Under the pieces are notes generated by a model. That model did no database searches. It was not told the DNA's origin and saw nothing but the letters and a program-made list of their open reading frames with translations. From NCBI GenBank assembly GCA_947629715.1, contig CANRET010000002.1, positions 1 to 64,000 of the forward strand: a stretch of 64,000 bases of DNA, read 5' to 3'. The stretch's first letter is position 1. The number at the start of each line of letters is the position of its first letter. Below are positions 1-64,000 of the stretch, one piece after another. The DNA is from an uncultured Akkermansia sp. (GTDB lineage: Bacteria > Verrucomicrobiota > Verrucomicrobiia > Verrucomicrobiales > Akkermansiaceae). Both the position numbers and the translations under genes were made by a program.

Positions 1-2
1 CT

Positions 3-308
3 CATGCCCCGGCTGTCATTCACTCCGTCCCAACAGGACGCTTAGTCGTATTAGAGGACGGGAAAGTGCAGCGGGAGGGTATCCAACCCTACGGTCGAGA
101 TGTCAATTCAATCATGAGGGAGGTCATGGATGTCTCCACGCGTCCCGAACCTATCAAACAGAAATTTGCTGACTATTACAGCAGGATGGACGAAGAAGAC
201 TACGAAACAGCTGAAAAGATATTGGATGATTTGGCCTCTGATCTTGGGGAAGATGATACCGAGGTAACCTCCTGCCGGGTAAGTTTACAATTGGAACGTT
301 TGCCATGA
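3..308 (+). CDS. C-terminal part of an AAA ATPase (PtuA/Septu-like), truncated by the left window edge
   Basis: Frame is open from base 3 with no stop (HAPAVIHSVPTGRLVVLEDGKVQREGIQPYGRDVNSIMREVMDVSTRPEPIKQKF...). Typical C-terminus of AAA ATPases that precede TIGR02646 HNH genes. Stop overlaps the downstream start by 4 nt. Confidence 0.75.
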   Translation, partial: HAPAVIHSVPTGRLVVLEDGKVQREGIQPYGRDVNSIMREVMDVSTRPEPIKQKFADYYSRMDEEDYETAEKILDDLASDLGEDDTEVTSCRVSLQLERLP

Positions 309-961
309 TTTACATCCGAAAGGGAAAGGAACCAAGAGAATTGCAGGAGTTCAGGAATCAAGTCGATTCTGAGTACGGGAACATGCCTGGGAAGGTGAAG
401 AAGATCCTACTTGCTGCTCTGTGTGCAGAGCAGCACGGTTTATGTGCCTATTGTACGTGCCGCATACCGGAAAAAGCTGCTGAAAAACGTCTCCAGGGAC
501 CGATGACGATCGAGCATTTTTATCCACAGCACCCGGACAACGGGAAGAGGCAGGCAGCTATGGATCTCAAGTACAAAAATATGCACGCCGTTTGCTCAGG
601 AAACCGTGGCTGTGGCAAGGAAACGGCTCTTACGTGTGATGCAAGGAAGAAGGACAAAGTAATACAACTCAACCCTTGTAATGAGGCAATTATTTCCCAA
701 CTTTATTATCAAAGTGACGGAACAATACGTGCTAGAGATCCAGAATTGGACGGTGAACTGAAGTTTGCCTTAAATCTGAATTGTCCCGAGCGATCGTTAC
801 CGCAAAATCGTAAAGCGGTTCTTACCGAGATACAAAGGAGGTTACCCCAAGATTCTGATTTCAGATCGGAATGCTCAAAGTGTTTGGATTCCTTGCTCAA
901 AAAACCGACACCTTTTTGTGGTATGGCCGTAGAATGGCTAAAGAAAAAAGCGGGGAAATAG
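305..961 (+). CDS. HNH endonuclease, TIGR02646 / PtuB-like
   Basis: 218 aa with CAYC...TIEHFYPQ...NMHAVCSGNRGCG...LNPCN Cys/His pattern; ATGA overlap with the ATPase. Confidence 0.8.
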   Translation: MIYIRKGKEPRELQEFRNQVDSEYGNMPGKVKKILLAALCAEQHGLCAYCTCRIPEKAAEKRLQGPMTIEHFYPQHPDNGKRQAAMDLKYKNMHAVCSGNRGCGKETALTCDARKKDKVIQLNPCNEAIISQLYYQSDGTIRARDPELDGELKFALNLNCPERSLPQNRKAVLTEIQRRLPQDSDFRSECSKCLDSLLKKPTPFCGMAVEWLKKKAGK

Positions 962-968
962 TTTCTGA

Positions 969-1097
969 ATCCAGCTGCTGCGAGGGGAGATAAACAAAAA
1001 AATCGTTGAACAAGCAAATAAGCTGACGGAGCTTGAAAAGACAATAACCGACTTGGGAACAACTCTGACCGGGCAACCACTACACGAAAGCAACTAG
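969..1097 (+). pseudogene. Short coding remnant without a start codon
   Basis: Reads IQLLRGEINKKIVEQANKLTELEKTITDLGTTLTGQPLHESN-stop between in-frame stops; protein-like, amphipathic composition. Confidence 0.4.
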
Positions 1098-1120
1098 TCC
1101 CCACAGGGAAGAGCGGTGTG

Positions 1121-2203
1121 CTATGGCGTTTCAATTACAAAAAAAGGTTTGAGCCTGGGGACAAGCCAACCTTCTATCAGATGATACTCAATGAGCACGA
1201 GAGGGACAACCGCTCCCAAAATGATCCATGCACACGTGTGCCCAGACATCCCAAAGTTGCGGTTGCAGTGGAAGTAGGCCACCAGCGCGCCTTGGGTAAG
1301 CAGTAAAGAGTATGTATAACGGGAGAGGTACGTAACTCCGCTACAGCGGTTCAGTACGGCAGAGATGATTCCCCAGCTGCGCGACGCTGAAATGAGCAGT
1401 GCAGCTACAGCCAGCTCCATCGCGATCGGGTCGTATTTCACTCGAGACGACCAACACATGTATCCCACCAGCATATATAGTGCACCCAACTCCAAGACGC
1501 TCGCAAGCACTCGCAAGAAGACCGTTCGGCGCAGGTTCCACCGCTCACTCAAATAAGCTGCCACCATACCCAGACCCATGCAGCTAATACCGCGTATTGT
1601 TCCACCCGAAAGAAACTCATAATAAAGACCATACGTTCCATTCCCTCTCCCTGCATGGGCGTTCCTCTCGATCCACCAACTTATAAGAATCCCCGCGATA
1701 AGCCAAATCCACGCGCTCTGTCGATTCATCGCAAACAGCCCAAGGATGAAGCAGCTCACGATGAAGTAAACACCCACGAACCAGTCAGACCACCCTACGA
1801 GTGCCGTCGCGACTCCGTGCCCCGCAGCCGGGAAAAACGTGAAGGGGAAGTTCCACCAAAAACGACACCCCACAGATACTAACAGAGCATAGAAGAAGAT
1901 GATCCCCGGCATCAGCCGTATCCACAGCTTACAAATGCCTTGGCATACAGTACTCGCTTCAACTTTCATCGCCTTTCGGTACAGGAAAAAACCGCCCATG
2001 ATGAAAAAATACATCACTGCCATTTGCAGACGCCACACCTGTGTATTGCACAGTCGCAGCACACTTCGCTTCAGCTCCGGATCAATCCAATCCCCCACAT
2101 GCACCAAAAATACCGATAAAATCAGAAATATTCGCAAGAACTCTACGAAATAGATACGCTTTCCTTTGGTAGTCAGTTTTTGTTCGTCACTCATTGCGTC
2201 CAT
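1121..2203 (-). CDS. Acyltransferase 3 family membrane protein
   Basis: 360 aa, about 10 hydrophobic helices, starts ...IYFVEFLRIFLILSVFLVHVGDW as in acyltransferase-3 proteins. Confidence 0.75.
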   Translation of the reverse strand: MDAMSDEQKLTTKGKRIYFVEFLRIFLILSVFLVHVGDWIDPELKRSVLRLCNTQVWRLQMAVMYFFIMGGFFLYRKAMKVEASTVCQGICKLWIRLMPGIIFFYALLVSVGCRFWWNFPFTFFPAAGHGVATALVGWSDWFVGVYFIVSCFILGLFAMNRQSAWIWLIAGILISWWIERNAHAGRGNGTYGLYYEFLSGGTIRGISCMGLGMVAAYLSERWNLRRTVFLRVLASVLELGALYMLVGYMCWSSRVKYDPIAMELAVAALLISASRSWGIISAVLNRCSGVTYLSRYTYSLLLTQGALVAYFHCNRNFGMSGHTCAWIILGAVVPLVLIEYHLIEGWLVPRLKPFFVIETP

Positions 2204-2225
2204 TTGTTAGCCACACGCGCGAGTA

Positions 2226-2412
2226 TATCTCTTTTTAAAGGAGATGTGCTTTTAAGGTTTTAGTTTGCATTGATTATAAATGTATTATGATACATTATAG
2301 TAGATAGAAAAAGTGAGTACTCCTTCTATTTTTGACGGAAAAGAAAGGCGCATCTATTGATTTTCAATAAATTAATTCATTTTAGGGTGGACATCTCCTT
2401 TAAAAAGAGATA
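2226..2412. mobile_element. MITE-like element with 22-bp perfect terminal inverted repeats
   Basis: tatctctttttaaaggagatgt (2226-2247) is the exact reverse complement of acatctcctttaaaaagagata (2391-2412). The 143-bp interior is AT-rich and noncoding; outermost TA could be a TA target duplication. Confidence 0.55.
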
Positions 2413-2500
2413 AGCAAGGAGCTTTCCTTCTCCACGATTATGCATCAGCCCCTCCCCTTTGTTCTGTTGACCTGTTGCATTGAATTTTGCAATGCACAGG

Positions 2501-3909
2501 TGCCGTAATGCCTCAAAAGAAAAAGTCACCGAAGGCCGATGCCTCAAAATAAACGGTCACCCGAGAGCATAGCATTTTAGTCAGGATTTGCAAGTCTTTG
2601 CTCAGAGTTGGACTCATCAAATGACTCTTCCCTTCGTTGCCTTTGTCGTTTGATGTATTCGTAGAGCTTGCTCAATGCCTCTTCTACTTTGCGACTAAGT
2701 TCAATAGGATTGAGCCCGGTGTGTTGCTCCACGAGCTTTTTATATCTCTTTGATTCCGGGTTGAGTGCGGCAAGCAGACGCTGGTAAGGCGTCTGGGGCT
2801 TGTCGTACTTGCGACTATACTTCCCGCTGCCCTTCTCCCTATGTTTTGAAACAAGTCGCGTGCTGGCATAAAAGTGATTCGTCAGCAAGTCGTGGTACTT
2901 ATACACCTCATTGAGCAATCGGACGCATCCTTGCTCGTCAAGACGATCTTTCCCCACAAGCTCGCGCACCTTGTGGCGGTTGCGTTCCTCCGCCCTGGCA
3001 TTGTCGTTCTTGTGATAAGGTCGTGAGCGCGTCACCTTAGTCCTCTTATGCTGCTTCTTCAACCAGCCCTGCAGATGATAGTTGATAAACTCCGCTCCAT
3101 TATCCGTGTTGATGCTTCGCTTAGCAAACGGCGTCTCTCTGAATATATGTCCAAAGGCTTTGCATACCCCGTACTGTCCTTTGTTCCATACGGCTCGATT
3201 GCCTGTCCAGAGCGTATAGTCATCCGTCAATGTCAGCGTCCATGCGTAGTCTCCGCTCGCATCTGAGCCTCCATGCGATACTGTATCTGCGTAGAGGTGT
3301 CCGGGCTCTGTGATGACTCGCTGAGAGTCCACCAACTCTATACTCTTCTTAAGATTGCTCAAGCTCTCCTGCTGTGCCTTGCGCGCTCCCTGCTTAATCT
3401 TTGTAGAGCGCAGCACGCGATCCAGTGTTGCTGCGGAAATCCCCAACGCCCATTCCAGGCTCTCATACTCTATGCGTTCATCTGCCGCATAAAAGGCAAG
3501 CCACTCCGGGAGCTGAGCGACCATGCGCTTCCCGCATGGCTGTCCCATCAAAAACCAGATCTTCTTGATGCCTTGAAGCTTCTTGCGGCCTATCATTTTC
3601 CGCCTCCCTCTCTTCTTCTTGCCGGGCGGCGCTTTCTTGCTGCTCAACAGACGAATGACAGTCTTCCGATTCTTGTAACCCGCGGATTGTATGATGTAAT
3701 CGATGATTCTTGCTTTCCTGTATCGAGAGGTCACCGAGGTGTATTTTTCTCTCCACACAGAAAGTAACTCTGTTCTTGCTTGTTTGCTCATCTTAAATGG
3801 TATGTGTTTGATATTAACCCTTTATTTCTGAGTCATCAAGCTTTCAGAAAATTCTCTGCCCTCCTTTTTAACCTCCCTTCGGTGACTTTATTTTTGAGGC
3901 AATGCGGCA
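2501..3909 (-). mobile_element. Insertion sequence with rve/DDE transposase
   Basis: Imperfect terminal inverted repeats: left tgccgtaatgcctcaaaagaaaaagtcaccgaag (2501-2534), right cttcggtgactttatttttgaggcaatgcggca (3877-3909) around the transposase ORF. Target duplication not clearly identified. Confidence 0.75.
2577..3791 (-). CDS. Integrase-core (rve) DDE transposase
   Basis: 404 aa with YADTVSHGG, INTDNGAEFIN and HKNDNARAEERNR motifs (D, D, E positions). Confidence 0.85.
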   Translation of the reverse strand: MSKQARTELLSVWREKYTSVTSRYRKARIIDYIIQSAGYKNRKTVIRLLSSKKAPPGKKKRGRRKMIGRKKLQGIKKIWFLMGQPCGKRMVAQLPEWLAFYAADERIEYESLEWALGISAATLDRVLRSTKIKQGARKAQQESLSNLKKSIELVDSQRVITEPGHLYADTVSHGGSDASGDYAWTLTLTDDYTLWTGNRAVWNKGQYGVCKAFGHIFRETPFAKRSINTDNGAEFINYHLQGWLKKQHKRTKVTRSRPYHKNDNARAEERNRHKVRELVGKDRLDEQGCVRLLNEVYKYHDLLTNHFYASTRLVSKHREKGSGKYSRKYDKPQTPYQRLLAALNPESKRYKKLVEQHTGLNPIELSRKVEEALSKLYEYIKRQRQRREESFDESNSEQRLANPD

Positions 3910-3953
3910 AATGCGTTTGCCGTGGGGTTTGTCATTGCCAAACAGAGAGGAAT

Positions 3954-4619
3954 ATGGTAGGATTCAATGGCGTGGGAGAGATTATATTATACATTCTTGC
4001 GGCCTATCTCATCGGCTCGGTGCCATTTGGCTATCTGGCCGGCAGGGTGAACGGAGTGGATTTGCGAGAACACGGATCCCACAATATCGGCGCAACCAAT
4101 GCGATGCGCGTGTTGGGACGCAAGTGGGGCGTGACGGTGTTTTTACTGGATTTCCTCAAAGGATGTCTGCCGGTGCAGGTCGTTGTGCAGCAGCTGGGGA
4201 GAGAAGTGATCAATTACAGCGAGGGGCAAGTCGGGTTGTTGCTCGGGGTGCTTGCAGGTCTGGTGCTGGGACACACCTTCACATGTTTTTTAGGATTTCG
4301 AGGAGGAAAAGGGGTGGCGACGATGGCGGGGTGTTTGGCGGGAGCCTTTCCGATGGTGGCGGCGTGGGCTGTGGGGGTGTGGTTGGTCATGATGGCGATT
4401 ACCCGTTATGTATCGCTCTCCAGTATTGTGGCGGGCGTGGCGATGGTGGTGGCTGCCTGTTTTTACTATGGGCGGGCGGATGGTGTGTGGAATCCGACGG
4501 AGTGGATGATTCCGGGGGCGCTCTTCGTGATCCTGCTTCTTGTCATTTCCCGGCATCGCGAGAATTTGCGGCGCATTGCCAACGGTACGGAACCAAAAGC
4601 TTTTTCCAAAAAGAACTGA
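3954..4619 (+). CDS. plsY: Glycerol-3-phosphate acyltransferase PlsY
   Basis: LIGSVPFGYLAGRVNGVDLREHGSHNIGATNAMRVLG and FRGGKGVATMAG motifs. Start set at 3954; the longer ORF start lies inside the IS. Confidence 0.93.
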   Translation: MVGFNGVGEIILYILAAYLIGSVPFGYLAGRVNGVDLREHGSHNIGATNAMRVLGRKWGVTVFLLDFLKGCLPVQVVVQQLGREVINYSEGQVGLLLGVLAGLVLGHTFTCFLGFRGGKGVATMAGCLAGAFPMVAAWAVGVWLVMMAITRYVSLSSIVAGVAMVVAACFYYGRADGVWNPTEWMIPGALFVILLLVISRHRENLRRIANGTEPKAFSKKN

Positions 4620-4620
4620 T

Positions 4621-5634
4621 ATGCACGCACCATTTAAGAAAACAGCCATTATTGGCGGAGGCGCCTGGGGAACTGCCCTCACTCTCACCGCTGCCTGCAG
4701 TCCCGGAGACGTTGTCCTGTGGACCTACCGCGAGGAAGAGGCGGCCATCATCCGCGAGACGCGTCTGAGCCTTTGCCGCGTGACGGGCGCCAAGCCTCTG
4801 CCGCCGCACGTGCAGGTGACGAGTCGTTGGGAGGATGTCGCCGGCGCTGATCTTGTGATTGTGGTGGTGCCGAGCGTGGTGATGCGGAGCGTGGCGCAGA
4901 GTTTGGCGCAGGTGGAGTTGGCGGAGGATGCCGTGATTGTGAGCTGCACGAAAGGCATCGAGAAAGACACTTGCTTGCTCATGAGCCAGATATTGAGCGC
5001 GACGCTGCCTCAGCCTGTAGGCGTGCTCTCCGGACCGAACCACGCGGAGGATATTGTGCTGGAGCTGCCGAGCCTTACCCTGATAGGCTTTGAGGACATC
5101 GAGCTTGCCACGGCTGTGCAGCAGCGCATGAGCACACCGTTCCTGCGCATCTACACCAGCACGGATATCGTGAGCATGCAGCTGGGGGGAGCTGTCAAGA
5201 ACGTGTTTGCGCTGGCGAGCGGAATATGCGCAGGACTCGGGTTGGGGGACAATGCGCGTGCCGCCCTGGTGACGCGAGGACTGGCGGAGATGACGCGTCT
5301 CGGCATGGCTCACGGCGGCAATATGGAAACTTTCATGGGGCTTTCGGGCATGGGGGATTTGGTCGTCACCTGCTACTCCGAGCACAGCCGCAACCTGACT
5401 GCCGGTCGATTGATCGCCAAGGGAATTCCGGTGTCTGAATGCCAGCAGCGTGTGGGACAGGTGGTGGAGGGCATACCCAATACCCGATCCACCTATCAAC
5501 TGGCGCGCAAGCTGGGCGTACGCACGCCCATCACCGACGCGATGTACGAGATACTCTACGAGGCAAAACCGGCTCAGCTAGCCTTGCAGGAGCTCATGGC
5601 GCGAGATTTGCGCGAAGAAAAGCCCACCGAGTGA
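4621..5634 (+). CDS. gpsA: NAD(P)-dependent glycerol-3-phosphate dehydrogenase
   Basis: AIIGGGAWGTALT Rossmann motif, GPNHAEDIV, GGAVKNVFALASGICAGLGLGDNARAALVTRGLAEM. Confidence 0.95.
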   Translation: MHAPFKKTAIIGGGAWGTALTLTAACSPGDVVLWTYREEEAAIIRETRLSLCRVTGAKPLPPHVQVTSRWEDVAGADLVIVVVPSVVMRSVAQSLAQVELAEDAVIVSCTKGIEKDTCLLMSQILSATLPQPVGVLSGPNHAEDIVLELPSLTLIGFEDIELATAVQQRMSTPFLRIYTSTDIVSMQLGGAVKNVFALASGICAGLGLGDNARAALVTRGLAEMTRLGMAHGGNMETFMGLSGMGDLVVTCYSEHSRNLTAGRLIAKGIPVSECQQRVGQVVEGIPNTRSTYQLARKLGVRTPITDAMYEILYEAKPAQLALQELMARDLREEKPTE

Positions 5635-5653
5635 GACCCACACCCAGCACGCC

Positions 5654-6265
5654 ATGCAGCAAGAGAAAAAAAACGAAGCCGCCCCGCAGGAGTCCGTTTG
5701 GTTGGCGGAAGTGTGGCAGGAACATCGGGAACGTATCGCCCGTCTGTTGACGGCGCGCATGCCCGAGAGTCTGTTGAGGCGCATGGGAGTGGATGACCTG
5801 ATGCAGGAAACCTATCTGGCATGCGGACGGAGGATGGAGTTTCTGCGCGAGCCGGGGGAACTGCCCATCTATGTGAAACTGCGGCGGATTGCTCTGCAGA
5901 CGTTGGCCGACATGGAACGCAAGCATTTGGCGGCCGGGAAACGCGATGCCATGAAGGAAGTGGACTTGACTCCGGAGGGCTCGGATCGCACGGATTACAC
6001 GGATGCCTGGGCGCAGTTTGCCGACACCATCTCCAGTCCGCGCACTCATCTGGAGCGTATGGAGCGGCTGGAGGCGACGCGGCGGGCGCTCCGGCAGATG
6101 CCGAAGAACGACCGCGAAATTTTAGAGCTTCGCCACTTTGAGGAATTAAGCAATGCCGAGTGTGCCGCCGTGCTCGAGATCACGCAGAAAACCGCCAGCA
6201 TACGTTATGTGCGGGCGTTGAAACGTTTTCGGGATTTGTTACTGCAAGTCGGAGAAGGTCTGTAG
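5654..6265 (+). CDS. RNA polymerase sigma-70 family (ECF) factor
   Basis: Region 2-like DDLMQETYL and region 4 HTH LSNAECAAVLEITQKTASIRYVRALKRFRDLL. Confidence 0.85.
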   Translation: MQQEKKNEAAPQESVWLAEVWQEHRERIARLLTARMPESLLRRMGVDDLMQETYLACGRRMEFLREPGELPIYVKLRRIALQTLADMERKHLAAGKRDAMKEVDLTPEGSDRTDYTDAWAQFADTISSPRTHLERMERLEATRRALRQMPKNDREILELRHFEELSNAECAAVLEITQKTASIRYVRALKRFRDLLLQVGEGL

Positions 6266-6298
6266 CCACCGGACCGATTTTTACCATCGCGCTGTGCC

Positions 6299-8737
6299 AT
6301 GGACCCATCGGAACCCGGCAGAGAAGAGAGAATAGCAGAACTCACGGAGCGTTTCCTTGAGCGTCTGCGTCGGGGAGATTCGGTGACGCCGGAGCAGTTT
6401 GCCGCAGAGCATGCCGACTGTGAGGATGAGCTGCTTGAGCTGCTTCCCTCGCTTGTGCAGATGGAAGATCTGGGCAAAAGCAGCGGCAGCGCCGGGCACA
6501 CAAATTTTGACTATCCGGAGACGCTCGGTGATTACCACTTGGAGGAAAAATTGGGCAGCGGGGGTATGGGAACCGTGTTTCGCGCTACGCAACAAAGCTT
6601 GCAGCGTGAGGTGGCCGTGAAGATACTTTCGCCCTCGTGGAGTTCGGATGCGCGACACAGTGAAGCTTTTGAAAATGAATCCAGGCTCATTGCCAAACTG
6701 AGACATACGAATATCGTGGAGGTGTTCGGTGCGGGGCGGGAGGGTCCATGGCGCTACTACGTGATGAGTCTCGTGCGAGGGCAGGGAGTGAAAGCCGGCA
6801 ATGTGGCGCGCGCCTTTCCCGGCATGGCTTATGAGCGTGCTGTAGCTCGGATCGGGTTGCAGGCAGCGGAGGCCCTGGCCTTTGCGCATGCGCACGGCGT
6901 GCTGCATCGTGACATCAAGCCGGGCAATTTGCTGTTGGATGATGAGGGGGTGGTGCATGTGAGTGATTTCGGTCTGGCCACGGTACTCAATGCCGGGGAA
7001 GAAGCGCCGCTGGTGACACAGACGCATGACGGCACGTTGCGTTACATGCCGCCGGAGAGACTGCTGCGCGGGGAGAACTCCTTTGCAGGGGATCAGTATA
7101 GTCTGGGGCTGACGCTTTATGAGTTGGTCACTCGGAAGCCCGTGTTCCGCGAGACGGAACCCGGAAAACTCGTGCGTCACATTTGTTCCGATCCGCTCCC
7201 TCCGCTGAGGAATGCGGGAGAACTCGGAGCTATCATCAACAAGAGCATCTCATTTCACCCTGCGGATCGTTATGCCTCCATGGCTGACATGGCGGATGAC
7301 CTCCGGCGCTATCTGTCCGGTGAGCCGGTAATGGCCCGTCCGGTGAGTTTTTTCCGTCGCTATGTCATGTGGGTGCGACGTAAGCCGGCCGTGGCGGCGT
7401 GGAGCCACGCGACAGTGATTTTATTGCTGATGTTGTTCGCCGCCATGATTACGGGTTATGTGCGGGTGCGGGCATCGCTGAGGAGTGAGAGTGAGCAACG
7501 TGAGCTTGCCGAGCGCAATGCGCGGATAGCGGATGCCTCTTTGCAGCGTATTTTCACGGGCATGATGGGCAAGGGCGGCACGGATGAAGACTTTCTGCCG
7601 CCTTCGCGCGCGGACGCTCGCCTGATTCAGGACCTCATGCCTTATTACGAACAAATCGTGGCTGATGCAGAGAGAGGATCCGTCAAGATGGCCGATGCTT
7701 GTCTCACCCTGGCATCCATTGCTCTTCAGACTGGCGACTATGTAACGGCGGAGACAAATTATCGCCGCGCGATAAGCCAGCTCACGTCTGATCCTGTTCG
7801 TCGCGTGGAGGCCTGCAATGGGTTGGCGTCCGCCCTGTATGCTCAAGAAAGGCAGGACGGCACGCACCCGAGGCGGGAGGAAGCCAATGAGATTTTGCTG
7901 AAAATGGTGGGTGAAGAGGGAGCGCAGGCGAGTGGAGAGGAGCGGCTGGAGCTGGTGCGCAGCTTGATGCTTGTAGCGTTGCACAGCGCCCCCTGCTCAT
8001 GCGGAGAGAGTACGAAGTGTCAACACACGAAGCCCGGTCGCGGCGTACTGCTGGCGCGTGCTGCGCACATGCTCGCGGGCGTGCTGCAGGAGATGCCGGA
8101 CAATCGGAAAGCGAGGCTCGAGCGAGTCGAGTTGCTTGCCATGGCGCGCAGTACTGGGCTGCAGCGGATTTTGGCGCCGCATGGCGAACAGGCAATCATT
8201 CTCCTGGATGAAATGCTGGAGAAAGAACCAGATGCCGAAGACCTGCGTCGCGTGTACCTGCGGCTCTCTTCCCATCAGCCGCCTCTCGGCAGACCTGCAT
8301 CGGATCTGCAACGAGCTCTGGAATATGCGCAGGATTTACTTGCGGCCAATCCCGGGGATAGTGAAGCCATACTGCTCTACTTTGCCGTACGTGATCGATA
8401 TATGCGCATGCTGCTCCGCGCGGGACGCATTCAAGAGGCGACTCGGGAGGGAGAACGTACGCTCGGGGTTCTCAGTTTTTTGACGGCGCGCGCCGATTTT
8501 TCACAAAAGACTCGCGAACGGTTGATTATGCTGGTGACGATGCATCCTGTGCATGAAGACGATCGGGCACGTCGGGAGGAGGAGCTGCGCACCTTGCTGA
8601 AAGATTATGACGGACGTCGCATCCGAAATCTTAAACGACGTATGCAACGCATACGCCGTGAGATAGATAAAGAGCGCGGACTGATGAGGCCGACCCACGC
8701 GAAGCCGAATGAGGCGCTGCGGCAGGAAATTACTTGA
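6299..8737 (+). CDS. Ser/Thr protein kinase with TM segment and C-terminal TPR-like region
   Basis: GSGGMGTVFRA, VAVKIL, VLHRDIKPGNLLL, DFGLA, GTLRYMPPERL motifs; TM near VILLLMLFAAMITGYV. Confidence 0.92.
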   Translation: MDPSEPGREERIAELTERFLERLRRGDSVTPEQFAAEHADCEDELLELLPSLVQMEDLGKSSGSAGHTNFDYPETLGDYHLEEKLGSGGMGTVFRATQQSLQREVAVKILSPSWSSDARHSEAFENESRLIAKLRHTNIVEVFGAGREGPWRYYVMSLVRGQGVKAGNVARAFPGMAYERAVARIGLQAAEALAFAHAHGVLHRDIKPGNLLLDDEGVVHVSDFGLATVLNAGEEAPLVTQTHDGTLRYMPPERLLRGENSFAGDQYSLGLTLYELVTRKPVFRETEPGKLVRHICSDPLPPLRNAGELGAIINKSISFHPADRYASMADMADDLRRYLSGEPVMARPVSFFRRYVMWVRRKPAVAAWSHATVILLLMLFAAMITGYVRVRASLRSESEQRELAERNARIADASLQRIFTGMMGKGGTDEDFLPPSRADARLIQDLMPYYEQIVADAERGSVKMADACLTLASIALQTGDYVTAETNYRRAISQLTSDPVRRVEACNGLASALYAQERQDGTHPRREEANEILLKMVGEEGAQASGEERLELVRSLMLVALHSAPCSCGESTKCQHTKPGRGVLLARAAHMLAGVLQEMPDNRKARLERVELLAMARSTGLQRILAPHGEQAIILLDEMLEKEPDAEDLRRVYLRLSSHQPPLGRPASDLQRALEYAQDLLAANPGDSEAILLYFAVRDRYMRMLLRAGRIQEATREGERTLGVLSFLTARADFSQKTRERLIMLVTMHPVHEDDRARREEELRTLLKDYDGRRIRNLKRRMQRIRREIDKERGLMRPTHAKPNEALRQEIT

Positions 8738-10934
8738 GAGCTTGCTCGGCGAGATTGAGCAGATCCCCTTTCGGTTTGTGCAGCAGGGGAATCTTAGCGG
8801 TGGGAAAAGCGAGTTCAATAGCTTCCACATTCTTATCGTCACGAATGTGGGTCACGATACGCTCACCGTTGTTGGTGACCACCGTTTCGCGAGTGCGTGC
8901 TTCCTGCAGCCCGGCGCCGTTAGCGCGGAAGAAAGCGGCCCAACGCGGCATGTAGTAATAACGAATAAGTTCTGAAAGCTGACGATGGGCGTAGTCGTTC
9001 AGCTCGGTAATGCCGGGAGTCCACGTAGTAATGAGGCGTCTCAGGTTGCGCGTCATCTCACCCCTGAAACCGGCTTCACGCTTGGCTGCGCCATCCAGGA
9101 AGCGGCCGAGCAGAAAATTCTCGTTCGTGGCAAGAATATCCGCCGTGAGTGGGAAAAGGGCCATGAACTCCGCACACTTGGTTGAAAATTCTTTCTTGTT
9201 GTGCATGGCAGCTTTGCACTGCGGCAAAATCGCGCGCGCTTTTTCGGCAAGCGCCTGACGGCATACATCCGCCAGATCGTAGCGGAAGCCGCTACTTTGC
9301 ATCAAGTTGGGATCCTTCCTGGCTGCCGCCAACATCAACCGCCCCGCCAGAAGTACATCCTCCGGATTGTAGAAGACGTTTGGGTCGCTCCAGGTGGAGG
9401 CTTTGTTGGTATCAAAGCCGGGACGAGCACAGAGGATGCTTTCCGGACAGCCTTCTCGCATACCGGTAGGAGAGTACACGCTGCCAGCCAGCAGGTTCAG
9501 GGCTTGCGCCAAGTCGGGATCAGAACTGCCGTAACGGGACAGCACGGTACGCTTCAAAAATTTATCGCGGTCAATGACATCGCGGTTGTTGATGCGTTCG
9601 AAGAAAAGTTCGTAGTAGAGGGGATTTGTTTCAAGGCCCTCGGAGAGCAGACCGAATCCGGAAGCGCCGTCAGCATTTCCTGCAGCTTTTTCTAAAATTC
9701 CGAAGCCGCCGAAAAGTCCGTGATTGCCTCCGAAATTCGCAAGTTCACACCATACGTAGGGGCGCCCCTGGTAGTTGCGCGAAAGCCCATTGCCGGAGGA
9801 CAGATTTTTCTCCAATGCCAGGATGACCGTATGTTCAGGATCCGTACCGCGTAAGAGCTCGGCCTTTGGGTTGCCGGCCCATGCCTGGAGAAACCAGACT
9901 GAACCCGGGGAGGCTTTCTGCATGGCATTCTGCACCGCTGCAGCGCATTTTTCCAAGTCAGCTCCGCCGGTGTTTCCTCCCTCGTGGAAGAGGTCGCCGC
10001 CAAAGGCCGTGGCCTTGATGCCATAGACATCCTCCAAGTTTTTGTACCAGTATTCAGCCAGTTTGACAAAGGCGGCTGAATCCGGACGGAGCACGGCCGG
10101 GCGTCTGTATCCGCCAACCCATGAGCCCTGCGGGAGGATATCCTCTGTGTACTGCGAGTAATCGTGCGGAACAAAGCCAACGTAGCCCTGCAGCACCGGT
10201 TCCATACCCAAGTCGCGGAGGCGAGTTACAATAGCACGCCCCAGTTTGGCTTCGCTTTCAATGAGAGCTGCAGACACCGGCCCTCCTTCTCCTTCCAAGT
10301 TTCCCATATTCCACCATGCGGAGTAACACGGATTGGCGATGAACGAGGAGATCGACGATTGGGCGCCTGTCTTGCTCAGAAAACCCTGCCATACTTTTTC
10401 TAAGCCTGATGTGACTAATACGTAGCGAAACCCATTTAATGCGAGGCGATCAATTTCATTCAGCCAGCGTTTCAGACTCCAGTGCGCACCGGTGTAACTG
10501 AGCGTACAGTAATTGAAGGCAAAGTTCATGGGGAGTGTTGCCGGCACATCAACAGGCTTCTTTGGCACCACAAACCTGGCTGCAGAACGGTTGTCGCCGT
10601 TCCATGAAAGGTGGACATGGGCGATGTTGCGCAGGTAATACCCGTACGCACGTGCGCACTCGCGAACGTTGGCGGCGGTGATGAGAATTCCTGCCCCTTT
10701 TGCGGAAATTATCGGATGCTCCGCACTGTTGTCAATGACAAAACTAACGCGATCCGCGTACTCCGGCGTAACGCGACTCACCAAGCCGGCGAGGGCGGTC
10801 ATGGGGGCTGTCGGGACAATTGCAGCGGACTCCTTCAGCTTCGGCGGAGCGGCGTAAGCGGACAGGCCCGCGAGAGGAAGCGTCAGGACGGCGCCTGCAC
10901 AACCTGTCAAAAGAAGAGAAAGGATCTCCCTCAT
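8730..10934 (-). CDS. Alpha-N-acetylglucosaminidase (GH89-like), secreted
   Basis: Signal peptide; HVHLSWNGDNRSAARF, MNFAFNYCTLSYTGAHWSLKRWLNEIDRLALNGFRYVL and NMGNLEGEGGP typical of NAGLU/GH89. Confidence 0.85.
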   Translation of the reverse strand: MREILSLLLTGCAGAVLTLPLAGLSAYAAPPKLKESAAIVPTAPMTALAGLVSRVTPEYADRVSFVIDNSAEHPIISAKGAGILITAANVRECARAYGYYLRNIAHVHLSWNGDNRSAARFVVPKKPVDVPATLPMNFAFNYCTLSYTGAHWSLKRWLNEIDRLALNGFRYVLVTSGLEKVWQGFLSKTGAQSSISSFIANPCYSAWWNMGNLEGEGGPVSAALIESEAKLGRAIVTRLRDLGMEPVLQGYVGFVPHDYSQYTEDILPQGSWVGGYRRPAVLRPDSAAFVKLAEYWYKNLEDVYGIKATAFGGDLFHEGGNTGGADLEKCAAAVQNAMQKASPGSVWFLQAWAGNPKAELLRGTDPEHTVILALEKNLSSGNGLSRNYQGRPYVWCELANFGGNHGLFGGFGILEKAAGNADGASGFGLLSEGLETNPLYYELFFERINNRDVIDRDKFLKRTVLSRYGSSDPDLAQALNLLAGSVYSPTGMREGCPESILCARPGFDTNKASTWSDPNVFYNPEDVLLAGRLMLAAARKDPNLMQSSGFRYDLADVCRQALAEKARAILPQCKAAMHNKKEFSTKCAEFMALFPLTADILATNENFLLGRFLDGAAKREAGFRGEMTRNLRRLITTWTPGITELNDYAHRQLSELIRYYYMPRWAAFFRANGAGLQEARTRETVVTNNGERIVTHIRDDKNVEAIELAFPTAKIPLLHKPKGDLLNLAEQALK

Positions 10935-10976
10935 GTCATAAGCTTGATGGAATGCGGCTCAGAAACGGGGATGGGA

Positions 10977-11621
10977 TTACTTCCACGAACGCACATTGGA
11001 GATATTGTCCTCATTGGCGTTTCGATTGGTAAGTCCATTGCCTTTACCGTCCGGTCCTTGGGTAAAGATGTCAAAATCGGGGTTGATGCCCTTGCCGGTT
11101 TTGCCCTCCTTATCAGGCAGTTCGTAGCCTTGTCGGTAGCGGTAAGGATTTCCCCAGGGATCGAGGAGGATAAAGGTCTTTTTATTCCGTTTCGAGCCGG
11201 TCATGCGTACGCTTTTTTTAATGGCGGGGATGCCGTTGATGGCCTCGCGCTGTTGTTTAATTTTGGCGAGAGGAACAATGCTTTCGCAGTAGGGAGTGCG
11301 GACTTCGTTCGTCTGTTCGTCGATGTCCGGTTCACCATCGCCATTCTCATCGCAGTACAGAGCTTTGTAGAGAACGTGAGAACTCCATTCATCGCCTGTC
11401 CCGGCAGGGATGACATCTCCGAAGTCCATGCGATAGCCGTTCATACCCACTTCCAACTGGGCAATTTGGAGCTCGGCCGTTTTCGTCATCTGGCGATTGT
11501 TTACCATGCCGGACGCGACCCAGCCCATCGTGCCCAGGATGGCCAAAATGGCCATGACCACGAAAACCTCAATGAGCGTGAACCCGCCTGCGTGCTTTTT
11601 CCCGGTTTGCATGGCAGCCAT
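10977..11621 (-). CDS. Type II/IV pilus pseudopilin (GspG-like)
   Basis: Prepilin N-terminus GGFTLIEVFVVMAILAILG; start overlaps the upstream gspF-like stop (TAATG). Confidence 0.85.
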   Translation of the reverse strand: MAAMQTGKKHAGGFTLIEVFVVMAILAILGTMGWVASGMVNNRQMTKTAELQIAQLEVGMNGYRMDFGDVIPAGTGDEWSSHVLYKALYCDENGDGEPDIDEQTNEVRTPYCESIVPLAKIKQQREAINGIPAIKKSVRMTGSKRNKKTFILLDPWGNPYRYRQGYELPDKEGKTGKGINPDFDIFTQGPDGKGNGLTNRNANEDNISNVRSWK

Positions 11622-12913
11622 TACACGTTTTTGATGATTTCCATCATCGGTAGGAACATCGCCAGCACGATACTGCCTACCACAACGGCCAGACACACGA
11701 TCATAATCGGTTCCAACATGGCTGTGAGCGCTGTCACCGAGTTGTCCACTTCTTCATCGTACACCTCAGCCACACGCATCAGCATGTCCGGTAAACGACC
11801 AGTCTCCTCGCCTACGTCCACCATGGAAATGACCATCGGAGGGAATACCGGGCTGGTTTGCATCGGCGTGACAATGGATTCGCCCTCGCGTACGGCATCA
11901 TGTATCTTGGTCACGGAGTCTGACACAACGACGTTGCCCGACGTGTCGCGGGTGATGTTGAGGGCCTGAAGAATGGGGACGCCGGAGGAGACGAGGGTGC
12001 CGAAAGTGCGGGAGAAGCGGGCGACGGCGTTCACACGATTGAGGTGGCCGAGCTTGGGAAGTTTGAGCATCATGGAATCCACGATGCGTCCCCCCTTCGG
12101 AGTGCGACGCCACAGCGTGAGAAACACAATGATGGCGAAGACAACGAAGATGCCAACTACGGCATTCGGCACGTAGGGAATAATGGAGTCGGCCATGCAG
12201 TTGTCCGAGAAATCAAACACAAACTTCGAGAAAGCGGGCAGCTCCATGTTTTGTCCCTCGAACATTTCTTTGAACTTCGGCACAATCACCAGCATAAGGA
12301 AGGTGAGAATACCCACTGCAATTACCATGATGATCATCGGGTAGATCATAGCCGATACGACCTTGCCACGCAGTTTGCCGGCCTTTTCCTCGTATTCGGC
12401 CAAACGCTTGAGTACCACTTCCAGCACGCCGCCCACCTCACCGGCCTTCACCATGTTCACAAACAGACGGTTGAATAGCTTTGGGTAAGAGGAAAGAGCA
12501 TCCGAGAAAGTGGAACCTCCTTGCACGGCATCGCCCAGCGCACCGAGCGTAGCACGCAGATTGGGGTTGGGCTCCTGCTTGTGTAAGACCTGTAAACTCT
12601 GCAACAGCGGCAGCCCGGCGTCAATCAACGTGGCGAGCTGGCGTGTGAAAATCATAAGCTCTCTGCGGCTTATGCTGCCTCCTGCCTTGCCCTTGCCGAC
12701 TGGCTTTTTAGTCTTGGTTCCACCTTGCTTTTTCTCTTTCTCAGCCTTAGTGACCATGTTCTTTGAGGCAGCGGAGCCCGCTTCCTCACATTCGCGCACC
12801 AAAAGTCCCTGGGCACGTACCATTTCCATGGCCGCTATCTTACTGTCCGCGCTTATGACGCCGGTGGTTTCAGCGCCATTTTTGTCAAGAGCTATGTATT
12901 TAAACTTCGACAT
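11621..12913 (-). CDS. Type II secretion/type IV pilus inner-membrane platform protein (GspF/PilC)
   Basis: FTRQLATLIDAGLPLLQSLQVL and ARFSRTFGTLVSSGVPILQAL repeats; TM segments. Confidence 0.93.
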   Translation of the reverse strand: MSKFKYIALDKNGAETTGVISADSKIAAMEMVRAQGLLVRECEEAGSAASKNMVTKAEKEKKQGGTKTKKPVGKGKAGGSISRRELMIFTRQLATLIDAGLPLLQSLQVLHKQEPNPNLRATLGALGDAVQGGSTFSDALSSYPKLFNRLFVNMVKAGEVGGVLEVVLKRLAEYEEKAGKLRGKVVSAMIYPMIIMVIAVGILTFLMLVIVPKFKEMFEGQNMELPAFSKFVFDFSDNCMADSIIPYVPNAVVGIFVVFAIIVFLTLWRRTPKGGRIVDSMMLKLPKLGHLNRVNAVARFSRTFGTLVSSGVPILQALNITRDTSGNVVVSDSVTKIHDAVREGESIVTPMQTSPVFPPMVISMVDVGEETGRLPDMLMRVAEVYDEEVDNSVTALTAMLEPIMIVCLAVVVGSIVLAMFLPMMEIIKNV

Positions 12914-12957
12914 AAGTTGAGGTGAAAGGTGAGGGGTGTATGTAGGAAAATTTCTTA

Positions 12958-14625
12958 TCAGGTGTAACGCAGCACTTCTTCGATCGTCGTGTGTCCGTCA
13001 AATATGTTTTGAATGCCGTCTTCGCGCAGTGTGCGCATGCCCAGCTCAATGGCTTTTTGCTTCAGAGTGATGGAGGGCACGTTCTGCGTGATGAGTTCTC
13101 GGATAGGTTCGGAGGCGTTCAACAGCTCGTGAATGCCCTTGCGTCCCTTGTAGCCAGTGTTGCCGCATTTGTCGCAACGCTCGCCGGTGAAGAACTGCTG
13201 CTGGGCGAGTAAAGCCGGATTAACTCCCAGCCGGTTGAGCAAACTGCGCGACGGAGAGTAAGGGATCTTGCAGTACGGGCAGATGGTGCGCACGAGACGC
13301 TGCGCCAGCACGCCGAGCAGTGTGGCAGCCAGCAGGAAAGGCTGTACGCCCATGTCGATGAAGCGCGTTACTGCGCCTGCGGCATCGTTGGTATGCAGGG
13401 TTGAGAGCACCAGGTGACCGGTGAGCGCGGCCTGTATGGCGATTTGGGCCGTGTCCTGATCACGAATCTCACCCACGAGGATGCGGTCCGGGTCCTGACG
13501 CAGGAAAGCACGCAACACACGCGGGAAAGTTACGCCAATGCCCTCATTGATGGGAACCTGTACAATGCCGTCAATGTCATATTCCACAGGGTCCTCTGCG
13601 GTGAGAATCTTGGTGTCCTCCGTATTGATTTCTCGCAAAGCAGCGTAGAGGGTGGTCGTCTTGCCCGAACCGGTAGGACCGGTGACCACAAAGATGCCGT
13701 TGGGCATGTTCACGGTGTCGAGAATGTACTCGTGAATCATCGGGGAGAGGTTGAGGTTGTTAAGATCAAGACTCACGTTGTTGCGATCCAACACGCGCAT
13801 CACCACTGATTCCCCGTGCTGGGTGGGCAGGGAGTTTACACGCATATCCACGTTGTTGTCGCCCACGCGCATCATGATACGACCATCCTGCGGGACGCGA
13901 TGCTCGGCGATGTTCATACCGGCCATCACTTTCACGCGCGAAATGATCGGACTGGCCAGATGAATGGGCGGCGGCGCCATTTCATACAGCGCTCCGTCCA
14001 CACGGTAGCGTATCTTGAACTCGTGCTCAAAGGGTTCCAAGTGAATATCCGAGGCCTTCTCCTTGATGGCCTGAGTGATGACCAGGTTCACAAAGCGCAC
14101 AATGGGCACGGAGTTTGCCTCTTCTGAGCCATCCAGACTGTTCACACTCATGTTGGCCAGGTCTTCCATCAAGTCGCCCATGGCTGCTTCGACGCCGCCG
14201 TAGTACTCCGCTATGCGCGCGCGCACCTCATAGTCCGCCGCTACGTACAGGTAAATGTCTTTGCCGGTCACGACGCGCAGATCATCTACAGTCTGCGGAT
14301 TCAGCGGGTCTTCCAGGCAGACGTAGAGTCCTTCGCCCTCACGGTATTCGATGGGCAGAGCTCCATGCAGACGGGCTTGAGCCGCCGGCAGCATTTCAAG
14401 CACCTGTTGCGGCGGTGTGAAGCCTTCCAGTGAGATGTATTGCGCTCCGACTTCGGCGGCGATGACATTCCAGAAGTCTTCCAGGGAGGGGACAATCCCG
14501 AAGTCCAGTAAGGTTTCCCAAAGTTCCTTGCCGCTGTTGGACATTTCTTCCACAACGTCCTTCGCCATTGCTCGGTCCATAAGACCTGCGTTGATGAAAA
14601 CGTCCAGAGCCAGTTGGGTATCCAT
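12958..14625 (-). CDS. GspE/PilB-type secretion ATPase, paralogue 1
   Basis: GPTGSGKTTTLYA Walker A, RILVGEIRDQDTA Walker B, CPYC/CDKC zinc motif. Confidence 0.93.
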   Translation of the reverse strand: MDTQLALDVFINAGLMDRAMAKDVVEEMSNSGKELWETLLDFGIVPSLEDFWNVIAAEVGAQYISLEGFTPPQQVLEMLPAAQARLHGALPIEYREGEGLYVCLEDPLNPQTVDDLRVVTGKDIYLYVAADYEVRARIAEYYGGVEAAMGDLMEDLANMSVNSLDGSEEANSVPIVRFVNLVITQAIKEKASDIHLEPFEHEFKIRYRVDGALYEMAPPPIHLASPIISRVKVMAGMNIAEHRVPQDGRIMMRVGDNNVDMRVNSLPTQHGESVVMRVLDRNNVSLDLNNLNLSPMIHEYILDTVNMPNGIFVVTGPTGSGKTTTLYAALREINTEDTKILTAEDPVEYDIDGIVQVPINEGIGVTFPRVLRAFLRQDPDRILVGEIRDQDTAQIAIQAALTGHLVLSTLHTNDAAGAVTRFIDMGVQPFLLAATLLGVLAQRLVRTICPYCKIPYSPSRSLLNRLGVNPALLAQQQFFTGERCDKCGNTGYKGRKGIHELLNASEPIRELITQNVPSITLKQKAIELGMRTLREDGIQNIFDGHTTIEEVLRYT

Positions 14626-14672
14626 AGTCGATAAACGGTGGTGTAAGGGGTGATCGGGGTAGGGAGGGAGTG

Positions 14673-16295
14673 TCAGCTTGCGTCGCCGGTGGTCACGTGG
14701 ATCACCTCATCGGCAGAGGTGCGACCGGCCAGCACTTTGCGAATGCCGTCTTCGCGCAGTGTGCGCATGCCCAGCTCGCGGGCGCGCTTGCGCAGCTGCG
14801 CGGAGGAGAGATTGGAGTTAATGAGTTCGCGCACGTCGTCGGTCACCTGGAAGATTTCAAAGATGCCCATGCGCCCCTTCATTCCTTTGCCGCGACATGC
14901 CTCGCAACCGCCGGGGTGAGGAACTTTGACCACGTGACCAATGTCGATGCCCAGCAAATTGGCCTGTTTCGGGGTGAGCTTGCCGTCCACTTTGCAATTC
15001 TCGCACAGACAGCGGCAAAGGCGTTGCGCCATGATGGCGCGGACGGCGGAAGCGATGAGGAAGCGGTCCACTCCCATGTCGGCAAGACGAGCCACGGAGG
15101 AGGGGGCGTCGTTCGTGTGCAGGGTGGAAAGCACCAAGTGACCGGTCATGGCGGCCTGAATGGCGATACTGGCCGTTTCGCCATCGCGAATCTCACCGAT
15201 CATGATGATATTGGGCGCCTGGCGGAGCATGGCTCGCAAGGCGGCAGCGAAGGTCATGCCGATATCGGTGCGAATCATTACTTGGTTGATGCCGGGCATT
15301 TCGTATTCCACCGGATCCTCAGCTGTAATAATTTTCTTATCCGGTCTATTTAAGTGATTCAAGCACGCGTACAGGGTGGTCGTTTTACCGGAGCCGGTAG
15401 GACCCGTCACCAGGATAACGCCGTCAGGCAGGGTGACCAGGCGATCAAAGGTCGCTTCATCGTCCGAGAGGAAGCCGAGCTGCGGCAGTCCCAATTGCAG
15501 GGCGGACTTATCCAAAATACGCATGACCACCGATTCGCCATGGTTGGAGGGCACGGTGCTGACGCGAAGGTCAATGTGAGCTCCGTCTTTCAAGTCCATC
15601 TCAATGCGACCATCTTGGGGTATGCGTTTCTCAGCGATGCTCATGGTGGAACTCATCACTTTGATACGAGCAACCATGGAGCCAAGCAGCTTCTTGGGGT
15701 GGTTAGCCGTCTCGATGAGTCGTCCGTCCACGCGGTAGCGGAAGCGCACGCGGTCCTCCATCGGTTCAATATGGATGTCTGAGGCGCGCATCTTGTGAGC
15801 TTCGTTGAACATATTGTCGATGAGCTCAATGATGGGAGCTTCCTCATTGGCTCCGCCCGCTTTCTTTTCCGGATAGTACTTGGCGATGGCTTTCTGCAGG
15901 GTGTCCTCCGCCGCGACAAAGAAGCTCACGTCCCTCCCGAGTATCTGCGAGAGACTGTCGAGCGTCTCCATGGCAAAGGGATCTGCCACAGCCACCTGCA
16001 GGGAGTATCCGTCGTCTCCTATGGGCAGGAAATTCAGGCGGCGTACCACGTCTGGCTGTGCCTGCGCCAGGGTAGGCGGGTCAACCTCAAAAGCGTTCAG
16101 ATCGACAAACTCCAACCCCGAACTTGCCGCCGCCACTTGGGCGATGTAGTCGTACGTGAGCAGCTTTTCGTTCACCAAATGTTCTAATACACTCTCCGTA
16201 ACGCCGATTTGCGCGCGGGCGCTTTCCACGGTTTCGGCGCTGATGGCGCCATGTTCGGCCAAGAGTTCCAGCAGGTATTGTTCGTTTGAGTACAC
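14673..16295 (-). CDS. GspE/PilB-type secretion ATPase, paralogue 2
   Basis: GPTGSGKTTTLYA, IIMIGEIRDGETA, CENC/CEAC. Confidence 0.93.
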   Translation of the reverse strand: MYSNEQYLLELLAEHGAISAETVESARAQIGVTESVLEHLVNEKLLTYDYIAQVAAASSGLEFVDLNAFEVDPPTLAQAQPDVVRRLNFLPIGDDGYSLQVAVADPFAMETLDSLSQILGRDVSFFVAAEDTLQKAIAKYYPEKKAGGANEEAPIIELIDNMFNEAHKMRASDIHIEPMEDRVRFRYRVDGRLIETANHPKKLLGSMVARIKVMSSTMSIAEKRIPQDGRIEMDLKDGAHIDLRVSTVPSNHGESVVMRILDKSALQLGLPQLGFLSDDEATFDRLVTLPDGVILVTGPTGSGKTTTLYACLNHLNRPDKKIITAEDPVEYEMPGINQVMIRTDIGMTFAAALRAMLRQAPNIIMIGEIRDGETASIAIQAAMTGHLVLSTLHTNDAPSSVARLADMGVDRFLIASAVRAIMAQRLCRCLCENCKVDGKLTPKQANLLGIDIGHVVKVPHPGGCEACRGKGMKGRMGIFEIFQVTDDVRELINSNLSSAQLRKRARELGMRTLREDGIRKVLAGRTSADEVIHVTTGDAS

Positions 16296-16520
16296 GGGAG
16301 GGATTGGGAAAGGGAACGAGGAAGATGAGGCGCGCCGAAAGAGAGAGACTCGTCTCCCGCGCGTCCTCCACTCTACACGAAAATATGCCGAAAGTCAATC
16401 TCACAGTTAAAAAATCTCGTCACGCAGCAAAAAAAGTGAAAAAAATGAAGATCAAGAAAACTCGGAGATTGCCAAACCGGTTTTTTGAGGCTATAGTAGG
16501 AAGACGAATTGATCACAGCT

Positions 16521-18455
16521 ATGGCAGCTCTTCCCAAGAATCCCGCCGCTTCCTTGCACCGCTCGTTGAATGTCGCCGCCGCTCCCAAAAGGATGGTACG
16601 TCTCAAAGCTTCCGACGGGCAGGCAATTGTCCCGAAGTTGAACGATACTGCTCCCGCCAAGTCCGAGCAGCCTGCGTCGGAAGCTCCTGCTGACGATCCG
16701 TCGGCTGTTCTCGATGCGGCAGAGGTCGCCGGCGTCGCCACAGAGGAGGAGGCGAGTCGATTGGCAACGTCGGAGTCTGAACGCGTGGCGGAGGAGGAAG
16801 TTGCTCAGGCTGAGAAGGAGGAACGGACAGCTGAGGAGGGACGCCGCAAGCCGACGGGCGGGGGATTGCCGCCCATGCGAGAATTGAACGCTCCTGCAGG
16901 AGCGTCCGGGCACAGCACGCCGTCTCATGAGCCCAAGAAGCAAAAGGTCTCGGGTTCGGAGACCTCCCAGAACCCTGTCGCGAAAGATTATACGAACGTG
17001 AGCGCGGTTGAACAGGCTGAGCTTTTGCACGATGTGGATGCCGAGTATGTGGAAAAGCTGCGCGCGACCATTACCAAGAAGTCCGTCTGGAAGTCCGCCG
17101 GTTTTTGGGGTATATGCGGCGCGATGGCGGTGGGCATCGGTGTGTGTGGAGTTTTGATCCTCCAGCACAACGCAGAGCAGAAAGCCAAGCTTGAGGAAAA
17201 TGCGAGAATAAACAAGATCCTCCACCGCGCTCAGGAGATCAACAAGCTGGGAATTGATACGCTCGGCGACGCTGAGAAGAAGCATGTGGATGTGCGTTGC
17301 AGTAAGGAGGAGGCGCGCTTCCTGATGGACGTGGTTGTGAATCCCGAGATGAAAGGAGTCGATGGAAAACCGCTCGGTGGCAATCACCCCGAGGGCATGG
17401 CCCAGCTCGCATGCATGCTTCTGAGTATCGCATCCGAGGCCGATGCCGACATCAGCAAGCTCGTCTTTGACCGTCTTGCCAAGGATGCCGCCAAGATCAA
17501 GCCTACCCTCTATCGCTGGCTTGTGCAGCGTCTGGCGGTGGCCAATATCGAAGGCATCAATGACAAACTTCACAAACTTGCCAAAACTCTTGCTAAAAAA
17601 TCCATCAAGAAATTTCCGAAGAGAGATGACATCCTCTCCTGTATTTGGGAGAGCATGGGATTGCGCGTCACGGAGAAAGATATTCCGATGATCACGGATC
17701 TGCTACGTAAGCCACGACTTTCCGGCGGGCTTTCGCGTACGCTCTCGCACTGCTTGGACAACATCGTGGAGCAAATGGATTCCATGGACAAAAAAAAGGA
17801 ACTCGGCGACAAAATTTTTGACTCGTTGCCTGAGGCCCAACGGCAGAACTTAATGCCCACTCTGGCTAAGTCATGTTCTCCGAAAGCGCTCGCTTATTAC
17901 AAGCAGCGCGCTGTTGACCCCAACAACTGGCGTACCGATCGCATTTTCTTTTCCAACTATGGTCAGGACGATATTTTGGATTACTTGCAGGGCGATTTAA
18001 TGTCCATCGCCGGTACGGATGAGAGAAAGAAAAAGATGGTGCAGAGTATGATCAACGGCATTGCGCGCCAGAATCGTGATCGCTCCCAGGAAGACGCTAA
18101 CAAACTTGTCTTGATGCTTTACGATAAGATAGACGAAGATACCGGAGAGTGGGCGGATGTCATGGCGCAAACCGACCCGACCGCCGCTACCTTTATCGGC
18201 AAGGATGATCCGCAATACCCCGCTCTCATGGAAAAGCGAGCCGTCCTCGAGAAATGCCGCCAGCAGAAGCTTGACTGTATCAAAATGCTCTCCGGCATGT
18301 ACGATTGGCCTTGGGTTGTTCAATTTCTGGAGAGGTTCTCCAAGGAGGGTGATAATGGCATCGTCTTTGAAGCTGAGCGTGCGCTGAACAGCGTTCGTGC
18401 CAACCGTGCCGAGAACGAACGCGTGCGCGAGGGTTATAAACAGCGCACCAAGTAA
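16521..18455 (+). CDS. Uncharacterised single-pass membrane protein with long disordered N-terminus
   Basis: Long ORF; Ala/Glu/Pro-rich region, one TM (SAGFWGICGAMAVGIGVCGVLIL), then about 400 aa helical domain. Confidence 0.75.
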   Translation: MAALPKNPAASLHRSLNVAAAPKRMVRLKASDGQAIVPKLNDTAPAKSEQPASEAPADDPSAVLDAAEVAGVATEEEASRLATSESERVAEEEVAQAEKEERTAEEGRRKPTGGGLPPMRELNAPAGASGHSTPSHEPKKQKVSGSETSQNPVAKDYTNVSAVEQAELLHDVDAEYVEKLRATITKKSVWKSAGFWGICGAMAVGIGVCGVLILQHNAEQKAKLEENARINKILHRAQEINKLGIDTLGDAEKKHVDVRCSKEEARFLMDVVVNPEMKGVDGKPLGGNHPEGMAQLACMLLSIASEADADISKLVFDRLAKDAAKIKPTLYRWLVQRLAVANIEGINDKLHKLAKTLAKKSIKKFPKRDDILSCIWESMGLRVTEKDIPMITDLLRKPRLSGGLSRTLSHCLDNIVEQMDSMDKKKELGDKIFDSLPEAQRQNLMPTLAKSCSPKALAYYKQRAVDPNNWRTDRIFFSNYGQDDILDYLQGDLMSIAGTDERKKKMVQSMINGIARQNRDRSQEDANKLVLMLYDKIDEDTGEWADVMAQTDPTAATFIGKDDPQYPALMEKRAVLEKCRQQKLDCIKMLSGMYDWPWVVQFLERFSKEGDNGIVFEAERALNSVRANRAENERVREGYKQRTK

Positions 18456-18470
18456 CGGTCCCGTCAGGGT

Positions 18471-18592
18471 ATCGCTCCGAACGCGTGCGGTTTTTAAGAA
18501 TTCCGCTTCGCGTCAGCTTTGCTTCTCCTCGGGCTTCGCCCGCCCAAGTCCCCTGACTTTGAACCCTTAAAAAGTCATTTGTTCGGAGTGAT
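18471..18592. repeat. Long imperfect inverted-repeat element containing nested hairpins
   Basis: atcgctccgaac..tttttaag (18471-18498) pairs with cttaaaaa..gttcggagtgat (18566-18592); nested cgggcttcgcccg and tgacttt..aaagtca. Confidence 0.55.
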
Positions 18593-19013
18593 CAAAAGGC
18601 GATAACCGGCATCGCAAAACCTTTTCGGCTTATCACTTTCCCCCCCATTTGGTTCCGTTTGCTCCTTCAGTTCTCTGTTTATAGCTTCCCCCACCCTCAA
18701 CATGAGTATCCCTGATCCTTCTTTTGCGGCGCTCAAAAGACCCCTTTCATTCAATGGTCGGTTTGTGCCGCTCTCTCATGAATTGCTATCTTGCCGCTCT
18801 TCTGGACGTTTTTTTCGACTGTTTTTGCCAGTCTGTTGTTCCGCTCACCCTCCAATACACCCTGACTCATGATCACCCCCGATCTTTTTCTTTCCCGTTT
18901 CATTCGCCTCTCAATACGCCGTCTCTCTCGTTTCCTTATTTCGAGAGTTTTCAGAGATGTCAACATCATAACAGGCAATCGCACTCTCTCCTGCAATTGC
19001 CTGGCATCTCACT

Positions 19014-22000
19014 TCACTTGAGCGTCTCCCCTTTCTTGAGCGAAACCTCGGGGAGGAGGATGAAGTCGCTGGTGACAATGGCGTTTTTTGTGCTGAACGT
19101 CGGGGAAGACACTTGCTTCCCGCAGGAGCGGAGCAGTATGGCGGCCGGACCTGAGTAGTTTTGCTCGGCGCGCAGGGAGACGGAGCCGTCATCCGCTCGA
19201 GTGACAGAAAGAGGGGCGTGTTTGCGCGTGCAGCTCACCAGGGCGGGGCGTGCCGGGTCTCCGTAGAAAACGAGCGCATCACGCTCCAGCACAAGTCCCG
19301 CTGCGTCGCGCGCACGGTCGGCAGTCAGGCGTACCCCGGAGTTGAGTATGTCGCGCTGCAATTCGGGACCTATTTCCTCTCCATTGGGTTCCACTTTCAT
19401 GAGTTGCGGATCTACGGCCAATGTCTTGGCGATGAGCAGTTGGTTGGAGAGAAAGACGGCCTGAGCGAGAGTTGTATCATCGGTGTGGTTCAGGAAGAAA
19501 TGGCACACGGCGGCGGCTGCCTCTCCATACCACGAGGGAAGTGTAGAGCCGACAAACTGGTGGCATCCATAGGCGGAAATAGCGGTCACAGCCAGGCTCT
19601 GGCGACTACCGGCGGCATTGCCCGCTTGTCCGGGACCGAGAGCGAGCCATACGCGCTCATTGCGGTCCGGTGTAATGGTGGGAAAATGCATGGCCTCAAC
19701 CAAGCTCTGCAAAGCTCGTGTTTTGCCCTGCATGGCGGGTTGTCGGGCGCTGGCAAAGGCGATGAGATGCTGGCAACCCACGGAGTGCAGTTTCTTGTCG
19801 GAAGAAAAAACAAGCCCCTTGCACAGGGGCATTTCCAAGTTAAATGGGGAGGATTGGGTGGCTGTAATGAGCAGTTGCGGATTTTGGGTGGAGAGCTGGT
19901 AAGAAAAGCGCATTTGTATGCCGTCCTGCAGGGCTTCCCGACCTTCAGGAGTAGAAACGTCAAAAGTCGTTGTTGAGGCCGCGTCGCCGCTGCGTTCGGT
20001 GATGGGCAAGCCCTCTTGTTCACTCATGCAGTAGCTGTGTTCAAATCGCTGGTTATCGGGACAGGCGATGGCGAGCAGACGAGAAAGCTCGAGGACACCC
20101 TGACCTTGGGCGATGCGCAGGGCGTCCTCAGCGCAGTAGCCGGTGATGATGCCCCAGATGCAGTCGCCATAGGGGTCATCATCTATTTTGCGTGTGGCGC
20201 GATGCAGGTTGTTGATGCCGACGCGTGTCACTTCTTCCGGGCGCATTACAAAGGCGACGTAGAGAGGACGCGCTTCGCGCAGGACTTTTGTGCAAGTCTC
20301 TTCGCTCAGATCAGAAGTCACGCACAATTTCGCCCCCGGATATTTGTCCAGCAGAGCCTGGGCTACGGCCTTCCATTCCGGGATGTCGGCAGTAGCGGCA
20401 GTGGTCACGACAGCATACTCACCCGGTCCCGGCGTTGGCAGGGGAGGAGGCGGTTGCTGCACATTGGCGCTGGTCTCCTCATCGGATGAATGCGGTTGTG
20501 CGTCATCTTCCGGCGTGACAAAGAAGAAGTCGGCCCGGGTATCCTTACCGAAGATTTCGCGACCGAGGGCCCGTATTTCTTCCGAGGTGATACTCTCCAC
20601 ATCCTTGGTCACCTCGCGCATAAGCGACCGCCGTTCCGGGTCGCTCTGCAGATCGAGCAGGTTATGTTCCCACCAGGTCGGCGTGATGAGGTTCTTTTGC
20701 AACATGGCGCGGTAAGGACGTATGGCGAGCTGGAACTCCTCGTCGCTGATGCTGCCTTGACCGATGCCGTTGCAGATGCTCTCCATAGCGGCTTTTACTA
20801 TGGGACGATTGCGTTTCACGCCGGCGGAGATTGTGGTAATCAGAGCGGCGTTGTCGAAATCATCATTTGCCTGCACTTGCACTTGGGGGGAGTAGCTTTC
20901 GCCCATGGCAGCACGCAACCCGTCAAAAAGCTTGTTGCGCAGGATGGAGGCGAGTACATCAAGTCGGCGGTTGCGGCGCCGATCGCGCCCATTGCCGGCG
21001 GCGTGCACGCGCGCTACGAGTGTTTTGTCCAATTGGGTGGGGTAAGGCAGGGTGATATTCTGTCCCCATGCGTGCATGTCCACGCGGCGCTTTTCAGTCG
21101 TAAGGGGCCGCGGCTCAGCCTGTCTTTGAGGCATGGCGCCAAAGGTGCGCTCCAGTATCGGCAGCGTCGCTTCTACGTCAAAGTCGCCCACCAACGTGAT
21201 TTCCATATAATTCTTCTCCAGCAGGGGACGCATGCTCTCCATCACCTCATGAGTGGTGCGTGCTTCGATATCTTCGCGCTTCGGCACGGTGAACAGCACA
21301 TTGTCCCCGAAAATGGCGCGGCGCGATTTAGTAGCGTACACTCCCCCCGGAGTCGTTTCCAGCTCGCGGTACTCGTTGTCCAGATTTCGACGCAGCAGCG
21401 TTGCACCTTCCTCCCGATAGCCGGGGTAGAGAATGGCGGCGGCAATCAATTTGCACTGCAGTTCCAAGTCTTGTGAAGAGGCATTGCCGGAGAATATGAA
21501 GCGAGTGGGGGTCATGCCAAAGTTGAGCGACACCTGTTTGGCAGCCAGAAGACGCTCCAATTCATCATAGCTGTGCTCTTGGAGACCGCCACGATTCATG
21601 ACGGCATGAATCATGTTCGCTAAGCCGGGCGTAGAGGGCAGGCTGAGCAGCCCGCCGTCCATCGCCGCTTGCACGCTGACTGTACCTTTGCGGAAATTCA
21701 CGGGTTTCAGGTTGACGCGTATGCCGTTGGAGAGGGTGAGGATGGTTACGCCCAGGTCTTCCCAGTACTCCCGATGCAGAACTACGCCGGGCATGCCGAT
21801 GGTCTCATAGGCGAAAGGCTTGAGCGCTTGTTCCTCTTTTTTTTGCACCGGGGCTTGAAGAGCTTTGTCAAAGTATTCTTCGCACAGCGCTTCCGGTGTG
21901 GCATCCTGTGGCATCCGTCCCATCATAGTCAGCCGTGCGTTTTTCAGGTCGAAAGTTTCTCGGAGCGCCTGCTGGCATAAATCGGGGTTATCCAGAATGT

Positions 22001-23372
22001 GGGCGACAGCCGGTTGCAGTGCGCGCAGGTTTTCCTGTGCATCGGTCATCACCGCTTTCTTTCCGACCGCCGCTACGATGCGGTCGGCCATGGCAGCAGC
22101 AGGTATGGTTTCCCAGGTGGCGCAGGCTTGCTGCAGATTGCTCATCAGGGCGTCTGTGGCCTCTTTCAGCTCATCGGGCGTGAACCCGTATTGCATGGCC
22201 TGGCGCAGTTCCTGTACTCCGGCCTGCAGCGCGCTGCGCCACTGTTCCGGTCGGGCGGATATTCCCAACGTTGACAGTTCCGCCGTTTCGTACAAATCCT
22301 GGTGTTCAACGTTGGCCCTGGTGAAGGGGGAGTCTGCCGTGTGGGAGATACGGCGCAGACGACGTTCCAGCATAGCGCAAGCGAGTTTGAGCGGCAGGTC
22401 CTGTGCGCGCTGTTTGGCGGTGTCGGCTTTTTCTTGGTAGGGCTTGACCACGGTGACGTACAGGGTCACATCGGCCTGCTCGTCATTAGGTATGAGCTTT
22501 GCTTTCTGCTGCGGTTCGGTGAGTTGACCGACATCTGGTCGCGCGGCGGATTCTCGCGCTTGCATGCCTTCAAAATGGCGCTTCACCCAGGCCTCGGCTT
22601 CTTCAGGGACAAAGTTACCGGTGAGAATCAGCGTCATGTTGCCGGGCGTGTAGTAGTCTCTGTAGTGCTTGCGCACGAGTTCCGGGGAACCGTGGCGCAA
22701 TACTTCTTCTTTGCCGATGGGCATGTATTTTGCTGTACGAGTGCCTTCCGTGAGCTGTTCCAGAAACTGAACATGAGCCCGCATTTCGGCGGAATCCCGT
22801 GCTTTCAGCTCGCTGATTACGATCCCGCGTTCCTTCTCAATGGCCTCATCTTCCAGCGTTGCTCCGTCCGCAAAGTCGCGCATGATGGTGAGCGCCGTGT
22901 CCACCGTTTTTTCCTGCAGATTGGGCAGATCGAGCATGTACACTGTCTCCTGCAGTCCGGTGTAGGCGTTGGCATCCCCTCCGAAGCCCAGTCCCAGTTT
23001 TTGCATCACAGGGATCAATTCCCCGCGCCTGAAGTTGCTGCTTCCGTTGAACACCATGTGCTCCAACAGATGTGAAAATCCTGTGTTTTCATCATTTTCG
23101 CTCATCGAACCCACATTCACCCGGAGTCGTACCGAGCCTCGTCCCGCCGGTTCTTTCGTAGGACGTATCACGTAGCGCATTCCGTTTTCCAGCGTTCCTG
23201 TGGTGATGAGCGGGTCCTGCCGCAGCTCCTGCTCCTGCGGGGCGCTCGCTGCTTCTGTCGGTTCTGCCTGCTGAGCCTGCGCTGTCAACATGACCGCCAT
23301 GCACAGCGTCCCCAGAGCCATTCTCCACCCCGCTACCATCGATCGGTTGCTGTTTTTAGTCTTCATCGCCAC
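19014..23372 (-). CDS. M16 (insulinase-family) zinc protease, two M16 repeats plus about 480-aa C-terminal domain
   Basis: Signal peptide; inverted zinc motif HLLEHMVFNG with downstream E; second M16 unit; C-terminal extension after the PPPPLPTPGPG linker. Confidence 0.9.
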   Translation of the reverse strand: MAMKTKNSNRSMVAGWRMALGTLCMAVMLTAQAQQAEPTEAASAPQEQELRQDPLITTGTLENGMRYVIRPTKEPAGRGSVRLRVNVGSMSENDENTGFSHLLEHMVFNGSSNFRRGELIPVMQKLGLGFGGDANAYTGLQETVYMLDLPNLQEKTVDTALTIMRDFADGATLEDEAIEKERGIVISELKARDSAEMRAHVQFLEQLTEGTRTAKYMPIGKEEVLRHGSPELVRKHYRDYYTPGNMTLILTGNFVPEEAEAWVKRHFEGMQARESAARPDVGQLTEPQQKAKLIPNDEQADVTLYVTVVKPYQEKADTAKQRAQDLPLKLACAMLERRLRRISHTADSPFTRANVEHQDLYETAELSTLGISARPEQWRSALQAGVQELRQAMQYGFTPDELKEATDALMSNLQQACATWETIPAAAMADRIVAAVGKKAVMTDAQENLRALQPAVAHILDNPDLCQQALRETFDLKNARLTMMGRMPQDATPEALCEEYFDKALQAPVQKKEEQALKPFAYETIGMPGVVLHREYWEDLGVTILTLSNGIRVNLKPVNFRKGTVSVQAAMDGGLLSLPSTPGLANMIHAVMNRGGLQEHSYDELERLLAAKQVSLNFGMTPTRFIFSGNASSQDLELQCKLIAAAILYPGYREEGATLLRRNLDNEYRELETTPGGVYATKSRRAIFGDNVLFTVPKREDIEARTTHEVMESMRPLLEKNYMEITLVGDFDVEATLPILERTFGAMPQRQAEPRPLTTEKRRVDMHAWGQNITLPYPTQLDKTLVARVHAAGNGRDRRRNRRLDVLASILRNKLFDGLRAAMGESYSPQVQVQANDDFDNAALITTISAGVKRNRPIVKAAMESICNGIGQGSISDEEFQLAIRPYRAMLQKNLITPTWWEHNLLDLQSDPERRSLMREVTKDVESITSEEIRALGREIFGKDTRADFFFVTPEDDAQPHSSDEETSANVQQPPPPLPTPGPGEYAVVTTAATADIPEWKAVAQALLDKYPGAKLCVTSDLSEETCTKVLREARPLYVAFVMRPEEVTRVGINNLHRATRKIDDDPYGDCIWGIITGYCAEDALRIAQGQGVLELSRLLAIACPDNQRFEHSYCMSEQEGLPITERSGDAASTTTFDVSTPEGREALQDGIQMRFSYQLSTQNPQLLITATQSSPFNLEMPLCKGLVFSSDKKLHSVGCQHLIAFASARQPAMQGKTRALQSLVEAMHFPTITPDRNERVWLALGPGQAGNAAGSRQSLAVTAISAYGCHQFVGSTLPSWYGEAAAAVCHFFLNHTDDTTLAQAVFLSNQLLIAKTLAVDPQLMKVEPNGEEIGPELQRDILNSGVRLTADRARDAAGLVLERDALVFYGDPARPALVSCTRKHAPLSVTRADDGSVSLRAEQNYSGPAAILLRSCGKQVSSPTFSTKNAIVTSDFILLPEVSLKKGETLK

Positions 23373-23559
23373 CCATACGCGCGGCGAACCCGCATGCTTT
23401 CAGCTTTTTTGCGTCATAATCCGCAAAAAAGTCTTTGCCGCCGCCTCTTGAATGCGCCTGTTCTTCGCCCTGCGAGCCCCGGTCATTCATTGGCGTCGCG
23501 GAGCTTGGCAAGCCATGATTCCCGCCCTCGTAAATTGGGACTTGGGCGTCACGGAGTTT

Positions 23560-24669
23560 TCAGCGTCGGGCAGGGTTGAGGATGCTGAGAGCCGGATCCG
23601 TGAAGACGCCGTCTTTACGGATGAGCTCGTCATCCAGGAAGATGGAGCCGCCGCCGTAGTCGGAACGCTGGATGCAGACGAGGTCCCAGTGAACTTGGGA
23701 ACGGTTGCCGTTATCGCAATTTTCGTAGGCGTTGCCCGGGGTGAAGTGAAACGAGCCGGCAATTTTCTCGTCAAAGAGAATATCGCGCATGGGTTGCAGA
23801 ATTTCAGGGTTGACACCGAAGGAGAATTCACCGATATAGCGGGCTCCTTCATCGGAATCGAGTATTTTATTGAGAGCGTCTTCGTTGCCGTTGCAGTGTG
23901 CCTCCACAATTTTTCCGTTGCGGAAAGAGAAAGTGACGCCATCGAAAGCGATGCCCTGGTAGATGGAGGGAGCAGTGTAGCGCACTGTGCCGTTCACGGA
24001 GTCGCGGATGGGGGCGGTGAAAACTTCGCCATCGGGTATGTTCATCTCTCCGGCGCAGGGAATGGCAGGCATCCCTTTGATGGAAAAGGAGAGATCCGTA
24101 CCCGGACCGACGATGTGCACGCGTTCGGCGCGCATCATGCGTGCGGCGAGCAGTTCCATGGCGCATTTGAGCTTGCCGTAGTCAGCCAGACAGCAACGGA
24201 AATAAAAATCCTCGAACTGCTCTGTGCTCATGCAGGCGCCCTGTGCCATGGACGGGGTGGGCCAGCGCAGAACGCACCACTTGGTGTGGCATACGCGACG
24301 TTCGTGTACCGGGTTCATGTGCTTTTGGACAAGCTTCATATCCGCAGCGGGCACGCCCGAGTTTTCGTAGGCGTTTTGGCTGCCGCGAATGGCGATGTAG
24401 GCTTGCATGGCTTTCATCTCATCAAGCTCAAATGAGGCGATGCTGCCGTACTGCGCATCGGTCGCGCCGGAAAACATTTCTGCCGTAATGCGTCCGTGGC
24501 GCAGGCGGACATGAGGAACTCCTCCGTTGGCTCGCACGGCACGGATGAGTTCGATGCCAATCTCGTCCGGAGCGTCGATGAGGTCGAGCAGTACATGCTC
24601 TCCGGGCTGAACGCGGCAGGAGTAGTTCACCAGGCTCTGAGCCAATTGAGTTGTTCGGGAATCGGTCAT
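23560..24669 (-). CDS. Aminopeptidase, M29 (thermophilic metalloprotease) family
   Basis: GTDLSFSIKG, CAGEMNIPDGEVFTAP, RYIGEFSFGVNP, HFTPGNAY...SQVHWDLV. Confidence 0.9.
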   Translation of the reverse strand: MTDSRTTQLAQSLVNYSCRVQPGEHVLLDLIDAPDEIGIELIRAVRANGGVPHVRLRHGRITAEMFSGATDAQYGSIASFELDEMKAMQAYIAIRGSQNAYENSGVPAADMKLVQKHMNPVHERRVCHTKWCVLRWPTPSMAQGACMSTEQFEDFYFRCCLADYGKLKCAMELLAARMMRAERVHIVGPGTDLSFSIKGMPAIPCAGEMNIPDGEVFTAPIRDSVNGTVRYTAPSIYQGIAFDGVTFSFRNGKIVEAHCNGNEDALNKILDSDEGARYIGEFSFGVNPEILQPMRDILFDEKIAGSFHFTPGNAYENCDNGNRSQVHWDLVCIQRSDYGGGSIFLDDELIRKDGVFTDPALSILNPARR

Positions 24670-24696
24670 GGCGTTAATAGAGGGTAAAGGTTGGTA

Positions 24697-25830
24697 TTAA
24701 GATTTGCGTAAACGCGGAGTTGTGCCTAAGTGGGCGAGAGCTTCAGCCAAGTCGTCCGATGTCACTTCTTCCGACACCACCGGCTCTCCGAGCTTCTTCA
24801 GCAGGACAAAACGTATTTTTCCTCCACGGAACTTTTTGTCCGCCTTCACGTGTTGCAGGGCCGAAGCGGGGTCCACTTTTTCGGGAAGCTGCAGGGGAAG
24901 TTGCAGTGAGGAAAGCGTGTTGAGAACTTCTGCCTCATCGCGCGCGGGAAGGCCCACATGCTTGTGCGAGAGAAAGAGAGCGGCACGTATGCCCAAGCTT
25001 ACGACCTCGCCGTGCAGCAGTTCGCCGTAAGGCACGCTGGCTTCGATGCCATGTCCCAAAGTATGACCGAAGTTGAGAAATGCGCGTACATCTGCGAGTT
25101 CCCGTTCGTCTTCTTCAACAATGCGTGCTTTGATCTCAATATTTTCCGCGATAAGGGACGGAAGACGTTCGATGCTCGACAAGGAAAAGCCTATAGGCAA
25201 TTCGTCAGCCAATTGCCGCAGTGTGACGAGCATCTTGGGGCGACGGATAGCGGCGTGTTTCACCATTTCAGCCATACCCTCACGCAGTACGCGCTCCGGA
25301 AGACTGAGCAGGGTGATAGGATCAGCCACTACAAAGCGAGGCTGATGGAAAGATCCTATCAAATTTTTGCCGCTCGGAACATCTACGGCGGTTTTGCCTC
25401 CCACGGAGCTGTCCACCTGAGCCATGACACTTGTAGGTATCTGCACATACGGGATGCCACGGTAGTACACGGATGCGACAAAGCCTGCCAAATCTCCCAC
25501 GACGCCGCCACCCAGGGCCACCACGAAGCTGGTGCGATCGTGTCCGGCACGTATCATCTCTTCCACCACGCGGCTCACTGTGTCCAGAGATTTGCTTTTT
25601 TCCCCGGCATCCACCACATGCACGCTGACGACATAGTCCGCATCCTCCAAACTGCGTTTTACACGCTCACCGTACTGTGGATAGACGTTTGTATCAGTGA
25701 TGAGGGCAGCCTTACCGCTCAAGCGGGCGCGTCTGGAAAAAAAACCGACGGAATCAAGAGAACCATTGCTCACGTGCGCATCGTACGAATGATCTCCGAG
25801 GGCTAAACTGACGGTCGGCATGGGGGACAT
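24697..25830 (-). CDS. aroB: 3-dehydroquinate synthase
   Basis: ALGGGVVGDLAGFVASVYYRGIPYVQIPTSVMAQVDSSVGGKTAVD; LNFGHTLGHGIE. Start set at MSPMPTVSL. Confidence 0.95.
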   Translation of the reverse strand: MSPMPTVSLALGDHSYDAHVSNGSLDSVGFFSRRARLSGKAALITDTNVYPQYGERVKRSLEDADYVVSVHVVDAGEKSKSLDTVSRVVEEMIRAGHDRTSFVVALGGGVVGDLAGFVASVYYRGIPYVQIPTSVMAQVDSSVGGKTAVDVPSGKNLIGSFHQPRFVVADPITLLSLPERVLREGMAEMVKHAAIRRPKMLVTLRQLADELPIGFSLSSIERLPSLIAENIEIKARIVEEDERELADVRAFLNFGHTLGHGIEASVPYGELLHGEVVSLGIRAALFLSHKHVGLPARDEAEVLNTLSSLQLPLQLPEKVDPASALQHVKADKKFRGGKIRFVLLKKLGEPVVSEEVTSDDLAEALAHLGTTPRLRKS

Positions 25831-26138
25831 TGTACGCTCGAAAGGGCAGCGGTGCAAGAGCAATTTGATCAGCAAAACGCTCGCAGGACATCCGTCCCGG
25901 GAAAATGGAATTCGAGAGCATGGAAAGTTTTTGTTGTTGCCCCCCTCAGAATACTCTTTTCTGAGAAAACAAATCAACCTTCCTTGTTCTCCTCTCTTGC
26001 CCTCCCTGATAATTTTCCCGGGGCGGATGCGCAATGTAACTGCCGGTCTCCGATTTGTCCGGGCTGCGGCAAAACGTTGCTCCGACATTGCGAACGATGG
26101 GGAAAAGTCAAAGTCCCGGAGTCACGCGACGGCGCGGC

Positions 26139-26831
26139 TTACTTTGCGCCGATCATGAGCGTGTAGAGACGGGAAAGTTCCGCCAGATAAAGAGCAGGTG
26201 TGAGAGGCGAGTCGTCTCGTTGATTGGACATGCGTCTCAGGATAGCGGTCAGAGTGGAAGACAGCGGACTTTCGGCATCAGGCAGTGATACAATCTCGCG
26301 TGCCGCAGATGTCAGATAAAGTCGCGACGACGATGCTGCTCTTTCGCCGGCCCGGACAGGGTTCATGATGCAAAAATCGTGCGCGTAGTAAAAAATGTCC
26401 TCAAGGAGGAAGCGAGAAGAAGCGATATGCTCGGCGTCAAGACGCAGGCAAAGCTTGCAAAGCAAAATCATGAGACGGCATACGTCCAGCGCCGGCAGAC
26501 GCTTACCGTCGTTCAGCGTCATATCCAGAGGATCGCCGGGAGGATTTTCGCGCACCACCATCCATGTGTCGTTGACATGCATCGCCTCCAAGACTCTTGA
26601 AACACGCGCATCCACGAATCCGGCTTGCGCCTTTGCAGAATCCAGGAAGAGTCTCACTTGACGCGGATCTTTCGCGGCGCTCTTGCGCAGGGCTTCAACT
26701 ACCACCTCACGCCGGAGTTCGCGCTGCGTTCCCCGGTACAAAATTGTATCGCTGGTTTCGCGCAGAATCGAAGCGAGCATATAGTGCTCCCCCACGAGCA
26801 TCGGCAGGTCGTAATAATCGGTCGCATCCAT
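26139..26831 (-). CDS. Kinase-like protein lacking catalytic motifs (putative pseudokinase)
   Basis: N-lobe-like YMLASILRETSDTILYRGTQRELRREVVVEALRKS...; no HRD or DFG. Confidence 0.5.
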   Translation of the reverse strand: MDATDYYDLPMLVGEHYMLASILRETSDTILYRGTQRELRREVVVEALRKSAAKDPRQVRLFLDSAKAQAGFVDARVSRVLEAMHVNDTWMVVRENPPGDPLDMTLNDGKRLPALDVCRLMILLCKLCLRLDAEHIASSRFLLEDIFYYAHDFCIMNPVRAGERAASSSRLYLTSAAREIVSLPDAESPLSSTLTAILRRMSNQRDDSPLTPALYLAELSRLYTLMIGAK

Positions 26832-26834
26832 GTA

Positions 26835-27719
26835 CTACTGGGTATTGATGAGCTTGATCACCGGCAGTCCTTCCACAGCCTGATCCCATATTGCAGCGGG
26901 GATGGTGAACAGCATAAAGGCGTGAGGTTCGTCCTGCCCCGGTTCTTCAACGCGGCGTACTTCTACCGTTTGCTCCGGTTGTCCGATCACTTCCGGCTTT
27001 ACGGTGTCAATCAGGTGGGCGGGAATCTTAAGCGTTACATTTTCATTGGGATGCATGACGGGACACAGCAGGTAGGTATCCCCGCTGCACGGATACGCCG
27101 TTGTTGCCTTCCAATCCTCCGGCAGCTCCAGATTCGTGGGCATCACGTCACTCACAGACTCGTTGTTTACCTGCATCCAGTGCCCGACACGCCGCAGCAA
27201 CTGCATACATTTTTCATCCGGCACGCCCTGCACATCTACTGCCAAATCCAGAGTCAGAGCTTGCTTGCCGCGCGCGATCGCCTCCTGAAGCTGGCGTATT
27301 GCCTGCTGTGCCGTGGGAAGGGCGTTTTTCCTGCGAAGGTCGATACGGGCCTGTATCTCGTTCTCATTCACAACGGCTACCCGTGCCTTGCCCGCCTCCT
27401 CCCGTAAATTTTGCTCAGCCGTTTGATCTGCCGTTACGCCTGCGATACCCACGCCGGTACAGCCCGTTTCTTTTGCCAACGACACGATTCTATGGATCGT
27501 TTCGGGACTCACAACGCTCTTTTTCTCCGAGACATCGGAAAGCACATGAGCTATCAGATACAACCCTCGGCACACGTTTTTTTCAACCTCGCGCTCTCCA
27601 TCCACATGCATGACCGTTTCGAGCGGAACAGCGTTGTCCGTCGAAGCGCCCGTCTCCGCACCCTGCCCCATTGCCCAGGGAACGAGCGCAGCAACGATCA
27701 TGGAGAGCATGATTCTCAT
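26835..27719 (-). CDS. Hypothetical secreted protein
   Basis: 294 aa, signal peptide MRIMLSMIVAALVPWAMGQG; 3 bp from the next ORF. Confidence 0.6.
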   Translation of the reverse strand: MRIMLSMIVAALVPWAMGQGAETGASTDNAVPLETVMHVDGEREVEKNVCRGLYLIAHVLSDVSEKKSVVSPETIHRIVSLAKETGCTGVGIAGVTADQTAEQNLREEAGKARVAVVNENEIQARIDLRRKNALPTAQQAIRQLQEAIARGKQALTLDLAVDVQGVPDEKCMQLLRRVGHWMQVNNESVSDVMPTNLELPEDWKATTAYPCSGDTYLLCPVMHPNENVTLKIPAHLIDTVKPEVIGQPEQTVEVRRVEEPGQDEPHAFMLFTIPAAIWDQAVEGLPVIKLINTQ

Positions 27720-27861
27720 GTTACGGACATCCTACCAAAGCCGGGGGAAACTGTCAATGGCATTCGGGATATGCGGTTGATATTTACGATTTGAGGTTTA
27801 GAAAAATCGACAGACAAGCGCGTTAACCCAACGCTTTGTACATGGTCCGTTCACGATTGTC

Positions 27862-28674
27862 TCACTCTCGCGAAGACTTCAAGTATTGCCAATTCAAATA
27901 CACAAAGTAGGCGGCCATAAGCGCCAGGAGGAACATCAGGTTGACCAGGAAAAAGACAAGGAGCAGCGCTGCTATTGTCACTCCCACACGCGCGGTGAGG
28001 TAGTTGCTCCGTGTTATGAGTCGGAGGGTTTGCCCTCCGTCCAGTGGAAATATGGGCAGCAGATTAAACAAACTCCACCATGTACACACGGAAAAGAGCA
28101 TGAGCAACGCATAAAACACGTACGGGGGCATTTGTCCGCTTTCAAGCATGTCCTGCAGCGGCGCAGTCACATGAACAACCATCCATGGCTCACTCAGCAG
28201 CAGATCCGGGGTCAGAGGGCTGAGCAGCGAGAAGATTAAACCGGCGCCGATGTTTTTCATTATCAATCCGAGCGCCACGCCTCCGGTTAGTCCGAGCAAC
28301 AGGGAAGCTCCCGGACCGGCAAGTACCATCGCAATATGCCCCAATCGTGTTGGCGGGGGATATTCGCTCTGCGTCATGCCACCCATGGAGCCTATATGAA
28401 CAACTGATTTTCCTCCCCCCAGCGCGCGGCACACAAATGCGTGACCGTACTCGTGCACCAGGAGGCACAACATGCCAGCCACCGCGAAAAGAATGACTTG
28501 AAACAGATTCGTTCCGCCGCTCCCATTGACCATGGAGCCAAGAAGAAGAAGCACAATCCAGGATGAGGGGTGAATAACGGTCGGCACGTTGGCAAAAGTG
28601 AAGCTGATGCACCACGGGCTTAATCCATTCTTCTGCATGAGAGGCATTATGCGCGGTTGAAGAAAGCGTTTCAA
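27862..28674 (-). CDS. M50 site-2 protease family metallopeptidase
   Basis: LLVHEYGHAFVCRALGG and LLPIFPLDGGQTLR motifs; multiple TMs. Confidence 0.9.
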   Translation of the reverse strand: MKRFLQPRIMPLMQKNGLSPWCISFTFANVPTVIHPSSWIVLLLLGSMVNGSGGTNLFQVILFAVAGMLCLLVHEYGHAFVCRALGGGKSVVHIGSMGGMTQSEYPPPTRLGHIAMVLAGPGASLLLGLTGGVALGLIMKNIGAGLIFSLLSPLTPDLLLSEPWMVVHVTAPLQDMLESGQMPPYVFYALLMLFSVCTWWSLFNLLPIFPLDGGQTLRLITRSNYLTARVGVTIAALLLVFFLVNLMFLLALMAAYFVYLNWQYLKSSRE

Positions 28675-28879
28675 TATGAAATCGTATCATCAAACAAAGA
28701 GTTGTGTCATTAAGCGGCGACGGCATCCGTTCACGGTTTTGGTCAAACCATGCCGACACTCTGACCTGCTTGCGCCATCTGCAGACCGATACGATGCTCT
28801 CCCGCTTCCTGGCTTTATCGCGCTTTGAAACGTCACCGGAACGCGTGCACGCATGCGTTGCAGTCAATCATCGCAAGAA

Positions 28880-30196
28880 CTAGGGTTCATGCACCATGAA
28901 TTTGAGTTCGGCTTCGCAGGTGACTTCGCCGTTGACAAGGCAGCGTCCGGTAGCCACTCCGATGGCGCCGCGCATCTTGGTAAGCTCTGTTTCGATGATG
29001 AGTACATCGCCCGGCTCCACAGGACGCCGCCATTTCACCTTGTCGCAGCTCATAAAGTAGCCGATCTTTCCTTGGTTTTCAGGGATTCGCAGCATGAGGA
29101 TGGATGCGACCTGCGCCATGGCCTCTACCTGCAGCACGCCAGGCATGACGGGGCGCCCCGGGAAATGCCCCTGGAAGAAAAGTTCGTTCATGGTGAGGTT
29201 TTTCTGCCCCACGCACTTGGTGTCCCCCTCGAACCCCAAAATACGGTCCACCAACAAGAACGGGTAACGATGCGGCAATAGCTTGAGAACCTCGGATGTG
29301 TTCAGTACAGCGTCTCCCGTCGGCAGCGCCACGGGCTTGGGACGCATGGCCTCCATACTCTCGTAGGTTTTCTGCATTTTTGCCGCCATCTGCGTATTGA
29401 TGCCATGACCGGGCATGATCGCTATCACATGGCCGAGAATGCGGCGCCCATTTAAGATGAGGTCGCCCATGAGGTCCATGGCTTTGTGGCGAGCGCACTC
29501 GTTGTGATGGCGCAAACCGCCGGCACAGATGTACTGGTCGCCTTTGATGACGATGGCATTGTCCAGTGTGCCGCCCTGAATGAGCCCTTTGTCGAGCAAG
29601 GGCTGGATGTCTTCGTAGAAACAGAAGGTGCGAGCATCCGCCAGCTCTTTCTCGTAAATTTCCGGATTGATCTCCGAGCTGAAATACTGAGTCACTCGTC
29701 CGCCCGGTCCCACCGCCGTGAGCGATATGCGAAATTTCCTGTCCGGCAGAATGACAATCTGCGAACCGTTCCTGGTCTCCACACTCATCGGCTCGCGAAT
29801 GTCCCATACCGTCAGAGAGGCATCCTGTTCCACAATGCCAGCCTGTTTGATGAGCTTCACAAACGGCGCCGCCGATCCATCGCAAATAGGCGGCTCATTC
29901 GCGTCCATCTCGATAATCGCATTATCCACTCCCATGCCAGTGAGCGAAGAAAGCACGTGCTCGACCGTGTGTACGTTGACGGAACCTTCCGCCAGCGTCG
30001 TTGCGCGCTCTACGGTCTGCACATTAGCCGCTGAGGCGTCAATAAACGGCTTGTCCGGCAAATCAATGCGCCGAAACTTCAGTCCGGTATTCGGATCTGC
30101 CGGCTTGAGCGTCAGCTTCACCGCTTGTCCGGTGTGCAATGATGTTCCTTGTATCGATGCCGCTTTGGCGAGTGTCTTTTGCTTCTCCGTGACCAT
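28880..30196 (-). CDS. lpxC-fabZ: Fused LpxC deacetylase / FabZ 3-hydroxyacyl-ACP dehydratase
   Basis: N-terminal LpxC (SIQGTSLHTGQAV, TVEHVLSSLTGMGVDNAIIE); C-terminal FabZ (LLPHRYPFLLVDRI, FFQGHFPGRPVMPGVLQVEAMAQ). Confidence 0.95.
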   Translation of the reverse strand: MVTEKQKTLAKAASIQGTSLHTGQAVKLTLKPADPNTGLKFRRIDLPDKPFIDASAANVQTVERATTLAEGSVNVHTVEHVLSSLTGMGVDNAIIEMDANEPPICDGSAAPFVKLIKQAGIVEQDASLTVWDIREPMSVETRNGSQIVILPDRKFRISLTAVGPGGRVTQYFSSEINPEIYEKELADARTFCFYEDIQPLLDKGLIQGGTLDNAIVIKGDQYICAGGLRHHNECARHKAMDLMGDLILNGRRILGHVIAIMPGHGINTQMAAKMQKTYESMEAMRPKPVALPTGDAVLNTSEVLKLLPHRYPFLLVDRILGFEGDTKCVGQKNLTMNELFFQGHFPGRPVMPGVLQVEAMAQVASILMLRIPENQGKIGYFMSCDKVKWRRPVEPGDVLIIETELTKMRGAIGVATGRCLVNGEVTCEAELKFMVHEP

Positions 30197-30405
30197 AACT
30201 TGCCCGCATTCTACTCTTTCCCGGCCTTTTTGTGAAGCGAAAAATCCGGAGAGCTGCATTTACAGCCGCGCACTCAAGTGTACTGACCTGAAAAATTGGA
30301 GCGCCTTAAATTTTGCCTTGTAACCACACGCCGCCACCTGCAGTTGTCGCCGACTTTCGTGTCATGCGATTTTCGCTTTTTTGGCGATTGGTGACAAAAT
30401 TGTAC

Positions 30406-30433
30406 TTGACATGTCCGAACAGTAGGGTACCAT
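30406..30433 (+). promoter_or_regulatory. Putative sigma-70 promoter of rpmH
   Basis: TTGACA (30406-30411), 16-bp spacer, TACCAT (30428-30433), upstream of rpmH. Confidence 0.55.
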
Positions 30434-30481
30434 AGGCGCTCGCGCGCTGGGCGCGGAACCTTTCAGTTACCCGTAAAGAAT

Positions 30482-30667
30482 ATGAGCAAAAGAACCTATC
30501 AGCCTTCCAAGCGTTGCCGCAAGCGTCAGTTCGGATTCCGCGCACGCATGGCGTCTAAGAACGGGCGCGCCCTGTTGGCTCGCCGCCGCGCTAAGGGTCG
30601 CAAGCGTCTGCTGCCGAAGGGCGCCGAGGTGCATTACAAGCGCCACACTGTCCAGCATGGCGTGTAA
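30482..30667 (+). CDS. rpmH: 50S ribosomal protein L34
   Basis: [43 protein letters not shown]. Confidence 0.97.
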
Positions 30668-30749
30668 GCCCTGGTGAGTGCGGAGCGACCCGCAGACCGG
30701 GGAACGCTGAACACGCCCACCGGAGATGCAACTGAGGCGCCAGCATACC

Positions 30750-31094
30750 ATGAAGCGAACCGGGGAGTTCGCTTACGTGCGTGCGCAAGGCAGCTCCGAT
30801 GCAGGACGCTGCTTCGTTTTGAGTACGGCGCCCATGCTGCAGGGAAAGGCGGAGCGGCATTCTCGTTTCGGCGTTATCGCAACCAAACGAATGGGGAACG
30901 CCGTGGTGCGCAACAGGCTGAGGCGCCAAGTGCGGGAACTTCTTCGGGAGCAGGGAGATGCCTTGGGCAAGGGACTTTACGTGGTGGTAGTCGTGCGGCG
31001 CGGCGCAGTCGGGGCGGATTATGAGACACTGCGCAGGGAAATGAAGAGACTGATAGCGCGCTGCGAGAAAAAAACGATGGAAAAGACATGCTGA
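30750..31094 (+). CDS. rnpA: Ribonuclease P protein component
   Basis: RFGVIATKRMGNAVVRNRLRRQVRELLRE; position between rpmH and yidD. Confidence 0.93.
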   Translation: MKRTGEFAYVRAQGSSDAGRCFVLSTAPMLQGKAERHSRFGVIATKRMGNAVVRNRLRRQVRELLREQGDALGKGLYVVVVVRRGAVGADYETLRREMKRLIARCEKKTMEKTC

Positions 31095-31339
31095 AGAAAG
31101 CCCTCATACTGCCGGTACGATTTTACCAGCGCTACCTGAGCAAACCGCTGCATGCGGCGTGCGGACCGATGTCCGGTTGCCGTTTCAAACCGAGTTGTTC
31201 GGCTTATTTCATTGAAGCAGTGGAGGTTCATGGAGCCTTCAAGGGAGCGGCACTGGGAGTATGGCGCATCCTGCGCTGCAATCCCTGGGGCGGATGCGGG
31301 TATGATCCGGTTCCTCCGAAAGTTCAAAAAAAACACTAA
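31088..31339 (+). CDS. yidD: Membrane protein insertion efficiency factor YidD
   Basis: RFYQRYLSKPLHAACGPMSGCRFKPSCSAYFIEAVEVHGAFKGAALGVWRILRCNPWGGCGYDPVP. Confidence 0.96.
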   Translation: MLKKALILPVRFYQRYLSKPLHAACGPMSGCRFKPSCSAYFIEAVEVHGAFKGAALGVWRILRCNPWGGCGYDPVPPKVQKKH

Positions 31340-31348
31340 TAACACACT

Positions 31349-33241
31349 ATGGACAAAACAGGTTGGTTCGTTGTGACAATTTGTGCGATCCTGCTCGGGA
31401 TCAACTGGTATTATTCCACTCCGCAGCCACCGGACGGCTCCTCCCCTGCAGCTCAGCAGGCAATCGCTTCAGGTGATTCTGCGACCCCTGTGACGGATGT
31501 TGTCACGGAGGAGGCGGCGCAGGAAACAGCTCCCGCGCCGGAAGCTTCTGCCGATTCCGAGGCTCAGACGGTCGCCACGCTCATTTCCCGCAATTCGAAA
31601 GGGCGGGAAATCGCCAAGTTTGAGTTCCGGAACATCGGCGGCTCTGTTAGCAGCGTGGAGATGGTCGGCAAGGCAATCAACAGCACCAAAGGAGATTTGC
31701 AGGATCCCGTGAAACTCAACTCGCAGGTGCAGCAGGGCATTGGCACACTCATGTTCGGGTTGAGCGCAGACAAAGCCCCTGTGTTCGATCGCACGGATTA
31801 CCACGTTGTTCCGGAGGAGACGAATGAGAAGCAGGTGACGCTGGAAGGGCGATTGAACGACCTTCGCATTGTGAAAACGTACGCTCTCGTGCCACTTCAA
31901 GCGGGTGAAAAGACGGTAGAGGGCAATGCCTACTGCTTGCAGCTCACTGTGCAGATCCAAAACATGGGCGACAAAACTCGTCGCGCCAAAAATTGGGGTT
32001 TGTATGCAGGTGGCGCCGGTCCTATTTCGCCGACGGAGTGGTCGCAGTTCACCTATTACATCCGTAACGAGAATAAGTCATTCCACAAAGAAAGCACCGG
32101 CAGTTTCCGTCCGTGGTTCGGTAGCGCAAAAGAGCGCGTGGTGGAAAGCGGAGAAGATCCCATTGCGTGGGCAGGCGTGATGAATCAGTATTATGCCACG
32201 CTGGTGCAGCCAGGGGGCGGCAAAGGAGCGGACTCCTACTACGCTGCGCCGCTGCACAACATTATCTTACCGGGTAAGGAGCGCAAAGTCGCCGAGGGAG
32301 TGGAGAGCGCCGTGGGTATGCCGGAGTTCACTCTGGCAGCGGCGGCTCCAGGCGCAGCAGGCGGCGTGCAGACCCTCTCCTACACCATCTTTGCCGGACC
32401 GAAGCTCAACCTCATGCTCAATGAGATGATCGAAGAGATCCCCAAGATTGACCATATCATGGACTACGGAATCTTCCATGTCATCAGCTATCCCATGAAC
32501 TGGCTTATCAATGTATTCTACGGCTGGTTCGGCAACTGGGGATGGGCCATTGTAGCCATGACCTTTGTGGTTCGCCTGCTCATCTGGCCTCTCTACAGGA
32601 AGAGCTACACGAGCATGAAGAGCATGAGCCTCCTGCAGCCCAAAGTGAAAGAAATCCGCGAAAAATATGCCAATGACCAGCAGAAAGCCAGTCTGGAGAT
32701 GATGAATCTGTACCGTGAGTACGGCGTGTCGCCTTTGGGAGGTTGTCTGCCCATGTTTTTGCAGATTCCCATTTTCTTCTCATTCTTCTACGTATTGCAG
32801 ACGGCTGCAGAATTCCGGGGCGCTCCCTTCATCGGTTGGGTGCATGATTTGTCCCAAATGGACACCGTATGCATTTTGCCGATTCTCGGGTATGACTTGC
32901 CAATAAACGTGCTGCCCGTCGTGATGGCTGTCACCATGCTGCTGCAGATGCGCATGACTCCGCAAGTGGGAGGCGATCCGATGCAGCAGCGCATCATGAA
33001 GCTCATGCCGCTCTTCTTTTTCGCTTTCTGCTACTACTACCCGAGCGCGCTGGCTCTCTACTGGACCACCACGAATCTCATCTCTATCATTCAGACGTGG
33101 ATCATTCGGCGCCTGCCCCAGCCGGAGCTGCGTAAGACCTCCAAGCAGAAGGGGCCGAGGCGCAAAAGTCTTATGGAACGCATGATTGACGCTCAGAAGG
33201 CTGCTATGGCTGAGCAACAGACCCGGCAGAAGCGCGGATGA
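31349..33241 (+). CDS. yidC: Membrane protein insertase YidC
   Basis: Periplasmic domain plus NWGWAIVAMTFVVRLLIWPLYRKSYTSMKSM...PLGGCLPMFLQIPIFFSFFYVL. Confidence 0.97.
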   Translation: MDKTGWFVVTICAILLGINWYYSTPQPPDGSSPAAQQAIASGDSATPVTDVVTEEAAQETAPAPEASADSEAQTVATLISRNSKGREIAKFEFRNIGGSVSSVEMVGKAINSTKGDLQDPVKLNSQVQQGIGTLMFGLSADKAPVFDRTDYHVVPEETNEKQVTLEGRLNDLRIVKTYALVPLQAGEKTVEGNAYCLQLTVQIQNMGDKTRRAKNWGLYAGGAGPISPTEWSQFTYYIRNENKSFHKESTGSFRPWFGSAKERVVESGEDPIAWAGVMNQYYATLVQPGGGKGADSYYAAPLHNIILPGKERKVAEGVESAVGMPEFTLAAAAPGAAGGVQTLSYTIFAGPKLNLMLNEMIEEIPKIDHIMDYGIFHVISYPMNWLINVFYGWFGNWGWAIVAMTFVVRLLIWPLYRKSYTSMKSMSLLQPKVKEIREKYANDQQKASLEMMNLYREYGVSPLGGCLPMFLQIPIFFSFFYVLQTAAEFRGAPFIGWVHDLSQMDTVCILPILGYDLPINVLPVVMAVTMLLQMRMTPQVGGDPMQQRIMKLMPLFFFAFCYYYPSALALYWTTTNLISIIQTWIIRRLPQPELRKTSKQKGPRRKSLMERMIDAQKAAMAEQQTRQKRG

Positions 33242-33302
33242 AATCATGATCTGCGATTTGGGAATCATGGGCGAGAGAATGCAGAAATTTCCGGACATGT
33301 AT

Positions 33303-34298
33303 ATGAAGCATAGTGTGTACACATGGGTGACGATTGCGGCGTTGGCGCTGGCGGTCGCGGGCTGTGAGCGCAAGTCGGAATGGAGCGTAGATTACGACGG
33401 GACCATGAAGGAGGTGGCGGCGCAGGACGGTCTGGCTTTGGTGTTGGTGGATGGTCCGGGGTGGAACGCGCCGAGTGTGCAGCTGAGTCGCAACCTGCTC
33501 AAAAGTCAGGAATTCAGAGAGTTTGTGCGCGAGAATCGCATCCGTCTTATTGAAGTTGCAATCCCCGATCCTCGGGGAAGGGGAGTTAGTCCCAAGCGGG
33601 CTGAGGAGCTTGATAAGGTGGTGCTTCGGTACGACGTTCACGGGCTTCCGCATTTGGCTTTGTCGGATAGCGCAGGCTTTTCCTACGCTGTGGTGAATGA
33701 GACGAATGCGAGAGAGGGGATGAGGGTATTGCGAGAGGGGATGGAGTTTCGCAGAGCTTTTGAGACGAAGCTGACGGCTGCGAAGGCGGCTCAAGGGGAT
33801 GAACGCGTGGGATTGTTGATGCAGGCGCGTGAGATGCTGCCTGAGAATTGGCGCACCAAATATCCCGGATTGGACGACGCTATCATCGAGAGTGATCCGG
33901 AGGATAAGACCGGGTTGAAAGGAATGCGCGACCGGCGCCAACTGTTTCGGGATCAGCTGGAGGAGTTGAACAAAGAGGCAGACAAACGCATGGGAGATTT
34001 GAAGGGCGTGCCTCAGCCGGAAGCGCTGCAACGTCTGAGTACGGCGTTGATTCAGCTCTCAAGGGAAAAGACCTGGCTGCCGGAGGTGCAGTATCGCATT
34101 TTCAAAACGATTGCTATATGCTTCCTGAGTGAGAAACGCATCGGTGAGGCGCAGATCTGGTTGCAGAAGGCCGTGGATGCTGATCCGGAATCTCCTGATG
34201 CGGAGAATTTGCGCAAAGAGATTGTTCGCTTGCAAAAGGGAGAGGAGGAGAAAAAGAAGTCGTCGGATGAACCCGTCTCTCAGCCGACTGAGAAGTAA
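33303..34298 (+). CDS. Putative lipoprotein with cysteine-less thioredoxin-like domain and TPR-like C-terminus
   Basis: Lipobox ALAVAGC; YDVHGLPHLALSDSAG resembles a thioredoxin cis-Pro loop; GWNAPS where CxxC would be. Confidence 0.5.
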   Translation: MKHSVYTWVTIAALALAVAGCERKSEWSVDYDGTMKEVAAQDGLALVLVDGPGWNAPSVQLSRNLLKSQEFREFVRENRIRLIEVAIPDPRGRGVSPKRAEELDKVVLRYDVHGLPHLALSDSAGFSYAVVNETNAREGMRVLREGMEFRRAFETKLTAAKAAQGDERVGLLMQAREMLPENWRTKYPGLDDAIIESDPEDKTGLKGMRDRRQLFRDQLEELNKEADKRMGDLKGVPQPEALQRLSTALIQLSREKTWLPEVQYRIFKTIAICFLSEKRIGEAQIWLQKAVDADPESPDAENLRKEIVRLQKGEEEKKKSSDEPVSQPTEK

Positions 34299-34371
34299 AC
34301 TTCGGACGTCTGCACGTGTTCGTTCACAAGGACGGTGCGTCATGCAAAGCTCTGCTCCGGCGGTGGGGAAG

Positions 34372-35724
34372 TTATGGATGCAAACCGGCTGTCTGTCGCG
34401 CTAATTTCCAGCATGCGGCGAATGAGTTTGCAAAGTCTTGGGGGCGACGTTGCAGCCACGCGTCAATGACAGATGGAGGGAAAGGGATGACTGCTGAAAC
34501 TTCTGCGGCAGGAAAGCGAACTTTGCCGTCGAACTGGGAGGTGTAGAGCTGCACGTGCTCCATGCCGGTGGCAGGGGAAGGAGGAAGCTTAGCGACGGCG
34601 CGAAGCGGAATGCCTTCGGAGATGCCGAGTTCTTCTGCCAGCTCACGGCGCGCGGCTCTCTCGTAATCCTCTCCGGCATCGAGATGGCCTGCGGCGGAAG
34701 AATCCCATACGCCCGGGTGACGATCTTTGAGCAGGGAGCGCTTTTGCAGCAGACAATCTCCGTGTTTGTTGAACACGAGAATATGCACGGCGCGGTGGAT
34801 CAGCCCTCGTTCATGCACCTCTCGACGCGAGGCTTGTTTCAGGACGTTGTCCTGTTCATCCGCCACGTCAAAAAGTTCGTCCTCTCGCTGAGGTAGGTCT
34901 GCCAACGGGTTGGGGTCGTACTCCCGGGTGAGGTCAATCCATTGCTGCAGGTTCAGCTCCTCCGCCCGTGCGGTGGGGGAGATGCCGAGTCGGGCGGATA
35001 CTTCAGCCCAGGGAGGGGCGGGTGGCAGGTGCTTGTGCATTTGCTTCCGACGACAAGCGAAGCAGCGGCGCATAAGTTCATCCATCAGCCGACGATCATA
35101 CACCGGCATGCGGCGATGATCGCGCGGTATGAGAAGGAGGACCGCAGAGTCGATTTTCGGTTGCGGACGGAATGCAGTCGGCGGCACAAGTCGCATGAGT
35201 TTGCCTTCCCAATTCATCTGCATGCGCAGGGAGAGAAGACCGTAGGCAGAATTTCCGGGTTGCGCGAGGATGCGATCCACAAGCTCTTTTTGCAGCATGA
35301 TGACGGCGCGGCTGCAGGGGCTTTCGCCATGCAGAAAGTTTGCCAGGATGGCACCGCCTGACGAATACGGCAGATTGCCCAGGAACTTCACCGGCTGCTC
35401 TGCAAAGAGACGGCGCGGATCCCAGGTCGCAGCGTCCGCCTGATGCACTTCCACATGCGGGTCGTTTGCCCAGCGGGTGCGTTGGTAGTCCGCGAGGCGT
35501 TTATCGAACTCCACGAGGATGAGTTTGCGGCAGAGCGGGGCGACGATTTCCGTGAGAGATCCTGCGCCGGGACCCACCTCGACAATGCAATCCTCCGGCG
35601 CGGGGGCCAGTAGCTCCACGATGGCGTGCGCGATGTTTTCATCCGTGAGAAAATTTTGTCCGAGAGCCTTGGACGGAGTGATGCCGTACTGCTCCAGCAC
35701 CGCGCGTATTTGAGAGGCGTTCAT
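34372..35724 (-). CDS. rsmA: Fusion: 16S rRNA dimethyltransferase RsmA (KsgA) plus C-terminal Nudix hydrolase
   Basis: N-term SKALGQNFLTDENIAHAIVE, VEVGPGAGSLTEIV, FLGNLPYSSGG; C-term Nudix box GHLDAGEDYERAARRELAEELGI in one uninterrupted frame. Confidence 0.92.
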   Translation of the reverse strand: MNASQIRAVLEQYGITPSKALGQNFLTDENIAHAIVELLAPAPEDCIVEVGPGAGSLTEIVAPLCRKLILVEFDKRLADYQRTRWANDPHVEVHQADAATWDPRRLFAEQPVKFLGNLPYSSGGAILANFLHGESPCSRAVIMLQKELVDRILAQPGNSAYGLLSLRMQMNWEGKLMRLVPPTAFRPQPKIDSAVLLLIPRDHRRMPVYDRRLMDELMRRCFACRRKQMHKHLPPAPPWAEVSARLGISPTARAEELNLQQWIDLTREYDPNPLADLPQREDELFDVADEQDNVLKQASRREVHERGLIHRAVHILVFNKHGDCLLQKRSLLKDRHPGVWDSSAAGHLDAGEDYERAARRELAEELGISEGIPLRAVAKLPPSPATGMEHVQLYTSQFDGKVRFPAAEVSAVIPFPPSVIDAWLQRRPQDFANSFAACWKLARQTAGLHP

Positions 35725-36620
35725 GAGCGGGGAGAGGAGGTGAAATGCTGCCACCCGCCGCTGAGAGGGGCGGACGTTTTTTGCGCGAGCCGACCGATGG
35801 CAGTGAGATTGAACCGGGCGCACAATGCCTCTGCGTCATCCGGAGGCAGGGCGAGTAACAGCTCGTAATCTTCGCCATCGTGGAGAGCCTGGGCAGGCGT
35901 GCACCCCGTATGGAGCGGCAGGCTCGCTTCGTCGATCTCATACCCGCATCCGCTCGCTGCAGCAAGGCGGGGAAGATCGGCCGCCAAGCCATCGGAGAGG
36001 TCCATGACGGCGTGTGGGCGTGGGCTGGCGAATTGCAACGCGCGCGCCAATTCAATGCGTGGAGTGAAAGTGAGGTGACGCCCGGAGGCAAAGGAACCGC
36101 CAAGAGCCCCCGAGACGCAGAGAATATCGCCGGGTTTTCCGCCGCTGCGCAGGAAGGAGCGTCCGTGCTCCACACGACCAGTGAGGGCTACATTGACGAC
36201 AAGTCCCGGCGTCGGCAGGGAACAGGTTTCACCTCCGGCGATGGAAACGCCGAAGACGGCGGCAATTTCGGACAGCCCTGCGTAGATTTCTTCCAGATCC
36301 TCCACACTGCGCTGCGGGTGTGTCACCAGGGTAATGAGAGCATGTTCCGGGATGCCGCCCATGGCTGCAATGTCCGAGAGAGCACGCGCCAGGGCTTTGC
36401 GTCCGATAAGGCGTGGCGGCGTGTCTGTGGTAAAGTGGATTCCTTCTGCCACGGCATCCGCCTTGAGCAAGGTGTCCACGTGATCGTCACGCCGCACGAC
36501 GGCACAGTCGTCCCCGGGACCGAGGAGGAGATGGTGCGTCGTCCTCGGCAGGTGGCGAAGCAGTCTGTCAAGGACCTCCTTTTCTCCGAGCTCGCGCAGG
36601 GATGTGGAAGTGACTTTCAT
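35721..36620 (-). CDS. thiL: Thiamine-monophosphate kinase
   Basis: GPGDDCAVV, ALARALSDIAAMGGIPEHALITL, GGETCSLP, VMDLSDGLAADLPRLA. Confidence 0.93.
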   Translation of the reverse strand: MKVTSTSLRELGEKEVLDRLLRHLPRTTHHLLLGPGDDCAVVRRDDHVDTLLKADAVAEGIHFTTDTPPRLIGRKALARALSDIAAMGGIPEHALITLVTHPQRSVEDLEEIYAGLSEIAAVFGVSIAGGETCSLPTPGLVVNVALTGRVEHGRSFLRSGGKPGDILCVSGALGGSFASGRHLTFTPRIELARALQFASPRPHAVMDLSDGLAADLPRLAAASGCGYEIDEASLPLHTGCTPAQALHDGEDYELLLALPPDDAEALCARFNLTAIGRLAQKTSAPLSGGWQHFTSSPRS

Positions 36621-37465
36621 GGGGCGGATGGGGTCATGGACAGCAGCAGAGCGGCTCCCACGGAAATGGCGTTGAAGCAGAAATGCGCCAGAATGGGAGC
36701 TGCAAGAGTACGTGTTTTCACGTAAAGTCGGCATTGAAGCAGGGCAAATACGAAGAGGGAAATGAGCTGAGGCAGCGAAAAGTGGATGGCGGCAAATGCC
36801 AGCGAAGAGATGAGGGTTGCCGTGATGCCGCCCCGGCAATTGCGAAGCGCGTTGAAAAGAAAACCGCGAAAGAAGCATTCCTCGCAGATGGGAGCAATGA
36901 TGAGCGCCTGGATAATGATATAGCTGCGGAGTGTCCAATCTCCTTTCAAAATCATGACCACGGTATCCTGGTACAGCTCACTGTCGGTGGCGTCGGCAAT
37001 AGCTTTCATGCATCCGGAGGTTTCGAAAAACACGTTGAAAGCGACGGAAAGGGATACCACGGACAGCACGGGAAGCAGACGCTCTCGCAGCGGAGTCGGG
37101 CGGTGCAGCCCCATTTCATTCGTGTGCCCGGTGACATGAACCAGGCGCAGGAGGAAGGGCAGGTAGATGACCAGCATGACGACGCAGGAAATGAGCATGG
37201 ATTTTATGGAAACATCCGTCGGTTCGCTTTTTTCAACGGATGGAATGCTGGCAAGCGCCAGGAGCGTAAAAGTGAACAAGACGCTCAGTGTGTCAAATAT
37301 GTTTGGAAAAGATGAACCGGGGAAGAGAGGAATGGGAGGCAGCTTTTGTTCGGTGGAGCGGCGGCGGGATGTCAGCGTTGCAATGCCCCTCTGCACAAGC
37401 GGTAGCCAGCATAGAAGTACGGCAACGGCGATGATGGCGATGTTCCAGATGTGGTAAGCAGGCAT
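36617..37465 (-). CDS. CPBP-family intramembrane metalloprotease
   Basis: EECFFRGFLFNALR and SLAFAAIHF motifs, multi-TM. Confidence 0.88.
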   Translation of the reverse strand: MPAYHIWNIAIIAVAVLLCWLPLVQRGIATLTSRRRSTEQKLPPIPLFPGSSFPNIFDTLSVLFTFTLLALASIPSVEKSEPTDVSIKSMLISCVVMLVIYLPFLLRLVHVTGHTNEMGLHRPTPLRERLLPVLSVVSLSVAFNVFFETSGCMKAIADATDSELYQDTVVMILKGDWTLRSYIIIQALIIAPICEECFFRGFLFNALRNCRGGITATLISSLAFAAIHFSLPQLISLFVFALLQCRLYVKTRTLAAPILAHFCFNAISVGAALLLSMTPSAP

Positions 37466-37478
37466 GATTGGTTCAGGG

Positions 37479-38228
37479 TCAGGGGAGATGCCACGAGGCG
37501 CGGAGGCGGGAGTATTCTGCGCGAGGCAGGAGAATGTACATCGGGTGACGTGCCGGATCGAGGCGGGCGATGATGGCCCGCAGGTTTGCTTCCGCTATGG
37601 CGGTGCAGCCGGCGGTAGGAGCCGCACCGTCCCGTCGCCAGATGTGAAAGAAGATCGAGGAGCCTGCGCCTGCTATCGGTCGCCCCGGCGTCTCCCAGGT
37701 ATTGTGGCAGATGAGCAGCTTGATGCTGTGTGCATAGTCTGTCTGCCGCATTTGTTCCTTGAGTTCCCCCGGCGTGGCGGCAGGATGATTTAAGCGGATG
37801 TGTCGATTGTAAAGTCGAGGTTGCGAGGGATCCGAGACCCAGAGATCGCACGGTCCGACACGTACTTCGGGAATGCGGCGGTGGTGTTTTATCGGAGTTT
37901 TGTTGGTCGTCCAGAGGCCCCCAATGAGAAAGACGCCGGCCGGGGAGCGACCGTCTCCTTCGCGCTTGATTGTGACGCCGCGCGGGTTGGAGTGCACCCC
38001 CAGCCCCCACGCCAGTCCGGTGCGTCCGAGTCGTCCCGGTATCGGACCCAGCACGCGCGCCCATCGACCGTCCGGCTGCTTCTCCACGAGAGAGAGGGAA
38101 ACAGTCGAGCTATTCCATCCATCGGCTATGCCGAGAACGGCCTGACTGCAATCGGTCGGCAATTGGGCGAAAGCCGCACAGAAGCTCAGCACGGCGGCAG
38201 TGAGGATGGAGAAGGCTGCCTTCATCAA
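37479..38228 (-). CDS. L,D-transpeptidase (YkuD-like), secreted
   Basis: Signal peptide; SIFFHIWRRDGAAPTAGCTAI catalytic His/Cys motif. Confidence 0.85.
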   Translation of the reverse strand: MMKAAFSILTAAVLSFCAAFAQLPTDCSQAVLGIADGWNSSTVSLSLVEKQPDGRWARVLGPIPGRLGRTGLAWGLGVHSNPRGVTIKREGDGRSPAGVFLIGGLWTTNKTPIKHHRRIPEVRVGPCDLWVSDPSQPRLYNRHIRLNHPAATPGELKEQMRQTDYAHSIKLLICHNTWETPGRPIAGAGSSIFFHIWRRDGAAPTAGCTAIAEANLRAIIARLDPARHPMYILLPRAEYSRLRASWHLP

Positions 38229-38229
38229 T

Positions 38230-39636
38230 TCAGCAACTCACGATTTCATCTTTTGCCGCGATATGCACATTCGCAGCTCCTTCATTTTCGAGAGCCTTTT
38301 GCATGGCCTGTGCGCAGTCCGGTTCGCCATGCACGAGGAATACGTGCGCTTTGCTTCCTTTCGTGTCGCGGAAGTAGCGCAGCAGCTCATCGTGATCCGC
38401 ATGACCGGAGAAGGAATCCAAAGTGCGAATCTGGGCGCGTACGGGGTAATGTCCGCCCAGAATAGGCACATCCTTAGCTCCGTCCATGATGCGTCGACCG
38501 AGCGTGTTGGCGGCGCAGAAGCCGACAAAGAGGACGGTGTTTTTAGCGTTGCCGATACCGAGCTTGAGATGGTGCAGGATGCGGCCTGCTTCACACATTC
38601 CGGAAGCGGAGATGATGATGGCGGATTTTTTGATGTCGTTGAGGTACTGGGACTCGGTGACCGTGCGGCACATGTGGAGATTGGCGAAGGAAAAAGGATC
38701 CTTGCTTGCGAACAACGAGGCATAGACGTCGGGGTTGAGACACTCGGAATGCGCGCGGAAGAGTTCCGTTGCGCTGATGGCCATCGGGCTGTCCACGTAC
38801 ACCTGCGTCTTGCCCAGCATCCCTTCTTCAAAGGCGTGATTGAGCAGGAAGAGCAGTTGCTGCGTGCGTTCCACCGCAAAGGCAGGGATGTAGATCTTCC
38901 CCCCCCGCGCCAATGCTTCCTTCACTTCGCGGAAGAAGCTCTCGTCATCACGGCTTGGAGCTTCGTGGCGTCGTCCTCCGTACGTGGTTTCCATGATCAT
39001 GATATCCACGTTTTCTACCGGAACGGGGTCTCGCAGCAGTTCATTGTTGCCGCGCCCGACGTCGCCCGAGAAGAGCAGGCGCTTGTGACGTCCGTCTTCA
39101 TGGTCATCGATGTCCAGCACGACTTGGGCGGAGCCGAGGATGTGTCCGGCGTCATAGAAAGTGAGTGCAATGCCGTCATCGATGTACATGCGGCGTTCGT
39201 AGCTGAGAGCTACGAAGGAGTCCAGGCTCTTGCGCGCATCTTCTTCGGTGTAGATGACTTCAGCCACCACACCCTCGCCGCCGGCGCGCCTGTGCATTTT
39301 TGTGAGGAAGGCGCAGTCATGCTCCTGGATTCGAGCGGCGTCGACGAGCATGATGGCGCAGAGCGAACGAGTGGCGTGCGTACAATAGACGGACCCTTTA
39401 AAGCCACGCTTTACGAGGTTGGGGATATTGCCGGAGTGGTCAATGTGGGCGTGGGAGAGGATGACGTGGTCAATTTCCTCCGGGTTGAAGAGAGGAAAGT
39501 CGCGGTTGATGCGCAGTTCATCGGCTCGGTGCCCTTGGTAGAGACCACAATCCAACAAGATTTTTTTGCCGTTAATCTCGAGGAGGTGTTGGGATCCGGT
39601 GGTGGTGCCGGCCGCGCCGCAGAAATGTATTTTCAT
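38230..39636 (-). CDS. MBL-fold beta-CASP RNA-processing-type nuclease
   Basis: GTTTGSQHLLEINGKKILLDCGLYQG, LSHAHIDHSGNIP, Zn-dependent RNase (CPSF-like) motifs GHADHDELL and FLVHGE. Confidence 0.92.
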   Translation of the reverse strand: MKIHFCGAAGTTTGSQHLLEINGKKILLDCGLYQGHRADELRINRDFPLFNPEEIDHVILSHAHIDHSGNIPNLVKRGFKGSVYCTHATRSLCAIMLVDAARIQEHDCAFLTKMHRRAGGEGVVAEVIYTEEDARKSLDSFVALSYERRMYIDDGIALTFYDAGHILGSAQVVLDIDDHEDGRHKRLLFSGDVGRGNNELLRDPVPVENVDIMIMETTYGGRRHEAPSRDDESFFREVKEALARGGKIYIPAFAVERTQQLLFLLNHAFEEGMLGKTQVYVDSPMAISATELFRAHSECLNPDVYASLFASKDPFSFANLHMCRTVTESQYLNDIKKSAIIISASGMCEAGRILHHLKLGIGNAKNTVLFVGFCAANTLGRRIMDGAKDVPILGGHYPVRAQIRTLDSFSGHADHDELLRYFRDTKGSKAHVFLVHGEPDCAQAMQKALENEGAANVHIAAKDEIVSC

Positions 39637-40742
39637 GGTGTTTGAGTAATGTTGGTGTAAAGTTCGTAGTATTTTTTAGCGGTGTCACTGAGTTTGTACG
39701 GATAAGGGACTTCCTCCGGTGGATCAGGCGGTGCGTTGTACCACTGAGAGAGCAGGTCCGTCGCGCTGTCCACGTCTCCCACGGGCAGTACCCCCATCGG
39801 TTGCATGGCTTCCAGGTACTCCAGCACAGCCCCGTGCCCGTAGCCTGCCGTGGGACGTCCCAGAGCCAGAGCTTGCAGGGCAGTCCTGTCGTAAACGACC
39901 GGTTTCTCCGTGAGACACAGCACGGCGTGGCTCACGCAGAGGATATCGCGAAGGTCTTCCGGAGCATCGAGCCATGAAACGCATTCATCCAGCCCGGCGG
40001 AGCGGATGTCGCGGTGCAACGTCTTGAGGAAAGAAGGGTCCGCCTTTTTTATGCTGCCCGCCAGCAGCGCGTGCGCCGGGATATCCTGACTGCGCAGGGA
40101 GCTGAGCAGGGGAACGATGTGCTGTGTACACCAGGCAGAGCCGATCGGGGAGGGGAGACAGATGAGGAAGCGGTCGTCAAGTTGTGGATGCTCGACCCGC
40201 CAGCGCTGGTTCCATTCCGGGGAAGGCCGGTAGTTCGGGTGGAAGAGCATGTCGTTCGCCCCGTAGGGAATGATCCACGACTTGATGAGCGGAGGATGTA
40301 CGCTTTTGAGGTAACTGCGCAGCTCGGTGCGGATCATTGTGATGGCGTCGCAACTCATCAGTTTCGTCCTCTCGAGGAAATCCGCTTCTTTCGGGTAAGC
40401 CCCCAGAGAGGCCACAAGCGAGGGACGGCGGTCGGATGGCAGGCATGCGCAGGCACGAGTCGCCACGGACACCGCCCTGTAGCCGTAGGCATGGAGAATG
40501 TCAGGGTTCTGAGAGATGAGGAGTCTGCGAAGATGGAAGACTTCCCCCCACAGTCCGGGCAGGCTTCCCCCTTTGTAGCGCACAAATCTGAGAAGCTTGC
40601 CGATGACGGGCGTGATCAGGTCTCGATTCGGCGCCGCCACCACACTCGTCACATCGAAAATTTGCAGTGCGTAGGCTAACTCCATCGCCAGCTCATCCGG
40701 ACCGCCGATCGCCAATTCAGGAGCAAAGTGAAACACTTTCAT
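39633..40742 (-). CDS. Glycosyltransferase family 4-like protein, likely degenerate
   Basis: GT4 fold similarity to the adjacent gene (LQALALGRPTAGYGHGA), but EX7E motif missing. Confidence 0.75.
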   Translation of the reverse strand: MKVFHFAPELAIGGPDELAMELAYALQIFDVTSVVAAPNRDLITPVIGKLLRFVRYKGGSLPGLWGEVFHLRRLLISQNPDILHAYGYRAVSVATRACACLPSDRRPSLVASLGAYPKEADFLERTKLMSCDAITMIRTELRSYLKSVHPPLIKSWIIPYGANDMLFHPNYRPSPEWNQRWRVEHPQLDDRFLICLPSPIGSAWCTQHIVPLLSSLRSQDIPAHALLAGSIKKADPSFLKTLHRDIRSAGLDECVSWLDAPEDLRDILCVSHAVLCLTEKPVVYDRTALQALALGRPTAGYGHGAVLEYLEAMQPMGVLPVGDVDSATDLLSQWYNAPPDPPEEVPYPYKLSDTAKKYYELYTNITQTP

Positions 40743-41842
40743 AGCAGGGAACGGTAGAGATTGAGGTAGGAGGAGATCATATCCTCGCGTCTGTAGGGAG
40801 CTCCGATGGGTTTGGTAAGCCGGGGAGGGTCAGTGTACCACCGCGTGAGAAGATCAGCCATGGCTTGTGTGTCTCCCACCGGCACCAACCCTTCCGGAAA
40901 AAATTGCTCGAGTTCTTCACCGACGCCGCCGTGCGCATAACCGGCTACGGGACGTCCCAGAGCGAGAGCTTCCAGGGTGCCTTTCGGACCTGCTTCGGGT
41001 TGAATGCTCAGCGCGAGGACAATGTTGCTTGCGTGGATGACCTCACGAATGTCTCGTCGCAGCCCGAGCCAGGTTACATGATGGCTGAGGCCGAGTTCGT
41101 TAAAGGATCGGACGAGTTCATCGCGGAAGGTTTCTTTGCCTTTTTTTGCCTCACCCGGGATGATGGCGTGGACAGGAATTCCTCGTGCTTTGAGAATGGC
41201 GAGGATGGGAGCAAGGTGGTGTGTGCCTTTGCCGCGCGTGATGCGTCCGGGAAGGCAGAGCAAATATTTCCCTTCCAACTCGGGATGTTCTGCATGCCAC
41301 CTGGCAAGCCAATCATCACTCGGGCGGAACCCGGGATAGTGCTCCGTGAGGTCAATCGAGTTTTGGATGGTGATAACTCGGTCAGGCGGAACCTTCGGGT
41401 ATGCGGTGAGGATGTGCCTGTGGATGCAGTCCGATACGGCAACGACTCGTTGAGCTTTGGTCATGACAGCCGAGTAGGCGTTCACCGAGTAGAAGCCATG
41501 AAAGGTTGTGACAATGCGGGGGCGTTTTCCCTTCTCCAGCAAATGCCGGGCAAGGTAGCCTACCCACGCCGGTAAGCGCGAATGAGAGTGAAGAATATCC
41601 GGGCGCTCAGTGCGCAGCAGCCGAGCTAACTTCCATACCTGCCAGAGTGTTGTCGGACTTTTCTTGCCGATGGGCAGAGTAAAGTGCCGGGCTCCGCTTT
41701 TTTCCACCTGGGACACCATCGGACCTCCGGCGGAGACTACGGAACAGCTCTCCCCCTGCTTTGCAATCCCTGCGCAGAGTTCGAGCACAACTTGCTCCAC
41801 ACCGCCGGAGGAAAGCGCCGGTAGCAGATGCATGATCTTCAT
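40739..41842 (-). CDS. Glycosyltransferase family 4
   Basis: ALSSGGVEQVVLELC, LLCLPGRITRGKGTHHLAPIL, EAGPKGTLEALALGRPVAGYAHGG. Confidence 0.9.
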   Translation of the reverse strand: MKIMHLLPALSSGGVEQVVLELCAGIAKQGESCSVVSAGGPMVSQVEKSGARHFTLPIGKKSPTTLWQVWKLARLLRTERPDILHSHSRLPAWVGYLARHLLEKGKRPRIVTTFHGFYSVNAYSAVMTKAQRVVAVSDCIHRHILTAYPKVPPDRVITIQNSIDLTEHYPGFRPSDDWLARWHAEHPELEGKYLLCLPGRITRGKGTHHLAPILAILKARGIPVHAIIPGEAKKGKETFRDELVRSFNELGLSHHVTWLGLRRDIREVIHASNIVLALSIQPEAGPKGTLEALALGRPVAGYAHGGVGEELEQFFPEGLVPVGDTQAMADLLTRWYTDPPRLTKPIGAPYRREDMISSYLNLYRSLL

Positions 41843-42777
41843 GAGAGGAGGGTCGGGAAGCGTTCGAGGATGTAATTTGCGGCGCGATCGGCTTCGTGCA
41901 GCGGTTCGCATGCGATGAGTTCGCGCTTGGTGAGCCATTGGGTGAAAGTAGTCACGCGACCTTCATCCACCAACTGGGCCAGTCCGCGGCTCACGCGTCC
42001 GGGGGCTTTGCCGACTCGTCCGGGATGGATGGGCATTTCCAAAATCCCCACCGGTGTGCCGCTGGAAAGAGCCTCATAGACCATGGACACGCTGTCTTGA
42101 GTAACCCACACATTCTTGGCGGAGGCCAGGTGTTCGGCTACCCAGTCCGGTCCGGTGGAATCTACGGGGACCACGCGGATGCTGGGGCAGGAGGTGTGCA
42201 GCATGCCGACAAGGTTGCGCGGCGTGCGGCGAGATGTTGTGAGCGTGATTTGTCCGACGTTGTAGCGTGCGAGAGTGGAGAGCTGAGTGATGAGGTGGTC
42301 CTCATCCCAATCAAAGTCCTTGCTTGGACCGCCGATGAGTACGAGAGTATCGCGTTTCTCGACATTCGGCGCCGGGGTGATGCTGTTGAGGGCTCCTTGA
42401 GTGAGCAGTACATTGGCGGGTGCGTCCTTTTCCCGCTCGTAGTCGTGACGCGGGATGATGCACAAGTCAAACCATGAGGTCGGCAAACTGGGCTTCATGC
42501 ATACGATGCATAAGCAGCGCATGCTGTGCGCCAGACTCAGGGCTGCCAGGTGCGTGCCGTGTCCGGCGCAGAGAATCAGATCCGGTCTGGGCAGTTTCAA
42601 ATCCTTGCCGTTGTAGCGCAATTTCTTGATCAGGTCCAGATGAGTCACATCTACCTCACGCACTTCGCAACTCGTGCCCGGCTTCAGTTCGGAAACATGG
42701 CGACTGAGAGCAAGGGCCAGACCACGCGTTTGCGAGAGGTGCCCTTTTTTTCCGTCGCTGATGATGCAGATAAGCAT
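41839..42777 (-). CDS. ELM1 (mitochondrial fission) family glycosyltransferase-like protein
   Basis: IISDGKKGHLSQTRGLALAL, TTSRRTPRNL, VTQDSVSMVYEALSSGTPVGILEM. Confidence 0.82.
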   Translation of the reverse strand: MLICIISDGKKGHLSQTRGLALALSRHVSELKPGTSCEVREVDVTHLDLIKKLRYNGKDLKLPRPDLILCAGHGTHLAALSLAHSMRCLCIVCMKPSLPTSWFDLCIIPRHDYEREKDAPANVLLTQGALNSITPAPNVEKRDTLVLIGGPSKDFDWDEDHLITQLSTLARYNVGQITLTTSRRTPRNLVGMLHTSCPSIRVVPVDSTGPDWVAEHLASAKNVWVTQDSVSMVYEALSSGTPVGILEMPIHPGRVGKAPGRVSRGLAQLVDEGRVTTFTQWLTKRELIACEPLHEADRAANYILERFPTLLS

Positions 42778-42795
42778 GGATGGGTGTGTGGCGCG

Positions 42796-44097
42796 TCAGC
42801 GCAGAGGCAGGGTGACGGCGCCGTGAAGTTCTTGTCCGAGGAAAGGGGTGTTAAGAGCCCCGCACACAAGTGATTCTTCGGTCACAACATGGCTGACCTG
42901 TGGGTCGAAGAGCAGGAGCGGAGCAGTGCTTGGCACGCCTTCTTCCTGATCCCGGGGACAGGCGATTCCCTCCGGGTTCAGGCAACATGCCCGCACCAGA
43001 TCCCACCAGGTGAGCAGTCCCGGTTCCACCAGGTGCGTGTAGAGAGCGGGCAGGAAGGTATCCAGTCCCGTCATGCCGACGGGCGCGGTGATAAAGTCCT
43101 GCTTTTTCGAGAAGGGCGTGCAGGGGGTATGCGCACTCACGATGCAGTCGATCGTGCCGTCCTTCACTCCTTCCAGCAGCGCTTCGCAATCCGCTTTGTC
43201 GCGCAGAGGAGGAACAGTTTTGAAGACGGTGTTGTAGTCACCTATTTTCTCATGGGTGAAGAGCAGGTGTTGCAGAGCGACTTCGGCGGTAACCTTCACG
43301 CCGCGTTCTTTCGCATGGCGAATGATGCGCACGGATTCCGCCGTGCTCACGAGTTGCAGGTGCAGGTGCGCACCGGTGGCCTCTGCCAGGCGAATGAGCG
43401 TTTCTGTGCCTATTTCCTCGGCGCAGGGCGGGCAGGGGTGCAGCCCCAGCTTGTAGGCCGTGGCGCTCGGGTGGACGTAAGTGTGCTTGGTGAGCGCCGG
43501 CACATCCGCCCGCACGGCAAAGACGAGCTCCAGCTCACCGGCGTATTGCATGGCGCGGTAGAGCATGAGGATGTCAGCCGGGAAGTCGTCCCCATCGCTC
43601 AGGACGTGTACACCGCGCGTGGCTGCCAGTGTGTTGTAAGGAGCTTGTTCCAGTCCTTGCATGCCCAGTGAGATGCAGCCCGCAGGCGTCATCTCCGCTG
43701 CCGATCGTACCGAGGCTGTTTCGCGGAAGCTGTCGAGCGAGGCTCCGTTGTCGAAGCGGAAGGCGGGGGAAGGCAGGACAAGCATGCCCCACACGCCGCC
43801 TCGGATGGCGGCTTCGCCTGCGCGGATGATGCACTCGCGCTTACTGCGACCGGGCATTTCGATGTGCGTGTGCAAATCGTAAAGAGCGGGCATGAGCAGC
43901 TTGCCGGAAGCATCGATCACGTGCGCATGTTCCGGTATCTCCATGGCGCCGGAAGGACACGCCTTTTTGATGTTCGGAAGGGGAATCCCCTCGATAAGGA
44001 CGATGGTGTCAAGGCTCTCAGCCGCCGGAGCGAGGCAGAGGTCAATTTGATGACCGCCGGGCGCCCAAGTGGCATGGGTAATGTAGGTGTCAGTCAT
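42796..44097 (-). CDS. Dihydroorotase-like protein, probably non-catalytic (PyrC'/PyrX type)
   Basis: DHOase fold (YDLHTHIEMPG, HLHLQLVSTAESVRIIRHAKERGVKVTAEVALQHLLF) downstream of pyrB; several metal ligands replaced. Confidence 0.85.
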   Translation of the reverse strand: MTDTYITHATWAPGGHQIDLCLAPAAESLDTIVLIEGIPLPNIKKACPSGAMEIPEHAHVIDASGKLLMPALYDLHTHIEMPGRSKRECIIRAGEAAIRGGVWGMLVLPSPAFRFDNGASLDSFRETASVRSAAEMTPAGCISLGMQGLEQAPYNTLAATRGVHVLSDGDDFPADILMLYRAMQYAGELELVFAVRADVPALTKHTYVHPSATAYKLGLHPCPPCAEEIGTETLIRLAEATGAHLHLQLVSTAESVRIIRHAKERGVKVTAEVALQHLLFTHEKIGDYNTVFKTVPPLRDKADCEALLEGVKDGTIDCIVSAHTPCTPFSKKQDFITAPVGMTGLDTFLPALYTHLVEPGLLTWWDLVRACCLNPEGIACPRDQEEGVPSTAPLLLFDPQVSHVVTEESLVCGALNTPFLGQELHGAVTLPLR

Positions 44098-45034
44098 GGG
44101 ACAAAGTGCCGGGTGTGAGGTGATAGAGGATGCTCATGCGGGCGGCGATGCCGTTTTCGACTTGATTGCAGACGAGACAATGTTCGTACTCCATGGCAGC
44201 ATCGCACAGTTCTACGCCCCGGTTCACCGGACCGGGGTGCATGATGCTCATGCCCTGAGCTTCGATGCGGCGCAGACGTTCCTCGGTCACACCGAATGTC
44301 TGATGGTAGTCCGCCGCCGGGAAGAAGGGGCTTTCAATGCGCTCATTTTGCACGCGCAGCAGGTAGATCACATCCGGCGCCCACGTGAAGACTTCCTCCC
44401 AAGTGTGCAGTCGCGCCACTCCCGTATGCTCTCCGGGCGGAACTAAGGAGCCCGGCCCCATAAAGGCGACCTGTGCCCCGAGTCGGCGCAGAATGAGACT
44501 GGTGGAGCGTGCCACACGGCTGTGCAGGATGTCGCCGACAATCACCACACGCCGTCCGGCGATTTCTCCATATTTTTCGCGGATGGTGAACGCATCCAAA
44601 AAAGCCTGGGAGGGGTGAGCGTGGGCGCCGTCGCCCGCGTTGATGACCGAGGCATTGCAATGTCGGGCGATGACGGCCGGGATGCCGCTGTTCTTGTGGC
44701 GCACGATGATGTAATCCATCTTCATGCTCATGAGCGTGTCGATGGTGTCGTGCACGCTCTCCCCTTTCACCACTGAAGATGTGGAGAGTGTGAAGGTGGT
44801 AACGTCTGCCGAGAGACGGTGAGCGGCCACCTCAAAAGAGGAGCGGGTTCGCGTACTCGGTTCATAAAAGAGCGTGAGAACCGATTTTCCCTTCAGCGCC
44901 GGCACTTTTTTGACGCTCTTGGTGAAGATCTCTTTCATCGCCACCGCGCTGTCGAGGATGGTGTGAATATCCTCATCGCTGAGCGATTCAATGGTAATGA
45001 GGTCCTTTCTGGGTTTCATGATGATGTGGGGCAA
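44090..45034 (-). CDS. pyrB: Aspartate carbamoyltransferase catalytic subunit
   Basis: LFYEPSTRTRSSFEVAAHRLSADV, GDGAHAHPSQAFLDAFTI, GDILHSRVARS, MHPGPVNRGVEL. Confidence 0.96.
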   Translation of the reverse strand: MPHIIMKPRKDLITIESLSDEDIHTILDSAVAMKEIFTKSVKKVPALKGKSVLTLFYEPSTRTRSSFEVAAHRLSADVTTFTLSTSSVVKGESVHDTIDTLMSMKMDYIIVRHKNSGIPAVIARHCNASVINAGDGAHAHPSQAFLDAFTIREKYGEIAGRRVVIVGDILHSRVARSTSLILRRLGAQVAFMGPGSLVPPGEHTGVARLHTWEEVFTWAPDVIYLLRVQNERIESPFFPAADYHQTFGVTEERLRRIEAQGMSIMHPGPVNRGVELCDAAMEYEHCLVCNQVENGIAARMSILYHLTPGTLSHD

Positions 45035-45038
45035 GGGG

Positions 45039-45542
45039 TCAATAAATCACGGCGTCTTCTCCATCGTTTTCTTGCAAATGCACGCGCACTTTTTCGGCGC
45101 TCTCCAGCGTGAAAGCGGCGTAGTCCGCCTGAATCGGCAGCTCGCGGTGTTTGCGATCCACCAGACAGTGCAGTTCCACGCGCGCCGGACGCCCGTACTC
45201 AAAGATGGTTTCCAGCGCTGCTCGGGCCGTGCGACCGCTTTGCAACACATCATCCACCAAAATGAGATGCATGCCGTCCGTGGAGAAGGGCAAGTAGGAG
45301 CTGCGCAGTGCGGGACGTTCCTTGCGCAGGTCCAGATCATCGCGGTAGAGTGTGATGTCCAGCGCGCCGTACCGGGCTTGAACCTGGCGTTTCTCTAATG
45401 CGGCAATGAGGCGTCGGGCGAGTACGTCGCCGTGGCTGATGAGTCCCACCAGTCCCAGCGACTCGGCGTCGGCGCGCGCAGCGATGACGTCAGCCCACTG
45501 TTCAAGGGCAGTCGAGATGTCAGTGGAATTCAGCGTGGGCAT
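45039..45542 (-). CDS. pyrR: PyrR (regulator/uracil phosphoribosyltransferase)
   Basis: LGLVGLISHGDVLARRL, LDITLYRDDL, HLILVDDVLQSGRTARAALETIFEYGRPARVEL. Confidence 0.92.
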   Translation of the reverse strand: MPTLNSTDISTALEQWADVIAARADAESLGLVGLISHGDVLARRLIAALEKRQVQARYGALDITLYRDDLDLRKERPALRSSYLPFSTDGMHLILVDDVLQSGRTARAALETIFEYGRPARVELHCLVDRKHRELPIQADYAAFTLESAEKVRVHLQENDGEDAVIY

Positions 45543-45548
45543 AGAGGA

Positions 45549-45959
45549 TTACATTTGGGCGAATTGCAGGATGCGGTGAGCGGCCATGGCAGCGTTCAGG
45601 GGGGTCTTCTTGTGCAGTCCCACTGTGGTGGCCGGCACGCCGCCGGGCAGTTGGCTGACAGCCAGCAGAGCGTCCACCCCGTTGAGAGGACCGCAGGGAA
45701 CCGGCACGCCGATGACGGGCAGTTTCGTGTTCATGACGACAACGCCCGGCAAGGCGGCTGAGAGTCCCGCCACACAAAGCAGCACAGCCTTCGTCCCGGC
45801 GGCGTTCAGCTTACGCAGATACGCCAGCAGGGCCTCCAAATCCCGGTGGGCTGAATAGACGACCTCCTCGTTTTCCACTCCTTGCTCCGCGAAATATCGT
45901 CGCGCGGGTTCCATGAAGGGCAGATCGCTCTCGCTGCCGTAAATAGTGATGACTTTCAT
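45549..45959 (-). CDS. purE: PurE-like AIR carboxylase / N5-CAIR mutase, atypical
   Basis: YGSESDLPFM, YSAHRD, CVAGLSAALPGVVV, PVIGVPV, LPGGVPATTV. Confidence 0.82.
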   Translation of the reverse strand: MKVITIYGSESDLPFMEPARRYFAEQGVENEEVVYSAHRDLEALLAYLRKLNAAGTKAVLLCVAGLSAALPGVVVMNTKLPVIGVPVPCGPLNGVDALLAVSQLPGGVPATTVGLHKKTPLNAAMAAHRILQFAQM

Positions 45960-46691
45960 GCGGCTTTCATCATACCACCACGCGCCCACGCGCGCAAGAA
46001 AAAACAGGCAGATGCACAGGCCACCGCAATCGGACAAAAATGGGTGTACCGAATGGGGAAAAAGAGGGCATGAGGTTTATCGCCTGGACAAAAATAGTGT
46101 ACGATTTGAATGCTGGCACGCTACGCGCGAGATTGCCGAGCCGGCGCCCAGCGGAATTCTTGAAATGATGATGCGTTGATAGGAGGAAAGTATCTGGTGT
46201 TACGCTGTGCCGGGTTCACTGCTATGCCGAATCGTCCACGGTTTGACATCTTGTCGGGCTTGCTTCCGTTGACGCCTCGTCACCACATTGCCTCAAGCTC
46301 GCCTCACGACTGTTGCTTCGGAGTCGACTCGCGACGCCTCACCCCTGCGGGGCAACCCATGCGCGCTATCCATTCGCCCTTCCCGCCCGCTGCGCGTGCG
46401 CCTTCAACGGGGCCGTCGGGCGTGTTGTCCATTGGAAGCTCATGGGAAATGGGTTGGATGAGCCCGGAGAAAATTTTATTGGGACACGGGTGCAGGTCAA
46501 CCCCATTCGGATGAAATGGAAAATTCGAGAAAACTCTCCGATCGGTAGATCATGTTTTTTCACGCCGCTTTGTAGCTATGTCCGCGCACAGCTTTATGAA
46601 TCTCCGTTCGCTGTTTTCCAGTGCGTTCGATTTATGTTTTGACAAATGAGCAGTCTCTTGGTAGGTTACCGTCAAGTAACATATTGCTGCT

Positions 46692-46943
46692 ATGCCTCCG
46701 AAACCCGATAATTACCTCGTATGGTCCATCCTGGTGACCCTGTTTTGCTGCTTGCCGTTCGGCGTCGTTGCCATTGTCAAATCCTGTGCTGTCGATTCAG
46801 CGTACAACAGCGGCAACCTTGAACTCGCCCAAGCGGAAGCTGCCGCTGCCAAGAAATGGTGCTTGATTGGCGCCTGCATTGGTGCCGTGACTGGGTTCCT
46901 TTACATAGGGGTTGCTGTTCTCGCGGGCCTCTTTAGCCACTAA
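46692..46943 (+). CDS. CD225/dispanin family membrane protein
   Basis: NYLVWSILVTLFCCLPFGVVAIVKSCAVDSAYNSGNLELAQAEAAAAKKWCLIG. Confidence 0.85.
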   Translation: MPPKPDNYLVWSILVTLFCCLPFGVVAIVKSCAVDSAYNSGNLELAQAEAAAAKKWCLIGACIGAVTGFLYIGVAVLAGLFSH

Positions 46944-46977
46944 GCCCTTTCTGCCGATCTGCGATTCGTCCCGAGCG

Positions 46978-47376
46978 ATGCGTATTCAGCAGATTATTTG
47001 GCTGATTATAGCTCCTGCACTGGGCGGGGCGTTGGGAGTGGGGATCCTGTGGGCGCCTGAGGCATCGGCCGTCTGGCTCGGTAAGCTGCTGCCGCCCTGT
47101 ATGTTTCATCGGCTCACCGGGTTGAATTGTCCCGGTTGCGGCGGAACGCGGGCCGTGCAAGCCCTGCTGCGCGGCGATTGGTATGCCGCATGGCATTTTA
47201 ACATGTTCCTCTGGATTTCCGTTGCACTTCTCGCAGAGGAATATGTTCGCTATGGTCTCATCCTGCTCCGGGGCGAGGAGCATATATCTTCTACCCACGC
47301 CTACACGGCGCTGCTCAAACTGTACGCCTTCGCTACCCTCGCTTGGTTTATCCTGCGCAACATCGTGCACATCTGA
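46978..47376 (+). CDS. DUF2752 family membrane protein
   Basis: PPCMFHRLTGLNCPGCGGTRAVQALLRGDWYAAWHFNMF. Confidence 0.88.
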   Translation: MRIQQIIWLIIAPALGGALGVGILWAPEASAVWLGKLLPPCMFHRLTGLNCPGCGGTRAVQALLRGDWYAAWHFNMFLWISVALLAEEYVRYGLILLRGEEHISSTHAYTALLKLYAFATLAWFILRNIVHI

Positions 47377-47559
47377 GCGCGGGGAGCTAAGCAACGCAGA
47401 CAGCTTGTCGGGGATACAGCCGGCATTCGGTTCGCCCGGCCAAAGTGGCGTCGGATGTCGCCGAAATCCGATGGCGTAATCACCACTGCCACGGCAAAAG
47501 CGATGGCTTGCTGGTAAAATCGGCTTGCGCTCGGCCTGCGTTTGATGTAGCATGCAGCC

Positions 47560-48903
47560 ATGGCTCATTTGGATGATTTAACTGAATTTTTGAGCATCCC
47601 GAGCGTGTCGGCGGAGCCGAAGCATGCTGCGGATGTGGATCGCTGTGCGGACTACCTGGTGGGGAAATTGAGTTCTCTGGGCTTTTCCGCGAAAAAGTAC
47701 AAGACGGACATTCACCCCATCGTGGTGGCGCACAGCCCGCGCGTGGAAGGCAAGCCCACGGTGCTTATCTACGGGCATTACGACGTCATGCCCATCGATC
47801 CCATCGCGGCGTGGCAGAGCCCGCCTTTTGAACCGACCGTGCGTGAGGGGCGCATCTACGCTCGCGGCGCATCGGATGACAAAGGCGAAATCATGGCGCA
47901 TATTCTCGGCGCGCAAGAACTTATCGAGGAGCAGGGATCGCTTCCGTTGAATGTGACCTACCTCTTTGAGGGCGAGGAAGAGCGCGGCAGTTACAGTCTG
48001 CAGGAGTTTTTGAAGCGCCCGGAAGCGCAGAAAGAGCTGGCGTGCGATGTCATTGTGGTGAGCGATACCGGCATGGCTGCGCCGGACGTTCCCTCTTTTT
48101 CCTACGGGCTGAAGGGAGTGTGTTGTTTCGAGCTGGAGATTTTAGGCCCCAAGATGGACCTGCATTCCGGCATTTTCGGCGGCGCGGTTGCCAATCCCAT
48201 CACCACGCTCTGCGAGATGCTTGCGACCACGCACGATGAAAACGGCCGCATCACCGTGGAAGGTTTTTACGATGGCGTGAGCGAGATTGCGGATTGGGAG
48301 AAGGAGAGCTGGAAACGCGTGCCGGGCATGAGCGACGCCGAATTGGCGGATCTCACCGGCGTGCCCGCTCTGCGCACGGAGAAGGGCTACACCGGCGCCG
48401 AATGCGTCTATGCTCGTCCGACCTTTGAGCCGAATGGCATCGTCGGCGGCTATGTAGGCGAGGGTTCCAAAACGGTCATTCCCACCCACGCGGTGGCCAA
48501 GATCAGCTGCCGTCTGGTGCCGGGGCAGGACCCCGTGGACATCATGCGCAAGGTGGAGGCGCATTTCAAGAAGGTCTGCCCGCCGAGCGTGCGGATGAAG
48601 TTCACCATGCAACACGCCGGCGACGCGTACATGAGCGATCCGCATTCCCCCTTTGGCAAGGTGGCTCAGCGGGCCTTGGAGGAAACCTTCGGCAATCCGC
48701 CCGTGCTCGTGCGCGAGGGAGGCTCCATCCCCGTGGTGGCTTCGATGTCGAAACTGTTGGGCAAGGATGCGCTCTTCCTCGGTCTCGATTTGCCGGATGC
48801 GCGGATTCATTCGCCGAACGAGAATATGCGGCTGGATATTTTTGAGAAGGGCGTCGCGATGGCGAAGTCTCTGTTGCTCCTCATGAGTGAAGTCCGACCA
48901 TGA
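47560..48903 (+). CDS. M20-family dipeptidase
   Basis: VLIYGHYDVMP, RIYARGASDDKGEIMAHI, LFEGEEERGS, KMDLHSGIFGGAVANP. Confidence 0.94.
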   Translation: MAHLDDLTEFLSIPSVSAEPKHAADVDRCADYLVGKLSSLGFSAKKYKTDIHPIVVAHSPRVEGKPTVLIYGHYDVMPIDPIAAWQSPPFEPTVREGRIYARGASDDKGEIMAHILGAQELIEEQGSLPLNVTYLFEGEEERGSYSLQEFLKRPEAQKELACDVIVVSDTGMAAPDVPSFSYGLKGVCCFELEILGPKMDLHSGIFGGAVANPITTLCEMLATTHDENGRITVEGFYDGVSEIADWEKESWKRVPGMSDAELADLTGVPALRTEKGYTGAECVYARPTFEPNGIVGGYVGEGSKTVIPTHAVAKISCRLVPGQDPVDIMRKVEAHFKKVCPPSVRMKFTMQHAGDAYMSDPHSPFGKVAQRALEETFGNPPVLVREGGSIPVVASMSKLLGKDALFLGLDLPDARIHSPNENMRLDIFEKGVAMAKSLLLLMSEVRP

Positions 48904-49018
48904 ACAGGTTGCACGGGGCGTGCGCGCTTCCGCTGTTGTTGTTTCCTTAAGTTGTGCTGACTCGGGGAGTTTGCAATTGCCTTGCCTGTCGCTGTGACCG
49001 GCGCTATATTCTGCCGCC

Positions 49019-49990
49019 ATGGATATGCTGGGAGGAGCTTTCGGTGCGGAACTCGTACGCGTAGATAACTTCCCGTACCCGGAGGGCGCGTGCTGCGCGT
49101 ACGTCAACAGTGGGCGCGCCGCTCTGGAATGCATCCTGCGCAGTCTTCCGCAGCACCCTGCTCGTGCATTCGTCCCGCGCTTCACTTGCGACACGGTGTT
49201 GCAGCCCTTTGCCCGCCTCGGCATTCCTGTCCTGCGCTACGAGATGCAGGGCGATCTTTTGATCGAGGCGCAGCCGCAGCTGCCGGAGTCTGCAGGGAAA
49301 AGCGATCTGCTGTTGCTCACTAATTATTTCGGCATGAGCAGACCGGAACGCCTGCGCGAGCTGGCGAAAGGGCACCCGGGTCCCTGTGTGGTGGACGCCT
49401 CGACGGCGCTCTTCGCTCCGCCGTTGCAAGAAACGCCGTGCTTTTACAGCTTGCGCAAGTTCGCCGGTGTGCCGGACGGCGGTGTGGCCGTGGCGCCCTT
49501 TCCCCTGCAGCTCCCGGAAGAAGAGGATCGCTCCGCCCGAGCCGCTGTGGCGCTGTGGCAGCGCACGGAGCTGGGCGCAGTCGCCTCTCTGCCCGATTTT
49601 GAGGCGTTGGAGAATCGTCTGAATACTGCACCGCGTCGCATGAGCCCGCTCACGCGCGCGTTGCTCGGCAGTATTGATTGGAAGCGCATCGCTCTCTGTC
49701 GCTGTAAAAATTATGCGGCTCTGCATGAGCGACTCGGCTCCATCAACCGCTTTTCTCTGCCGCAGGCTCCTCCTTCGGCCCCTTTTTGCTACCCGCTGCT
49801 CTCCGGCATCCCCGGTCTGCGCGACGAGCTGGTGAATGCGCACATGGCTCTCCCCCTCTTCTGGCCGGAGGTCATTCGCGACACGCCGCCGGAATCCCCT
49901 GCCAACCGTTTGGCGCGTGAACTTCTGCCCATCCCCCTCGATCAACGCTACTCAGCAGACGAATTGTGCGCCCGCTTGGGCGAGTTCTGA
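49019..49990 (+). CDS. PLP-dependent aminotransferase-fold (DegT-like) protein
   Basis: VNSGRAALECILRSLP, FVPRFTCDTVLQPF, VVDASTALF, FYSLRKFAGVPDGGVAVAP (putative PLP lysine). Confidence 0.7.
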   Translation: MDMLGGAFGAELVRVDNFPYPEGACCAYVNSGRAALECILRSLPQHPARAFVPRFTCDTVLQPFARLGIPVLRYEMQGDLLIEAQPQLPESAGKSDLLLLTNYFGMSRPERLRELAKGHPGPCVVDASTALFAPPLQETPCFYSLRKFAGVPDGGVAVAPFPLQLPEEEDRSARAAVALWQRTELGAVASLPDFEALENRLNTAPRRMSPLTRALLGSIDWKRIALCRCKNYAALHERLGSINRFSLPQAPPSAPFCYPLLSGIPGLRDELVNAHMALPLFWPEVIRDTPPESPANRLARELLPIPLDQRYSADELCARLGEF

Positions 49991-50075
49991 GCTTTCTTCG
50001 CCGAATTTCCCGGTGCGAATCATGTCATTCTAACGGTGATGGATTCCCGGTCCGAGTTAGGGCATAATAGTCTGC

Positions 50076-50552
50076 ATGAATCCTGAAATTGCAGAAAATC
50101 TCAACAATCAAATCAGCCTGGAGTTCAACGTCGCCTTTCTCTTCCTCTCGCTTTCCGTGCAGCTCAAAGACTACGGCATGAGAGGGGCGGGCGGCTGGAT
50201 GCGCTCCCGATACCACGATACCTGCGAGCACACCCTGCACATCCTCGATTACCTGGAGCTTCGCCGCACTGCGGTCGTGATGCCTACAATCTCCCCCGTG
50301 GACTACACTTGGGATTCTCCGCCGGACCTCTTCCGTCTCGCGCGTGACCACGCCGTTGTCATCTCCGATGGCATCCGTCACCTTATTTCCCTTTGTCGGC
50401 GTGAGTCCGATCTCGCCACGGAGCAGCTCCTCCTGCCCCGTGTCCGTTCACAGCTCTTCCTCGAATCCCGGCTCTCCGATATGCTTCGCGACCTCCTTCG
50501 CTGCGGTCATGATTCCTCAGCTTTGCTGTGCTTTGATCACTCCCTGCGCTGA
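50076..50552 (+). CDS. Ferritin-like protein with degenerate ferroxidase site
   Basis: Colinear with bacterial ferritin (LNNQISLEFNVAFLFLSLSVQLKDYGMRGAGGWMRSRYHDTCEHTLHILDYL). Confidence 0.72.
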   Translation: MNPEIAENLNNQISLEFNVAFLFLSLSVQLKDYGMRGAGGWMRSRYHDTCEHTLHILDYLELRRTAVVMPTISPVDYTWDSPPDLFRLARDHAVVISDGIRHLISLCRRESDLATEQLLLPRVRSQLFLESRLSDMLRDLLRCGHDSSALLCFDHSLR

Positions 50553-50742
50553 AGGTTCGCGCAGACCATGCCCACTGTGCCATTCAACGGAGAAGTCGGG
50601 ATGGAAGCATGATGACGTTCGGCGGGCCATCTCTTCCGAACAGGGAGGCGTCCCATGGGGTTCCGGCGCTTCGGGGCGTAAGAGTTCCTCGTTGAGCCAA
50701 ATTCTCATTGCAAGAATGAACTGATTGCGTTATGATACGCGT

Positions 50743-51708
50743 ATGCTCTCCCTCCTTGATCAACTGAAACAACACACGACCGTTGTGGCAGACACAGGAG
50801 ACTTCCGCCAGATGGAAGAATTTTCCCCTCAGGATGCAACGACCAACCCCTCACTCATCCTCTCGGCGGCGAAAGCTCCGGAGTATCGGCCGATTCTGGA
50901 CAAGGCGGTGTCAGATCTGCGCAATTCCCCGCTGATCGGGCGCAAGTTGGCGGACGAGCTCATGAACCGCGTGATTGTCGCTTTTGGACTGGAAATTCTC
51001 AAACGCGTACCCGGTCGTGTGTCCAGCGAGGTGGACGCGCGCCTTTCTTTCGACGCTCGGGCAACCATGGACAAGGCTCACGAGATCATTCGCCTCTACG
51101 AGCAGGGCGGAGTGGAGCGCGAGCGCGTACTCATCAAAATCGCCTCCACGTGGGAGGGCATTTGCGCAGCGCGCGAACTGGAAAAAGAGGGGATTCATTG
51201 CAATCTCACGTTGCTTTTCAGTTTGGTGCAGGCGGTGGCGTGCGCGGAGGCGGGGGTGCGCCTGATTTCCCCTTTTGTCGGACGCATTTTGGACTGGTAC
51301 AGCAAGAACACCGGCGAAAGCTACACGCCGGAGAAAGATCCCGGCGTGCTTTCCGTGCGGTCCATTTACCACTACTACAAGAAGTACGGCTACCCGGTGC
51401 AGATCATGGGCGCGTCCTTCCGCAACACGGGCGAGATTTTGGCGTTGGCCGGCTGCGACCTGCTTACCATTTCGCCTTCCTTGCTCGGGGAATTGGCTGC
51501 CGGTCAGGGCGAGGTGCACTGCGAGCTCACGCCTGCGGCATCCGCTGCCATGAACATCCCGCGCGTGCCGTCCGATGAGAGGAGTTTTCGCTTCCTGCTG
51601 AATGAAGATGCCATGGCTACGGAGAAGACGGCTGAGGGCATACGGCGCTTCTCGGCGGACATCCGCAAGCTGGAGGATCTGCTGCTGGGGATGCATGCCG
51701 ACGCGTAA
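50743..51708 (+). CDS. tal: Transaldolase
   Basis: [67 protein letters not shown]. Confidence 0.96.
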
Positions 51709-51738
51709 AGATTTTCACACCAACCAACTATAACGAAG

Positions 51739-52728
51739 ATGAAAGTATTAGTGACCGGCGGAGCCGGGTATATCGGATCTCACACCGTGCGCCAGCTCGT
51801 GCGCGCAGGAGCGGATGTGACGGTGCTGGACAGTATGATTTACGGTCATCCGGCGGCGCTGGTGGATCCCGGCGTCAAGCTGGTGAAAGGCGACCTGGGG
51901 GATGCCTCGGTGGTGTACCCCTTGCTGGCGGAGGGACATTTCGATGCCGTGGTGCATTTTGCCGCCTTCATTCAAGTCGGCGAGTCGGTAAAAAATCCGC
52001 TCAAGTACTACGGGAACAACATTGCCAAGCCGCTTACCCTGCTACGCGCCATGATTCAGGCGGGCACCAGGCGCTTTGTGTTTTCCTCCACGGCGGCGGT
52101 ATTCGGCGTCCCGAAGGAGATGCCGATCCCCGAGACGGCGGATAAAAATCCCATCAACCCCTACGGCGCCTCCAAACTCATGCTGGAGCGCGTGTGCCGC
52201 GATTGCGAACAGGCATACGGTCTCAAGGCCGTGTTCCTGCGTTACTTCAACGCTTCCGGCGCGTCGGAGGATGCGGTGATCGGCGAGGACCACGAGCCTG
52301 AAACGCACCTCATTCCACGCATTCTTCTCGCCATTAAGGGCGAATGTGAAGGCATCACCGTGTTCGGCACGGATTACGATACGCCGGATGGTACCTGCGT
52401 CCGTGACTACGTGCATGTGGACGACCTGGCGGACGCCCACCTGCGTGCGCTGGATTACCTGATGAAGGGCGGCGACACGGACAGCTTCAACTTGGGAACG
52501 GGCAAGGGACTTTCAGTGAAGGAAATCATCGACGCTGCCGAAAAAGTCACCGGAAAGAAAGCTCCGGTGGTGTACGGGGCCCGTCGCGAAGGCGATCCTC
52601 CCTATCTCATTGCTGATTCGCGGAAAGCGCAGCAGAAACTTGGCTGGAAGCCTCGCTACACCCAGGCGGAGCAGATTGTGGAAACGGCGTGGCGCTGGGT
52701 GAATGGGCCGCGTGGCGGACATTATTAA
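51739..52728 (+). CDS. galE: UDP-glucose 4-epimerase
   Basis: VTGGAGYIGSHTVRQL, SSTAAVFG, NPYGASKLMLE, YVHVDDLADAH. Confidence 0.95.
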   Translation: MKVLVTGGAGYIGSHTVRQLVRAGADVTVLDSMIYGHPAALVDPGVKLVKGDLGDASVVYPLLAEGHFDAVVHFAAFIQVGESVKNPLKYYGNNIAKPLTLLRAMIQAGTRRFVFSSTAAVFGVPKEMPIPETADKNPINPYGASKLMLERVCRDCEQAYGLKAVFLRYFNASGASEDAVIGEDHEPETHLIPRILLAIKGECEGITVFGTDYDTPDGTCVRDYVHVDDLADAHLRALDYLMKGGDTDSFNLGTGKGLSVKEIIDAAEKVTGKKAPVVYGARREGDPPYLIADSRKAQQKLGWKPRYTQAEQIVETAWRWVNGPRGGHY

Positions 52729-52741
52729 ACGACCTCTGATT

Positions 52742-53251
52742 ATGAAGCGCATTCTCATCATTTTACTTGCGGTTGTGATGTGTTTGCCCGTGCGGGCGGA
52801 TTCAGACGGCAAACAGGTGCTCGGCAACCTTTTCCGTGCCGGGATGCAGGCCGTGCAGAACACGCTTAAGCACGAGCAGGAAGACAAGGAGGAGCCGGGC
52901 GAGGCAAAAGGCTCCTCCTCCGATTCCTCCGAGGCGTTTAGCCGTGTCCTCATTGATTCTCTGGAGAAGAGTTTTACCGGCATTAAGGAGCGGTATAAAA
53001 AGGAGGGGCGTTCCTACGCTCGCGAACTCGGTGATATAGTTGCCGAGCGCATTGTGCGCAGTTCGCGCGTGCAATCCGTTCTCTTTACTTTACGGATGAT
53101 CTGCTGGGCAGTCATTGCGTACCTGATCCTGGTTACTATCCTGTTGCTGGTGAGCTTGCAACGCTTGCGTGCAAATGATCGCCGCATCCTGGAACTGCTG
53201 CGGGAAATCCGGCAAAAAGAAGAAAAGGAAGAGAAGGAAGACGCTCTGTGA
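52742..53251 (+). CDS. Hypothetical secreted/membrane protein
   Basis: Signal peptide MKRILIILLAVVMCLPVRA, C-terminal TM ICWAVIAYLILVTILLLVSL. Confidence 0.65.
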   Translation: MKRILIILLAVVMCLPVRADSDGKQVLGNLFRAGMQAVQNTLKHEQEDKEEPGEAKGSSSDSSEAFSRVLIDSLEKSFTGIKERYKKEGRSYARELGDIVAERIVRSSRVQSVLFTLRMICWAVIAYLILVTILLLVSLQRLRANDRRILELLREIRQKEEKEEKEDAL

Positions 53252-53326
53252 CATGGCGCCGGGTCCCCGTCCCGTCTCCTCTTTCTCAGCTGAAGCGGCG
53301 GTATGACAGTAAGCTTCGCTCCGCCT

Positions 53327-54733
53327 TTACTGCGCGAGAGCCGTGAGAAGCTTGCCGTGGATGCCGCCGAAGCCTCCGTTGCTCATCACGAGCAGGACGT
53401 CTCCCGGGTGGACGCGGGAGGTCACATAGCTCACGATTTCGGGGATGTCCTTGCCGATGTGACAATCTTTCCCGATGTCGGTAAGCTCACGGGCCAGCGC
53501 CTCTTCATCCAGACGTTCTTCGGCAGCGAGCTTTTTGTAGTTTTCAACCGGCGAGAGGACCACAAAGTCGGCTTTGCTGAGAGAAGCGGCGAGTTCGTGC
53601 CGGAAGAGATCGCGAATCATGGTATTGCTGCGGGGATCAAAGATGGCCCAAAGACGGCTCTTGGGAAATCTCTGACGCAATCCTGCGATGGATTGCTCGA
53701 CAGCCGTGGGATGGTGGGCGAAATCGTCCACGACGGTCACGTCGTTCACTGTGCCGCGCACTTCCTGGCGGCGGGCGACCCCCTTGAAGCGAGAGAGAGA
53801 ATGGCGAATCCGGGCCGGTTCAAGACCGGCTTCCATGGCGGCGCAAGCAGCCATGGCGGCATTGCGTACATTGAATTCGCCAACCATGGGAATGGTATAA
53901 TGCTCGCCGTCCAACACGAAAGAAGAACCATTCGGCTGCAAATTCACGCAGGTAATGCGACGCTGAGCTTCCTCGCCCATACCCACGGAGACGATTCTCA
54001 CGTGGTCGCCCAGTTCCATGCGGGCGCGGTTGAGTACATCGCGGCAATTCGGGCAATCCGCATTCATCAACGCCATGCCGTTTTGCGGCACAACGCGAAG
54101 CAGACGCGAGAACGAGAGCTTGATCTCATCCACGTTGTTGTAGATGTCCGCGTGGTCCATCTCGATATTGTTCACAATGACCACATGCGGCAGGTAATGC
54201 AAAAATTTGGATCGTTTGTCAAAGAAGGCGGTGTCGTATTCGTCTCCTTCCAGCACACAGTATTCCGAATCCGTAAACCGTCCCCCGCGTCCGAGGTTGC
54301 GGGCAATGCCGCCGATCATGAAGCTGGGGTTCAGCCCGTTGTCTTCCATGATCCACGTAAGCATGGACGTCGTTGTCGTCTTGCCGTGAGTGCCTGTCAC
54401 CACAAAGTTCTTTTTGCCCCAGAGAAAAAATTCCTTCATGGCTTCGGGCAAACTCATGTAGCGCAGCCCCCTCTCCAGAACAGCTTCCACTTCCTTGTTG
54501 CCCCGGCTCAGCGCATTGCCGATGACGGCCAGCTCCACATCGTTCCCCAGATTCTCCGCTTTGTAGCCGCTGTGTACCTCAATTCCCTCCTCTGCCAGAA
54601 AAACGGACATGGGAGGGTACACGTTTTCGTCCGATCCGGTTACTGTGTACCCTCTGCGAGCCATAGCGGAAGCGACTGCGCCCATGGCTGTGCCACAGAT
54701 GCCGAGAAAGTGGATGTGTTGTACGCTTGTCAT
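53327..54733 (-). CDS. mpl: Mpl-type UDP-N-acetylmuramate:L-alanyl-gamma-D-glutamyl-meso-DAP ligase
   Basis: HFLGICGTAMGAVASAMARRGYTVTGSDENVYPPMS, VTGTHGKTTTTSML, LEGDEYDTAFFDKRSKFLHY, DDFAHHPTAV. Confidence 0.93.
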   Translation of the reverse strand: MTSVQHIHFLGICGTAMGAVASAMARRGYTVTGSDENVYPPMSVFLAEEGIEVHSGYKAENLGNDVELAVIGNALSRGNKEVEAVLERGLRYMSLPEAMKEFFLWGKKNFVVTGTHGKTTTTSMLTWIMEDNGLNPSFMIGGIARNLGRGGRFTDSEYCVLEGDEYDTAFFDKRSKFLHYLPHVVIVNNIEMDHADIYNNVDEIKLSFSRLLRVVPQNGMALMNADCPNCRDVLNRARMELGDHVRIVSVGMGEEAQRRITCVNLQPNGSSFVLDGEHYTIPMVGEFNVRNAAMAACAAMEAGLEPARIRHSLSRFKGVARRQEVRGTVNDVTVVDDFAHHPTAVEQSIAGLRQRFPKSRLWAIFDPRSNTMIRDLFRHELAASLSKADFVVLSPVENYKKLAAEERLDEEALARELTDIGKDCHIGKDIPEIVSYVTSRVHPGDVLLVMSNGGFGGIHGKLLTALAQ

Positions 54734-55060
54734 CGTCGGCGGTCCAGAGAGGGTAGCGTACCTCGCCTGACATTGCAAGCCCTTTTTTGTTGACGAGTGC
54801 GGTCTGTTCGCGATGATATGTCTTCGTGCGAAAAAAGGCGGCGCCATTTCCTGGAATGGGCTTGGTCGAAAATGCTGATTCTTCGTCTTGTGCGGTTGAG
54901 ATCTTTGCGGACGCCTTCTTTCGTAAGGAATCTCGGTGATGCTTGACGGGGCTTCCCCGCAAAGCGTGATGCATTGCGCACGCGCAGTCCTCGCTGAGGC
55001 TGATGAATCGGTCAAATTCGCCTTGGAATAACCCAGGGGGGCATGCCTGCCGACGGGCTG

Positions 55061-56500
55061 CTATCTCCAGCCGCCGCCAAGCTGCGTGTACAGGGTGGGT
55101 ACACAGGCGGCGTACTGGTAGCGGTATGCAGCCAGTTGCTTTTGAGCCGGGAAGAGAAGGAGCTGCGCCTGCAGCACTTCGTAGTAGGCGGCCGCGCCTT
55201 CCTTATACCGGGCCATGGAAAGCTGCACGCTCTCGGAATAGGCTTCAACAGCTTGCTCCTGCTTGTTCATGACTTCCACAAGTTTCTCGCGTGAGGTGAG
55301 TGTGGTGGATATTTCAGCCATGGCATTGAGTACTGTCTGTTCGTAGTCCGCCTTGGCCGCGAGGAAGGCCTCGCGCTTGGCGCGCGTGTTGGCGCGCAGC
55401 TGACCGCCTTGGAAAATCGGCCCGGTGAGCGATGCTCCGATGCCCCAGCCGGAGCGGTGGGGAATGATGGCGTGGCGCAAGTCGGCGGAGGCGTAACCGC
55501 CGGCGGCTGTAAGACTGATAGAGGGGAAGTAGCTGGCAATGGCCACGCCTATGTCGGCGTTAGCCGCGCGCAGTTCCTGCTCTTTGACGCGGATATCCGG
55601 TCGGCGCGCCAGCACATCGGCGGGGATGCCTGCGGCGACCTTGCTCGCGTCCGCAAAGGCTTTCAGGTCGCTGCTGCGGGCGATGTGTCCGGGCATGCGT
55701 CCCGCCAGCGTGCTGAGCGTATTTTCCAGCTCGGCAATCTGCATTTGCAGCGCCGGTATCTCGGCCTCGGCCGCTGCCAGGGCAGCTTGGGCAGACGCCG
55801 TCTGCAACTTGTCCGCAATGCCTGCTTCGAGTTGATTTTGGAAGAGATGCAGGGATTCGCGATAGCTTTCCACGGAGGCATGGGCGATGCGAAGCTGTTC
55901 GTCGAGCATCATAAGCTGCAGGTAACCGCAAGCCGCTTGGCGCAAGAGAGAGACTCTCATGTTGTTGAGTTCCTCTTGGGCGACCTGAGCTGAAGCGGCG
56001 GCGCTTTCAACCCCTTTGCGGGTTTTGCCCCACAGATCCAGCTCCCAGGAAGCCGCCAGAGCAGCTGAGCCGGGGTTGGAAGTCAACCCGCCGGTTTGGG
56101 CGATCGCTGCGCCGCCCTGCTGATTCATGCCTTTGGAAGAGGAGGCGCTGTAGCCGATCCAGGGGAAGAGCGGGGCGCGGGCGATCGTGACGTATTGGCG
56201 TGCCTCTTCAACGTGGTGCTGCAAGGATGCCAGGCTGCGGTTGGCGTTGAAGACATCGGTAAGCAGCGCGGTCAATTTCCCGTCCCTGAGCACGGATTGC
56301 CACGGTAAGTCTGCCATGTTGCCCTGACCAAAGCTCTTGCCTCGGAACACCGCCGGCGTCTCCATCTTCGGCTTGCGCCACGCGGGACCGAAAGAACAGC
56401 ACGCCGCGGTGAAAGCCACTGCGCTGAGCAGCGCCAATGCCGTCATTCTCTTCATAGTCGTCATAATCATACCTTGTCGTTTAAAATGTTGCAAGCTCAA
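55061..56500 (-). CDS. Outer-membrane efflux protein (TolC/OprM, NodT family)
   Basis: FGPAWRKPKMETPAVFRG, ASWELDLWGKTRKGVESAAA, LARRPDIRVKEQELRAANADIGVAIASYFPSISLT. Confidence 0.93.
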   Translation of the reverse strand: MSLQHFKRQGMIMTTMKRMTALALLSAVAFTAACCSFGPAWRKPKMETPAVFRGKSFGQGNMADLPWQSVLRDGKLTALLTDVFNANRSLASLQHHVEEARQYVTIARAPLFPWIGYSASSSKGMNQQGGAAIAQTGGLTSNPGSAALAASWELDLWGKTRKGVESAAASAQVAQEELNNMRVSLLRQAACGYLQLMMLDEQLRIAHASVESYRESLHLFQNQLEAGIADKLQTASAQAALAAAEAEIPALQMQIAELENTLSTLAGRMPGHIARSSDLKAFADASKVAAGIPADVLARRPDIRVKEQELRAANADIGVAIASYFPSISLTAAGGYASADLRHAIIPHRSGWGIGASLTGPIFQGGQLRANTRAKREAFLAAKADYEQTVLNAMAEISTTLTSREKLVEVMNKQEQAVEAYSESVQLSMARYKEGAAAYYEVLQAQLLLFPAQKQLAAYRYQYAACVPTLYTQLGGGWR

Positions 56501-59500
56501 TTTTCATCGTTGCCATGGGCGGCGAGATACTCTCGGGCCTCCACCTCATCGGGATCTTCTCTCAATTCATGCAGTTTGAACTTGAGACGGAAGAGGCGCA
56601 TCACAAATACGTACGAGCAGGGAATCAGGAAGACGCCCACCAGCGTGGCCACTGTCATGCCGATCACCACCACCACGCCGATGGAATTGCGCGCCAGCGC
56701 GCCTGATCCGCTGGACAGAATGAGCGGGATGCAGCCCAGAATGAAGGCGAGCGACGTCATGAGAATGGGACGCAGACGCAAACGAGCCGCAGCCAACGTG
56801 GATTCCATGAGCGTCTTGCCTCGCTCCATCTCCAGATTGGCAAACTCGACAATCAGAATGGCGTTCTTGGCCGCCAACCCCACGAGCATCACCAGCCCGA
56901 CCTGCGCGTACAGATTGAGCTCCAGCCCCCAGAACCACAGCCCCGCGTACGCGCCCAGCACCGCGATCGGCACCGTCATGAAGACGGATATGGGCAACGG
57001 CCATTTTTCGTAGAGCGCCACCAGGATGAGGAACGCAAAGAGGCCGGACATGATGAAGATGGCGCCCAGGCCGGTGCTGTTGCGCACCTTGTTTTCCTGA
57101 AAACTCATATCCTGGTAATCGAAGCCCACCTTGGAGGGATCCATCGTCTGGGCATACACCTGCTCCATGGCGTCCATAAGCTGCTGGGTCGAATAGCCGG
57201 GCTTGGGCATCACGTTGATTTTAGCGGCGTTGTAACCCTGATGGTGCATCACGAATTCCGTCTCCGCAATATCCTTGACGTTCACCAGCACCGAGAGCGG
57301 CACCCGCTTGCCCTCTGCGTTGGTCACGAAAAAGCCGTCCATTTGATCCAGACTGGTGCGGTCGGCCCCCTGAGCCTGAATGTACACCTGCCATTGCTGG
57401 CCGAAGGCGTTGAAGAAGTTCACGAAGGAAGAGCCGTAGTAGGCTGCCAGCACGCCGTTGGCCGCGCTGATGTCCACCTTGTAGTACTGGCATTTTTCTC
57501 GGTCGAGTTCCAGGTACTTTTGGGGCGTGTCAGCCATCATCATGTCCATGCACATGCCTACCTCCGGCCGTTGCCGAGCTGCCTGCTCAAAGGCTTTCAC
57601 ACGTTCGTAGAGGAAGGGAACGCCTTGCCCTTCCAAATCGGTGAGCACCATCGCCACGCCATTCGCCGTGCCCACGCCGGGGATAGCCGGCGGCACAAGC
57701 ACCATGGCTGTGCCGTCCAGTCCGGCTTGCTGCACTTTAGCCATGAGTCTCTGCTGAATCTGCTGGGCGGTTTCCGGACGCTCGCTCCAATCCTTGAGTT
57801 CGACGAAAGCAATGCAGGCGCCCGGCGTTTGCACCATGTTCAGAATGTTAATGCCCACCACGGAGGTGAGGTTTTTCACCACCGAAGGGTCGTATAACGC
57901 CGCCTCCAGCTTTTTATTCTGTTCCATGGCCACTTGCAGGGAGGTCTCGGGCTTCATGACAAGCGCGGCCATGAGGAAGCCCTGGTCTTCGTCCGGCAGG
58001 AAAGCGCCCGGTACACGCTCTGCCACCGGCTTGATGGCAAACCAGAAGAGCGCCAACAGCGGCATGGAGATGATGAGCTTGCGCGCCAACCCGCCGCAAA
58101 TGCGCGTGTAGATGTTGGCCGTGCCGTTGTAGCACTTGTTGAAGAGGCGATGCAGCGGCGCGAAGATGCTCCTGTTTTGCGAACTCGGCTTGAGAAGCAG
58201 AGCGCACAGAGCCGGGGAAAGAGTGAGCGCGTTGAATGCCGATATCAGCATTGAAATCGCAATGGTGATGGCAAACTGCTTGAATAGCGTGCCTGTGATG
58301 CCCTTCAGCATCAGCGAGGGCAGGAACACCGCTGCAAGCACCAACGCGATGGCTATCACCGGCCCGCTCACTTCCTGCATGGCGGCAAAAGCGGCTACGC
58401 GCGGTTTGAGTCCCTTGTCGATATGGTGCTGCACGGCCTCCACCACAACGATGGCGTCATCCACGACCAGACCGATTGCGAGGACCATGCCCAGCAGGGA
58501 AATCGTGTTGAGCGTGAACCCGAGCAACGGGAACACGCAGAAAGTTGAAATGAGCGATACCGGCACCGCAATGAGCGGTATGAGCGTGGCACGCCAATTT
58601 TGCAGGAACATATACACCACCAACGCCACCAGGATGATCGCTTCCATGAAGGTGTGGCGTATCTCATTGATGGAGTAGCGCACGGAAGTCGTGGTGTCCA
58701 GCGCCACGGAACCGCTCACACCCTGAGGCATGGTGGCCGTTTTCTTCTCCAGCAGTTTGGTCACGCGATCCACGGTGTCGATGGCGTTGGATCCCGGCGA
58801 TTGGAAAATCACGACGGAAGCCGCCACCTGGCCGTTGCGTCGCCCCGTAGCCGAGTAGTTCTCCGAGCCGAGCTCAATCGTTGAGATGTCCTTCAAATAG
58901 ACAATTTGGTCGGCCTGCTGGCGCACGATAATTTCTTCGAACTGTCTGGGATCGGTGAGCCGTCCCTGGGTTCGCACGGTGATGGTTTTCTCCTGACCGT
59001 CGGGTACGGGATCCGCGCCGATTTTACCGCCGGGATTGGTCATGTTCTGCTTGGAAATAGCGGCGCGCACTTCATCCAGCGAGATGTTGAAGTGGCTCAT
59101 CTTTACCGTATCCAGCCAAATGCGGATGGCGTAACGCCCCGCGCCGTACACGGCCACTTCGCCCACACCTTCCACACGCTTGATTTCATCCACCAACTTC
59201 ACTTGCGCATAATTCGCCAAATCCACGGAGTTGTAACTCCCATCCGGCGAGGTGAGCCCGTAGAGCATAAGTGGCAGTCCCGGCTGCTGGCGTATCGTGA
59301 TCCCGGAGTTCATGACCTCGCTCGGCATTTGCGATTGAGCCTGGCCGTAGCGCATGTTCACGAGCATCTGGTCCAAATCCGTGTCCGAATCCGGCTCAAA
59401 GACGACCATGAGGTTGTACACGCCATTGTTGGACGACACAGAGGTCATGTAATCCATGTGCTGCACGCCGTTCACCTGGCGTTCCAACGGGGTTCCCACA

Positions 59501-59679
59501 GAATCGGCCACGGATTGGGCGTCCGCGCCGGGGAACATTGTTTGCAGCTGGATGATGCGCGGCGTTATCTCCGGGTACTGCGAAATGGGCAAGTTCAGAT
59601 AGCACACGATTCCCAGCAGTGTGGTGACCACTGCTATCACCGTGGCAATCACCGGGTGTTTGATGAAGTAGGCGCTCAT
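56497..59679 (-). CDS. RND (HAE1/AcrB-type) multidrug efflux transporter
   Basis: Full-length 1060 aa; AIGLVVDDAIVVVEAVQHH, GLAAKNAILIVEFANLEMERGKTL. Confidence 0.97.
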   Translation of the reverse strand: MSAYFIKHPVIATVIAVVTTLLGIVCYLNLPISQYPEITPRIIQLQTMFPGADAQSVADSVGTPLERQVNGVQHMDYMTSVSSNNGVYNLMVVFEPDSDTDLDQMLVNMRYGQAQSQMPSEVMNSGITIRQQPGLPLMLYGLTSPDGSYNSVDLANYAQVKLVDEIKRVEGVGEVAVYGAGRYAIRIWLDTVKMSHFNISLDEVRAAISKQNMTNPGGKIGADPVPDGQEKTITVRTQGRLTDPRQFEEIIVRQQADQIVYLKDISTIELGSENYSATGRRNGQVAASVVIFQSPGSNAIDTVDRVTKLLEKKTATMPQGVSGSVALDTTTSVRYSINEIRHTFMEAIILVALVVYMFLQNWRATLIPLIAVPVSLISTFCVFPLLGFTLNTISLLGMVLAIGLVVDDAIVVVEAVQHHIDKGLKPRVAAFAAMQEVSGPVIAIALVLAAVFLPSLMLKGITGTLFKQFAITIAISMLISAFNALTLSPALCALLLKPSSQNRSIFAPLHRLFNKCYNGTANIYTRICGGLARKLIISMPLLALFWFAIKPVAERVPGAFLPDEDQGFLMAALVMKPETSLQVAMEQNKKLEAALYDPSVVKNLTSVVGINILNMVQTPGACIAFVELKDWSERPETAQQIQQRLMAKVQQAGLDGTAMVLVPPAIPGVGTANGVAMVLTDLEGQGVPFLYERVKAFEQAARQRPEVGMCMDMMMADTPQKYLELDREKCQYYKVDISAANGVLAAYYGSSFVNFFNAFGQQWQVYIQAQGADRTSLDQMDGFFVTNAEGKRVPLSVLVNVKDIAETEFVMHHQGYNAAKINVMPKPGYSTQQLMDAMEQVYAQTMDPSKVGFDYQDMSFQENKVRNSTGLGAIFIMSGLFAFLILVALYEKWPLPISVFMTVPIAVLGAYAGLWFWGLELNLYAQVGLVMLVGLAAKNAILIVEFANLEMERGKTLMESTLAAARLRLRPILMTSLAFILGCIPLILSSGSGALARNSIGVVVVIGMTVATLVGVFLIPCSYVFVMRLFRLKFKLHELREDPDEVEAREYLAAHGNDEN

Positions 59680-59685
59680 GGCTTC

Positions 59686-61065
59686 TTATTGCTTGGCGGT
59701 GACGGAAGGTGTGGTGGACACGGGATGCGTGTAGATAAAGGGGTGCGGATTCACCGTGCCAAATCCCTCTTTGGCGCCGGCTGCGCGCATTCCCATGTTG
59801 GCCTGCGCGTAGATGGCCGCCATCTGTCCGCCCTCCACGATGACCTGCACGTCTTTCGGGTTGTCGAATCCGAGATCCTTGAGGCTTTCTTCGAGAGGCT
59901 TCACCCGCCCCGTGATGATCTGCATGAGCATGGGCGTCGTCTTGCCGTCGCCATTGGGCATTTCCAGGGTTACTTCTTCGCCGCATGTTACATCGATGCC
60001 GTACGGCGCATTGTCCTTGCCTACCACGTAGATGAAGCGGTGGTTCATGGAGGAGACAAGCGCGCGGCTGGGCACCAGCAAGGCATTCTTCTCCACTCCG
60101 GTTTTCGCCTTCACCCGCACGGCCGCGCCGCTGCGCAGTTTCAGATCCGGGTTGGGAATGTGTCCCACAAAGTTGACGGTGCCGGTGGAGCTGTTGACGT
60201 AGCTGTCCACCGCCACGACCTTGCCTTCGCGGTCATACACCGTGCCGTCCTCCAGGACTACTTTGAAATTTTTCACCGGCGACACCATCCCCTCATCCGG
60301 ATTGTAGGTGGGCGCCAGCAGCTTGGTGAGGATCTGTTTGCCCGGCACTACAAAATCCACGCGTATGGGATCAATGGAAGACATGGTGGTGAGCGTTGCT
60401 CCGCCCGAGACAATCAGATCCCCAACGCTCACATTGGCCTTGGAGGCGACTCCCGTGAAGGGGGCTCGAATCGTGCAGCGTTTCAGGTTGATGCGTGCAA
60501 TTTCCTGCTGAGCTATGGCTTGCTGTTCAGCTGCTTTTGCCAATGCCAGCGCTGCCTGGGTGCGGCGGTGCGCATGCAAAGCGTCCGTGTAGTTTTTCTC
60601 GGAGACCGAGCCACTGTCCACCAGCTTGCTGTAACGTTCCACATCCTTGGCGGCCTGGTCGTCTGCGGCCAAAGCCTGCTCCACACTTGCCTTGGATACT
60701 GCCACGGCGGCATCCGCCTGCGACAACGCCGCCTTGTAGCTCTCCGGGTCAATCTCAAAAAGCACCTCCCCCTCCTTGCACAGCGTGCCGTCCCAGTACA
60801 CCTGGTTGAGGAGTTTTCCCGTCACTTCAGGCTTGATGCTTGCTTCCTGCACGCCGCGCAGGTGACCGAACCAGGTGCTGTACATCTCCACATCCTGCTG
60901 CTGCAGGTTCATGACGCTCACGGAGAGCGGCGCCATCCGGCGCGTTTCCGCCGCAGACTTCTGCTCCCGATTGCCGTCTTTGCACGCATTCAGCCCAACG
61001 CTCGCCAGACTCGCGCACAGCATCCATGTCATTATTTTTCCTGTTTTCATAGAGTGTTCGTTCAT
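59686..61065 (-). CDS. RND efflux periplasmic adaptor (MFP) lipoprotein
   Basis: EASIKPEVTGKLLNQVYWDGTLCKEGEVLFEIDPESYKAALSQADAAV; lipobox SVGLNAC. Confidence 0.94.
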   Translation of the reverse strand: MNEHSMKTGKIMTWMLCASLASVGLNACKDGNREQKSAAETRRMAPLSVSVMNLQQQDVEMYSTWFGHLRGVQEASIKPEVTGKLLNQVYWDGTLCKEGEVLFEIDPESYKAALSQADAAVAVSKASVEQALAADDQAAKDVERYSKLVDSGSVSEKNYTDALHAHRRTQAALALAKAAEQQAIAQQEIARINLKRCTIRAPFTGVASKANVSVGDLIVSGGATLTTMSSIDPIRVDFVVPGKQILTKLLAPTYNPDEGMVSPVKNFKVVLEDGTVYDREGKVVAVDSYVNSSTGTVNFVGHIPNPDLKLRSGAAVRVKAKTGVEKNALLVPSRALVSSMNHRFIYVVGKDNAPYGIDVTCGEEVTLEMPNGDGKTTPMLMQIITGRVKPLEESLKDLGFDNPKDVQVIVEGGQMAAIYAQANMGMRAAGAKEGFGTVNPHPFIYTHPVSTTPSVTAKQ

Positions 61066-61490
61066 GAAATGTTGTCGTACATTTTTTCCAGACAGACGTG
61101 CATTTCCCGTCGCTGTTTTCTTGTAAGCCCGTGCATCACTTGCTCCTCCAACTCCTGCAACAGGGCGCTCACCCTTGCGTGATCCTTCCGTACCGTCTCT
61201 GTGAGATACACGTTTTTCACCCGCCTGTCCTGACTGTCAAAAGCCGTATGCACATACCCCTTGGCTTCCAGCCTCTCGAGCAATCCCTTCATCGTCGCAT
61301 GGCTCACCCCCATGTACTTCTCCAGTTCCCCCTGCGTCACCGGTCGTCCGCTGTGCTTTTTGGCATACATGAGCACGCGCCCTTGCGCCGCCGTCACAGG
61401 ACACTCCGCGCGTGCGGCGAACAGAGTCGCTGCCCTGTCCGTAATCATCTTCATGATAAACAACACGCTCGGCGTCTCGCCCTGTTCCAT
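61062..61490 (-). CDS. MarR-family transcriptional regulator
   Basis: TAAQGRVLMYAKKHSGRPVTQGELEKYMGVSHATMKGLLERLEAKGYVHTAFDSQDRRVKNVYLT; 4-nt overlap with the MFP gene. Confidence 0.92.
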   Translation of the reverse strand: MEQGETPSVLFIMKMITDRAATLFAARAECPVTAAQGRVLMYAKKHSGRPVTQGELEKYMGVSHATMKGLLERLEAKGYVHTAFDSQDRRVKNVYLTETVRKDHARVSALLQELEEQVMHGLTRKQRREMHVCLEKMYDNIS

Positions 61491-61749
61491 AAATGAAGTA
61501 TGCTTCCTATTTTTCGGGCGGATAATACGCCGATTTATTCGGATGTCAAGTTTGAATTGACATAAAGTTTCGTTTTCACTCGTGTCCCAACAGAAGCGCG
61601 CCCTGTCGCCGAGGTCGGGAATTGACCAAAACCATGAGGCGAAATCACTGCCACCGCCGCCCCATCGGCGGTTCGCCCCTGTCGGGACAACGCATGCACG
61701 TTGTAAATCGTAAATAGGCAAACGCGTTTTCTCATGCGCCTGCCCCGGT

Positions 61750-61903
61750 GGTTGCATCCATCCAAAATAAGGGCACGTTGAAAAAAGTTGAATTTTGCGT
61801 CAAATTTGCCCCAAATTCAACGCAAATTCAACATGCTGTCTCTGCTATCTATTGATAATCTGGCTATTCAACCATGCGAAATTCTGCGTCAATTCCCTTG
61901 ACA
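61750..61903 (+). repeat. 154-bp direct repeat, copy 1
   Basis: Identical to 63684-63837 at 152/154 positions (differences at 61754 and 61773). Confidence 0.97.
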
Positions 61904-61926
61904 GCATCCCCTCAGAGTGATACAGT
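61898..61926 (+). promoter_or_regulatory. Putative promoter of the AlbA_2/HATPase gene
   Basis: TTGACA (61898-61903, last 6 bp of repeat copy 1), 17-bp spacer, TACAGT (61921-61926). Confidence 0.55.
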
Positions 61927-61934
61927 ATGAGCTG

Positions 61935-63704
61935 ATGAAGGAGGAAACGACATTGGAGCACATCCTCTCCAAGCTGCTCACAGCGGGAGAAAATGAGGTG
62001 ATAGAGTTCAAGGAAGCCCATAAAGGGAAAGGACCGGACTTTATCGGAAAGTATGTGTCGGCTCTGAGCAACGAAGCGAATTTACGTGGGGTGGATTTCG
62101 GCTGGCTTTGTTTTGGCGTGGCGGACAAGCCAAAGGGAAACACGAGCTCGCGTCTGGTCGGCACTCATGCGATCATCGACCAAAACCTGAAGTACGAGAT
62201 ATCTCGGAATACGACCAACAACCTCACGATTCGCGAGGTTCTGGAGGGGATTGTGGAGGGAAAGCGCATCCTGATCCTCAAGATACCGGCTGCGCCGCGC
62301 GGCATGCCCATCGCTTGGGACGGCAAATTCTACGGAAGAAACGGTGATAGTCTGACCACACTATCGACTGATAAATATGATGAAATACGGAGGCAAAGCG
62401 GGATATACGATTGGTCTTCCGAAATATGCCCTCAGGCAAGCTTGGCGGATCTCGATGAGAGAGCCCTCGCTCTCATGCGCGAAAAATACGCCATCAAACA
62501 ACGCAACGAGGACTTCCAAACCCTGCCGCCGGAAAACATGCTCAGCGATCTCGACCTCATGCGCAACGGGGGCATCACCAACGCCGCAGTGATTTTAGCG
62601 GGCAGGAAAGAGTTCATCCAACAACACTACCCCAACGCGGCTATCCGCCTCGAGTACAGGGAAAGCGAAGCCGATATCGCCTTCCTCAACCGAATCGCTT
62701 ACGAAGAGGCCTTCTTCCTCTCCATCGACAAACTCTGGCACGATATCAACATCCGCAACATCAGCATCCCGATTTCTGACGGTCCCTACATTTTTCAGGT
62801 CCACTCGTTCAATGAGGCGGTCATGCGCGAGGCTATTTGCAACGCGGTCGCTCACCGGGATTACCGCATTGCCAGCGAAACTCTCATCAAGCAATATCCC
62901 CATAAAATCACCATAACGAATGCCGGAGGTTTCCCCCCGGGCGTTACAACGGACAACCTGCTCACTGTTCCCAGCACACCTCGCAACCGGCTGCTTTCTG
63001 ACGTCATGGCAAAGACAGGTCTGGTCGAACGCTCCGGTCAGGGCGTCGATAAAATCTACAGAAATACCCTCTCGGAAGGCAAGCCTGCCCCGGATTATGG
63101 AAACAGCAATTCCCAGATGGTGGAACTCGTCCTCTCAGCCGCTGTCGTCAACAAGCCTTTCGCCATCTTCATTGACGAAACGCAGCGTCGCCTCTCTCCC
63201 GAAAACAAAATGTCCGTCTTCGAGATCATCGCCCTCGATAAGGTGCGGGGTGAAGAATATGATGAAGTGCCTCGCTCCATGCTCCAAAAACTCCTCAAAA
63301 AGGGCGTCATCGAAAAAAGCGGTGCCACGAAAGGGACGAGATATTATCTCGCAAAGCGCTATTTTGAACTCGCTAATGATGTCCCCGGCTACATGAACAA
63401 GCGAAAGGACTGGGATCCCTCCCTCTCCATCCCTCTTGTCAGTGTTTTCCTGAGCGAGCATGATGGCGCCAGGTTCAAAGATATTGAAAAAGCGTTCGAT
63501 GGACATCTTTCTACCAAGCAGGTCAGAACTCTTCTCAGGAATCTTCTCCTTCAACACGTGATTTTCACCAGTGGTAAATCCTCCGGCACGCGCTATCACC
63601 TCGCCCGAGAAAATCGCATCGCCGCAGATTTATACATGGATGCTCTGAAAATTGGCATGTCTGTTCTGGAAAAACAGGCGAGCGGTTACATCCATCCAAA
63701 ATAA
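61935..63704 (+). CDS. AlbA_2 (Schlafen-like) plus HATPase_c_4 domain protein with C-terminal winged-helix-like region
   Basis: GENEVIEFKEAHKGKGPDFIGKYVSALSNEANLRGVDFGWLCFGVADK; EAVMREAICNAVAHRDY; ITNAGGFPPGVTTDNLLTVPSTPRNRLLSDVMAKTGLVERSGQGVDKIY. Confidence 0.9.
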   Translation: MKEETTLEHILSKLLTAGENEVIEFKEAHKGKGPDFIGKYVSALSNEANLRGVDFGWLCFGVADKPKGNTSSRLVGTHAIIDQNLKYEISRNTTNNLTIREVLEGIVEGKRILILKIPAAPRGMPIAWDGKFYGRNGDSLTTLSTDKYDEIRRQSGIYDWSSEICPQASLADLDERALALMREKYAIKQRNEDFQTLPPENMLSDLDLMRNGGITNAAVILAGRKEFIQQHYPNAAIRLEYRESEADIAFLNRIAYEEAFFLSIDKLWHDINIRNISIPISDGPYIFQVHSFNEAVMREAICNAVAHRDYRIASETLIKQYPHKITITNAGGFPPGVTTDNLLTVPSTPRNRLLSDVMAKTGLVERSGQGVDKIYRNTLSEGKPAPDYGNSNSQMVELVLSAAVVNKPFAIFIDETQRRLSPENKMSVFEIIALDKVRGEEYDEVPRSMLQKLLKKGVIEKSGATKGTRYYLAKRYFELANDVPGYMNKRKDWDPSLSIPLVSVFLSEHDGARFKDIEKAFDGHLSTKQVRTLLRNLLLQHVIFTSGKSSGTRYHLARENRIAADLYMDALKIGMSVLEKQASGYIHPK

Positions 63705-63837
63705 GGCCACGTTGAAAAAAGTTGAATTTTGCGTCAAATTTGCCCCAAATTCAACGCAAATTCAACATGCTGTCTCTGCTATCTATTGATAATCTGGCTA
63801 TTCAACCATGCGAAATTCTGCGTCAATTCCCTTGACA
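63684..63837 (+). repeat. 154-bp direct repeat, copy 2 (overlaps the 3' end of the AlbA_2 gene)
   Basis: 152/154 identical to copy 1; contains the gene's last codons GYIHPK-stop. Confidence 0.97.
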
Positions 63838-64000
63838 TATTTACCTGTGCTACACCTTTGCCGTCGGGACAAACGCATTTGAGAGAGGTCAATCAACGGA
63901 GAAATACTCTTATTGACTGATATCACCGTTTATACGCATCAAACATCGTGACAGCAATCGCACTTGGGCAGACCCCGTTCTGCCACCGTTGTACCTCGTA

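Follow-up and report, generated by a model that had tools for sequence, protein, structure and literature searches.

In the 64,000-nucleotide (nt) stretch of Akkermansia DNA analyzed here (the window), which comes from a draft genome (G000) of 2.2 Mb in 116 contigs, a single gene of a predicted defense type is enclosed by two copies of a small noncoding repeat, designated R. This cargo gene is probably a passive cassette that is moved by homologous recombination between R copies and has no transposase of its own. No dedicated mobility enzyme is indicated, so the word cassette names a behavior here and not an integron-type system. The evidence, all of it read from sequence, comprises the repeats themselves, the occurrence, at a single locus end, of states with one R and with two, the shuffled contexts of R, the lateral spread of the gene, and the concerted evolution of R. 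The features of the region are as follows.

61652 to 61704, no strand assigned: left hairpin module of a dispersed Akkermansia family that matches dozens of places in related genomes.
61705 to 61749, forward strand: LE, a TCGTAAAT lead followed by a variable-stem hairpin, the left context common to R copies of G016, G064, and G078.
61750 to 61903, forward strand: R1, comprising a gene tail remnant, a core with a palindrome, and TTGACA.
61750 to 61770, forward strand: remnant of six codons (GCIHPK) and a stop, either left by an upstream copy of the gene that was lost or produced through gene conversion from R2.
61787 to 61832, no strand assigned: R1 palindrome of 46 nt, the best-conserved part of the R family.
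61898 to 61926, forward strand: predicted promoter, with the -35 element TTGACA from R1, 17 nt, and TACAGT with an extended TG.
61938 to 61944, forward strand: Shine-Dalgarno sequence AAGGAGG, preceding the likely TTG start at 61953.
61953 to 63704, forward strand: cargo gene, encoding a Schlafen AlbA_2-GHKL ATPase-wHTH protein of 583 amino acids.
61989 to 62357, forward strand: SLFN_AlbA_2 domain with the motif ENEVIEFK.
62886 to 63119, forward strand: HATPase_c_4 (GHKL) domain, from Pfam.
63684 to 63837, forward strand: R2, overlapping the 3' end of the cargo gene.
63721 to 63766, no strand assigned: R2 palindrome.
63867 to 63957, forward strand: RF, a MITE-like dispersed repeat of ~95 bp that lies just right of R2 and belongs to a separate family.

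A repeat search of the window recovered R1 and R2 as a direct pair of 154 nt with a spacing of 1,934, for which the chance expectation is ~1e-76 pairs, and bore out the match at 152 of 154 positions described in an earlier, sequence-only reading of this DNA. The sole mismatches (G at 61754 versus A at 63688, and G at 61773 versus C at 63707) both sit near the left end, the 121-bp core is identical, and divergence is immediate on either side of both copies. That reading was also correct that R2 includes the final six codons of the cargo gene (GYIHPK) with its stop codon and that R1 carries GCIHPK and a stop with no gene body upstream. Its proposal that the TTGACA of R1, at 61898, serves as a -35 element is strengthened by TACAGT at 61921 to 61926, which is separated from it by 17 nt and has an extended TG, and this spacing recurs in G016, G077, and G078. 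The cargo gene probably starts at the TTG codon at 61953. An assembly artifact is an unlikely source of the repeat pair, because the contig is 93 kb long with unique flanks and because R-gene-R is also the layout in G016, a separate genome whose R copies are only 92.6% alike. Other repeats lie close by. Repeats of the RF family occur in 13 genomes of the same clade; a first look gave as many as 128 candidates in a genome, of which at most ~11 were scored, and the window's own genome has five copies. The hairpin modules (61652 to 61749 of the window and L028:2150-2940) consist of runs of TCGTAAA or TCGTACA heptamers followed by stems of varying sequence, sometimes in tandem arrays of ~112 bp (e.g., G078:C5).

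The earlier identification of an AlbA_2/HATPase gene is upheld by Pfam, which assigns the domains SLFN_AlbA_2 (8.8e-12) and HATPase_c_4 (1.9e-16) to the cargo protein. In a search of the PDB with an AlphaFold2 model (18 sequences; mean pLDDT, 77.5; pTM, 0.57), 3lmm was the only full-length match, and winged-helix folds appeared further down with weak E values. The order of AlbA_2 and GHKL domains found by Pfam, together with a C-terminal wHTH predicted from the model, places the protein among the Schlafen-GHKL-wHTH proteins. Fusions of a Schlafen RNase with a minimal histidine kinase and a wHTH are widespread BREX accessories (PMC12839542), and their domain order is the same as that of the Akkermansia protein, but the BREX-type relatives lie inside multigene defense operons, whereas the Akkermansia gene stands alone between R repeats. 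Relatives at 30 to 40% identity lie in type III restriction-modification (R-M), BREX (PglX/PglZ), and type I R-M operons. By analogy with these operons and with the proteins described in PMC12839542, the cargo protein is predicted to act in phage defense, likely through abortive infection. Viral contigs contained no relative of the cargo gene, and a literature search for AlbA_2 cassettes or Akkermansia intergenic repeats returned nothing on point. Direct repeats were rejected as a general trait of the AlbA_2/HATPase family, since most relatives lack them. In a Clostridiales relative (L061), a direct repeat of 227 bp at 98% identity flanks the gene on both sides. In Chlorobiaceae (L034, L035, L036, L041, L043, and L072), a related gene lies between the type III Mod and Res genes, a second copy (~85 bp) of the C-terminal end of Mod, with a ribosome site, precedes the next gene, and this copy is fused behind a Res-like N-terminal scar; these repeats, in which the end of a type III methyltransferase gene has been duplicated, are a phenomenon distinct from R.

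R, an AT-rich repeat, is dispersed within one Akkermansia clade. The 154-bp query had matches in 5 of 59 relatives, all within Akkermansia, and a profile built from 18 copies found ~25 strong copies, which are spread over 11 of the 76 Akkermansia genomes; the repeat is thus not found only here, nor is the two-copy arrangement fixed, a pair of findings that would together have counted against the cassette proposed from the sequence alone. R was absent from the phages and plasmids searched, and the exact palindrome was absent from viral contigs. The 121-bp core runs from GTTGAAAAAAG to CAATTC and has the 46-nt palindrome at its left. R has a G+C content of 39%, versus 56% for the window. The mean identity between copies is 89.6% in the palindrome half and 67.5% in the right half, the latter occurring as two types, A and B, that are only ~56% alike. 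Most R copies have no cargo gene beside them; therefore, R was not made for this gene alone, and the view of the repeat as part of this gene's unit alone has to be given up. At most loci, R lies against the ends of convergent genes. A role as a terminator was rejected since no terminator-like match falls on R, a conserved RNA structure was rejected given the weak covariation support for the stem, and Rfam held nothing relevant for R. Single R loci show further rearrangements: in G008, R lies within a 283-bp tandem duplication (L020:7382-7790), and three R copies in both orientations occur elsewhere with a 723-amino-acid AlbA_2 protein between them (L019:6550-11714). At the c18 locus of G020:C1 (L209), the left flank of R is kept to TTATTGAAAAAA and diverges at the palindrome start.

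The cargo gene itself is present in four genomes, namely, the window's own, two with copies at 96% protein identity, and one with a contig-end fragment at 94%. R lies directly upstream of the gene in all four. It also lies directly after the stop codon in the window and in G016; in G078, no R directly follows the gene and the next one is 0.9 kb on, and the G077 contig breaks off within the gene. The loci all differ: an island between MarR and the SRP RNA gene in the window, the end of a polysaccharide operon in G016, the vicinity of an acyltransferase-family gene in G078, and a position after a HAD/FolB gene in G077. Empty sites with one repeat, which the sequence-only reading had suggested looking for, were found beside the same epimerase gene at the end of the polysaccharide locus, where the arrangement is LE-R in G008 and G064 but LE-R-gene-R in G016. 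The difference between G016 and the other two genomes is one unit, gene plus one repeat, at an existing repeat; the site is syntenic over 2.6 kb at ~90% on the epimerase side and over only 55 to 65 bp on the LE side. No relative offered an R-free counterpart of the exact window junction against which a target-site duplication outside the repeats could be recognized; in G020, ~290 bp separates MarR from the SRP RNA gene, and neither R nor the island is present. No intact multiunit array, circle, or strain-level polymorphism was seen among the R-bearing genomes, which are draft assemblies, one per species, in which short contigs may be misbinned.

The cargo gene spreads laterally, as its identity between species at fourfold-degenerate sites far exceeds that of core genes. 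Between G000 and G016, the identity at these sites is 90% for the cargo gene versus 67% for an RND pump, 59% for a membrane fusion protein, and 57% for c17, and between G016 and G077 it is 92% (over an 86-codon fragment) versus 44% for c17, a contrast that misbinning of short contigs could inflate; in G077, the cargo gene and c17 are on the same contig.

Each of the left contexts of R (LE and gene tail) is found together with each of its right contexts (gene promoter, epimerase end, and type B half), six combinations in all, which indicates that exchange at R has happened; the gene tail is additionally combined with the window's own right flank. Junctions of the form tail-R-promoter are found in the window (R1) and in G008, and they are the trace expected if a tandem array had collapsed or a circle had integrated, so that the earlier suggestion of an array or its survivor is supported to the extent that these two junctions may reflect a former array, although no intact one was seen. 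The R1 and R2 cores are 100% identical to each other but only 93.4, 95.9, and 87.6% identical to the upstream R of G016, G078, and G077, respectively, and this identity within the window, set against differences of 4 to 12% from other genomes, indicates that R copies are homogenized by concerted evolution. Many R copies carry 5'-truncated gene tails, and the tails left before R are always short (4 to 47 of 589 codons), which is not predicted by plain deletion. An old tandem duplication followed by decay, with R being the promoter/terminator region of the gene family and no mobility continuing, might also produce the tail-R-promoter junctions of G000 and G008 and the many truncated tails, and it would agree with the position of R against convergent gene ends. 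We consider it unlikely, given the four unrelated loci of the gene, its similarity between species far above that of core genes, the existence of one-R and R-gene-R states at one site, and the identity of the R1 and R2 cores.

If the gene is instead, as is more likely, a passive cassette moved by homologous recombination, its transcription unit would start in one R, which supplies the -35 element, and end against another R. RecA-type recombination between the R copies would delete the gene and leave one R, and it would also insert the gene at another R, or join it there in tandem, as a circle or as incoming DNA; RecA is presumably the enzyme, and a circle or imported DNA the presumed intermediate. 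The same recombination would homogenize the R copies, and the gene would thereby be carried between species into variable polysaccharide and defense islands. Because homologous recombination explains the loss, the gain, the junctions, and the homogenization, a special enzyme is unnecessary. The inserting cassette envisaged in the sequence-only reading is supported in its behavior, with gain and loss at R (G008 and G064 versus G016), four loci, and lateral sharing, with no sign of an enzyme dedicated to its mobility.

A Pfam scan of 30 proteins near R or R loci found no integrase or transposase. The integron integrase model TIGR02249 had no match over the cutoff in the 11 R-bearing genomes, weaker matches occurred also in all 14 control genomes, and no RYYYAAC...GTTRRRY box pair in attC order is present at R1 or R2; an integron cassette was therefore rejected. 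A Xer/pdif module was rejected because the window holds no dif-like 28-bp site at up to 3 mismatches, the best near R1 having 13. The RAYT/Y1 transposase (PF01797) is present in 50 of 76 genomes of the genus and absent from all 11 R-bearing genomes, and an IS200/IS605 or REP-RAYT element was rejected on this ground. R, at 154 bp, contains no transposase gene and is thus not an insertion sequence, as the flanking repeats of a composite transposon or IS26-type unit would be. Given the many tyrosine recombinases encoded in these genomes, exchange at R may be catalyzed by an enzyme supplied in trans. A dedicated site-specific recombinase encoded elsewhere could recognize the R palindrome, perhaps as a hairpin, and insert or excise the gene with one R in an integron- or Xer-like manner. 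The stronger conservation of the palindrome half, its folding (better than most shuffles; z, -2.4), the chimeras of types A and B that switch in or just after the palindrome, the break of the G020 c18-side sequence exactly at the palindrome start, and the tyrosine recombinases are consistent with such an enzyme. Yet no recombinase was among the proteins scanned at R loci, the searches for an integron integrase, attC order, and dif sites were negative, covariation gives the stem weak support, and the low similarity of the type A and B right halves would confine homologous recombination to the palindrome half as well. We thus regard this explanation as quite improbable, and the stronger proposal that R is the site of a novel Akkermansia recombination system, site specific and perhaps hairpin recognizing, that shuttles single defense genes like an integron without an integrase, as more doubtful still.

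Several known systems resemble the arrangement favored here, a gene moved passively by recombination between R copies. IS26 translocatable units and pseudo-compound transposons (PMC4894685 and PMC11102541) likewise have a gene between directly repeated copies, a unit made of the gene and one repeat, targeting of an existing copy, and one- and two-copy states, but R is ~130 bp, noncoding, and free of a transposase, and its recombination is presumed to be of the RecA type. Integron cassettes (gene plus attC) share the single gene followed at once by a palindromic element and the cassette-like gain and loss; in contrast, R occurs without an integron integrase over the cutoff, its box order (GTTRRRY...RYYYAAC) is that of attC reversed, and it also lies upstream of the gene, providing the -35 element. 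The pdif/dif modules moved by XerCD (PMC12907356) also have short recombination sites that bracket genes and carry accessory cargo, whereas R is a long direct repeat with no 28-bp dif-like site in or near it. R is dispersed, palindromic, and intergenic like REP/MITE-type repeats, but the R-bearing genomes lack RAYT, and nothing that was seen marks R as the terminus of a self-mobile element. With solo-LTR formation, it shares the origin of single copies from recombination between direct repeats.

Defense genes adjoin several R loci, that of the window among them. The window's copy belongs to a 5.7-kb island between MarR and the SRP RNA gene, and beyond the window end, on contig C2, lie a SocA-like (SocA/Panacea-like) gene (64351 to 64935) and a Septu pair, PtuB (65053 to 65718; 9.6e-58) and PtuA (65715 to 66938; 9.8e-98), a stretch corresponding to L017:7352-9939 (C2, 64351 to 66938). 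Other R loci adjoin AbiL (G064 and G025), HEC-01 (G096), a Lamassu LmuB-like protein (G016), an OLD/Gabija-like ATPase (G068), or another AlbA_2 gene (G070 and G008), and our impression is that R loci are enriched beside defense genes. This setting, with the window's gene in an island with Septu and a SocA-like gene and many R loci in defense or polysaccharide islands, is what would be expected if whole islands moved as conjugative, phage, or transformation DNA and R were a bystander. That explanation is very unlikely in our view: the contigs on which Septu homologs occur at other sites in G020, G064, G068, and G070 yielded no R, which indicates separate movement of the parts; the gene borders coincide with R in different islands; and viral contigs yielded no relative of the gene, and phages and plasmids no R.

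The passive cassette described here provides a concrete and testable case of a single defense-type gene that spreads between species by means of a small noncoding repeat, with no mobility gene. If this is general, dispersed repeats would be an overlooked route for the trade of defense genes among gut bacteria, and R could predict where variable islands form in Akkermansia.
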